The translations under genes were made by a program, and so were the position numbers. The notes beneath the pieces were generated by a model. It saw nothing but the letters and a program-made list of their open reading frames with translations, was not told the origin of the DNA and did no database searches. A stretch of 35,341 nt of DNA from Candidatus Liptonbacteria bacterium. Its GTDB lineage: Bacteria > Patescibacteriota > Minisyncoccia > UBA6257 > 2-01-FULL-56-20. Position 1 is the first letter of the stretch. Each line of letters starts with the position of its first letter. Shown here piece by piece: positions 1 through 35,341 of the stretch. The stretch lies in contig JAHFLJ010000004.1 in assembly GCA_023244935.1 (NCBI GenBank), positions 9,694-45,034 of the forward strand, read 5' to 3'.

Positions 1-1
1 G

Positions 2-730
2 ATGTCAAAATTAATTGTTGCAAATCATAAGCTAAATTATTCCAATCCAACAGCCTGGAAAAATTTTCCCAAAGAAAAGAATGTTGAAGTCGTTGTCTGC
101 CCGCCGGAATTAAATTTAAAAGAATTTAAAAATCCAAACTATAAGCTTGGTGCTCAAAACTGTTTTTGGGATAATCCAAAAAAAGGAGAAGGCCACTATA
201 CCGGTGAAATTTCCGCATCATTGCTTAAAACCGCCGGAGTTAAGTATGTGATTATCGGCCATTCCGAAAGACGGCAGTATTTAAAAGAAACCGATGAACA
301 GGTTAATCATAAAGTTTTAGCTGTGTTGGAAGCTAATCTAACTCCAATACTCTGTATCGGCGAGCCGCTAGAAGTCCGAAGGAGCGGTTTTAGCTCCGCC
401 AAGGCTTATGTTGGAGAGCAATTAAAATCCGATTTATATGGCATTCGACTTGCCGGAAAAAAAGAAATAGTAATTGCTTACGAGCCGGTTTGGGCGATTG
501 GCACAGGTCGAGCGGACAAGCCGGAAGAAGCTTGGCAGATGGCTGATTTTATTCGTGAATCTTTGGCAAGAAAAATAAGTTCGGTTAAAGTTCTATACGG
601 CGGTTCGGTTAATTCAAGAAACATCGAAAGTTTTTTGCGGGAGCCGAGAATGGACGGTGCCTTGGTCGGTGGAGCAAGTCTGGATCCGAAAGAATTTTTG
701 AAAATAGTTAAGATAGCGGGAAAAGGCTGA
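2..730 (+). CDS. tpiA: Triosephosphate isomerase
   Basis: Interconverts dihydroxyacetone phosphate and glyceraldehyde 3-phosphate in cytosolic glycolysis. The 242-residue product is close to the usual ~250. The active-site set is visible: Asn8 and Lys10 in ANHKLN, the electrophilic His87 in IIGHSERR, the catalytic base Glu161 in AYEPVWAIGTG, and the phosphate-binding YGGSVN near residue 200. The first motif is a variant (ANHKLN rather than the usual NWKMN) but keeps the Asn and Lys. The ATG is at the second base of the window, so its upstream signals are not visible. The family call is very secure. Confidence 0.97.
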   Translation: MSKLIVANHKLNYSNPTAWKNFPKEKNVEVVVCPPELNLKEFKNPNYKLGAQNCFWDNPKKGEGHYTGEISASLLKTAGVKYVIIGHSERRQYLKETDEQVNHKVLAVLEANLTPILCIGEPLEVRRSGFSSAKAYVGEQLKSDLYGIRLAGKKEIVIAYEPVWAIGTGRADKPEEAWQMADFIRESLARKISSVKVLYGGSVNSRNIESFLREPRMDGALVGGASLDPKEFLKIVKIAGKG

Positions 731-919
731 ATATGGAATTAGGAATGATGAATTTTGAATGTGGAATGGCGAATAGATTTTCTTGGTTGTCATCCCGCAC
801 TCGATGCGGGATCCAGATTCGTTCTGCACCCTCTTAATCCATTCTAAATTCTCGGTTCTATGGTCTACTTTCTGAGCTTTCTATTTTCTAAATTCTAATT
901 TCTAGGTACTATATATAAC
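731..919. repeat. Intergenic TTCTA-type repeats with a GTCATCCCG palindrome
   Basis: Non-coding stretch between tpiA and the GtrA-like gene. It holds a GTCATCCCG...CGGGATCCAG stem-loop (789-816) followed by TTCTGCAC, then iterations of TTCTAAATTCT, TTCTA and TTCTAATTTCT up to the next start codon. The same arrangement of both repeat families recurs at 7680-7800. Confidence 0.75.
789..816 (+). repeat. GTCATCC/GGATCCAG stem-loop repeat, copy 1
   Basis: The stem ATCCCGCA pairs with TGCGGGAT around a 5-nt loop, between flanks GTC and CCAG. It belongs to a dispersed family with copies at 7689, 10306, 12224, 23388 and 27814. Confidence 0.8.
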
Positions 920-1606
920 ATGACAAAAAAAGACACAATATTTTCGGCAGTAATCGGCGCAGAGGTAGGTTTAGCATTTCAGCCATTGATAATAAATCTA
1001 TGGCCAAATATTTATAAATTTGTTTTTGATACCTTTGGCGTTTCGCTGACCAGGGATTTCGTAATTTATGCTTCGGTTTTTGTTTTCTTCGTTGTTTTGG
1101 CTCCGGTGGCTCTCTATGTGCTTTCCTTGATTTCCAAATTCATCAAAGTAGCTTATCAATTCGGAAAATTTGCGGCGGTCGGCGCTTCCAATACATTCCT
1201 AGACCTGGGGCTATTGAACCTGGCGATTATTTTTGCCGATCTTCCGGCCGGTTCGACCAAGCTTACGGTAGTTGCGACGATTACCGCATTACTTTCTACG
1301 GTAAATAGTTATTTTTGGAATAAGTTCTGGACATTTGAAGCCGGAAAAAGGGAAGAAAAACAAATTTGGGAAGTTGTTAAGTTTTATGCGGTAACCGGCA
1401 CAGCTGCTCTGGTAAACGGTACTATAACCAGTATCGTCGCAAAACAGATTGTCGGCGATGCCGATGCGACCTCCGGAAATCTTCCGGCAACCGTAGGCAA
1501 AATAGTCGGCATTCTTTCCGCGTTCCTAATCAATTTTCTGGGATATAAATTTATTGTCTTTAAGAAAAAAGAAGAACTTCCACCGCAGGAAATCGGCACG
1601 GTTTAA
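920..1606 (+). CDS. GtrA-like multi-pass membrane protein
   Basis: A 228-residue membrane protein with about five hydrophobic segments. The C-terminal two-thirds carries GtrA-family signatures: FGKFAAVGASNTFLDLGLLN, NSYFWNKFWTFE and FLINFLGYKFIVFK (spread over about residues 80-215). GtrA proteins are associated with flipping or transferring lipid-linked sugars for cell-surface polysaccharides; the substrate here cannot be told. The N-terminal ~75 residues, with two membrane segments, are an extra region beyond the minimal family length. No SD precedes the ATG; a TATATAT tract lies directly upstream, as in leaderless genes. It converges with tsaD, with a perfect palindrome between them. Confidence 0.85.
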   Translation: MTKKDTIFSAVIGAEVGLAFQPLIINLWPNIYKFVFDTFGVSLTRDFVIYASVFVFFVVLAPVALYVLSLISKFIKVAYQFGKFAAVGASNTFLDLGLLNLAIIFADLPAGSTKLTVVATITALLSTVNSYFWNKFWTFEAGKREEKQIWEVVKFYAVTGTAALVNGTITSIVAKQIVGDADATSGNLPATVGKIVGILSAFLINFLGYKFIVFKKKEELPPQEIGTV

Positions 1607-1630
1607 TTTTAAATTTAAGTATTAAATACA

Positions 1631-1664
1631 AAATACCACATAACATATATGTTATGTGGTATTT
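1631..1664. terminator. Perfect 34-nt palindrome, probable bidirectional terminator
   Basis: AAATACCACATAACATA is followed immediately by its exact reverse complement and then a T-rich run. It lies between the convergent GtrA-like gene and tsaD, which fits a bidirectional terminator. Its centre, ATAACATATATGTTAT, resembles the palindromes bracketing the XRE regulator at 15832-16140 (ATAGCATATATGCTAT), so an operator role is an alternative. Confidence 0.7.
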
Positions 1665-1714
1665 TATTATTCATTTTGAGTTATTAGTTATTGGTAATAA
1701 GTTATAAGTTAAAT

Positions 1715-2755
1715 CTACACCTCCATTGCGCCGTTCGCTTTTAAACTATGTTTTTTGCCACGCAAAAAATTCATATATCCGGCAATGCCAATCATCCCGG
1801 CGTTGTCGGTATTCAGTCTGAACTCCGGCACAAACACTTTTACTTTTAATTCGCGCGCCTTTTTTTGTAAATTCTTTTTTAGATATTTACTCGAAGCTAC
1901 TCCGCCGGCAAGAATAATCGATTTTGCGCCGGATTCTTTGACCGCTCTGGCGGCTTTTGCGATTAGGACATCTACTGCGGCTTTTTGGAAGCTCGCCGCT
2001 ATATTCTCCGGTTTCGATTGCGGGTTATCTCGCAAATAATATAAAACCGAAGTTTTTAATCCGGAGTAGCTAAAATCATAATTTTTGTCGTGAATCATCG
2101 GGCGAGGGAAAATAATAGAATTCTCGTCGCCGAGTCTAGCCAATTTTTCAATTTGTGGACCTCCTGGATATGGGAGTTTTAATATCCTGGCGACTTTATC
2201 AAATGCCTCGCCAACGGCGTCATCACGAGTCTCTCCTAGCTTTTTCCATTTATCGATAGCCGTCATTTTAAGAAGGATTGTATGGCCACCGCTTACAAGT
2301 AATGCAACGGCTGGGAACTGTTTGCTAAGTCCGGCCTTTACGGCCATTCTGCCGTTTTTAGAGGCCAAAAAACTCCAAAGATGACCTTCCATATGGTTTA
2401 CGCCGTAAACGGCCACCTGCCGCCTTTTGCCGAGCTCTTTTGCAAATTCAATTCCGGTCCAAAGGGCAGGTTCCAGTCCGGGACCGGAAGTAACCGCAAT
2501 AAATTTTATTTTCTTCCACAATTTTTCTTCGCTTTTTATGTCACCGACAATTTTTTTGTAAAGAATCGGCAAATTTATTAAATGCTCTCTCTTTGCCAAG
2601 TTTGGCACCACTCCGCCAAAAGGCTCGTGAATTTTAATTTGAGAGGCGATATGATGCTTTAAAATCTTAAATCGAGGACGCGAAATCGGCCCGGAGCACT
2701 CAAGTAGAGCCAAGGAGGTTTCGTCACAACTCGTTTCAATTGCCAGTATAATCAT
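1715..2755 (-). CDS. tsaD: tRNA threonylcarbamoyladenosine transferase TsaD
   Basis: Kae1/Gcp-family subunit that transfers threonylcarbamoyl to A37 of ANN-decoding tRNAs, in the cytosol with TsaB and TsaE. Visible signatures: the N-terminal ASKHA motif MIILAIETSCDET, the metal-binding His121 and His125 in HMEGH, VSGGHT, DDAVGEAFDK, and GGVASS near the C terminus. I chose the ATG at 2755 (346 residues, family-typical); the frame stays open upstream to 2926, but those residues are unlike TsaD and would run through the alpha-subunit terminator. There is no clear SD; TATTAG about 12 nt upstream could be the -10 of a near-leaderless transcript. Confidence 0.95.
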   Translation of the reverse strand: MIILAIETSCDETSLALLECSGPISRPRFKILKHHIASQIKIHEPFGGVVPNLAKREHLINLPILYKKIVGDIKSEEKLWKKIKFIAVTSGPGLEPALWTGIEFAKELGKRRQVAVYGVNHMEGHLWSFLASKNGRMAVKAGLSKQFPAVALLVSGGHTILLKMTAIDKWKKLGETRDDAVGEAFDKVARILKLPYPGGPQIEKLARLGDENSIIFPRPMIHDKNYDFSYSGLKTSVLYYLRDNPQSKPENIAASFQKAAVDVLIAKAARAVKESGAKSIILAGGVASSKYLKKNLQKKARELKVKVFVPEFRLNTDNAGMIGIAGYMNFLRGKKHSLKANGAMEV

Positions 2756-2769
2756 TTGTGCTAATCCTA

Positions 2770-2800
2770 ATAGAAAACCCGCCATGAATCCAGGCGGGTG
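2770..2800 (-). terminator. Terminator of the proteasome-subunit operon
   Basis: Read on the minus strand, ACCCGCC pairs with GGCGGGT across a 9-nt loop, followed by TTTTC. It lies 20 nt after the alpha-subunit stop codon and separates the operon from tsaD. Confidence 0.8.
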
Positions 2801-2819
2801 TTGTATTTCTAGCTTATTT

Positions 2820-3524
2820 TTAAAAGGAGAAAGTCGTGACAAAAGTATAGGGCATCTTTCTGGTGTCTTGTGCCAAGGCGAGGTTGGCAATCGTGTCCGC
2901 TTCTTTGAGCGTAGGTGGCCGACCACTCACCTTATAGAATTGGTTTAGCAGTTTCAGTGCCATGGCCCGAACGCTAATTTTTTTACCGCGGATTTTTTTG
3001 TATCCACCGATTACTCCAAATCTTGGGGAAGGGTGGAAGTCTCCATCACCCTTGATCCGGAAAATTTCCAGTTCATCCCAAAACCTGGTTACGACGAGCA
3101 TCTCAACTCGACAGGGAACATCGGAATCACGGCTCCTAAATTCTCGACTAGCCACTCCGGCAAACGCCAGGCGAACTTCTCGGGAAATATTTTTATACAT
3201 TCCGATGCTGGTTATCTCACTGAATAAAAGTTGGCGATATTTGCGGACCATAAATTCCAGGTCAAATTGATTTCCAACGCCGGCAATCATCCCGATTGGA
3301 GTTGCTTCCTCATCTGAATTTTCATCGGCAAGAATTCCAGCTGTTTCCAATTCGTCCGGACGATACATCTCAAAAAACGGAGAAGTATCACGTTGGCATT
3401 TTGAAGAGAAAAATACTCCTTGTTTTCCGCGTTGCTTGTAGTAAATCGCAATAACAAGAGGAGTCTCCAACAGCTCCTTTTGGGTGTAGACAAGTTTTTC
3501 AGGAGTAGAGTCGATGATTGTCAT
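2820..3524 (-). CDS. 20S proteasome alpha-type subunit (PrcA-like)
   Basis: Likely forms the outer, non-catalytic rings of a 20S-type barrel with the neighbouring beta subunit. From the ATG the product is 234 residues. The order of elements matches actinobacterial PrcA: an N-terminal helix like the family's H0 (STPEKLVYTQKELLE), a first beta-strand pair (LVIAIYYKQRGKQGVFFSSK), then GMIAGVGNQFDLEFMVRKYRQ, comparable to the GFAAAGKFNEFDNLRR region of PrcA, and later EIFRIKGDGDF. It lacks the Thr1/Asp17/Lys33 set, as expected for alpha. An acidic insertion near residues 54-72 is unusual. The ATG overlaps the beta stop codon (ATGA) and has an AGAGG SD; a GTG two codons upstream is the alternative. 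Similarity to PrcA is weak in places, so the role rests partly on gene context. Confidence 0.8.
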   Translation of the reverse strand: MTIIDSTPEKLVYTQKELLETPLVIAIYYKQRGKQGVFFSSKCQRDTSPFFEMYRPDELETAGILADENSDEEATPIGMIAGVGNQFDLEFMVRKYRQLLFSEITSIGMYKNISREVRLAFAGVASREFRSRDSDVPCRVEMLVVTRFWDELEIFRIKGDGDFHPSPRFGVIGGYKKIRGKKISVRAMALKLLNQFYKVSGRPPTLKEADTIANLALAQDTRKMPYTFVTTFSF

Positions 3525-4282
3525 TTGCACACCTCTTTAATGAGAAGCCACGTTTTTTTCTGATCTATAAACGAAAATCCATTATCTGCGTCAATTATCG
3601 CCAAGGTCGCACCGAAAATGCGTGGATCTCCAACTCCAGCGTCGCATTCAGAGCTTGTTTGAATAGTCGTAAGCGCCAAGCGAGCCGCATCATCCGCGCC
3701 TAGCTTTTTGTAGTCATTAACCTTGAAATGATTTTTCAACGTCGTTCTCGCTTCTGTTCCGCCAGAACCTTCGGAGATGTATGTCGAATCCGGTTTAAAT
3801 GCGGATCCGTCATCATAAAATTCCAAAAGGTATGGACGCTTTTTTTCCATATTCATCGCTGAAAGGTGGATTAATACTCCAGAATCAAATCCAGTTGCAA
3901 TGCCGAGCTGTAGCATCATCTGTTCAATCATTTCAATTTGACCATGCAACGGAGTTACTTCGTCGATTCTAAATTTAACTTCAGAAAGAAGTCTTTTGTA
4001 GATTTGGGAAACAGCTTGAGCCATCACGACTTGTCCGCAAAACGAAATTGCCGAGAATGGTGAAGTTTGAACTATCTTCGAAAAGTTGTTGCGGACAATT
4101 TTTGACCCGCCAGTGACTTGTCGATCAGCTCCAATCATAATTCCATGCCCGTAGAGAAAAGACATTATGACTGTTCCAGTTTTAATTCCGTTATCAGCCA
4201 TGTTCTTATACGCCCTTGAAGCAGTGGCGATTTCTTCAGCGATTATTCGTTTAACGAACGCAGAGGGGGGTTCGTAGGCCAT
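3521..4282 (-). CDS. 20S proteasome beta-type subunit (PrcB-like), catalytic
   Basis: Predicted Thr-protease subunit of a 20S proteasome core; 253 residues. A propeptide of 36 residues ends in Gly36. Thr37 would become Thr1 after self-cleavage. Counting from it, Asp53 is position 17 (GADRQVT) and Lys69 is position 33 (NNFSKI), exactly the catalytic spacing. A GSGG motif (about 172-175) corresponds to the Ser129 region, and SSECDAGVGD (210-219) to the Asp166 region, followed by a hydrophobic strand and IDADNGF as in actinobacterial PrcB. The start is well supported by AAAAGGAG seven bases upstream. The promoter candidate at 4315-4342 serves this operon. The beta-then-alpha order with a 4-nt overlap matches actinobacterial prcBA. 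HslV and Anbu are disfavoured because they lack the long propeptide and alpha partner. Confidence 0.9.
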   Translation of the reverse strand: MAYEPPSAFVKRIIAEEIATASRAYKNMADNGIKTGTVIMSFLYGHGIMIGADRQVTGGSKIVRNNFSKIVQTSPFSAISFCGQVVMAQAVSQIYKRLLSEVKFRIDEVTPLHGQIEMIEQMMLQLGIATGFDSGVLIHLSAMNMEKKRPYLLEFYDDGSAFKPDSTYISEGSGGTEARTTLKNHFKVNDYKKLGADDAARLALTTIQTSSECDAGVGDPRIFGATLAIIDADNGFSFIDQKKTWLLIKEVCK

Positions 4283-4314
4283 CGATTCTCCTTTTGATTC
4301 AAGATGCTGAGCTT

Positions 4315-4342
4315 ATTGTGGGCTAACCGGTAAAAATGTCAA
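4315..4342 (-). promoter_or_regulatory. Probable promoter of the proteasome-subunit operon
   Basis: On the minus strand a perfect TTGACA (4337-4342) is followed after 16 nt by CACAAT (4315-4320, four of six matches to TATAAT). About 25 nt later comes AAAAGGAG and the beta start codon. Confidence 0.6.
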
Positions 4343-4347
4343 AATCT

Positions 4348-4375
4348 TTGATTTTTTGCAAAAGAAGAGTATTTT
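4348..4375 (+). promoter_or_regulatory. Candidate promoter of the JAMM gene
   Basis: TTGATT (4348-4353), a 16-nt spacer and TATTTT (4370-4375). It lies back-to-back with the beta-subunit promoter, so both units share one 131-bp divergent control region. An imperfect inverted repeat GCTTA...TAAGC (4386-4402) sits between this promoter and the SD. Confidence 0.4.
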
Positions 4376-4413
4376 GGATGTAGCAGCTTAATTTAAATAA
4401 GCGGAGGTGATTA

Positions 4414-4974
4414 TTGAGTAAGCCGGTCGTCTATTTACGTTCAGAGTGTTTTTTGAATATCATCTTTGGGGCAATTGACACCGGAAAGAAGGAGTGTCTC
4501 GGAGTTCTTTTTGGTCGTGAAGACAAGCGAAGTGGGAGTAAGCTGGTTATTGAAAATGTCTGTGAGATTCAGTCGGTATGTAAAAGAACGAATTGTGCTT
4601 CCCATCATTCTCGAGCTTCGGCCGATAGAATTAATAAGCTTATCGAATGTGCTCCGGAGGCGTTTCCGTTTCTTGGCTATTTTCATTCACATCCCCAGTG
4701 GAGCAGTAAAGAACGGCACTATCCAGGGCTTAGCGAAGGGGACTTCGATGCTCTTAAGAGAAGTAATGCTAAATTGGAAATTATCGTCGACATAGGTAGA
4801 GCTAGCGGAAGTTGTCCGTGGATGGTCAGGCAAAACGGCGCGATTGTTGGTCGTCTTGCCAACTGGCGGTTTGCGTTGCATGCCTACAATATAACCGGGG
4901 ACACCTGGCAAAAGCTCAAATTAAAAGTTGACCCAGGCGTTTTTCTTAAATTGAGGAAACCCACCGAAAAATAG
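4414..4974 (+). CDS. JAMM/MPN+ domain metalloprotease (JAB, Rpn11-like fold)
   Basis: Predicted zinc isopeptidase of the JAB/MPN family, the fold used by proteasomal Rpn11 and by bacterial JAB proteins that process ubiquitin-like modifiers. 186 residues. Visible metal and catalytic set: Glu27 (KECLGVLFG), His91 and His93 (GYFHSHP), Ser107 and Asp110 (LSEGD). The gap between HxHP and SxxD is longer than usual, about six extra residues (QWSSKERHYPG). Several cysteines (50, 56, 61, 79) occur before the active site. The start is TTG at 4414, preceded by GGAGGTGA with good spacing; no better ATG is in frame. It diverges from the proteasome subunits across a shared 131-bp control region, which suggests a functional link. 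The substrate is unknown; acting on another isopeptide or peptide is possible. Confidence 0.88.
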   Translation: MSKPVVYLRSECFLNIIFGAIDTGKKECLGVLFGREDKRSGSKLVIENVCEIQSVCKRTNCASHHSRASADRINKLIECAPEAFPFLGYFHSHPQWSSKERHYPGLSEGDFDALKRSNAKLEIIVDIGRASGSCPWMVRQNGAIVGRLANWRFALHAYNITGDTWQKLKLKVDPGVFLKLRKPTEK

Positions 4975-4987
4975 GTGGGATTTTTTT
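4958..4987 (+). terminator. Terminator of the JAMM gene
   Basis: CCCACC (4960-4965) pairs with GGTGGG (4974-4979), followed by ATTTTTTT. The stop codon lies in the loop. Confidence 0.85.
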
Positions 4988-5073
4988 CCCGATTCGTATC
5001 GCGACGAAGTCGAGATTAACGAATCGAGGATCCTCGATATTTATATTTCGCTTTGCGAAATTAAATATCGGGA
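4987..5073. repeat. Double-hairpin palindromic element, copy A (87 bp)
   Basis: Begins TCCCGA, ends TCGGGA, and has the central palindrome TCGAGGATCCTCGA (5024-5037). The left arm folds on itself (CGATTCGT with ACGAATCG) and so does the right arm (CGATATTTA with TAAATATCG). Same architecture as the copies at 5309-5381 and 7555-7596, though the arm sequences differ. Confidence 0.8.
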
Positions 5074-5204
5074 TAACTATTTGCAGTAGCGCCAAGTTAT
5101 CGACATTAACCGCAGGCGAAGCCGAGGTTTAAATGTCGGAATCCCGCAAAGCGGGAGGGAATAATCTCCCGACCCCACCTTTTGTCCGATTCCCCCCTAA
5201 ACAT
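5074..5204. other. Non-coding stretch with hairpins and tRNA-Glu-like scraps
   Basis: No gene is seen. It contains a hairpin of GATAACT with AGTTATC enclosing GTAGCGCCA (5086-5094, identical to the tail of the neighbouring tRNA-Glu), an inverted repeat CGACATTAA/TTTAAATGTCG, TCCCGCAAAGCGGGA, and GTCCGATTCCCCC (5184-5196), a plus-strand match to the T-arm of the minus-strand tRNA-Glu. The scraps are short and could be coincidental singly. Confidence 0.5.
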
Positions 5205-5249
5205 TACTAAAATAAAAATACCCCGCATAAGGGTATTTTTATTTTAGTA
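5205..5249. terminator. Long hairpin, terminator of the tRNA-Glu unit
   Basis: A 19-bp stem, TACTAAAATAAAAATACCC with GGGTATTTTTATTTTAGTA, around CGCATAA. Read on the minus strand it follows the tRNA-Glu copies and ends in a T-rich tract. It could also stop transcripts coming from the JAMM side. Confidence 0.75.
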
Positions 5250-5388
5250 GCGCCAGGGGGAATCGGACCCCCGTTCCCGCCGTGAAAGGGCGGTGTCCTA
5301 GCCACTAGTCCCGATTCCGTAAACGGAATCGAGGATCCTCGATTTTTCTATTCCGGCTATGCCAGGAATGAAAAATCGGGAACGATGG
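5248..5388 (-). pseudogene. tRNA-Glu pseudogene split by a 73-bp palindromic element
   Basis: Positions 5247-5308 are identical to the intact tRNA-Glu over 62 nt (3' end through T-arm, anticodon arm and most of the D-arm). The identity stops at CCACTAG. It resumes with ACGATGG at 5382-5388, directly after the palindromic element at 5309-5381. Joined, the halves recreate CCACTAGACGATGG of the intact gene, with no visible target duplication. Beyond ACGATGG the acceptor half is not conserved (TTTGCC instead of CGCC), so it could not pair with its 3' half. Confidence 0.85.
5309..5381. mobile_element. Double-hairpin palindromic element, copy B, inserted in tRNA-Glu pseudogene
   Basis: 73 bp, TCCCGA at one end and TCGGGA at the other, with the core TCGAGGATCCTCGA at 5329-5342. 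Left hairpin: CGATTCCGT with ACGGAATCG. Right hairpin: CGATTTTTC with GAAAAATCG, enclosing a smaller hairpin (ATTCC with GGAAT). Comparison with the intact tRNA shows a clean insertion, so this family moves or has moved. It encodes no protein and would need help from elsewhere. Confidence 0.75.
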
Positions 5389-5416
5389 TTTGCCATCAAT
5401 TTGTAAGTTTACCTTG

Positions 5417-5488
5417 TAGCGCCAGGGGGAATCGGACCCCCGTTCCCGCCGTGAAAGGGCGGTGTCCTAGCCACTAGACGATGGCGCC
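5417..5488 (-). tRNA. tRNA-Glu (anticodon TTC)
   Basis: A full 72-nt cloverleaf on the minus strand: acceptor GGCGCCA with TGGCGCT (first pair G-U), D-arm GTCTAGTGGCTAGGAC, anticodon stem CCGCC/GGCGG around CTTTCAC (anticodon TTC), four-base variable loop, T-stem GGGGG/CCCCC, discriminator A. CCA is not encoded. The T-loop reads TCCGATT, giving C at position 55 where nearly all tRNAs have U (pseudouridine 55). The 5' end overlaps the last 15 nt of the GIY-YIG gene. Confidence 0.95.
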
Positions 5489-5728
5489 TTTATTTATCAA
5501 CTTCTCGATTGCTGTACGTTTTTTCCAGGATTTTATCTGCAATTCTCGCGAAAATGCCTCTTCTTTAGTCAGAAAATCTTCCGAATATATTAGTTTCCAT
5601 GGTAGGTAGGCTCTAGTTGACAAAACTCTACCTGCATTATGATAGCGCATCCGTTGCTCAAGGTCATGCGTTGACCCGATATAATATCTATTATTTTTCA
5701 AAGATTGTAAAATATAGACTCTATACAT
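5474..5728 (-). CDS. GIY-YIG domain protein (UPF0213/YhbQ-like)
   Basis: A single-domain GIY-YIG protein of 84 residues. MYRVYILQS and RYYIGSTHDLEQRMRYHNAG give the family's GIY (here VYI) and YIG tripeptides and the catalytic Arg; LPWKLIYSEDFLTKEEAFSRELQIKSW continues the typical small-protein pattern, with Glu as the likely metal ligand. This class is structure-specific or non-specific nuclease; the cellular role is unclear. The 3' end (GAIV, stop) lies within the first 15 nt of the same-strand tRNA-Glu, so the two are probably co-transcribed and tRNA processing would cut the message end. Confidence 0.88.
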   Translation of the reverse strand: MYRVYILQSLKNNRYYIGSTHDLEQRMRYHNAGRVLSTRAYLPWKLIYSEDFLTKEEAFSRELQIKSWKKRTAIEKLINKGAIV

Positions 5729-5801
5729 ATCTTAGGCACCATAAAGCCAATACATATTAAATAAATTTTCGTTTTTAGTCAAAATATTTTCACATTATCG
5801 A

Positions 5802-5931
5802 GAATTAATTTTTTTAGGGTGTTTCGGAGTGGCAAAAAGCTTGGTGTCTCGCAAGGCGAGACTTTTTGCCATGAGAAACAGGACCAACTCGTCGCAGGAA
5901 CGAGTTGAGTTCGACCCTAAAAAATTAATTC
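5802..5931. other. Three-way-junction palindrome downstream of the glycosyltransferase
   Basis: The outer stem pairs GAATTAATTTTTT(T)AGGGT (5802-5820, one bulge) with 5914-5931. Inside are two hairpins: GGCAAAAAG with CTTTTTGCC (5831-5870), itself enclosing TCTCGC/GCGAGA, and CAACTCGT with ACGAGTTG (5885-5907). On the minus strand it overlaps the glycosyltransferase stop and ends in a T-rich arm, so it may be a terminator, an mRNA-stabilising structure, a palindromic element or a small structured RNA. Confidence 0.65.
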
Positions 5932-7424
5932 GAGATAGCCTTCCGTCCTTTAGGTGTAACCCAAAAACCTAGCTTGAAGCGTCCGCCAAGCATCAGTCTG
6001 GTCTGCGCCTCAAGCCCCGGAATTGCTCCGAAGATAATCAACGTTACCGGAATTATTGCCCATTGAATAACATATAAAAAGTAGTATCGTTTTTTGAACC
6101 ATTTTGGCTTAGGAGGCAATAAAGCTATTCCAAGTATCGCCGAGCTGGCGATTCCCAACATGGAAAGTTGAACAATCAGGCGGGTTACATTCGGCAGACT
6201 ATAGGAAAGAAGGGAACTATTGAAATCACTGCCACCAATCATGACCGGTAGCCAGCCCAGTGCGAAAATCATTATTGAGTTTGTTGCCCAAGAATGGAAT
6301 CCTTCAAGCACGGTAAATGTCCAAAACGCTTTTTTACCAAAGGAGATTTTTTTATTTTTTCTAAAACCCTCCAGCATATACGGAACATTTTCCGAACCCC
6401 AACCCCAGCGTCGTTGCTGTTTGTAAAGGTTTTTCATCGTGCCCCAAAGCGTTGGGGCAACATTTGCATCCATAGATACCGGATAGAACATCGGCACAAC
6501 TCTGAATTCACTGTTGTAATGTAGATAAGCCTGCCAAAATATTCGGGAGTCTTCCGAAACAACGTCTTTTTGCCAATAATCTATATCAAGTAAAACCGGC
6601 AACGGGATTGATTGTGAAGAAAAAGTCGTCAGTCGCTCCGGTCTCGATTGTTGCATCATCTGCCAGAAGGTCGAAGAGAAAGAAATTACCCTGGCGATTG
6701 CCGGCGCTTCATACACGTTATTGGTAAACAATGGAATCGGTAAATAAACTGCGCGTAACGGATTCTCGGCAGTTAAAAATTTATAGGTTAAACAGCCGAA
6801 GTATTCCGGCAAAATCTGGGTATCCACGTCAAAAGAAGAAACTAAAACATTTTCCGCCGGAATATTTTTTGCATCCAATAAAACTTCTTTAGCTTCTTCC
6901 GTCGCCCAGGATTCGTTAGAGCCTTTGCCGGCCATTTCTCCAGGGAGTCCCTTTGGATGGACGGTTATTAAAAATTGTTCAAACTTAGAGCCAAATTCTT
7001 TCTTCGCTAATTCAGCGGTTTCGCGTCCTTCCTCTCCGCCGGCTTCTTCGGTAGCCAAAACCACAAATAACTTTTTTAAATCGTAATTTGCCCGCAATAA
7101 ACTTTCTAAACTTTCTTTAACTACCGAGAATGGCTCTTTATACATTGGGAGCACTACGAGGTGATGCATTTTCTCCCATTCCAAATTTTCCGTTTTCAAT
7201 TTAGCGAACCAATCGGTTTTCATTGCCCGCCTCATCTCGGTATAGGTGCTTCGAAGATGTATAGATAGGTAAATAGTTTTCAGTAACCAATAAATATCAA
7301 AAAGTATGATAAATATGGAAATACCGGCGGGGAACTGCCACGAGAAGAAGACCATTCCTAAGAGAGTAATCCACGCTAAAGAACCCGGTAATATCTCGAA
7401 AAACCGCCTATAATTGAATTTCAT
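5925..7424 (-). CDS. Processive family 2 glycosyltransferase, membrane-bound
   Basis: A 499-residue inner-membrane protein. Two N-terminal membrane segments (about 12-55), then a GT2 catalytic domain: HHLVVLPMYKEP, the DxD-type metal site SSFDVDT, an acceptor-site SEDSRI and the QQRRW (QxxRW) motif of cellulose-synthase-like processive enzymes; then three or four C-terminal membrane segments (about 375-470). Such enzymes polymerise or transfer sugars for envelope polysaccharides; donor and product cannot be told. The gene stands alone on the minus strand with repeat-filled intergenic DNA on its 5' side. No SD is visible before the ATG. Confidence 0.9.
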   Translation of the reverse strand: MKFNYRRFFEILPGSLAWITLLGMVFFSWQFPAGISIFIILFDIYWLLKTIYLSIHLRSTYTEMRRAMKTDWFAKLKTENLEWEKMHHLVVLPMYKEPFSVVKESLESLLRANYDLKKLFVVLATEEAGGEEGRETAELAKKEFGSKFEQFLITVHPKGLPGEMAGKGSNESWATEEAKEVLLDAKNIPAENVLVSSFDVDTQILPEYFGCLTYKFLTAENPLRAVYLPIPLFTNNVYEAPAIARVISFSSTFWQMMQQSRPERLTTFSSQSIPLPVLLDIDYWQKDVVSEDSRIFWQAYLHYNSEFRVVPMFYPVSMDANVAPTLWGTMKNLYKQQRRWGWGSENVPYMLEGFRKNKKISFGKKAFWTFTVLEGFHSWATNSIMIFALGWLPVMIGGSDFNSSLLSYSLPNVTRLIVQLSMLGIASSAILGIALLPPKPKWFKKRYYFLYVIQWAIIPVTLIIFGAIPGLEAQTRLMLGGRFKLGFWVTPKGRKAISN

Positions 7425-7554
7425 GGTGTTTTTGATTATAGCCCAAACGCAGAATTTAGAACATAGAATCTAGAAGTTAGAAAAAATCAGAAAATAGAAC
7501 TCAGAACATAGAATTTAGAATAGGAATTAGTGGAATTATTCTAAATTCTATTTT

Positions 7555-7596
7555 TCCCGATTCCGTAGGAATCGAGGATCCTCGACGAAGTCGGGA
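7555..7596. repeat. Double-hairpin palindromic element, copy C (42 bp)
   Basis: Shortest copy: TCCCGA at the left, TCGGGA at the right, core TCGAGGATCCTCGA (7572-7585), left hairpin CGATTCC/GGAATCG with a 3-nt loop, right hairpin CGAC/GTCG. It interrupts a TTCTAAATTCTA array, which continues on both sides. Confidence 0.8.
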
Positions 7597-7688
7597 CTAA
7601 ATTCTATGTCCCAGGTTCTAAATATCCTTTCTAAATTCTAAATTCTCGGTTCTAGGTTCTAAAAAGGTTCTAAGTTTTAATTCGCCCT

Positions 7689-7716
7689 GTCATCCCGGGC
7701 TAGACCCGGGATCTAG
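7689..7716 (+). repeat. GTCATCC/GGATCTAG stem-loop repeat, copy 2
   Basis: ATCCCGGG with CCCGGGAT around CTAGA, flanks GTC and CTAG. Like copy 1 it is followed by TTGTTCTGCAC and CTCTT, then TTCTAAATTCT repeats, so the two sites share extended homology. Confidence 0.8.
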
Positions 7717-7834
7717 TATTTGTTCTGCACTCTCTTTATTCATTCTAAATTCTATTTTCTACGTTCTAGGTTCTAAAAAGGTACTAGGCTCTACTTCCCA
7801 CTTTATCAACAGGCGTTATATTCTAAAATTAGGC

Positions 7835-7840
7835 TATAAT
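7835..7840 (+). promoter_or_regulatory. -10 box of the pilin-like gene
   Basis: A perfect TATAAT ends 11 nt before the ATG with no SD between, predicting a leader of only a few bases. No convincing -35 is visible. Confidence 0.6.
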
Positions 7841-7851
7841 TAACCATAGAA

Positions 7852-8658
7852 ATGAAAAGGAGTAAGAAAAATAAAAATCATAGCCGACAAGGATTCACTT
7901 TATTGGAACTTATTGTCTTTGTCGCGATTTTTTCGTTCACAATTGTCGGATTTATTTCCATTTTGATTTCAATTACTAAGGTTCAGGTTAAGCAGGGTGC
8001 CGCCGCCGAAGTCAGTCAGCAAAGCCAATACGTTTTGCAAACTTTACAATATTATGTGGAGCGCTCCAGCTTAATTGAGGCCGAGGCAAATGTCGCCAGC
8101 TCATCGGTCAAGCTCAGGATGACGTCCTTGGCCGAAGACCCGACTTTAATTTTTGCTAGTGGCACATCCGTATATGTAAAAGTTGGCGCCGGTTCGAATT
8201 TGCCTCTGACTTCCAATCAAGTGGCAGTCTCCAATTTAAGTTTTGTTAAAAAATCAAATTCACCGGCGAAAGATTCCGTTTCGCTTAGTTTTACAATCTC
8301 CTACAGCACTCAAAATCTTCAACAACAGTTCAGCCAAGCATTTTCTTCGTCAATTATGCGTGTTAATGCGGCGACTTTTGATTCTAACGTTAATCCAAAT
8401 TCCGGCGGAACTTTAATTCTCGGGGATAGCTCAAATTACTGGAAATCCATAAACGGAACAATTTATTTTAACGGACAAAATGTCGGAATATCGACCGGAG
8501 TAACATCTCCTACTCAGCGTTTACAAATCGCCGGAGGCGATGCGTATCTAAGCGACGCCGGAAGTGGAGTTATTTTAAAATCGCCTAGCGGAAGTTGCTA
8601 CAAGCTAACAGTTACAAACGGTGGGTCGGCAACCACCACCGCTATGTCGTGTCCATAG
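7852..8658 (+). CDS. Type IV pilin-like protein with fibre-type C-terminal module
   Basis: 268 residues. A short basic leader ends in the prepilin peptidase site G-FTLLELIV (about residues 14-22), followed by a 20-residue hydrophobic helix typical of pseudopilins; it is likely processed by PilD and assembled in or on the envelope. The middle (30-180) has pilin-like mixed structure. The C-terminal part contains NVGISTGVTSPTQRLQIAGG, the same kind of module as the VGIGTTAP repeats of the 779-residue protein at 10240, and ends with a Cys pair (CYKL...SCP). No other pilus-assembly genes are in the window, so it may be a stand-alone surface protein that uses the pilin export route. Confidence 0.85.
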   Translation: MKRSKKNKNHSRQGFTLLELIVFVAIFSFTIVGFISILISITKVQVKQGAAAEVSQQSQYVLQTLQYYVERSSLIEAEANVASSSVKLRMTSLAEDPTLIFASGTSVYVKVGAGSNLPLTSNQVAVSNLSFVKKSNSPAKDSVSLSFTISYSTQNLQQQFSQAFSSSIMRVNAATFDSNVNPNSGGTLILGDSSNYWKSINGTIYFNGQNVGISTGVTSPTQRLQIAGGDAYLSDAGSGVILKSPSGSCYKLTVTNGGSATTTAMSCP

Positions 8659-8696
8659 TGTGGATAAACTTGTTTTAAAATAGAAAATAAAAAGCG

Positions 8697-8702
8697 TATA
8701 AT
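8697..8702 (+). promoter_or_regulatory. -10 box of the cupredoxin-like gene
   Basis: A perfect TATAAT ends 8 nt before the ATG, so the transcript would be essentially leaderless. No SD is present. Confidence 0.6.
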
Positions 8703-8710
8703 AAAAAGTA

Positions 8711-9286
8711 ATGGATTTAATCCCACAGGAAGAAAAAAGTTCGGTAAATAAAAAAGCAATTTTTATTGGCGCCGGAGCTTTGCTAATAGTTGTGGCCGTA
8801 GCTTTTATACTTTTGAAACCGTCGGAGAAGGTAAGCCCGGCAGGGAACAATACCGAAAATAACACGACTGGAACAACAGACGTTCCGCAAGTGCCTGGAA
8901 CTTATGCGCCGGTTTCCGGCGATACAAAAGTTCCCGACACAAATTCTCAGGCCGGTTCGGGAATTGCCATTCCAACCGAAGTGAAAGAGGTGGGAGCAAA
9001 TAATGTTAGCGAAAGAGATTTTAATGTGGTTCTAGATAAAGATGCAGTCTCCCCGCAGAAGGTTATTGTGAAGCTATTAGATATTGTAACCATAAATTTT
9101 TCCGCAGTTGATAAATCTTACGACATGACTCAGCCGGATAATGGACTGTCGTGGACGGTTCCGAAAGGAGGATCAAAAAACTTACAGTTTCAAGGGTCAA
9201 CTCCGGGACAATTTACTTTCTATTGCGTATCCTGTGGTGGTCCGGACAAAGGTCCTGTGGGTTACATAGTAGTCGTCCCAAAATAG
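8711..9286 (+). CDS. Membrane-anchored cupredoxin-like protein
   Basis: 191 residues: a cytosolic stub, one membrane segment (about 16-36), a Thr/Asn/Pro-rich linker (40-95), then a ~95-residue beta-rich domain with the plastocyanin/COX2-like C-terminal pattern GQFTFYCVSCGG...VGYIVVVP. The usual copper ligands are mostly absent: two cysteines form CxxC, but no His is visible in the domain and the C-terminal Met is replaced. Copper binding is doubtful; a structural or disulfide-bonded domain outside the membrane is as likely. It lies between envelope genes and starts from its own TATAAT. Confidence 0.7.
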   Translation: MDLIPQEEKSSVNKKAIFIGAGALLIVVAVAFILLKPSEKVSPAGNNTENNTTGTTDVPQVPGTYAPVSGDTKVPDTNSQAGSGIAIPTEVKEVGANNVSERDFNVVLDKDAVSPQKVIVKLLDIVTINFSAVDKSYDMTQPDNGLSWTVPKGGSKNLQFQGSTPGQFTFYCVSCGGPDKGPVGYIVVVPK

Positions 9287-9361
9287 TAAAATGAGAACAT
9301 AGAAAACAGAACCTAGAAAATAGAATAATTTCTTGATTTCATTCTAGATTCTAACAAAAAA
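9287..9361. repeat. TTCTA-type repeat upstream of four-helix-bundle gene 1
   Basis: AGAACATAGAAAACAGAACCTAGAAAATAGAAT, in pieces, then ATTCTAGATTCTAAC in the opposite orientation, giving a loose inverted repeat just before the start codon. Confidence 0.65.
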
Positions 9362-9703
9362 ATGCCCACCAATACTTTTAAGGATTTGATTGTATGGCAA
9401 AAAGCAAAAAATCTCGCAGTGAAGATATATCGATTAACCGGGAGTTTCCCAAGAACTGAAAGTTATGGATTATCAAGTCAGATGCAACGATCGGCAGTGT
9501 CGATTTCATCAAATATCGCAGAAAGTTATCATCGAAGGAGCAAAAAAGACAAAGATAAATTTATTTCGATAGCGTTTGGTTCTGGCTCCGAACTTGAAAG
9601 TCAGATAGAGATAGCAAAAGAATTGTATCCTGTGCTAGAATATAAAGAAGCAGAAAATCTGTTAGTCGAAACACAAAAAATATTAAACAAATTCCTGCAC
9701 TGA
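9362..9703 (+). CDS. Four-helix-bundle protein, 23S rRNA intervening-sequence (IVP) family, copy 1
   Basis: 113 residues matching the IVP family throughout: FKDLIVWQKAKNLAVKIYRLT, FPRTESYGLSSQMQRSAVSISSNIAES, GSGSELESQIEIAKEL. The fold is a homo-oligomeric four-helix bundle; family members are encoded in intervening sequences of 23S rRNA genes or as stand-alone genes, and the function is unknown. The usual AEG after SNI is AES here. It has a close paralogue at 12686, and both are bracketed by TTCTA-rich repeats, suggesting a duplicated or mobile cassette. No SD is present. Confidence 0.9.
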   Translation: MPTNTFKDLIVWQKAKNLAVKIYRLTGSFPRTESYGLSSQMQRSAVSISSNIAESYHRRSKKDKDKFISIAFGSGSELESQIEIAKELYPVLEYKEAENLLVETQKILNKFLH

Positions 9704-9749
9704 GTATTATTCTAAATTCTCGGTTCTAGGTTCTAAATTTTAACTATAA
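9704..9749. repeat. TTCTA-type repeat downstream of four-helix-bundle gene 1
   Basis: TTCTAAATTCTCGGTTCTAG followed by GTTCTAAATTTT. Nearly the same string follows the second paralogue at 13028-13070. Confidence 0.7.
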
Positions 9750-10229
9750 ATGAAAAAGAAAACAATAATCTTAATAGCAGTAATAGCAATCCTCGCCTTG
9801 GGCTTAGGAGTATTAATAACTCTTAAAATTGTAAATAAGTCGGAAGCTATGAAGGCTTCAAAATTCACCGCGGTTTATATGACCAGCGGGGATATATATT
9901 TTGGCAAAATGGACTGGTTCCCATGGCCTCGGCTAAAGAACGTTTGGTATCTGCAAAGAGGAGTTGATAAAGAAAATCAACCACAGCTGGGAATTGCGCC
10001 ATTTAACAAGATTATCTGGTCACCAATCGACGAGATTCGCTTAAATTCCAAACAAATAATTCTTTGGACAAAAATAAGAGCAGATTCCGAGCTCGCAAAA
10101 GCATTAGAGAACCCGGCGTCGATTAACACTGAAGCTCAGCAACAAAATGGCCAGCTTCAGAATGAATTGAATCAGATTGCGCCACAAGATGAAGCAACCA
10201 CAACCGAAAAAAGTCCTTCAAAAAAATAA
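9750..10229 (+). CDS. Single-pass anchored protein of unknown function
   Basis: 159 residues with an N-terminal membrane helix (about 4-27) and an extracytoplasmic region. The recognisable stretch is FTAVYMTSGDIYFGKMDWFPWPRLKNVWYLQ, followed by a region ending KIIWSPIDEIRLNSKQIILWTKI; the tail is Gln/Asn-rich and low in complexity. I recall similar anchored proteins in other CPR genomes but can name no function. It precedes the fibre-like gene by 10 bp and is probably co-transcribed with it. Confidence 0.75.
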   Translation: MKKKTIILIAVIAILALGLGVLITLKIVNKSEAMKASKFTAVYMTSGDIYFGKMDWFPWPRLKNVWYLQRGVDKENQPQLGIAPFNKIIWSPIDEIRLNSKQIILWTKIRADSELAKALENPASINTEAQQQNGQLQNELNQIAPQDEATTTEKSPSKK

Positions 10230-10239
10230 ATAATTAAAA

Positions 10240-12579
10240 ATGACGGCAAAAATAAAAATATCTTTCGCAATTTCCGTACTGGCGATTTTTGCCGTTATTG
10301 CGTTTGTCATTCCCTCGAAGGAGGGAATCCATTTTGCCTTTTCCGCCGGTCCAACTTGCGGAACCGGAGGAGTTTGCTCTGTTTTGACTACCGACGGTAG
10401 CGGTAATTTCGGCATAGGTGCTAACGCCATAACCGGTTCAAAATTATATATAAAAACCGGCGGAACCGGCGCGACCGATTTTGGTTTTAGAATTATTGAC
10501 TCGAATTCTGCAGATGTCTTAACAGTTGCCGGTGACGGGAAATTAAAAATTTATAAAAGTGCCGGACTCGAATTTTCCGACGGAACGATACAAACGACCG
10601 CCGCGACCGGCGGAGGAGCGACTTCAACTTCTGCAGGATATATTACCCCAGGATACTTTAACTCTGTTGCCGGCACCGGAGGAAATTATAGCTTCCCAGC
10701 TTCGCTCTCTATCGGAACTTCCACTACCCCGACCGGAGGAGTTTTATTTGTAAACGGCAACGTCGGCATCGGGACGACGGCGCCGACACGTAAACTTGAC
10801 ATACTTGATGGAACAAATCCACAAATGCGTCTTTCTTATTCTGGTGCAACATATGCAGATTTAAAAACTGACTCAAGTGGAAATTTAAACATATATCCAC
10901 TAGGAAGTAGGTTGAATGTAATTGGTAATGGAGACCAATCTGTTTATTTAATATTAGAAGCAGGAGGAGCTTATGCCAATTTTTTAAGTGGCAGGGGGGT
11001 AGACAGTGGAACAGCTCCAATGTTTGGGGTTGCTGTTTCAGACATGGTAGGTGGTGGAATAGAAACTCGCCCATTATTTTCAGTTCAGAGTGGAGGAGTT
11101 ACACCTTTGACTGTAAAATATAACGCAGTCGGCATCGGGACGACAGCACCTCAATATTTATTAGATGTTTATGGCGCTTCAAATAAATTGGGATTAACTT
11201 ATTCATATACAGCTACTTACGGATCAACCGGGGGCGAATTAAGCGCAGATATCAATGGCGACTTGCATATAATTGCCACAAAAAGATTTCCTTCAGTGTT
11301 GGCTAAGAATGTCCTATTAGCCGAAAACGGAGGCAAAGTCGGTATCGCCACCACCACTCCAACCTATCCGCTAACCGTAGCCGGAGTCATCCATTCCTCA
11401 ACCGGTGGCTATAGATTCCCGGACGGCACCACACAGACTACTGCGGCATCTGGCTCGGGTGGCGGAGGCTACGGCTGGACAACCAGCGGGACGAATGTAA
11501 TTTTAGCGACTTCGACAAATAAAGTCGGTATCGCGACCACCACTCCAACCTATCCGCTAACCGTAGCCGGAGTCATCCATTCTTCAACCGGTGGTTATAG
11601 ATTCCCGGATGGCACAACTCAAACAACTGCGGCGACTGGCGGCGGTGGAGGTTCAAATTACTTTACACTTTCAGGATCAAATCTTTATCCGACTTCTACT
11701 ACATATAATCTAGGTGTTGGCACAGCGAGTATTGACGCTAACTACAAAATCACCACCGCAGGAGGCGGTATTAAAGCCGAATCCACCACTCAGCCAGCAG
11801 GATATTTCAACTCCACTTCCGGCTATGGATTGATTGTGAACACCGGCAACGTCGGAATAGGAACGACAGCACCTGGCGCAAAACTTGAAATTGCCGGCCA
11901 AATAAAAATTACCGGCGGAACTCCAGGCACGGGCAAAGTTCTAACTTCAGACGCTACAGGTTTAGCATCGTGGACAACTTCAACCGGTGGAATGGGTGGT
12001 TCCGGAACCGTAGGTTACATCCCGAAGTTCACTGCCGGAACAACTTTGGGAGATAGCATAATCTCCGAAAGTGGCACAACCATAACCATTGGCGCCGGTA
12101 GTGGAAAAATCAACGTCGGAACAGTTGACCCGCCGTATACAATTAACGGCGAACAGTATGCAACTTATGTTCCGAGCATGACCGGACAAAAAGAAGAAAC
12201 TACAGGAGAAGTTCGTGTGTCTTGTCATCCTGATCCGTCAGCCGACGGAGAAGGATCTAAATTATGTTCCACGACGATTGATTTTTCTAAAGTTGAAAAG
12301 GGAAGCGATCTTTGGTTATTCGCTAAGACCACAAACTTAAAAAATAATTTCTCAAAAATGACCGTGCTTCTCACCCCATCATTTAACGGAAAGGTTTGGT
12401 ACGAAAAAGACATCAAAAATAATGTTCTTAAAATATTCGCTTCTCCGGTTATTAGTGATAAGTCATTAGTTGATAGTTATTCGGTTTCCTACCGCCTTAC
12501 CGCCCCAAGATTTGATTCCGCAAAATGGCTAAACACCAGAAACGAAGCCGGCGTCGACGGATTCATAATTAATGACTAG
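10240..12579 (+). CDS. Large repetitive secreted fibre-like protein
   Basis: 779 residues with an N-terminal hydrophobic export signal (about 5-24). The body is made of tail-fibre-like modules: recurring VGIGTTAP or VGIATTTP followed by a hydrophobic strand, and FSDGTIQTTAA / FPDGTTQTTAA. Two modules are near-identical over about 121 bp, 186 bp (62 residues) apart (11335-11455 and 11521-11641). A beta-rich C-terminal domain (about 660-770) contains DFSKVEKGSDLWLF and may be the distal or assembly part. Two segments coincide with the GTCATTCC/GGAATCCA repeat family (10306-10331 in the signal region; 12224-12258 in the C-terminal domain). Probably a surface fibre or adhesin; attachment and partners are unknown. 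Confidence 0.75.
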   Translation: MTAKIKISFAISVLAIFAVIAFVIPSKEGIHFAFSAGPTCGTGGVCSVLTTDGSGNFGIGANAITGSKLYIKTGGTGATDFGFRIIDSNSADVLTVAGDGKLKIYKSAGLEFSDGTIQTTAATGGGATSTSAGYITPGYFNSVAGTGGNYSFPASLSIGTSTTPTGGVLFVNGNVGIGTTAPTRKLDILDGTNPQMRLSYSGATYADLKTDSSGNLNIYPLGSRLNVIGNGDQSVYLILEAGGAYANFLSGRGVDSGTAPMFGVAVSDMVGGGIETRPLFSVQSGGVTPLTVKYNAVGIGTTAPQYLLDVYGASNKLGLTYSYTATYGSTGGELSADINGDLHIIATKRFPSVLAKNVLLAENGGKVGIATTTPTYPLTVAGVIHSSTGGYRFPDGTTQTTAASGSGGGGYGWTTSGTNVILATSTNKVGIATTTPTYPLTVAGVIHSSTGGYRFPDGTTQTTAATGGGGGSNYFTLSGSNLYPTSTTYNLGVGTASIDANYKITTAGGGIKAESTTQPAGYFNSTSGYGLIVNTGNVGIGTTAPGAKLEIAGQIKITGGTPGTGKVLTSDATGLASWTTSTGGMGGSGTVGYIPKFTAGTTLGDSIISESGTTITIGAGSGKINVGTVDPPYTINGEQYATYVPSMTGQKEETTGEVRVSCHPDPSADGEGSKLCSTTIDFSKVEKGSDLWLFAKTTNLKNNFSKMTVLLTPSFNGKVWYEKDIKNNVLKIFASPVISDKSLVDSYSVSYRLTAPRFDSAKWLNTRNEAGVDGFIIND
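10306..10331 (+). repeat. GTCATTCC/GGAATCCA stem-loop repeat inside the fibre-like gene
   Basis: ATTCCCTC pairs with GAGGGAAT around GAAG, flanks GTC and CCA. It is translated in frame as part of the export-signal region (VIPSKEGIH). Confidence 0.65.
11335..11641 (+). repeat. Tandem module duplication in the fibre-like gene
   Basis: Two copies of about 121 bp starting at 11335 and 11521 (period 186 bp) differ at only a few, mostly silent, positions. They encode VGIATTTPTYPLTVAGVIHS and the following FPDGTTQTTAA; the spacer between them is Gly/Thr-rich. Confidence 0.85.
12224..12258 (+). repeat. GTCATCCT/AGGATCT stem-loop repeat inside the fibre-like gene
   Basis: ATCCT pairs with AGGAT, enclosing TCCGTC with GACGGA. 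It is translated as CHPDPSADGEGSK, a segment that interrupts an otherwise beta-rich sequence. Confidence 0.6.
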
Positions 12580-12685
12580 GATAGAACATAAAACCAAGAA
12601 TTTAGAAAATAGAATAAAACAGCAATGCCACCTTCTAATCTTCCTTCTAAATTCTATGTTCTAAGTTCTAGCTTCTAACCAAGAG
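12580..12685. repeat. TTCTA-type repeat upstream of four-helix-bundle gene 2
   Basis: AGAACATA, AGAATTTAGAAAATAGAAT, then TTCTAAATTCTATGTTCTAA and GTTCTAGCTTCTAAC. Same two-orientation layout as upstream of the first paralogue. Confidence 0.7.
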
Positions 12686-13027
12686 ATGCCCACCAATACC
12701 TTCAAAGATTTAATAGTGTGGCAAAAAGCGAAAAGTCTAGCAGTGGAAATATATAGAGTAACAAATGATTTTCCAAAAAATGAAACGTATGGATTATCAA
12801 GTCAGACGCAGAGAGCGGCAGTGTCGATTTCATCAAATATCGCAGAAAGCCATCACCGGAGAAATAAAAAAGATAAAGATAGATTCATTTCAATAGCGTA
12901 TGGCTCTGGTCCTGAGTTGGAAAGCCAGATAGAAATAGCTAAAGAGTTGTATCCTATGTTAAAATATAAAAAAGTAGAGAATCTACTAGTCGAAACAATG
13001 AAAATATTAAACAAATTCCCAAACTGA
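12686..13027 (+). CDS. Four-helix-bundle protein, IVP family, copy 2
   Basis: 113 residues, collinear with the protein at 9362 and sharing most residues (MPTNTFKDLIVWQKAK at the start, ESQIEIAKELYP near the end). Differences are scattered, many at third codon positions, so the duplication is not recent. Repeats and start context are also shared, indicating that the duplicated unit included the flanks. Function is unknown, as for the family. Confidence 0.9.
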   Translation: MPTNTFKDLIVWQKAKSLAVEIYRVTNDFPKNETYGLSSQTQRAAVSISSNIAESHHRRNKKDKDRFISIAYGSGPELESQIEIAKELYPMLKYKKVENLLVETMKILNKFPN

Positions 13028-13072
13028 GCATTTATTCTAAATTCTCAGTTCTATGTTCTAAATTCTAATCCA
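13028..13072. repeat. TTCTA-type repeat downstream of four-helix-bundle gene 2
   Basis: TTCTAAATTCTCAGTTCTAT then GTTCTAAATTCTAAT, almost the same as 9706-9745. Confidence 0.7.
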
Positions 13073-15226
13073 ATGAACTTCTGGCTAACACTATCTAAAA
13101 AAACAAAAATAATTTCAGCAATAGTTTTAGTTTTACTTTTGGCGACTGGAATGTATTTTATATTTTCAGCCACAAAAAAGTCCGACGAAAATAAGCCACC
13201 GGTAGAACAAATAATCTATCGGCGAGATAAGCCAATAATCCCTGGCGGTATTCAGTCGTATGAGTTTATCCAGAATAAAATTGTTTCCCCGCGAGTTAAG
13301 TTCTTGACCGTTGATCCATTAGACGCTAAGCCGGGTCAAATCCAAAAGTTTACGGTAGTTTTTGCGAGCGATTTTCCTGTCTCTTCCGTCAGTTTACAGT
13401 TAGAGGATAATCTAGTTATCGAAGAACTGAAATTAAAAAAACAAGCAAATGGAGATTCGCCGACTTCTAGGTATTCCGTAGATTCCGGAAATAATCTCGC
13501 ACTTGTTAGTTCGGTTGAAAATCCTTCGTCCACAACTTCCTTCTGGTCCGGCGAACGAATAGTTAAAAACTCCGTTAATGAAAAGTATTCCATAACAGTT
13601 AATGCAAAGGAGGCCGTCCCGCCATCTAAGCAAACGCCTATTGACCCGAAGGCTCCTGCCAGAAAGAGTACGGAACGTCTAAGCGCCACGATCCTTGATT
13701 GGAATAATACCTGCAATATCCCACTAGGAGGTGATTGGGACATTAGTGAAACTTGTGCAGTTTCATATGTCGATGGAGCCGACAATGGGAATATTCACAT
13801 TCGTAATAATTCAGTCATGGTTTTAGACGCCAATTTTGGAATAAATCAAAGCAAGTCAGTTATTTTTCAACCTCTGGGAATCATAGCTTTAAATACAAAG
13901 GCAGAAATCAAACAAGGTAATCTTTGGAAGCTAAGAGACGACGTAAGCGGAACCAAGGAAGTTATATCTGAAAGTTCACCAGGCTCCGAATACGTAAGGC
14001 GATATGAGTTGAACTCCGGCGAAACTACTTCTTCCAAAAAGATAGATGGCAATAGTAAATTTACCCTATCACCCGGGAAGCAAGTTTTTAAGGTAGCTTC
14101 CGCGGTAACAACTGGCCCTAAAATAATTCAAGCGACCATTGATCCTCTTGATGTTAAAGTTGGTGACACACAAAATCTTTCACTTGTGGTTCAGAGCGCC
14201 GTGACCATCGGAGCGGTCACAGCTAAGATTGAAACCGATAATGGAATAATCGATTTGCCTTTAACGCTAGAAGGAGAAACTCCGAGCGCTGAACTTTTAC
14301 CGGAAAGGTTTAAGGTGACAGGTGGTAATAAGCTGGTACTTTTGGATGATGAAGAGTCTATAAAAAATATTGCTGTTGCTGGAATTAAAACCGCATCGGC
14401 AGTTTCTGAGCCGAAAAATTTAACTTATGCAGGTTCCTGGGTAGTAAAAGACACTCACACCGCAAAATATCAAACAAGCTTTGTGGTTAAGGATATTAAT
14501 GGCGTAGAAAATTCGATTCTAATGGCCTGGTCTGATCCGTGCTCAACTTTTACCGCTGGCGATCGAACTATAAATACCACTTGTAGTTTTAGTGATATTG
14601 ATGGGGCAGATAACGGAAATCTAACAATAGCTTCTACTAGAACGGTAACGCTCCAATCCGGTGCGAATTTAGTTATTAATCAAGGTAAAAGTTTGATTAT
14701 AGATGGCACTATCATTGTGGCGACTGGCGCCCAAATCAAAAAAACAAATCTTTGGCGCACCGACACCGACGCAGATGCTTGGGCATCTTCTGCTTCATTC
14801 ACTGCACAAGACGCTCAGCCAGCAGGAAAAGTTCGGGCATATTTAGCACCCAATACGACAGACTGTTACGACAGCAATTCATCTGTTTGGCCAGGGAATC
14901 CAATCTATTATCAAACGGTGGATCGCGGGGATGGTAGTTTTGACTATAATTGCGATTTTTCGGAGTCTTGGGAAACTACAAACAGTTCCAGTGCTTATTG
15001 CGAAAATAATAGCACCCCAAATCCAACTTGTATCGGTATTTTTGATACTGGGTGGTGTGATATTTCGTTCGTAAGTCCTGGAGGTATTAATATTCCATTT
15101 TGTTCCGGGAAATCTGTGGCAGTTGGTTGTGGCGAAAGGGGAAATTATTTCAGTGGTAGCGGCTGTGATTACGGCCAATATGGTGGAATTATTTATAGAA
15201 ACGATATTATACAAGGTTGTAAATAG
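13073..15226 (+). CDS. Large membrane-anchored surface protein with two related halves
   Basis: 717 residues. An N-terminal membrane helix (about 12-32) anchors a large extracytoplasmic part. Two related units are visible: LTVDPLDAKPGQIQKFTVVF with a later CAVSYVDGADNGNIHI, and ATIDPLDVKVGDTQNLSLVV with a later CSFSDIDGADNGNLTI, each ending in a strand-rich NLWKL/NLWRT stretch. The C terminus (about 590-717) is Cys-rich and has DTDADAW and DRGDGSFDYNCD, suggesting calcium-binding and disulfide-stabilised structure. I do not recognise the family. It closes the run of envelope genes. Confidence 0.75.
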   Translation: MNFWLTLSKKTKIISAIVLVLLLATGMYFIFSATKKSDENKPPVEQIIYRRDKPIIPGGIQSYEFIQNKIVSPRVKFLTVDPLDAKPGQIQKFTVVFASDFPVSSVSLQLEDNLVIEELKLKKQANGDSPTSRYSVDSGNNLALVSSVENPSSTTSFWSGERIVKNSVNEKYSITVNAKEAVPPSKQTPIDPKAPARKSTERLSATILDWNNTCNIPLGGDWDISETCAVSYVDGADNGNIHIRNNSVMVLDANFGINQSKSVIFQPLGIIALNTKAEIKQGNLWKLRDDVSGTKEVISESSPGSEYVRRYELNSGETTSSKKIDGNSKFTLSPGKQVFKVASAVTTGPKIIQATIDPLDVKVGDTQNLSLVVQSAVTIGAVTAKIETDNGIIDLPLTLEGETPSAELLPERFKVTGGNKLVLLDDEESIKNIAVAGIKTASAVSEPKNLTYAGSWVVKDTHTAKYQTSFVVKDINGVENSILMAWSDPCSTFTAGDRTINTTCSFSDIDGADNGNLTIASTRTVTLQSGANLVINQGKSLIIDGTIIVATGAQIKKTNLWRTDTDADAWASSASFTAQDAQPAGKVRAYLAPNTTDCYDSNSSVWPGNPIYYQTVDRGDGSFDYNCDFSESWETTNSSSAYCENNSTPNPTCIGIFDTGWCDISFVSPGGINIPFCSGKSVAVGCGERGNYFSGSGCDYGQYGGIIYRNDIIQGCK

Positions 15227-15272
15227 TCTTTTATTGTGCATGTCGAGCTTGCCACTCGATATCAATATCGTT

Positions 15273-15300
15273 TCTAAAAAAATCCCCGCACATAGCGAGG
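15273..15300 (-). terminator. Terminator of the 15307 gene
   Basis: On the minus strand CCTCGC pairs with GCGGGG across TATGT (one G-T pair), followed by ATTTTTTTAG. It is a few bases beyond the stop codon. Confidence 0.8.
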
Positions 15301-15306
15301 TTTAAT

Positions 15307-15690
15307 TTATTCAGGCTCTTCAAAAAGTTCGCCATTCATGTACCTGGATGTGATAACTTCCTCCTGCGAAGTAGGAAGCTTCTCGCCCTTCCAGGAGATC
15401 ATAACCATGTTCCTACGATTCTTTGTCTTGTCGAACACCATATAAACCCTGCCGGACTTCTTAAGAGAGTCTTTCACGAGCCTCTCCGACGATCCATACT
15501 CGGCAGAAAGAATTTCTGCTTCATAAAGCCCGGGAACGGGGAGGTCGGGAAAGAAAAAGAAAAACTTCCCGCCGGCTTTAAAATTGTATCTCGCCGGAAG
15601 AACGGCCACGCATTCTTCGCCAAGCACAATTCTTTCGGCATCAACCTTTGAAGTATCATCAAAAATCAGGGTCTGTCTGAGTTCGATCAT
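15307..15690 (-). CDS. Hypothetical cytosolic protein
   Basis: 127 residues, no membrane segment or signal, no family recognised. It looks like a small beta-rich domain: strand-like MIELRQTLIFDD, CVAVLPARYNFKAGGKFFFFFPD, then VPGLYEAEILSAEYG, a helix SSERLVKDSLKKSG, VYMVFDKTKNRRNMVMISWKG and an acidic tail. A GGAGGG SD lies 8 nt before the ATG, unusual here. It follows a short SD-led ORF (15706-15762) and has its own terminator. The palindrome at 15787-15830 lies in its likely promoter region, so it may answer to the adjacent XRE regulator. Confidence 0.7.
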   Translation of the reverse strand: MIELRQTLIFDDTSKVDAERIVLGEECVAVLPARYNFKAGGKFFFFFPDLPVPGLYEAEILSAEYGSSERLVKDSLKKSGRVYMVFDKTKNRRNMVMISWKGEKLPTSQEEVITSRYMNGELFEEPE

Positions 15691-15705
15691 TGGCGCGTCC
15701 CTCCG

Positions 15706-15762
15706 TTAAAGTTCTGCCATTAGACTAATCCACCCCACCCAAAACTTCAAGTTTTTAGGCAT
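15706..15762 (-). CDS. Possible 18-residue leader peptide
   Basis: ATG preceded at optimal spacing by AAGGAGG encodes MPKNLKFWVGWISLMAEL and stops at TAA just before the SD of the 127-residue gene. The strong ribosome site and close spacing suggest a translated leader or coupled ORF. Such a short ORF may still be chance, since the same DNA also contains a weak tRNA D-arm look-alike. Confidence 0.4.
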   Translation of the reverse strand: MPKNLKFWVGWISLMAEL

Positions 15763-15786
15763 AAAATTCCTCCTTCCAAAACACAA

Positions 15787-15830
15787 TACAAATGTATCGC
15801 ATAGCATATATGCTATGCGATACATTTGTA
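15787..15830. promoter_or_regulatory. Perfect 44-nt palindrome at the 3' side of XRE gene 1
   Basis: TACAAATGTATCGCATAGCATA directly abuts its exact reverse complement when split at 15808/15809. It begins one base past the regulator's stop codon. Its centre ATAGCATATATGCTAT is shared with the palindrome over the regulator's start region (16145-16174). Candidate operator for the downstream leader/15307 unit, a terminator stem, or both. Confidence 0.7.
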
Positions 15831-15831
15831 G

Positions 15832-16140
15832 CTAGGATAAAGTTATTTCAACTTTCTTTCCGAGAATTTTAGCTATCTTTTCTAAATTCTTAATTCGAAT
15901 ATTGTGTTTGCCGGATTCGATTCGGGCTATTACGCTTTGATATGTTCCGAGTCTCATTCCAAGTTCTCTCTGAGAAATAGCCATATCTCTCCTTGATTGT
16001 GATATGAGCAGTCCAATCTCGGCACAAATTCTGTCAATCGATTTTTTAGTCGGCTTTGCGGAATTTCCGATTTGCCTCCGGATATATTCCAGTTTCTCTT
16101 CGTCGGTATATTTTCTAAATGGTCGGTGATATGATGGCAT
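15832..16140 (-). CDS. XRE-family helix-turn-helix regulator, copy 1
   Basis: 102 residues from the ATG at 16140. The C-terminal half is an XRE/Cro-type HTH: IGLLISQSRRDMAISQRELGMRLGTYQSVIARIESGKHNIRIKNLEKIAKILGKKVEI. The N-terminal half starts MPSYHRPFRKYTDEEKLEYIRRQIGNS and is shared with the second regulator at 30267, defining a specific subfamily. An in-frame ATG six codons upstream (16158) lies inside the palindrome and is less likely. With the palindrome covering the promoter, autoregulation is the simple reading. It may be the antitoxin-like part of a pair, but no toxin-like partner is recognised. Confidence 0.85.
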   Translation of the reverse strand: MPSYHRPFRKYTDEEKLEYIRRQIGNSAKPTKKSIDRICAEIGLLISQSRRDMAISQRELGMRLGTYQSVIARIESGKHNIRIKNLEKIAKILGKKVEITLS

Positions 16141-16144
16141 AAAA

Positions 16145-16174
16145 GTATCATATAGCATATATGCTATATGATAC
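16145..16174. promoter_or_regulatory. Perfect 30-nt palindrome over the start region of XRE gene 1
   Basis: GTATCATATAGCATA followed by its exact reverse complement, ending 4 nt upstream of the regulator's ATG and overlapping its likely -10. It also lies 40 nt upstream of the divergent proS start. It shares the ATAGCATATATGCTAT core with 15787-15830. Confidence 0.75.
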
Positions 16175-16213
16175 AGTGTTGCACGTTGTGCATTATATGT
16201 TAAATTTAAACAA

Positions 16214-17437
16214 ATGCTTCAATCAAAATTATTCACAAAGACTCTGCGGGAGGCGCCAAAGGACGAGGAATCTGTTAACGCGAAGTTATTAACCCGAGGT
16301 GGTTATATCTATAAAAACTCAGCCGGGGTGTACTCGTTCTTACCTTTGGGTTGGAGAGTAATCAAAAAGATAGCTGATATAATCCGCGAGGAAATGAATG
16401 CCGTAGGAGGCGAGGAGATATTTATGCCGGCTCTTGTTGAAAAAAAATATTGGGACGCAACTAATCGTTGGAATGTTCCCGTGGGCTACGAAGTCTTTGG
16501 GAAGAACGAAGATGAAACCAGTTTTATTTTGGGTTGGTCACACGAAGATTTGCTGACCGCTATGGTTACGAAATTTATTAATTCATATAAAGACCTGCCA
16601 TTCTCCGCTTACCAGATACAGACAAAATTCAGAAACGAACCGAGAGCCAAGTCCGGCTTGTTGAGAGGTAAGGAGTTTATGATGAAAGACCTCTACAGTT
16701 TCCACACCGATGAGGCGGACCTCAATAAATATTATGAAAGAGTAGCCAAAGCCTATCACAAAATATTTAAACGTTGCGGTTTAAAGTCCATTTACACTCT
16801 TGCCGCCGGAGGCGATTTTACAACCGGAAATACTCATGAGTTCCAGGTATTGTCAGATGTTGGCGAGGATACTATTTATGTCTGCGAGAAGTGCGGATAC
16901 GCCGAAAACAATGAGATTTCCAAGTTAAAAGACGAAGGACCTTGTTCTAGGTGCAGGGGTAAGATTAATGCCCATAAAGCAATTGAAGTCGGCAATATTT
17001 TCCCTCTCGGAACTAAATATTCCAAAGCGGTTAATCTAAAATTCAAAGACAAGAACGGAGAAGAAAAATTGGTGGTTATGGGTTCGTATGGAATCGGATT
17101 GGGGAGAGTGATGGGTACGATTGTTGAAGTCTATAATGATGAGCGTGGATTAATTTGGCCGGAACAAGTCGCGCCGTTCAAGGTTCACTTAATCGAGCTG
17201 GCGGGGAGCTCGGCGAAAAAGATTTATGAAAAACTCCGGAAGCTTGGTATTGAGGTTCTTTATGACGAAAGAGACATTTCTGCCGGGGCAAAATTCAGCG
17301 ATGCCGATTTAATCGGACTGCCATATCGAGTTGTGGTTAGTCCAAAAACCGGTAAAAAATTTGAGCTTAAAAAACGATCCTCAAAGGCTATAAAATTGGT
17401 TTCCGAGGCTGAGCTTATTAAACTTTTAAAGTCCTAG
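16214..17437 (+). CDS. proS: Prolyl-tRNA synthetase, short form without editing domain
   Basis: Charges tRNA-Pro in the cytosol. 407 residues against about 570 for the E. coli type. Class II motifs are present: FRNEPRAKSGLLRGKEFMMKD (motif 2) and GSYGIGLGRVMGTI (motif 3), then a C-terminal anticodon-binding domain (about 315-407). The cis-editing INS domain normally between motifs 2 and 3 is replaced by a short segment with Cys224, Cys227, Cys244 and Cys247 arranged as a zinc ribbon (CEKCG...CSRCR). The Cys ribbon is notable. The start ATG has no SD. It diverges from XRE gene 1 across a palindrome. Confidence 0.95.
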   Translation: MLQSKLFTKTLREAPKDEESVNAKLLTRGGYIYKNSAGVYSFLPLGWRVIKKIADIIREEMNAVGGEEIFMPALVEKKYWDATNRWNVPVGYEVFGKNEDETSFILGWSHEDLLTAMVTKFINSYKDLPFSAYQIQTKFRNEPRAKSGLLRGKEFMMKDLYSFHTDEADLNKYYERVAKAYHKIFKRCGLKSIYTLAAGGDFTTGNTHEFQVLSDVGEDTIYVCEKCGYAENNEISKLKDEGPCSRCRGKINAHKAIEVGNIFPLGTKYSKAVNLKFKDKNGEEKLVVMGSYGIGLGRVMGTIVEVYNDERGLIWPEQVAPFKVHLIELAGSSAKKIYEKLRKLGIEVLYDERDISAGAKFSDADLIGLPYRVVVSPKTGKKFELKKRSSKAIKLVSEAELIKLLKS

Positions 17438-17525
17438 GTCGGCTATTTGTGATATGTAATCAGTTATTGGTCATAAGTTGAACCGCTGTTGTCAGTTCCT
17501 TAGTTGTATTCTATTATTTATCCAC

Positions 17526-18569
17526 ATGATTTTAGACGCATTTTTCAAAGATATCGGGATAGACCTTGGAACGGCGAATTCGTTGGTTTATTTGAAGCAT
17601 AAAGGCATCGTGGTTAATGAGCCTTCTATTGCGGCGATTAATAATAAAACCAGCCAAATCTTAGCGGTCGGCGAGGAAGCAAAAAAGATGCTTGGAAGGA
17701 CGCCATCTCACATCGACGTGATTCGTCCTTTAGTCGGAGGAGTTATTTCCGACTTTGATATGGCGCAGGAGCTTTTACGACAATTTCTGATGCGCGTCTC
17801 TAAAGGTAAAGTTTTTGGGTTTCGGCATGCAGTTTTGGGAATCCCTGAGAACTTAACCGAGGTGGAAAGAAAGTCGGTAGAGGATGCAGCGCTAAGCGCC
17901 GGAGCCGCAAAAGTCCATCTGGTGGAATCACCGGTCGCTGCCGCCCTGGGAGCCGGTCTTCCGATTAATTCTCCGACTGCAAGTTTAATTATTGATATCG
18001 GTGGCGGAACTACCGACATAGCCGTAATTTCCATGGGAGGAACTGTAGTTTCGAGAACTCTGCGAATAGCTGGTGATAAATTTAATGAAGACATAATCAG
18101 ATTTATAAGAGACGAGTATAAGTTGGCCATCGGTGAATCAACCGCGGAAATGGCTAAAATAGCAGTTGGATCAGCCATGCCCCTCGATGAAAAGATTGAG
18201 ATTCCGGTTCGCGGTCGTGATTTGGCAACTGGGTTGCCTCGTGAAATTATGCTCAAGAACACTCACCTTAGGGCGGCACTAGCTAAATCACTACACTCAA
18301 TATTGGATGCGACGCACGAAGTAATCGAGGCAACACCGCCGGAATTGGCCGGGGATATGTTGAAGCAAGGAATATATCTTTGTGGCGGAGGAGCGATGTT
18401 ACGGGGCCTAGACGAGTTAATAGAGAAGGAGACGGAAGTTAGAACAAAAGTAGCCGATGAGCCGTTAACCGCTTTAATCCGTGGACTTGGAATGATGGTG
18501 GAAGATCCTAAAACCTATGGTGAGCTGTTTGAAAATTCCTTAAAGCCAATAAAAATTTCTCTTACATGA
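17526..18569 (+). CDS. mreB: Rod shape-determining protein MreB
   Basis: Actin-like filament protein that organises side-wall peptidoglycan synthesis under the membrane. 347 residues from the ATG at 17526 (MILDAFFKDIGIDLGTANSLVYL); the frame extends 16 codons upstream to 17478 but that part is not MreB-like. Nucleotide-binding motifs IGIDLGTANS, IDIGGGTTDIAV and LCGGGAMLRG are visible, with HLVESPVAAALGAG between. First gene of a tight mreB-mreC-mreD-mrdA cluster; its stop overlaps the mreC start (ATGA). Confidence 0.97.
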   Translation: MILDAFFKDIGIDLGTANSLVYLKHKGIVVNEPSIAAINNKTSQILAVGEEAKKMLGRTPSHIDVIRPLVGGVISDFDMAQELLRQFLMRVSKGKVFGFRHAVLGIPENLTEVERKSVEDAALSAGAAKVHLVESPVAAALGAGLPINSPTASLIIDIGGGTTDIAVISMGGTVVSRTLRIAGDKFNEDIIRFIRDEYKLAIGESTAEMAKIAVGSAMPLDEKIEIPVRGRDLATGLPREIMLKNTHLRAALAKSLHSILDATHEVIEATPPELAGDMLKQGIYLCGGGAMLRGLDELIEKETEVRTKVADEPLTALIRGLGMMVEDPKTYGELFENSLKPIKISLT

Positions 18570-19213
18570 CCAACGGTAAAATTACTTTAATCATCCTTGG
18601 AGTAATTTTTATGGGTCTAAGTTTTTTAACCCCCGGAGTTTCGGTGAAAATTGGAGAAATTCTTACGTTCGGAATCTCCAATACCAAAAAAATAGATCTT
18701 AACGATTTACGAAATAAGACTGCGGAGCTGCGCGCTTTTTCCTCCAAATCGGAAAGTGGAGCGATTGCCGGATATGTATATTCGGTATATCCGTTCAATC
18801 TTAAAAATGAAATATCGGTGAACGTGGGGTCGACATCCGGGGTAAGGCTTGGCGGGGCCGCGACAAATAAAGACGGAATCCTAATCGGCAAGGTTATTTC
18901 GGTTTCTGCGAATTCAGCCATTATCCGTACTGTTTTCGATGCAAATTTTGAACTCCCGGTTTATATCGGCAAGACGAGCGTGCAAGGACTCCTACGGGGC
19001 GGAACGAATCCAAAAATAAATTTGATTCCTAAGACATCCATTGTGGATGTCGGCGAGGTTGTTTTTTCTTCATCCAAAGATTTTCCGTATGGGTTAGTGC
19101 TCGGTGAACTTGGGCCGGTAGAGGTTTCGGGAGACAGTGTTTTTTATGAAGGAGAATTAAAACTTAGCTATAATTTGGCGGACATAAGAACTGTATACCT
19201 TCAAAATGACTGA
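18566..19213 (+). CDS. mreC: Rod shape-determining protein MreC
   Basis: Membrane-anchored scaffold linking MreB filaments to PBP2. 215 residues, shorter than the usual ~270. One N-terminal membrane segment (about 5-28), a short linker with little coiled coil, then the beta-barrel domain: VNVGSTSGVRLGGAATNKDGILIGKVISVSANSAIIRTV and YGLVLGELG, matching MreC signatures. The reduced coiled-coil accounts for the short length. It overlaps mreB by 4 nt and mreD by 8 nt. Confidence 0.92.
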   Translation: MTNGKITLIILGVIFMGLSFLTPGVSVKIGEILTFGISNTKKIDLNDLRNKTAELRAFSSKSESGAIAGYVYSVYPFNLKNEISVNVGSTSGVRLGGAATNKDGILIGKVISVSANSAIIRTVFDANFELPVYIGKTSVQGLLRGGTNPKINLIPKTSIVDVGEVVFSSSKDFPYGLVLGELGPVEVSGDSVFYEGELKLSYNLADIRTVYLQND

Positions 19214-19673
19214 AATACGATTTAGAATCTCCAAATTAATAGGGGCAACTTTATTTTTGTTGATTGCGATTATATTGCAAATAAAATTTGCCGCATCATT
19301 TGCCTGGACGTTTGATTTTTTGATTGTCTCGGCATTGCTTTTACCTTTATTCTTAACATTTTCTGAATTTGTATTTTTCTACGGTTTTTTTGTTTTAATA
19401 TTCTCCGGTCTTTTGGTCCCGGGAGGAGAACAGGTATTTATGTTATCTCTTCCAATTGTCGGATTTTTGTCCAAAAATTTCTTTCCATGGCAATCTTGGT
19501 TTTCATCATTCTTTGTGTCGGCAATCGGAATAGGAGTTTTTTATCTTTTAATTTCGACACGCAATCTTGGGGTCTATCCACCGTTTATGCTTTTTAACTT
19601 GGCAATCTCGTCTCTTTTCGGTTGGGCGATATTTTTGTTAATGCGTGGATTCGAGCGAGGAAACAACATCTAA
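19206..19673 (+). CDS. mreD: MreD-like membrane protein
   Basis: 155 residues, nearly all hydrophobic, with about five membrane segments. The sequence itself is weakly conserved; the assignment rests on size, topology and its place between mreC and the PBP2 gene, where MreD is expected. It would stabilise the MreBC complex in the membrane. It overlaps the end of mreC by 8 nt and ends three bases before the PBP2 start. Confidence 0.75.
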   Translation: MTEIRFRISKLIGATLFLLIAIILQIKFAASFAWTFDFLIVSALLLPLFLTFSEFVFFYGFFVLIFSGLLVPGGEQVFMLSLPIVGFLSKNFFPWQSWFSSFFVSAIGIGVFYLLISTRNLGVYPPFMLFNLAISSLFGWAIFLLMRGFERGNNI

Positions 19674-19676
19674 ATT

Positions 19677-21557
19677 ATGAAAAAAAATAAACATACCGAA
19701 CTTGCCTTCGAGGAATCCCTTAGTGATGAATGGGCCGGCGATTTGGGGTTCGCCGAAGTTCCGCTCGGTGATAAGCCTATATTTATTTTCGGAGTGATTG
19801 TGGCTATCCTTGGAATTTCTATGTTTAGCAGAGTTTTTTATCTAGGAATCGTGAAAGGAGAGGCATACGAAAGGCGCGCGGAATCAAATCTTAATAAAAC
19901 CGATAGGATACTTGCGCCAAGAGGAATTATTGTTGACCGAAACGGTAAAGTTATTGCGGATAATAAGGCAGTTTTTTCCGCTAAACTAAATGTAAAAGAG
20001 TTTCTTAAAGACGAAGCCAATCGTCAAAGCACGCTAAAATTTATCAGCGAAACTTTTTCGCTGGATGAAGAAGAAATTTATTCTCGAATAAAAGATAAAA
20101 ATGTGAACTTCGATATGTATGCCGAACCGGTAACAATTTCGGAGGATTTAACCAATGAGCAATATATAGAAGTTAAAAACCAAAATAACCCATCCATAGT
20201 TTTGGAAGAAAATTATATTAGAAATTATCCGGAAGGTAGTCCGTTCTCGACCGTGCTTGGGTATGTCGGCTTAGTTACCGGAAAAGATATCGCCAATGAT
20301 TCTTCTTTAAGCGGAGAAGATTATGTCGGCAAGGCCGGAGTCGAACTTCAATACAACAACGACCTCGTGGGAACTCCCGGAGGAAAAGTTTCCGTGAGAA
20401 ATGCCAGAGGAGAAGTCATTGCTCAAGGCGAGTCCACTGAGCCAAAAATAGGCAAGAAATTAGAGCTGGCAGTTGACGGAGATTTTCAAAAATATTTTTA
20501 CACTAGAATGCTCTCCGGACTTAAAAGTCTTGATCGAGATTCCGGTGTCGGGTTGGCTATGAATCCACAAAATGGCGAAATACTTGCTTTGGTTAGTTTT
20601 CCTAGTTTTGATAATAATATTTTTCACTTACCGGGCAAGACCAAGGAACGCAATGAAATTCTTAACTCACCCAAGAAGCCTCTGTTTAATCGGGCAATCA
20701 GCGGAACCTACACTCCCGGTTCAACAATTAAACCATTGGTTGCGGTTGCTACTTTAGTTGAAAAAATTGTTTCACCGGAATTTTCCGTGTATTCTCCGGG
20801 ATATTTAGATGTGCCGAATCCGTATAATCCTGATAAGCCCAGTAGATTTTTGGATTGGCGTCCTCAAGGTTACGTTAATTTATACTCGGCAATAGCTCAA
20901 TCTTCAAACGTATATTTTTATACTGTCGGCGGCGGGGCCTTCGGAGTGAATGGTCTTGGCATCACTCGTCTCAAAAGCTGGTGGGATAAATTCGGGCTCG
21001 GTTCCGCAACCGGCGTAAATTTACCAAACGAAGCTGTCGGGTTTTTACCTGACCCGGAATGGAAAGAAAAAAGTAATCGTGGGGCGTGGCTTTTAGGAGA
21101 CACTTATAACGTAAGTATCGGACAAGGAGACTTAATGGTTACGCCAATCCAGCTACTTAGCTATATTGTCGGGATAGCAAATGGAGGAACTCTTTATAAG
21201 CCGGCGATTTTAACGAACTCAAGCGAGATAAATAAAGATTTATCTGTATACTATCCTGCGATTAAAGAAGTGCAGGCGGGAATGCGCCGGACTGTTACTG
21301 CCGACTTGGGAACTGCGCATACGCTAAACGAATTGCCATTTAAAGTCGCCGGAAAAACTGGAAGCGCGCAGATTCAAAATAACCAGGCAGAAAATGCATT
21401 TTTTGTCGGATACGGGCCATATGAAGAAGGGAATAGCTCCGCCCCGCAAGTCGCAATTTTGATTTTGGTTGAGCATGCCAAAGCCGGAAGCTTGAACGCG
21501 GTACCTATAGCCAAGGACGTTCTTAATTGGTATTACGAAAACCGCCTCAAAAACTAG
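19677..21557 (+). CDS. mrdA: Penicillin-binding protein 2 (transpeptidase, elongasome)
   Basis: 626-residue class B penicillin-binding protein that cross-links peptidoglycan during elongation. A cytosolic N terminus, one membrane helix (about 34-55), the dimerisation domain with APRGIIVDRNGKVIADN and YVGKAGVELQYNNDLVG, then the transpeptidase: Ser349-Thr-Ile-Lys352 (catalytic STIK), Ser409-Ser-Asn411 (SxN) and Lys560-Thr-Gly (KTG). All three catalytic motifs are intact. Last gene of the mre cluster; the expected RodA partner is not in the window. Confidence 0.96.
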   Translation: MKKNKHTELAFEESLSDEWAGDLGFAEVPLGDKPIFIFGVIVAILGISMFSRVFYLGIVKGEAYERRAESNLNKTDRILAPRGIIVDRNGKVIADNKAVFSAKLNVKEFLKDEANRQSTLKFISETFSLDEEEIYSRIKDKNVNFDMYAEPVTISEDLTNEQYIEVKNQNNPSIVLEENYIRNYPEGSPFSTVLGYVGLVTGKDIANDSSLSGEDYVGKAGVELQYNNDLVGTPGGKVSVRNARGEVIAQGESTEPKIGKKLELAVDGDFQKYFYTRMLSGLKSLDRDSGVGLAMNPQNGEILALVSFPSFDNNIFHLPGKTKERNEILNSPKKPLFNRAISGTYTPGSTIKPLVAVATLVEKIVSPEFSVYSPGYLDVPNPYNPDKPSRFLDWRPQGYVNLYSAIAQSSNVYFYTVGGGAFGVNGLGITRLKSWWDKFGLGSATGVNLPNEAVGFLPDPEWKEKSNRGAWLLGDTYNVSIGQGDLMVTPIQLLSYIVGIANGGTLYKPAILTNSSEINKDLSVYYPAIKEVQAGMRRTVTADLGTAHTLNELPFKVAGKTGSAQIQNNQAENAFFVGYGPYEEGNSSAPQVAILILVEHAKAGSLNAVPIAKDVLNWYYENRLKN

Positions 21558-21690
21558 TTCATATGTGATTAGTCACTAGCCACTAGTTTTCCTCATTTCT
21601 TCTAAATTCTATTTTCTAAGTTCTAAATTCTAAGAAGGTTCTAGGTTCTCCAAAGTTGTTAGTGATAAGTTGTTGTAGTATTCTTAGTAT
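21558..21690. repeat. Intergenic TTAGT-type and TTCTA-type repeats before galT
   Basis: ATTAGTCACTAGCCACTAGT, then TTCTAAATTCTATTTTCTAA, then GTTAGTGATAAGTTGTTG. A TATTCT at 21679-21684 ends six bases before the next ATG and is a possible -10 of a leaderless transcript. Confidence 0.6.
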
Positions 21691-22683
21691 ATGTCGCAAT
21701 TTAGACAAGACCCAGTATCTAAAGATTGGATAATTATCTCTACCGGACGAAAAAATCGTCCAATGGATTTTAAAAGCGCGCGATCGGAAAGAATTTCTTC
21801 ACCAAAGGAGACCTGTCCATTTGAAGACTTGGAGAAATCAGGGAATTTGCCAATATTCTATGCCTTTCCGGATGAAAAAAATTGGGAGGTGGCAGTAATC
21901 CCGAATAAATATCCGGCAATTAATATTAACGAGCTTTGCGCAAACGAAGGGGTAGTGGGTCCATACAAAGTAGTTGAGGGAGTTGGTCGTCACGAGCTGG
22001 TCATCACTAGGGACCACGATGGTAATTTTACAACACTTCCGGATGAGCAACTTAAAAGATTATTTTTAACCTTTAAGGAAAGATTCAAATATTTGGAAAA
22101 TGACCCCTGCAGTAATTATGCGTCACTTTTTCAAAGCTATGGCCCTACTGCCGGTGGTTCGCTTTATCATCCGCATTATCAGATTCTTGCCCTTCCGATT
22201 GTTCCGCCGGACATAAAAAGATCTTTGGAAGGTTCACTTAGATATTATCGTGAAACCGGTAATTGCGTTCACTGCGAGATTTTAAAATATGAACTTCACT
22301 CCGGAGCGAGAATAGTTTATGAAGATGACGGTGTTGTTGCCATAGCTCCTTTTGCTTCTCGCGCCCCTTACGAAATTAGGGTATTTCCCAAAAAACACCA
22401 ATCCCATTTTGAAGAATCATCCGATGAAACCATTTTTCACGCGGCAAAAGTTTCGGCAAAAGTTCTAAATGCGATAAAAAGTGTTTTGGGCGATCCGGAC
22501 TACAATTTCTTTTTGCACACCTCTCCATTCCACGGAAAAACGGAATACAGCCACTATCATTGGCATATGGAGATTATTCCAAAAATGTCACTTTTTGGCG
22601 GGTTTGAGTGGAGTACCGGAGTTGATATAAATTCGGTTGATCCCGATGAGGCTACTAAATTATTAAAAGAGGCAATTAAATAA
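21691..22683 (+). CDS. galT: Galactose-1-phosphate uridylyltransferase-like protein (HIT superfamily)
   Basis: 330 residues. The N-terminal MSQFRQDPVSKDWIIISTGR, the catalytic-type YHPHYQILALP (HxHxQ-like, His nucleophile region) and the second-domain YHWHMEIIP match the GalT family, which moves UMP between hexose 1-phosphates through a uridylylated His. The usual N-terminal CPFC zinc pair reads CPFE here, while CVHC is present further on, so structural zinc binding may be altered. Related enzymes act as ADP-glucose phosphorylases, so the substrate is not certain. It is followed directly, without a gap, by the small membrane protein gene. Confidence 0.85.
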   Translation: MSQFRQDPVSKDWIIISTGRKNRPMDFKSARSERISSPKETCPFEDLEKSGNLPIFYAFPDEKNWEVAVIPNKYPAININELCANEGVVGPYKVVEGVGRHELVITRDHDGNFTTLPDEQLKRLFLTFKERFKYLENDPCSNYASLFQSYGPTAGGSLYHPHYQILALPIVPPDIKRSLEGSLRYYRETGNCVHCEILKYELHSGARIVYEDDGVVAIAPFASRAPYEIRVFPKKHQSHFEESSDETIFHAAKVSAKVLNAIKSVLGDPDYNFFLHTSPFHGKTEYSHYHWHMEIIPKMSLFGGFEWSTGVDINSVDPDEATKLLKEAIK

Positions 22684-23028
22684 ATGATTTATAAATATAT
22701 CTCACGGCATAAATTTCACGTGATTGCTCTTGTTCTAAATCTATTTTCGATGTTTTGCGCCGGAATTTGGGTTATTTTCGCGCTTTCTTCTTCGAGCCAG
22801 CCACAGATATTACGCTACGCCGACGCTATGGGCATATTTAAAATCGGATCAGTCGGGGATATATTGATGTTGATAATCACCGGCATGATTTTCGCCGGTG
22901 CCAACTATTTTCTGGCTATTAACCTGCAGGGCAGGAATAAGTTCCTGTCACTATTAACCTCGGCGGTATCCATATTCATCTGCGCCTTGATTTTTATTGC
23001 GGTTTCCGCTATGATTGGAGTCAATTAA
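22684..23028 (+). CDS. Small three-helix membrane protein of unknown function
   Basis: 114 residues with three hydrophobic helices (about 12-34, 56-80, 88-111) separated by short polar loops. No family is recognised from the sequence. The ATG begins at the base after the galT stop (TAAATG context), and the gene ends 7 bp before the rplU start, so it probably belongs to the same transcript. Confidence 0.7.
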   Translation: MIYKYISRHKFHVIALVLNLFSMFCAGIWVIFALSSSSQPQILRYADAMGIFKIGSVGDILMLIITGMIFAGANYFLAINLQGRNKFLSLLTSAVSIFICALIFIAVSAMIGVN

Positions 23029-23035
23029 AACTAAA

Positions 23036-23341
23036 ATGGATTTTGCAGTAATACAAACAGGCGGGAAGCAGTATAAAGTAAAAGCAGGAGACAAACTAAA
23101 AGTTGAGAAACTTGGGGTTGTTTCCGGCGATAAAGTTAAATTCGACAAAGTTTTGCTATGGGTAGAAGGCGGCAAAACCGAGATTGGAGCCCCTTATCTG
23201 GACGGCAAAGTAGTGGAGGCGGATGTCATCGGAGGAGAGGTAAAAGACAGAAAAAAGATAGTATTTAAATATCACTCTAAAACTCGCCGACGAACAAAGA
23301 AAGGACATCGACAGATTCACACTGAAGTTATAATTAAATAG
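23036..23341 (+). CDS. rplU: 50S ribosomal protein L21
   Basis: 101 residues from the ATG at 23036; an in-frame start seven codons upstream gives a non-family extension. MDFAVIQTGGKQYKVKAGD at the N terminus, then GDKVKFDKVLLW, and the basic KTRRRTKKGHRQIHTEV near the end are diagnostic of bL21, which binds 23S rRNA. rpmA, which often follows, is not here; a terminator follows instead. Confidence 0.96.
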   Translation: MDFAVIQTGGKQYKVKAGDKLKVEKLGVVSGDKVKFDKVLLWVEGGKTEIGAPYLDGKVVEADVIGGEVKDRKKIVFKYHSKTRRRTKKGHRQIHTEVIIK

Positions 23342-23343
23342 TA

Positions 23344-23372
23344 AAAATCGCCCGAACTAGGGCGATTTTAGT
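23344..23372 (+). terminator. Terminator of rplU
   Basis: AAAATCGCCC pairs with GGGCGATTTT around GAACTA, then AGTTTTGTT. The A-rich 5' arm means it may also act on the opposite strand for the glycosyltransferase. Confidence 0.85.
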
Positions 23373-23387
23373 TTTGTTATTTTGTTT

Positions 23388-23445
23388 GTCATTCCGGGCT
23401 TGCTTGTCCGCCAAAGCTTTAGCGATGGAGGAAGCCGGGATCCAG
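23388..23445 (+). repeat. GTCATTCC/GGGATCCAG stem-loop repeat, long copy
   Basis: ATTCCGGGCTT pairs with GAAGCCGGGAT (one mismatch) around a ~30-nt insert; flanks GTC and CCAG. It lies between rplU and the convergent glycosyltransferase. Confidence 0.75.
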
Positions 23446-23452
23446 AATTAAG

Positions 23453-24919
23453 CTATTCCAATATTTCGGTATATGCTCCCTCAGGAATTTTACTTTCATC
23501 GGTTACATAGTAGATATTTTTTAGCTTTTGGTTTTCCGGTAAGTAAGTGTCCGTTAGGAACATTACTGTTTGAGTCGGCATCGGCAAGCCACGAACCAAG
23601 ACTCCTCCGGCTTTTACGATTACATATTTAGGAACATCATTCGGTAAGCTGTTTAATCTTTCGCCGATTTCAACGTAATTGGCATTAAAGGCTTCGGCGG
23701 TTTTTGGATTTCTGCCCCAAAGTAGAAAGTAGGTCGATAGTCCTTCAACCAAAAGAAGCGTTAGAAAAATTCCGGAGAATAAATTAAGCGATAACATGTA
23801 TTTTTTATGGTCTCGCGTCAAGAGAGATAGAAATTTAAGCTTTTCGAAAAGTAAGTTTCCGATGTATCCGGCGAGAATTACCGCCGGTGGGATAAGTAAT
23901 ATCGCGCGCAGTGCGTGAGGTATTCCTTCGCTGGAAACAATCACCGGCAAGGAGCAGACTGCCATCCATCCGAGCAAAAGATAAAAAGGGAAAGCATCAT
24001 TTCGCAAGTTTTTAGATGTAACTTTGTATATTGAGTAGAGAAGTCCAACCCCAAAAAGAATTGCCACTGGCCAGAAAAATTCAGGTCGGCCGGCTAAATT
24101 ATGTCGTGAGTTCCAGTCTCCGCTAAAGAAAAACATATTGAGCGTTTTGAGAGAGTTTAAAACAAGATCTTTAATCGGCGAACCGGCAGTAAAAATAGAA
24201 ACTTGAGCAGTTCTTCCGAGGAAATCCCCGGGATTTTTAAGAAAGTATAGACCAATCGGAAGTGCGGTAGCGATTGTTCCGGCAATAAAAGTTCCGGTTA
24301 ATTTCCAAAATCCGGAAGTTTTTCGGTAGAACGGAATGAATATCAGAAAAAGTAGCGGTGTTGCGCGGAAGGCGATATATGTGTGAAATCCAAGTCCGAA
24401 AACAAGACCGGCAACGAGCGCTATTCCTAAGGCGGTTTTTTTATAAATTTCCCACTTTCGCGTAGAGAGTAGAAAAAAGTAGACTGCCCAGACGAGGAGT
24501 AGGGGAGCCATTATAGCCCGAAACCCCATTCGCGAGAAATTAATATGCCAGAAGTTAACCGCTAAAATAAACGCCGAGAGTAATCCGACACCGGAAGAAG
24601 AAAATAATTCCTTCGCGAGATAGAAAACTCCCAGCACGGTCAGAATACCAAAAATCGCGCTAGGAAGACGTAGAACCCAGGGCTTGTTTCCGAGTAAATT
24701 TATGAATCCTGCTTGGATGTTGATAAATAACCCTTCGCGTCCGTTATTCTCCGGATAGAAGATTTTATAGTTATTGGTTTTAATAGCTTCCAGAGCATTA
24801 TTCCCGTTCATAGCCTCGTCCGGGTAAAGTCCCGGGTGGAGTTTTCCTATTTGGTAAAATCTAGCAAAACTTGCTATAATTAAAATACAAAATAAAACGG
24901 CGTAAGTTTTTTTAGTCAT
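23453..24919 (-). CDS. PMT/ArnT-like membrane glycosyltransferase (GT39/GT83 type)
   Basis: 488 residues with about ten to twelve membrane helices. The first extracytoplasmic loop has LHPGLYPDEAMNGNNALEAI, whose Asp-Glu pair is the catalytic type seen in GT-C glycosyltransferases that use polyprenyl-phosphate sugars. Other conserved-looking stretches: NNGREGLFINIQAG, LLSAFILAVNFWHINFSRMGFRA. Likely transfers a sugar to a lipid or protein on the outer face of the membrane; the acceptor is unknown. It is transcribed divergently from the 24937 gene with only 17 bp between start codons. Confidence 0.85.
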   Translation of the reverse strand: MTKKTYAVLFCILIIASFARFYQIGKLHPGLYPDEAMNGNNALEAIKTNNYKIFYPENNGREGLFINIQAGFINLLGNKPWVLRLPSAIFGILTVLGVFYLAKELFSSSGVGLLSAFILAVNFWHINFSRMGFRAIMAPLLLVWAVYFFLLSTRKWEIYKKTALGIALVAGLVFGLGFHTYIAFRATPLLFLIFIPFYRKTSGFWKLTGTFIAGTIATALPIGLYFLKNPGDFLGRTAQVSIFTAGSPIKDLVLNSLKTLNMFFFSGDWNSRHNLAGRPEFFWPVAILFGVGLLYSIYKVTSKNLRNDAFPFYLLLGWMAVCSLPVIVSSEGIPHALRAILLIPPAVILAGYIGNLLFEKLKFLSLLTRDHKKYMLSLNLFSGIFLTLLLVEGLSTYFLLWGRNPKTAEAFNANYVEIGERLNSLPNDVPKYVIVKAGGVLVRGLPMPTQTVMFLTDTYLPENQKLKNIYYVTDESKIPEGAYTEILE

Positions 24920-24936
24920 TAAATATATTATACCAA

Positions 24937-25329
24937 ATGGACATAGAACAACCTAAAGTAGAGATTCCACTGCCACCGCCGGATATTCAAAAACTCGGAG
25001 ACCATCTTGAAAAAAAAGCTATAGCTGAAAAGATAGAAGAGCACACAATAGAAACTGTTAAACAAAGTATTCAGGCGGTTTCACAAACTTCAGCTCCGGC
25101 AATTCATTCGGCGCAAGTTGGTTTGGATGTGCTTCCTGAGTATGCCAAAGATTACACGGAAGAAGCTAAGCAAAAAATCGAAAATCTGTTACAAATTGCC
25201 GCCGACAAGGGCCTAGACACCGCCAACAGTAGCGCCGAAGGACAGCCACCATATATTTTAGATGCGTTTCACGATGCTTTAGCCGAAAAGCTTCTGCCGT
25301 ATCTAAAGCAACAAGGAATTATTAAATGA
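24937..25329 (+). CDS. Hypothetical helical protein coupled to a HerA/VirB4-like ATPase
   Basis: 130 residues, no membrane segment. A Pro-rich N terminus (VEIPLPPPDIQKLGDHLEKK) is followed by amphipathic helices (about 20-55 and 68-90) and a final helix. No family is recognised. Its stop overlaps the ATPase start by 4 nt (ATGA), so translation is coupled and a shared function is likely. TATTAT/TATATTATACC lies a few bases upstream of the ATG, indicating a near-leaderless start. Confidence 0.7.
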   Translation: MDIEQPKVEIPLPPPDIQKLGDHLEKKAIAEKIEEHTIETVKQSIQAVSQTSAPAIHSAQVGLDVLPEYAKDYTEEAKQKIENLLQIAADKGLDTANSSAEGQPPYILDAFHDALAEKLLPYLKQQGIIK

Positions 25330-27695
25330 TAACTTTTTTATTTATCGGTCTTATTGCGGTAGTTGTGATTGGTTTTGCGATATTGATAATTACGCGCACG
25401 ATTCACAAAAGAGGAATTCTTAAAGAGTCCCTAGCGAGTCACTTGTATCTTGTAAAAATTCCTAAAAGTTTAAAAAAAGAAAATAACGATTTTAAATCGG
25501 AGATTAATAACTTCGAACAGTTTTTGAGTGGAATATCTTCTCTTAAAAAGCCGGTGGCGCTTGAGATTGCCGTTCCGCATGTTGGTGAAGAAATTCATTT
25601 TTATATAAGTGTTCACGAGAGCGAGCACGAAATCGCAATTAAGCAAATTCAGGGTATTTGGTCGGGAACAATAGTGGAAAGAGTTAAATCCGATTATACA
25701 ATTTTTAATCCGGAAGGGTTTTCGGCTTGCGGGACACTTAGCCTAAAAGAGCATTATGCGCTACCGGTCAAATCTTATCTGGAGGTGGGAACCGACACGC
25801 TCGGAGCAATTCTGGGAGGATTTACGCGCGTCAATGAAATAGGCGAGGGCGCTGCAATCCAGCTGGTTATTAAAAAAGCTGAAAGTTACGAAGGCAAAAA
25901 TATTAAAAAAATATACGAAGCCTTGCGTGGAGGCGCTAAACGAAGCGAAGTTTTTGCTAGTCAATTTCAATCACTCTTAAAAAGTTTTAAGGGCGCAAAA
26001 AGCAAGCCGGAAGGAGAAAAAGAAGAGCCCAAGGTGCAGGACGAGATGGCCGTTAAGCTGGTTCAGCAAAAATTATCGAAGACTTTATTTAGCATTAATT
26101 TGCGAATTTGTGTATCCGCGCCAACTCAGATGCAGGCCGACTATCTTTTTGATGGTATTACTGCCGGTTTCGATCAATTTACATCTCCGGAGCATAATTC
26201 TTTTAAAATGAATAAAGCCAAGAATCAAAAAAATCTTATTTACAGATTTATATTCCGCGAGTTTGAGGAATCCGAGAAAATTGTTTTAAACTCCGAAGAA
26301 ATCGCCGGACTTTATCATTTTCCTATTTCCTCTACTGAGACTCCGAGAATAAAATGGCTTAAATCCAGGGAAGCACCACCGCCGGAAAACATCCCCAAAG
26401 AGGGTTCCTTAATAGGGACAAGTAGTTATATGGGAAATCAGAAAAATATTTTTATGACCGAAGAGGACCGTTTAAGACATCTATATGTTCTTGGTCAAAC
26501 TGGTACCGGTAAGACTACATTGATTAGCGATATCGCCTTCGAAGATATACGACAAGGAAAGGGTGTTTGTATTATCGACCCACACAGTGAGTATGCCACC
26601 AAGGCCCTGACGATGATTCCGAAAGAAAGAGCGGAGGATGTCATCTATTTTGATCCTGCGGATATGGAGCGGCCAATCGCAATAAATATGTTGGAATATG
26701 ATTTCGCTCATCCGGAGCAAAAGACTTTTATTATCAATGAAATTTTGAGTATCTTTGATCAACTTTACGATCTCAAAGCCACCGGCGGACCGATGTTTGA
26801 GCAATATATGCGATATGCCCTTTTGCTTTTAATGGAAGATATGCCAAATGAGCCGGCAACACTAATTGAAGTGCCAAGAATCTTCACCGATTCGGAGTTT
26901 AGAAAGCGAAAGTTGGCAAGAATTAATAATCCGTCCGTAGTTGATTTCTGGGAGAAGGAGGCGACTAAAGCAGGAGGAGAATCTTCTCTGGCGAATATGG
27001 TCCCGTATATTACCTCCAAATTCAGTCCATTTATCGCCAATGACTACATGCGTCCGATTATCGGTCAGCCTAAATCCGCTCTAAATTTTAGAGAGATAAT
27101 GGACAGCAAAAAAATATTACTGGTTAATCTTTCCAAAGGTAAAATCGGCACCATTAATGCTAATTTATTGGGTATGATATTCATCGGCAAGCTTCAAATG
27201 GCGGCGATGTCTCGTGCAGATACCGAAGATAAGTCGAAGTTACCAACAATGTATATGTTTATCGATGAGTTTTGGAATTTTGCTAGCGACGCCATTCCAA
27301 GCATTCTTTCCGAGGCCAGAAAATATAAGTTAAGCTTAACAATAGTTCACCAGTTTATAGCGCAATTAAAAGAATCTATTCGCGACGCAGTGTTTGGAAA
27401 TGTCGGTTCCATGCTTATCATGCGCGTAGGAGCTGATGACGCTGACTTCTTGGTAAAACAGTTTGATCCGGTTTTTGATCAGAATGACTTGGTGAATATC
27501 GATAATTTTAAAGCGCATGCCAAGATGCAAATCGGTGGCCTTGCGCAGAAACCTTTCATTTTAGAGGCAATTAAAAGTTCCTGGAATAAAGGAGACGCCC
27601 AACTTGGAGAGGCAATCAGAGAGTTGTCGAGAATGAAATATGGGAGCGACCGCGCTCAGGTTGAAAAAGATATTTTTGAGAGACTTCGGGGATAG
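25326..27695 (+). CDS. HerA/VirB4-like ATPase with N-terminal membrane anchor (type IV secretion DNA-binding type)
   Basis: 789 residues. One membrane helix at the N terminus (about 2-23), a ~340-residue non-catalytic region, then an ATPase core: Walker A GQTGTGKT at 390-397, GVCIIDPHSEYA, Walker B MYMFIDEFWNF (about 639-649) and a C-terminal arginine-bearing segment. This matches DUF87/TraG-TraD-like ATPases that move DNA or proteins through type IV secretion-like channels; anchored versions are common in CPR genomes, where they may serve DNA uptake or pilus functions. No other secretion genes are nearby except the coupled 130-residue protein. Confidence 0.85.
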   Translation: MITFLFIGLIAVVVIGFAILIITRTIHKRGILKESLASHLYLVKIPKSLKKENNDFKSEINNFEQFLSGISSLKKPVALEIAVPHVGEEIHFYISVHESEHEIAIKQIQGIWSGTIVERVKSDYTIFNPEGFSACGTLSLKEHYALPVKSYLEVGTDTLGAILGGFTRVNEIGEGAAIQLVIKKAESYEGKNIKKIYEALRGGAKRSEVFASQFQSLLKSFKGAKSKPEGEKEEPKVQDEMAVKLVQQKLSKTLFSINLRICVSAPTQMQADYLFDGITAGFDQFTSPEHNSFKMNKAKNQKNLIYRFIFREFEESEKIVLNSEEIAGLYHFPISSTETPRIKWLKSREAPPPENIPKEGSLIGTSSYMGNQKNIFMTEEDRLRHLYVLGQTGTGKTTLISDIAFEDIRQGKGVCIIDPHSEYATKALTMIPKERAEDVIYFDPADMERPIAINMLEYDFAHPEQKTFIINEILSIFDQLYDLKATGGPMFEQYMRYALLLLMEDMPNEPATLIEVPRIFTDSEFRKRKLARINNPSVVDFWEKEATKAGGESSLANMVPYITSKFSPFIANDYMRPIIGQPKSALNFREIMDSKKILLVNLSKGKIGTINANLLGMIFIGKLQMAAMSRADTEDKSKLPTMYMFIDEFWNFASDAIPSILSEARKYKLSLTIVHQFIAQLKESIRDAVFGNVGSMLIMRVGADDADFLVKQFDPVFDQNDLVNIDNFKAHAKMQIGGLAQKPFILEAIKSSWNKGDAQLGEAIRELSRMKYGSDRAQVEKDIFERLRG

Positions 27696-27969
27696 TAAAT
27701 AGTCGCTAGTAGTTAGCCAATAGTTAATTACGAATATTTATACGAAATTACTAATGATTTTATACGAAATCACTAATGTTTACGAATTATACTAATAAAA
27801 TTTTCTCTCCTCTGTCATTGTCCAACTTGATTGGACAATCCAGTCTTAATTCAAACTTTAGATTTCGCCTGCCGGCAGGCAGGGCTTGTGCCGGAATGAC
27901 AAACAGAAAGCCCTCGTCGGTCCAGCTTAATTCATTCGTATATTTAGCATAAATTTGTAATTTCGTAAC
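27696..27969. repeat. Intergenic region with four repeat types upstream of nth
   Basis: No gene seen. In order: AGTCGCTAGTAGTTAGCCAATAG-type iterations, in pieces (27700-27728); tandem TTTATACGAAATTACTAATG units (27729-27796), with TTTCGTAA-type inverted matches at 27940-27969; a GTCATTGTCCAA/TTGGACAATCCAG stem-loop (27814-27844); and a minus-strand partial GTCATTCCGG copy next to CCTGCCGGCAGG (27868-27905). Confidence 0.7.
27814..27844 (+). repeat. GTCATT/AATCCAG stem-loop repeat
   Basis: ATTGTCCAA pairs with TTGGACAAT around CTTGA; flanks GTC and CCAG. The stem sequence differs wholly from other copies while the flanks are kept. Confidence 0.75.
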
Positions 27970-28581
27970 ATGAAAAAAATCGAAAATATAATCGCCGACC
28001 TCAAAAACCTTTTTCCAAAAACAAAGATTGCTTTGGATTATAAAAATAATTGGCAACTTTTGGTTGCAGTTCAGTTGAGCGCCCAATGCACCGACAAAAA
28101 AGTTAATGAGATAACTCCGGCGTTGTTTAAAAAATATCCGAAGTTGGAGGACTATGCGAGCGCCAACATAAAAGAATTTGAGCAAGATATTAAGCCGTCC
28201 GGCTTCTATCATAACAAAGCCAAAAATATTATCGGAGCGGCAAAAACGGTCAAGGAGAAATTCAATGGAAAACTTCCAAAAACTATGAAGGAGATGCTGA
28301 CGATTCCCGGAATCGGCAGAAAGAGCGCCAATGTTATTTTGGGTAACGCCTACGGAGTAGTTGAAGGGATTGCCGTAGACACTCACGTCAGACGTCTTTC
28401 TAAGAAACTCGGGCTAACAAAATCAACAAATCCGGATATAATAGAAAGAGATTTAATGAAGCAAATTCCAAAAGAAGAATGGTTTGGGTTCACCTATAGA
28501 TTGATTGATTATGGACGCAAGTATTGTCATGCTCGTCCGCATGACCATAAAAATTGTCCGCTGGCCAAATATTATGTATAA
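27970..28581 (+). CDS. nth: Endonuclease III (DNA glycosylase/AP lyase)
   Basis: Removes oxidised pyrimidines and nicks abasic sites in base-excision repair. 203 residues. The helix-hairpin-helix MLTIPGIGRKSANVIL carries the catalytic Lys, and VDTHVRRLSKKLGL the catalytic Asp. The C-terminal iron-sulfur loop, normally C-x6-C-x2-C-x5-C, reads YCHARPHDHKNCPLAKYYV: Cys at the first and third positions, His at the second, Tyr at the last. The 4Fe-4S cluster is therefore probably absent or unusual. The last 8 nt overlap the next gene. Confidence 0.92.
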   Translation: MKKIENIIADLKNLFPKTKIALDYKNNWQLLVAVQLSAQCTDKKVNEITPALFKKYPKLEDYASANIKEFEQDIKPSGFYHNKAKNIIGAAKTVKEKFNGKLPKTMKEMLTIPGIGRKSANVILGNAYGVVEGIAVDTHVRRLSKKLGLTKSTNPDIIERDLMKQIPKEEWFGFTYRLIDYGRKYCHARPHDHKNCPLAKYYV

Positions 28582-29440
28582 AAAAATTGCTTTATGGGTT
28601 TCGGTCGGAATATTACTCGTGGGCGGAGGATATTTTTATTTTGCTTCACAGACCGGATCAAAACTCCCTTTTAGTTCTTCGGCAATTTTTTACAAAGAAA
28701 AAACTGTTGAGCTGGCAAAGAATGCCGGCGAAGGAATAACAAAGCAGGTTGTTAATCAAATAATTACCGAAGATACTTTTAGGCTCACCAATGCCGGAGT
28801 AATTAAGTATACGAATAAAAACAGAGTTGATAATGGATCGGCTCCACTTACCGAAAATTTAACCCTAAATAAAATTGCCGAGGAACGCGCGAAAGATATG
28901 TTTGCCAAGCAATATTTTGCCCACGTTGCTCCGGACGGTGGTAAGGCAGAAACTTTAGCGGTAACTTTTGGTTACGAATACATAACGATTGGAGAGAATA
29001 TTGCTATGGGAAATTTTGACGGAGATGAAGATTTAGTGACCGGCTGGATGAATAGTCCCGGCCACCGCGAAAATATTTTAAAGAATAAATATACCGAAAT
29101 CGGGGTTGCCGAAATTTTTGGAACATACGAAGGAAATAAACTTTGGATGGCAGTGCAGATTTTCGGGACTCCGCGGTCGGCATGTCCGGCTGTTGACGTC
29201 GGCCTAAAAACGCAAATCGAAACTAATAATTTGCAGATAAGAACAATGAAGGCGGAGATGGATTTAACTCTCACGCAAATAAACACTTTGAAGCCCGGAA
29301 CAAAGGAGTATTCCGATAAGGTTACTTATTACAATAATCTGGTCGGCAATTACAATTCGCTTGTAAATGCCAACAAAGTTTTGGTTGAAAAATATAACGC
29401 CGAAGCAAGCGCATATAACGCTTGTTTGGAAGCCAATTAA
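28574..29440 (+). CDS. Anchored CAP/SCP-domain protein (YkwD-like)
   Basis: 288 residues from the ATG at 28574, which overlaps the nth end by 8 nt; the frame extends further upstream inside nth but the membrane helix fixes the start. One membrane helix (about 4-24), then a CAP domain (about 75-210) with the family His and Glu residues: YFAHVAPDG, ITIGENIAMG and GWMNSPGHRENIL. The C-terminal ~75 residues form a predicted coiled coil (QIETNNLQIRTMKAEMD...). Bacterial CAP proteins act outside the membrane; function is unknown. Two Cys (SACPAVD, YNACLE) may form a disulfide. Confidence 0.88.
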   Translation: MYKKIALWVSVGILLVGGGYFYFASQTGSKLPFSSSAIFYKEKTVELAKNAGEGITKQVVNQIITEDTFRLTNAGVIKYTNKNRVDNGSAPLTENLTLNKIAEERAKDMFAKQYFAHVAPDGGKAETLAVTFGYEYITIGENIAMGNFDGDEDLVTGWMNSPGHRENILKNKYTEIGVAEIFGTYEGNKLWMAVQIFGTPRSACPAVDVGLKTQIETNNLQIRTMKAEMDLTLTQINTLKPGTKEYSDKVTYYNNLVGNYNSLVNANKVLVEKYNAEASAYNACLEAN

Positions 29441-29441
29441 A

Positions 29442-30098
29442 ATGAAAGAAGGTTTTTTCGCAGTTTATAAACCAAAAGGGCCGAGCTCTTTTTGGGTGGT
29501 GTCGCAAGTCCGCAAAATTGTCGGGCGCGACAGGAAGGTTGGACACGCCGGAACTCTCGACCCACTGGCCGAAGGAGTTTTAGTTATCGCCGTCGGAAGA
29601 GATTCAACCAAAAAAATTGCAACCGAAGTTGCCAAAGAAAAAGAATATATCGCCGAAGTATTTCTGGGAGAAGAGAGTTCTACCGATGATGGTGAAGGAG
29701 AAAAAACTGCGATTGATAAAAACATCAAACCCAGCAAGGAAGATATCTTGAGAGCCCTTCAAAAATTCGAAGGAGAAATTACGCAAAAACCGCCGATATT
29801 TAGCGCGATAAAAGTTGCCGGGAAGAACTCTTATCTGTTGGCAAGAAAAGGGCAATCTCCGGACTTGAAAGAGAGACTGGTAAATATTAAAAAAATTGAG
29901 CTATTGAATTACGAATATCCGATTTTAAAGATTAAAGTTGTTACCGGTCCCGGAGTATATATTCGGGCCTTATCGCGGGATATCGGTCGTAAGTTAAAAA
30001 CCGGCGCCTATATGTATTCGCTTACTCGCACTCGAGTCGGGGAATTCGAAATCAAGGACGCGGTCAAAGTAGAGGATCTACAGATTTTTTTAAATTAG
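29442..30098 (+). CDS. truB: tRNA pseudouridine-55 synthase
   Basis: Converts U55 of the tRNA T-loop to pseudouridine. 218 residues from the ATG at 29442 (MKEGFFAVYKPKGPSSF); the frame's earlier start would overlap the CAP gene. The catalytic motif VGHAGTLDPLAEGVLVIAVG, with its Asp, is intact, as are KEKEYIAEVFLGEESSTDD and the later VVTGPGVYIRALSRDIG. It lacks the C-terminal PUA domain of E. coli TruB, as in many short bacterial forms. Of interest, the tRNA-Glu in this window has C at position 55 and could not be its substrate. Confidence 0.95.
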   Translation: MKEGFFAVYKPKGPSSFWVVSQVRKIVGRDRKVGHAGTLDPLAEGVLVIAVGRDSTKKIATEVAKEKEYIAEVFLGEESSTDDGEGEKTAIDKNIKPSKEDILRALQKFEGEITQKPPIFSAIKVAGKNSYLLARKGQSPDLKERLVNIKKIELLNYEYPILKIKVVTGPGVYIRALSRDIGRKLKTGAYMYSLTRTRVGEFEIKDAVKVEDLQIFLN

Positions 30099-30127
30099 AT
30101 TTCTGAATAATACCAAGAGCGATCCAC

Positions 30128-30161
30128 TTCTACCTCATATCATGCATGATATGAGGTAGAA
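30128..30161. promoter_or_regulatory. Perfect 34-nt palindrome upstream of XRE gene 2
   Basis: TTCTACCTCATATCATG joined to its exact reverse complement. It could terminate truB or be an operator; the same ATATCAT...ATGATAT core occurs at 30240 and 30601. Confidence 0.7.
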
Positions 30162-30239
30162 ATAATAAATCAAGTCAATAATTAATAGATAATAAGGTTC
30201 GTTGCCACCTCTCGATAATTTAACAGTGTCGCTTGCCTC

Positions 30240-30255
30240 ATATCATTAATGATAT
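30240..30255. promoter_or_regulatory. Operator-like palindrome at the start of XRE gene 2
   Basis: ATATCATTAATGATAT, preceded by CCTC as in the longer copies, lies 11 nt upstream of the chosen ATG where the -10 is expected. Confidence 0.65.
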
Positions 30256-30266
30256 ACAATAACTTC

Positions 30267-30581
30267 ATGCCATCACTTCAAAGAAGGTTTAAGCCATATA
30301 CCGCAGAAGAGAAGCGGGAATACATAAAAAGAAAATACGGAAATTCGAGCCACAAAGCGGCGAGCGCGAAGCCGGGTAATATAATTTGCGTTGAGATTGG
30401 CAAGGAAATAAGAAACCTAAGATTGGGTGCTGGAATATCTCAACGAGAGCTGGGAATGCGCCTCGATACGTATCAGTGTTCAATATCTAGGATTGAAAAA
30501 GGGAGCGAGAATTTTAAAATTCAAAGTCTTGAAAGGATTGCTAAAGAATTTAATAAAAAGATCAAAATAATTTTTTATTAG
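30267..30581 (+). CDS. XRE-family helix-turn-helix regulator, copy 2
   Basis: 104 residues from the ATG at 30267; an ATG six codons earlier lies inside the palindrome, exactly as for the paralogue at 15832. The N terminus MPSLQRRFKPYTAEEKREYIKRKYGNS and the HTH (IGKEIRNLRLGAGISQRELGMRLDTYQCSISRIEKGSENFKIQSLERIAKEFNKKIKI) follow the paralogue closely, but recognition-helix residues differ (TYQCSISRIEKG against TYQSVIARIESG). This matches the different palindrome core here. It sits alone between truB and tgt, bracketed by palindromes. Confidence 0.85.
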   Translation: MPSLQRRFKPYTAEEKREYIKRKYGNSSHKAASAKPGNIICVEIGKEIRNLRLGAGISQRELGMRLDTYQCSISRIEKGSENFKIQSLERIAKEFNKKIKIIFY

Positions 30582-30600
30582 TAAGCTAAATACTTCTGAA

Positions 30601-30642
30601 TATATTTTACCTCATATCATGTATGATATGAGGTAAAATATA
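30601..30642. promoter_or_regulatory. Palindrome downstream of XRE gene 2
   Basis: TATATTTTACCTCATATCAT, a GT centre, then the reverse complement; 20-bp arms. It starts 19 nt after the regulator's stop and precedes tgt. It may act as a terminator stem and a binding site. Confidence 0.7.
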
Positions 30643-30725
30643 GGGTTTTAGTTGAAATTATTGAGGTCGGAGGATAGAATTCAGGCTCAGCTGAAGATTT
30701 AAAGTGATGTTTGAAATATATTGCA

Positions 30726-31862
30726 ATGATAAGTTTTAAAATACTTAAAAAATCTAAAAAGTCGCGGGCACGTCTCGGGGTCTTAAAAACACCTCACGGC
30801 GAAGTGCAAACCCCGGCTTTCGTTCCGGTGGCGACTTTAGGCGCGGTAAAGGCGCTCACTTTTGATTCCGCAAGAAGAACCGGCGCTCAGCTTCTTATCT
30901 CTAACACGTTTCATCTCCATCTTCGCCCCGGAGAGCAGATTATCAAAAAGATGGGAGGATTGCATAAATTCACTTCCTGGGACAGACCGCTTATGACCGA
31001 CTCCGGTGGCTTTCAGGTATTTAGCTTAGGATTTGGTGGCGAGCACGGCATGGGCAAGATTCTAAAAGAAAAATCAGGACTTCAGATTAAAAAAGGAGAC
31101 CAGCCAAAAACAATTAAGATTCGCGAAAACGGTGTGGAATTTAGATCTCCAATCAATGGAGAAAAGTTATTCATCGGGCCAAAAGAATCCATAAAAATTC
31201 AAGAGAGCCTCGGCGCAGATATTATTTATGCGTTTGATGAATGCACCTCGCCGGTTGCCGATTATGAATATACAAAGAAGTCTATCGAAACGACTCATCG
31301 CTGGGCGAAAGAATCTTTAAAACACCATAAGAGTAAGCAGGCGATTTACGGAGTAGTTCAAGGAGGGAGGTTTAAAGATTTAAGAATAGAATCCGCAAAA
31401 TTTATCGGAGCTTTGCCGTTTGATGGTTTTGGAATCGGGGGAGAATTCGGGGATGATAAAAAAGCGATGAGTCAGATGCTCTCTTGGGTTGTGGATAATT
31501 TACCGGAAGAGAAACCGCGACATCTTTTAGGCATCGGTTACTTGGAAGATATGATTCCGGCGATAAAATCGGGCGTAGACACCTTTGATTGCATTGTTCC
31601 GACCAGATTCGCGCGACACGGTATTGCGTTTACTCGCACCGGCAGACTTGACCTTAGTAAAACAATTTTTCTTAAAGACAAAAATCCATTAGATAAAAAA
31701 TGTAAATGTGAAGTTTGTAAAACGCATACCCGAAGTTATATTTCGCATCTGTTCCGCGCAAAAGAAATTAACGCAATGGAGCTATTAACCTTTCATAATC
31801 TTTATTATTTCAACGAATATGTGGGGGAGATAAGAAAACTAATCAAATCCGGAAAAATCTAA
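30726..31862 (+). CDS. tgt: tRNA-guanine transglycosylase
   Basis: Exchanges guanine 34 for a queuosine precursor in GUN-anticodon tRNAs. 378 residues from ATG 30726; a TTG at 30711 would add five residues. Key motifs: MTDSGGFQVFSLG (catalytic Asp region), YAFDECTSP, VVQGG, the second catalytic Asp in VDTFDCIVPTR, and the zinc site CKCEVC with a His about 28 residues on. It precedes queA, the next enzyme in the queuosine pathway, 80 bp downstream. Confidence 0.96.
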   Translation: MISFKILKKSKKSRARLGVLKTPHGEVQTPAFVPVATLGAVKALTFDSARRTGAQLLISNTFHLHLRPGEQIIKKMGGLHKFTSWDRPLMTDSGGFQVFSLGFGGEHGMGKILKEKSGLQIKKGDQPKTIKIRENGVEFRSPINGEKLFIGPKESIKIQESLGADIIYAFDECTSPVADYEYTKKSIETTHRWAKESLKHHKSKQAIYGVVQGGRFKDLRIESAKFIGALPFDGFGIGGEFGDDKKAMSQMLSWVVDNLPEEKPRHLLGIGYLEDMIPAIKSGVDTFDCIVPTRFARHGIAFTRTGRLDLSKTIFLKDKNPLDKKCKCEVCKTHTRSYISHLFRAKEINAMELLTFHNLYYFNEYVGEIRKLIKSGKI

Positions 31863-31863
31863 G

Positions 31864-31916
31864 TCATATCTCATATATGCTACATGGCAGATACGAGACA
31901 AATGAGCATATGCGAG
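31864..31916. promoter_or_regulatory. Imperfect inverted repeat upstream of queA
   Basis: CTCATATATGCT and, about 25 nt later, AGCATATGCGAG, which match as inverted repeats at 10 of 12 positions. The sequence resembles the XRE-associated palindromes but is degenerate. Confidence 0.4.
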
Positions 31917-31942
31917 TCTTTATAAATAGATAAATCTTTACT

Positions 31943-32959
31943 ATGTCAATTATAGATAAATATGATTATGAATTTCCGCCGGATCTGATTGCACAGAAAC
32001 CAGCGCATCCAAGGGATTCGGCAAAGCTTTTAATTTATGACCGCAAGACCAAGGCGGTTAGTTTTGATATTTTTAAAAATATCGGCAAATATCTACCAGA
32101 GGGAACAGTTTTGGTTTTAAACGAGACCAAGGTTCTACCGGCGAGATTTGAAGTCGCCAAATTAACCGGAGGCAAAATTAAACTATTATATTTAAGTGGA
32201 GAAAAGAATATTTTTAGCGCCCTATCTCCCAGAAGGCTTCATCCTGGTGAGGTTTTGAAATTTGGATCAAAGGAAATTACCGTCACTAAAGTATTAGAGG
32301 ATGGATATAGATTTAAGGCGGATAAAAGTTTTGATATAAAGAAAGAGTTGGAGAAATATGGCGACACGCCACTTCCTCCATATATTAAAAATAGTCCGCT
32401 CAGCAGAAGTGAAATCAAAAAAGAGTATCAAACCGTTTTTGCCAAAAAATATGGCTCGGTTGCCGCACCGACCGCCTCGCTTCATTTCACGAAGAAACTT
32501 TTAGAATCTTTGAAAAAGCAGGGGATTAAAGAAGAAAAAGTAACCCTTCACGTTGGGTTAGGGACATTTGCCACGGTTACCGAAGAAAACATAAAAGAAG
32601 GTAGGTTACATAGTGAATACTATGAAATTAACAAAGGCGTTGCCGACAAATTAATTCTAGCCAAAAAGCACGGCAACGTAGTTATTCCGGTGGGAACCAC
32701 GGCGCTAAGAACCCTAGAGTCGGCCTTTGAGCGTGACAAATTTGAAAAGCTTTCCGGCGATACGGATATATTCATTAAAGAAGGGGATAAGCTTAAATTT
32801 GCGGACGGACTAATTACCAACTTTCATGTTCCGAAATCTAGCCTTATAATGTTGGTATCCGCGTTAATCGGCAGAGAGAAAACTCTAGAATTGTATAATC
32901 TGGCAATCAAAAATAAATTCAGACTTTTCTCCTTCGGTGACGCGATGCTAATACTTTAA
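31943..32959 (+). CDS. queA: S-adenosylmethionine:tRNA ribosyltransferase-isomerase
   Basis: Adds the epoxycyclopentanediol group to preQ1 on tRNA during queuosine synthesis. 338 residues, family-typical. The N-terminal YDFxLP-like motif is YDYEFPPDLIAQKPAHPRDSAKLL; further matches are VLNETKVLPARF, YGSVAAPTASLHFT, VTLHVGLGTFATV and the C-terminal NFHVPKSSLIMLVSAL. It follows tgt; the last base of its stop codon is the first base of the next start. Confidence 0.96.
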   Translation: MSIIDKYDYEFPPDLIAQKPAHPRDSAKLLIYDRKTKAVSFDIFKNIGKYLPEGTVLVLNETKVLPARFEVAKLTGGKIKLLYLSGEKNIFSALSPRRLHPGEVLKFGSKEITVTKVLEDGYRFKADKSFDIKKELEKYGDTPLPPYIKNSPLSRSEIKKEYQTVFAKKYGSVAAPTASLHFTKKLLESLKKQGIKEEKVTLHVGLGTFATVTEENIKEGRLHSEYYEINKGVADKLILAKKHGNVVIPVGTTALRTLESAFERDKFEKLSGDTDIFIKEGDKLKFADGLITNFHVPKSSLIMLVSALIGREKTLELYNLAIKNKFRLFSFGDAMLIL

Positions 32960-33486
32960 TGAAAGATTTTTTTCACATCAGTAAAATAACCTTCACAGTA
33001 TTCTTCGTTGCGGTCGTTTTGGTTGGGCTTACAGGAATATATAAAATTCCAAAAGAGAAATCGGTAAAGCAACAAGATACTAATCTGGAAAGTTCCGGCG
33101 CTAAAGAGGGTGCAATAGAAATGGCGCAAGTCGAAAGGATCATCGACGGTGACACCTTCGTCATTAAAGGCGGGCAGTCGGTAAGGGTTTTGGGTATTGA
33201 TGCCGACGAGAAGGATTCACTTTGTTATGAGGTTGCCAAACTTAGACTGGAAGATGCAATCGGCAATCAGGTTGTAACTCTTGAGGTTGGTCCAAAAGAT
33301 CTGGATGTTTACGGAAGACTTTTAAGATATGTATTCGTCGGAGATGAGAATATAAGTGCAACGCTGGTTCGGGAGGGATTGGTTGTTGCCGAAGCTCCAT
33401 ATGAAGGCGGAAGATACGACCAGGAAATTGCTAAAATAGAGAATTACGCAAAAACCAATAAGATTGGTTGCAAGTGGGCAAATTAA
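32959..33486 (+). CDS. Membrane-anchored staphylococcal nuclease-like protein
   Basis: 175 residues: one membrane helix (about 9-27), a linker, then an SNase domain. All three catalytic positions are recognisable: Arg in SVRVLGID, with the Asp five residues and the Glu eight residues later (GIDADEKD), and the second Arg in YGRLLRYV. It is therefore likely an active Ca-dependent nuclease facing outwards, which would suit nutrient recovery from nucleic acids in a reduced-genome organism (inference). The start overlaps the queA stop by one base. Confidence 0.9.
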   Translation: MKDFFHISKITFTVFFVAVVLVGLTGIYKIPKEKSVKQQDTNLESSGAKEGAIEMAQVERIIDGDTFVIKGGQSVRVLGIDADEKDSLCYEVAKLRLEDAIGNQVVTLEVGPKDLDVYGRLLRYVFVGDENISATLVREGLVVAEAPYEGGRYDQEIAKIENYAKTNKIGCKWAN

Positions 33487-33510
33487 GTTAAGTCATGTTA
33501 AACTATAAAC

Positions 33511-33840
33511 ATGAATTTTAACGACTATCAAAAGCAGGCGGACTCTACCGCAATGTATCCGAATCGTGGGCATAACTATATTTATCCGGTGATTGGTCTA
33601 GCGGGGGAGACTGGCGAGGTTTCCGAAAAGTTCAAAAAAATAATCCGCGATAAAGACGGAGTAATCACGGATGAGGATAAAAAAGAAATTGTAAAAGAAA
33701 TGGGGGATGTTCTTTGGTATCTCTCTCAAATTTGCTCCGAGCTTGGAGTTGAGTTTGACGAGGTTGTTGAAGCAAATATTGAAAAGCTTAAGTCTCGCAA
33801 ACAGCGAGGAGTCATCCACGGCAACGGAGACAACCGCTAA
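33511..33840 (+). CDS. MazG-like nucleoside triphosphate pyrophosphohydrolase
   Basis: 109-residue all-alpha NTP pyrophosphatase. The metal-binding motifs are visible: GETGEVSEKFKK (ExxE) and KEMGDVLWYLSQ (ExxD). It likely hydrolyses non-canonical or excess (d)NTPs to NMP and PPi in the cytosol. TAAACT/TATAAA directly before the ATG suggests a leaderless transcript; no SD is seen. A terminator follows. Confidence 0.9.
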   Translation: MNFNDYQKQADSTAMYPNRGHNYIYPVIGLAGETGEVSEKFKKIIRDKDGVITDEDKKEIVKEMGDVLWYLSQICSELGVEFDEVVEANIEKLKSRKQRGVIHGNGDNR

Positions 33841-33849
33841 AAAATAAAA

Positions 33850-33877
33850 ATGCCCCGCATAGACGGGGAGTTTTTTT
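33850..33877. terminator. Bidirectional terminator between the MazG-like gene and the 33881 gene
   Basis: CCCCG pairs with CGGGG around CATAGA, with AGTTTTTTT on one side and an A-rich run on the other, so it can serve both converging genes. Confidence 0.8.
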
Positions 33878-33880
33878 CAA

Positions 33881-34360
33881 TCATTTTTTATTCGCGCGAT
33901 CCATAATAAATTGGAAAGTCGACTTCTCTCTGCTTCGGCGCTCAATTTTCTCGTCGGTAAGAATAATTTGCTCTAAACTAACCATGGTTACCTTGAAGTC
34001 GACAATAGTGATTTTAAGGGTTGCTGTTTCTCCTGTTTTTCGAGTTTCGTCGTAGGCAGTAAACCACTTCCAGATAATCATGTGATTATTGTCGCCGCTT
34101 TCGCCAAGCGATACCGTAATTTGATCTTCTTGCCTTGCGAACAAGGAAATGATTTTAGACGCCTCCTCCATATCCATATTTGGTCTGATTCTTTCAAAAA
34201 CCACAAGTGGCGGAACCATCATTTTTATTCCAATACATTCAGTCTGCGGATCGTAGCTCGCCGTAATATTCAGCGAGGAGTTTGCAACTTGAGTTGAGAA
34301 GAGAAGCATCAGAATCAATATCGCAAATACGAGTGCTAGCCACCGATTCTTCTTTGTCAT
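33881..34360 (-). CDS. Anchored or secreted hypothetical protein
   Basis: 159 residues: positively charged start MTKKNR, a hydrophobic helix (about 7-24, WLALVFAILILMLLFSTQ), then a ~130-residue extracytoplasmic domain of alternating strands and one helix (MDMEEASKIISLFARQ), with a basic C-terminal helix. No family is recognised. It has a GGAGGT SD before the ATG, a consensus-like promoter (34390-34417) and a terminator. In this it resembles the proteasome and 15307 genes and differs from most neighbours. Confidence 0.7.
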   Translation of the reverse strand: MTKKNRWLALVFAILILMLLFSTQVANSSLNITASYDPQTECIGIKMMVPPLVVFERIRPNMDMEEASKIISLFARQEDQITVSLGESGDNNHMIIWKWFTAYDETRKTGETATLKITIVDFKVTMVSLEQIILTDEKIERRSREKSTFQFIMDRANKK

Positions 34361-34389
34361 GCCGACCTCCGTTTAAATTAACTAGCTAA

Positions 34390-34417
34390 ATAATACGCTC
34401 GATCTCCATCCAGTCAA
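34390..34417 (-). promoter_or_regulatory. Probable promoter of the 33881 gene
   Basis: On the minus strand TTGACT (34412-34417), a 16-nt spacer and TATTAT (34390-34395). An inverted repeat GTCAAA...TTTGAC (34413-34430) overlaps the -35 and may be an operator. Confidence 0.55.
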
Positions 34418-34578
34418 ATTTAGGTTTGACTATCTAATTCATTCGGGTAGACTTCTGCTTATAACCCCCTAGAGAGACAAGGAGATGGGGGCTTTCGATG
34501 TATCTAAGACGGCGCCTGGTTTCGCATTTATGTGTTTTTACACGCTACAAGTTACACGTTATATGTTACATGAATAAC

Positions 34579-35341
34579 ATGGAAAATAATTTAATTAAAA
34601 TAAAAGGAGCGCGAGAGCATAATCTCAAAGATATAAATTTAGAGATTCCCAGAAATAAAATGGTGGTATTTACCGGGCTTTCCGGCTCAGGTAAATCCAG
34701 TCTTGCTTTCGATACTATCTTTGCGGAAGGGCAACGACGATATATTGAATCGCTTTCGGCATACGCCAGACAGTTTTTGGGTCGCTTTGAAAAACCGGAC
34801 GTGGACGAGATTGAGGGTTTGTCGCCGGCAATTTCTATCGATCAAAAAAGCCATTCGGCGAATCCACGGTCAACCGTCGCAACTATTACCGAAATTTATG
34901 ATTATCTTCGTGTTCTTTTTGCGCGCGCCGGGAAGCCATATTGCCCAAAATGCGGAACCTTAATTCGCAAGATGACCAACGACGAAATAGTCGATGCAAT
35001 TTTAGCGCTTATTGCTCAGGATAAAACCAAAGGAAATTTTCTAATATTGGCTCCGGTTATTCGTGGAAGGAAGGGGGAATATTACCAGTTGCTTTATGAT
35101 TTTTTAAATTCCGGTTATCGCGAAGTCCGAGTTGACGGGAAAATGCATTCACTCCATGAGCGCATCGAGCTCCACCGCTATAAGCAACATGACATCGAAT
35201 TGGTAATCGACAGAATCCCGGGTGTTTTGGATTTTTCCGAAAAAGATAATCGTTTACGTCTCGCTGAAGCAGTTGAATCCGCAATTAAATATGGTAATGA
35301 TGTTGTCACCATCGTTTCGTCCGATAATGAAATTTCACTTT
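34579..35341 (+). CDS. uvrA: Excinuclease ABC subunit A, N-terminal part (runs off the window)
   Basis: Damage-recognition ATPase of nucleotide-excision repair. About 254 residues are visible from the ATG at 34579 (an in-frame ATG at 34570 is the alternative) and the frame is open to the last base. Clear UvrA features: [20 protein letters not shown], Walker A GLSGSGKS at residues 33-40, the following [22 protein letters not shown], and the first zinc-module cysteines CPKCG. No SD is present; TTATATG lies a few bases upstream. Confidence 0.97.

Follow-up and report, generated by a model that had tools for sequence, protein, structure and literature searches.

A palindromic element in a partial tRNA-Glu copy beside a GIY-YIG nuclease gene of a Candidatus Liptonbacteria genome

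An interrupted tRNA-Glu copy next to an intact gene

In a Candidatus Liptonbacteria genome, a copy of tRNA-Glu is interrupted by a 73-bp palindrome close to an intact gene for the same tRNA. This raises the question of what was inserted, by which route, and why into a tRNA sequence. The window analysed here is the whole stretch of 35,341 nucleotides around the locus (C14:9694-45034), part of an assembly of 712 kb in 31 contigs. The partial copy and the intact gene are identical over 62 nt (5247-5308, minus strand, tRNA nt 12-73, versus 5416-5477). The partial copy reaches CCACTAG, is followed by the 73-bp insert (5309-5381) and resumes with ACGATGG (5382-5388, minus strand, tRNA nt 5-11) as in the intact gene, much as an initial annotation had described it. 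Beyond ACGATGG the copy diverges, and it therefore comprises tRNA nt 5-73 (7 + 62 nt) and not a whole gene. Because the insert starts with T and ends with A, the flanking G and A forbid sliding and only a single placement of the junction is possible; there is neither a target duplication nor a loss of bases. The seven nucleotides are not a chance match, because family copies reuse the exact tRNA-Glu position: GGCGCCATCGT^CTAGTG in another tRNA-Glu fragment of the same genome (C14:8942-9013) and GGCCTCATCGT^CTAATGG in a relative (L254).

ARAGORN called a single tRNA-Glu(TTC), at 5416-5488 on the minus strand, and no other gene with this anticodon was found in the genome. This tRNA gene overlaps a gene for a single-domain GIY-YIG nuclease of 84 aa (5474-5728, minus strand; PF01541, E 5.5e-18), whose final codons GGC GCC ATC GTC TAG double as the opening 15 nt of the tRNA. 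Two further elements of the same palindrome family lie in the window, one of 87 bp in the same tRNA neighbourhood (4987-5073; C14:14680-14766) and a short form of 42 bp within TTCTAAATTCTA-type repeats (7555-7596), which is also present at C10:17879 and C30:14139. A perfect, terminator-like 19-bp inverted repeat (5205-5249) follows the partial copy, and the T-arm of the tRNA recurs in inverted form (GTCCGATTCCCCC; 5184-5196, plus strand) as a further tRNA-derived fragment. In an Rfam search over the region, the tRNA itself was the sole entry reaching the cut-off.

A second recurrent tRNA-derived structure is found on the 3' side of many tRNAs (5085-5250 in the window; L378, L200, L199, L205, L215) and combines a terminator-like hairpin, an inverted T-arm copy, a GGTGGGGTCGGGGAA-like stretch and a repeat of the tRNA's 3' terminus. 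Elsewhere in the window, long perfect palindromes of the TCATATCATGCATGATATGA type (15790-16175 and 30126-30637) flank two small helix-turn-helix genes and are probably their operators. A surface-protein cluster contains two copies of a four-helix-bundle gene (9342-9703 and 12666-13027; 81% identical) that by eye resemble the 23S rRNA intervening protein.

The palindrome family and its target

As a single strand, the insert (TCCCGA-TTCCGTAAACGGAA-TCGAGGA abutted to TCCTCGA-TTTTTC..GAAAAA-TCGGGA) folds into two tandem hairpins, one with a bulged A and the other with a bulged T, at -25.2 kcal/mol compared to -9.3 kcal/mol for shuffled sequences (z -8.0). By units it consists of two inverted copies of TCCCGA-arm-TCGAGGA, and the family pattern is TCCCGA-arm-TCGAGGATCCTCGA-arm-TCGGGA. 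The core TCGAGGATCCTCGA occurs exactly nine times in the genome, and the full pattern eight times versus none for a control read backwards. The full pattern was detected in 5 of 61 genomes (own and related), and a scan of 84,980 species revealed at least 117 further stretches. Among the matches listed, the named records were mostly Patescibacteria (Yanofsky-, Magasanik-, Staskawicz-, Sungbacteria and others) and Bacteroidota; Chlorobiota and Chloroflexi were each the label of a single record. No exact match was present in the viral contigs scanned, and viral carriage of this palindrome was rejected on that count. The arms are 4-34 nt long (34 being the upper limit of the pattern) and copy-specific in sequence; among arms of at least 9 nt, 91% self-pair at their ends. 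Ends and centre are fixed by the search pattern, and their conservation is therefore not an independent result. The 73-bp insert is best read as a mobile but non-autonomous palindrome that consists of two hairpin units in inverted orientation.

Some family members were seen in other settings. One element (L146 1501-1572; C5:2045-2116) adjoins a diverged partial copy of the 3' end of the EF-Tu gene, with the genuine end close by. In one Yanofskybacteria genome, three elements (L039 1661, L122 7610, L135 464) each occupy the middle of a long palindrome that contains a DnaA-box-like TTATCCACA.

The insertion target was analysed for 131 distinct insertions of the TCCCGA family. G was found at position -1 from one side or the other in 123 of them (both sides 41, one side 82, neither 8), and the two sides tend to exclude each other (Fisher P 1.5e-4), which speaks against a palindromic target. 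Oriented in this way, the consensus before the element is T(T/A)G, and the first, adjacent arm is the shorter one in 44 and the longer one in 18 of the 62 cases with unequal arms. The TAG before the element is host sequence and is present in the empty site. TCCCGA palindromes enter at TAG^ and CCTGCC palindromes at TA^G, in tRNA-Glu and elsewhere. Two further ideas about the target were rejected. Hairpin loops are not targeted as a general rule, since flanks form stems of at least 5 bp in 15 of 130 cases compared to 11.6 for re-paired flanks, and the three longest of these stems all represent one long palindrome. Nor were whole tRNA genes disrupted: after joining the sequences without the element, ARAGORN found a full tRNA in 0 of 140 cases, and the interrupted copies are therefore partial.

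IS200/IS605 elements recognise a short motif 5' of the insertion, make no duplication and carry hairpins near both ends. A directional target without duplication is as single-strand transposition of this type would give. The annotation had called the lack of duplication unusual for a transposase-driven event, and this was too strong, since IS200/IS605-type transposition also leaves none. What sets the locus apart from IS200/IS605 elements and their miniature derivatives (PMC8266576, PMC6006769) is that no tnpA was found here, that the element is nearly symmetric and that its target is T(A/T)G. A target-site duplication as in classical MITEs is lacking, and the junctions in other stubs are clean as well. 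With REPIN/BIME elements and their RAYT (TnpA_REP) transposases (PMC3116915, PMC8266576, PMC3733652) the TCCCGA element shares two inverted imperfect hairpins with bulged stems, the absence of a target duplication, dispersed copies and a non-autonomous nature. Unlike these, it begins with TCCC without a GTAG or CGTC tag at the hairpin foot, has the ends TCCCGA/TCGGGA and the centre TCGAGGATCCTCGA, has arms free in sequence and length, settles in partial tRNA genes and resides in a genome in which no RAYT was found. The profile PF01797 had no match in this genome but detected Y1 transposases in five control genomes. Y1_Tnp is present in 21 of 33 element-bearing genomes and absent in 12, and the Y1 loci retrieved from other genomes were free of the core motif TCGAGGATCCTCGA. 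The likeness to REP/MITE-type palindromes noted at the outset holds for form and dispersal; a RAYT/Y1 transposase was not detected in the host genome.

GIY-YIG genes, tRNA stubs and empty sites

At about 20 loci, an element lies inside a partial tRNA with the same tRNA intact within a few hundred bases. For 11 of 140 elements, a GIY-YIG open reading frame lies no more than 700 bp away, and it usually abuts the stub. The encoded protein is a catalytic domain only (PF01541), and its closest solved structures are UPF0213 BH0048 (1zg2), followed by SLX1. Y4, Y15, G17, R25, H29 and E61 are kept in 99-100% of 102 such proteins, predicting an intact active site as in homing endonucleases. In the genome studied, each of the five single-domain GIY-YIG genes lies next to a tRNA and has partial tRNA copies beside it. 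At two of these loci, exactly the same position of tRNA-Glu is occupied by a TCCCGA element. At the Phe locus, the D-loop holds a 43-nt palindrome and the T-loop of a 3' fragment holds a second palindrome. At the Gln locus, both flanking fragments are interrupted in the T-loop by two-hairpin palindromes, and the Trp locus has a 3' fragment only.

GIY-YIG genes were collected in two sets, one by protein similarity alone from this and 40 related genomes, blind to the palindrome, and one from 34 genomes picked for carrying the element. Of the 68 hits in the first set, 38 had a tRNA no more than 400 bp away; the strand was the same in 37 of these, and the tRNA most often lay 0-38 bp downstream of the nuclease gene. 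The related genomes are non-independent samples in these counts. Together the sets contain 39 distinct GIY-YIG genes with an intact tRNA downstream, in Patescibacteria and some Bacteroidota. In about 30 of the 39, counted by hand from a table, the nuclease gene is preceded by a stub of the downstream tRNA's isotype that is cleanly split by a strongly folding insert; matches of the stubs to tRNAs of other isotypes scored a median of about 12-13. The palindrome mostly ends 13-34 nt before the nuclease start. Insertion was in the D-loop in most stubs, in the anticodon loop in those of Cys (TCTG^CAAA; L259, L261, L264, L266, L321, L337) and Ser (CTC^GAA; L332), and in the T-loop in those of Gln (GTTC^GAA; L192, L260). 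The inserts belong to different families (TCCCGA, CCTGCCTGCCGGCAGGCAGG, CCACCGCC, 30-mers of two 6-bp hairpins); the sequences change from locus to locus, and the order of stub, palindrome, GIY-YIG gene and intact tRNA is constant. The median fold z upstream of the nuclease gene was -2.9 for tRNA-linked genes, -1.7 for other GIY-YIG genes and -0.4 for control windows. On the tree of these proteins, tRNA isotypes cluster (19 changes versus 26.5 when shuffled), with few alignment columns and many open forks. GIY-YIG genes were found in 31 of the 34 element-bearing genomes and absent from three, compared to 30 of 41 own and related genomes chosen regardless of the element. The recurrence of this arrangement across two phyla speaks for a mobile cassette that invades tRNA genes. 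It is of a kind not described in the papers searched, which contained nothing relevant on GIY-YIG genes with tRNA genes, palindromes or Patescibacteria. The pseudogene reading of the annotation was right in that the tRNA-Glu copy is interrupted; it had missed that this is a split-tRNA half beside a GIY-YIG gene, recurrent in tens of genomes.

Several loci bear on the origin of the intact tRNA. At L256, the stub GCGCAGG.. and a fragment ..CCTGCGC beyond the intact tRNA are the two ends of one tRNA-Tyr, and the intact tRNA-Tyr between them has a different acceptor stem (GCTGGGA..TCCCAGC); the cassette therefore brought a whole replacement tRNA. At L259 and L266, stub and intact tRNA-Cys are of two types with swapped roles. 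Identical 30-nt palindromes are present in the 5' and 3' fragments flanking GIY-YIG gene and tRNA at L260, and nearly identical ones at L264.

Empty sites were found at a sister locus: in most of the 30 genomes examined, tRNA-Glu(CTC) comes after murF. The tRNA is bare in many relatives. Genome G000 has a stub with a 72-bp TCCCGA palindrome, a GIY-YIG gene and the intact tRNA; G001 has the same order with a 20-bp CCTGCC palindrome; in G013, G015 and G040, the stubs hold palindrome-like inserts and a GIY-YIG gene is absent, and G020 has a short stub. The occupied sites carry different palindromes, and thus the same tRNA-Glu(CTC) gene was invaded repeatedly. Occupied and empty alleles at one site are as predicted for a homing endonuclease. 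The clean before-and-after view given by the annotation, and the empty site for which it proposed to look in related genomes, are seen in two ways, in the adjacent intact tRNA-Glu(UUC) and in the bare murF-linked genes.

Across the genome studied (712 kb), regions no more than 500 bp from a tRNA account for 5.2% of the sequence, and they hold 12 of 28 CCTGCC 20-mers and 4 of 9 TCCCGA cores. Against an assumed share of 25%, the excess is significant for CCTGCC (P 0.03) and not for TCCCGA, and it partly reflects the intergenic nature of such regions. Each anticodon was found once among the 39 tRNA genes. Almost half of these genes are nevertheless accompanied by partial copies of the same tRNA no more than 500 bp away; for tRNA-Lys(CTT), nt 1-35 lie upstream and nt 36-74 downstream of the intact gene. 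Partial copies also flank many tRNAs that have no GIY-YIG gene today, which are either remains of lost cassettes or a sign of another origin.

How the locus may have arisen and what it means

We lean towards the reading that the interrupted copy is the displaced remainder of a tRNA-Glu, left behind by a cassette of GIY-YIG gene and replacement tRNA, and now hosts a mobile palindrome. A selfish cassette, in which the nuclease gene is fused to a complete tRNA, would arrive at the resident tRNA-Glu gene and split or duplicate it, so that the tRNA of the cassette would now be the sole working copy. The cassette would be mobile as a unit, its nuclease opening tRNA genes for it, and would repeatedly invade them. 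The palindrome would land 3' of T(A/T)G on one strand without duplicating its target, most likely as folded single-stranded DNA with an enzyme acting in trans. Non-autonomous palindromes would settle in displaced tRNA halves, or help to make them; redundancy of the stubs, or cutting by the nuclease, may be the reason why they fill with palindromes. Both the enzyme that moves the palindromes and any causal tie between palindrome and nuclease are what we infer from the arrangement. The nuclease may not be the cause, because many tRNAs with partial copies, and some palindrome-bearing murF stubs, have no GIY-YIG gene. It also counts against the cassette that displaced and replacement tRNA can be identical, as here, which leaves the escape of the working copy unexplained.

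The arrangement resembles known systems in part. Like free-standing GIY-YIG homing endonucleases (SegA type) and the intron-borne I-TevI, the gene lies by its presumed target with occupied and empty sites; unlike them, the protein has about 85 aa with the catalytic domain only, there is no intron and a replacement tRNA is carried. Rickettsia palindromic elements insert in frame into proteins. They too are palindromes inside genes, but by description they belong to another phylum, and here only non-functional copies were struck. Integron attC sites fold into imperfect, bulged palindromes beside small open reading frame cassettes; by eye, the palindromes here have no attC boxes.

A closer bond between palindrome and nuclease is conceivable. 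The palindromes could be a working part of the cassette, marking the insertion point in the tRNA loop or protecting the stub from re-cutting, with solitary copies as footprints of lost cassettes. The near-universal palindrome in the stub, its nearly fixed spacing to the nuclease start, the reuse of one tRNA position per isotype (as in Cys and Gln), the matching palindromes in both flanking fragments of L260 and nearly so of L264, and the murF stubs with palindromes and no GIY-YIG gene would fit. We nevertheless consider this rather unlikely, as sequence-unrelated families fill the same role, the exact insertion nucleotide seems to be set by the palindrome family (TAG^ for TCCCGA, TA^G for CCTGCC), many palindromes lie far from any tRNA or GIY-YIG gene, and the nuclease is missing in three element-rich genomes. 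Somewhat easier to entertain, though still doubtful, is a single mobile system, in which the nuclease would open tRNA loops, the cassette with its substitute tRNA would land there, and palindromes of any family would seal or mark the cut.

At the other end, the palindromes could be opportunistic REP/MITE elements spread in trans by a RAYT-like Y1 transposase since lost here, the stubs being tolerated, hairpin-rich targets. The bulged two-hairpin form, the short one-sided target without duplication and the frequency of Y1_Tnp in element-bearing genomes argue for this. However, the missing Y1 gene and tag and the Y1 loci without core motif speak against it, and it would not explain why about 30 of 39 GIY-YIG-linked stubs carry a palindrome, given only 9 TCCCGA cores and 28 CCTGCC 20-mers in 712 kb; we hold it to be an improbable account, on a par with the palindrome as a cassette part. 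Palindromes could also have grown without an enzyme, where breaks in redundant tRNA fragments were mended by template switching or foldback; this would suit the several unrelated families at shared tRNA sites and the arms varying between copies. Ends and centre identical in distant phyla, clean junctions and a directional target motif make it quite implausible. Least credible by far is an artefact of metagenome assembly or binning: the named element-bearing records among the matches listed are mostly MAGs and masked N runs occur near some tRNAs, but the same architecture is found in dozens of separate assemblies from two phyla, with empty sites in others.

Few places in a genome should be less tolerant of insertions than single-copy tRNA genes. 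A cassette that breaks such a gene and supplies a substitute in return would account for the many tRNA fragments scattered around tRNA genes in these reduced genomes, and would give a role to the many small GIY-YIG genes of Patescibacteria. With dozens of natural before-and-after pairs, target choice and the order of events become testable by comparison alone. If nuclease, substitute tRNA and palindromes did form one system, essential tRNA genes would be recurrent homing sites in Patescibacteria and Bacteroidota.
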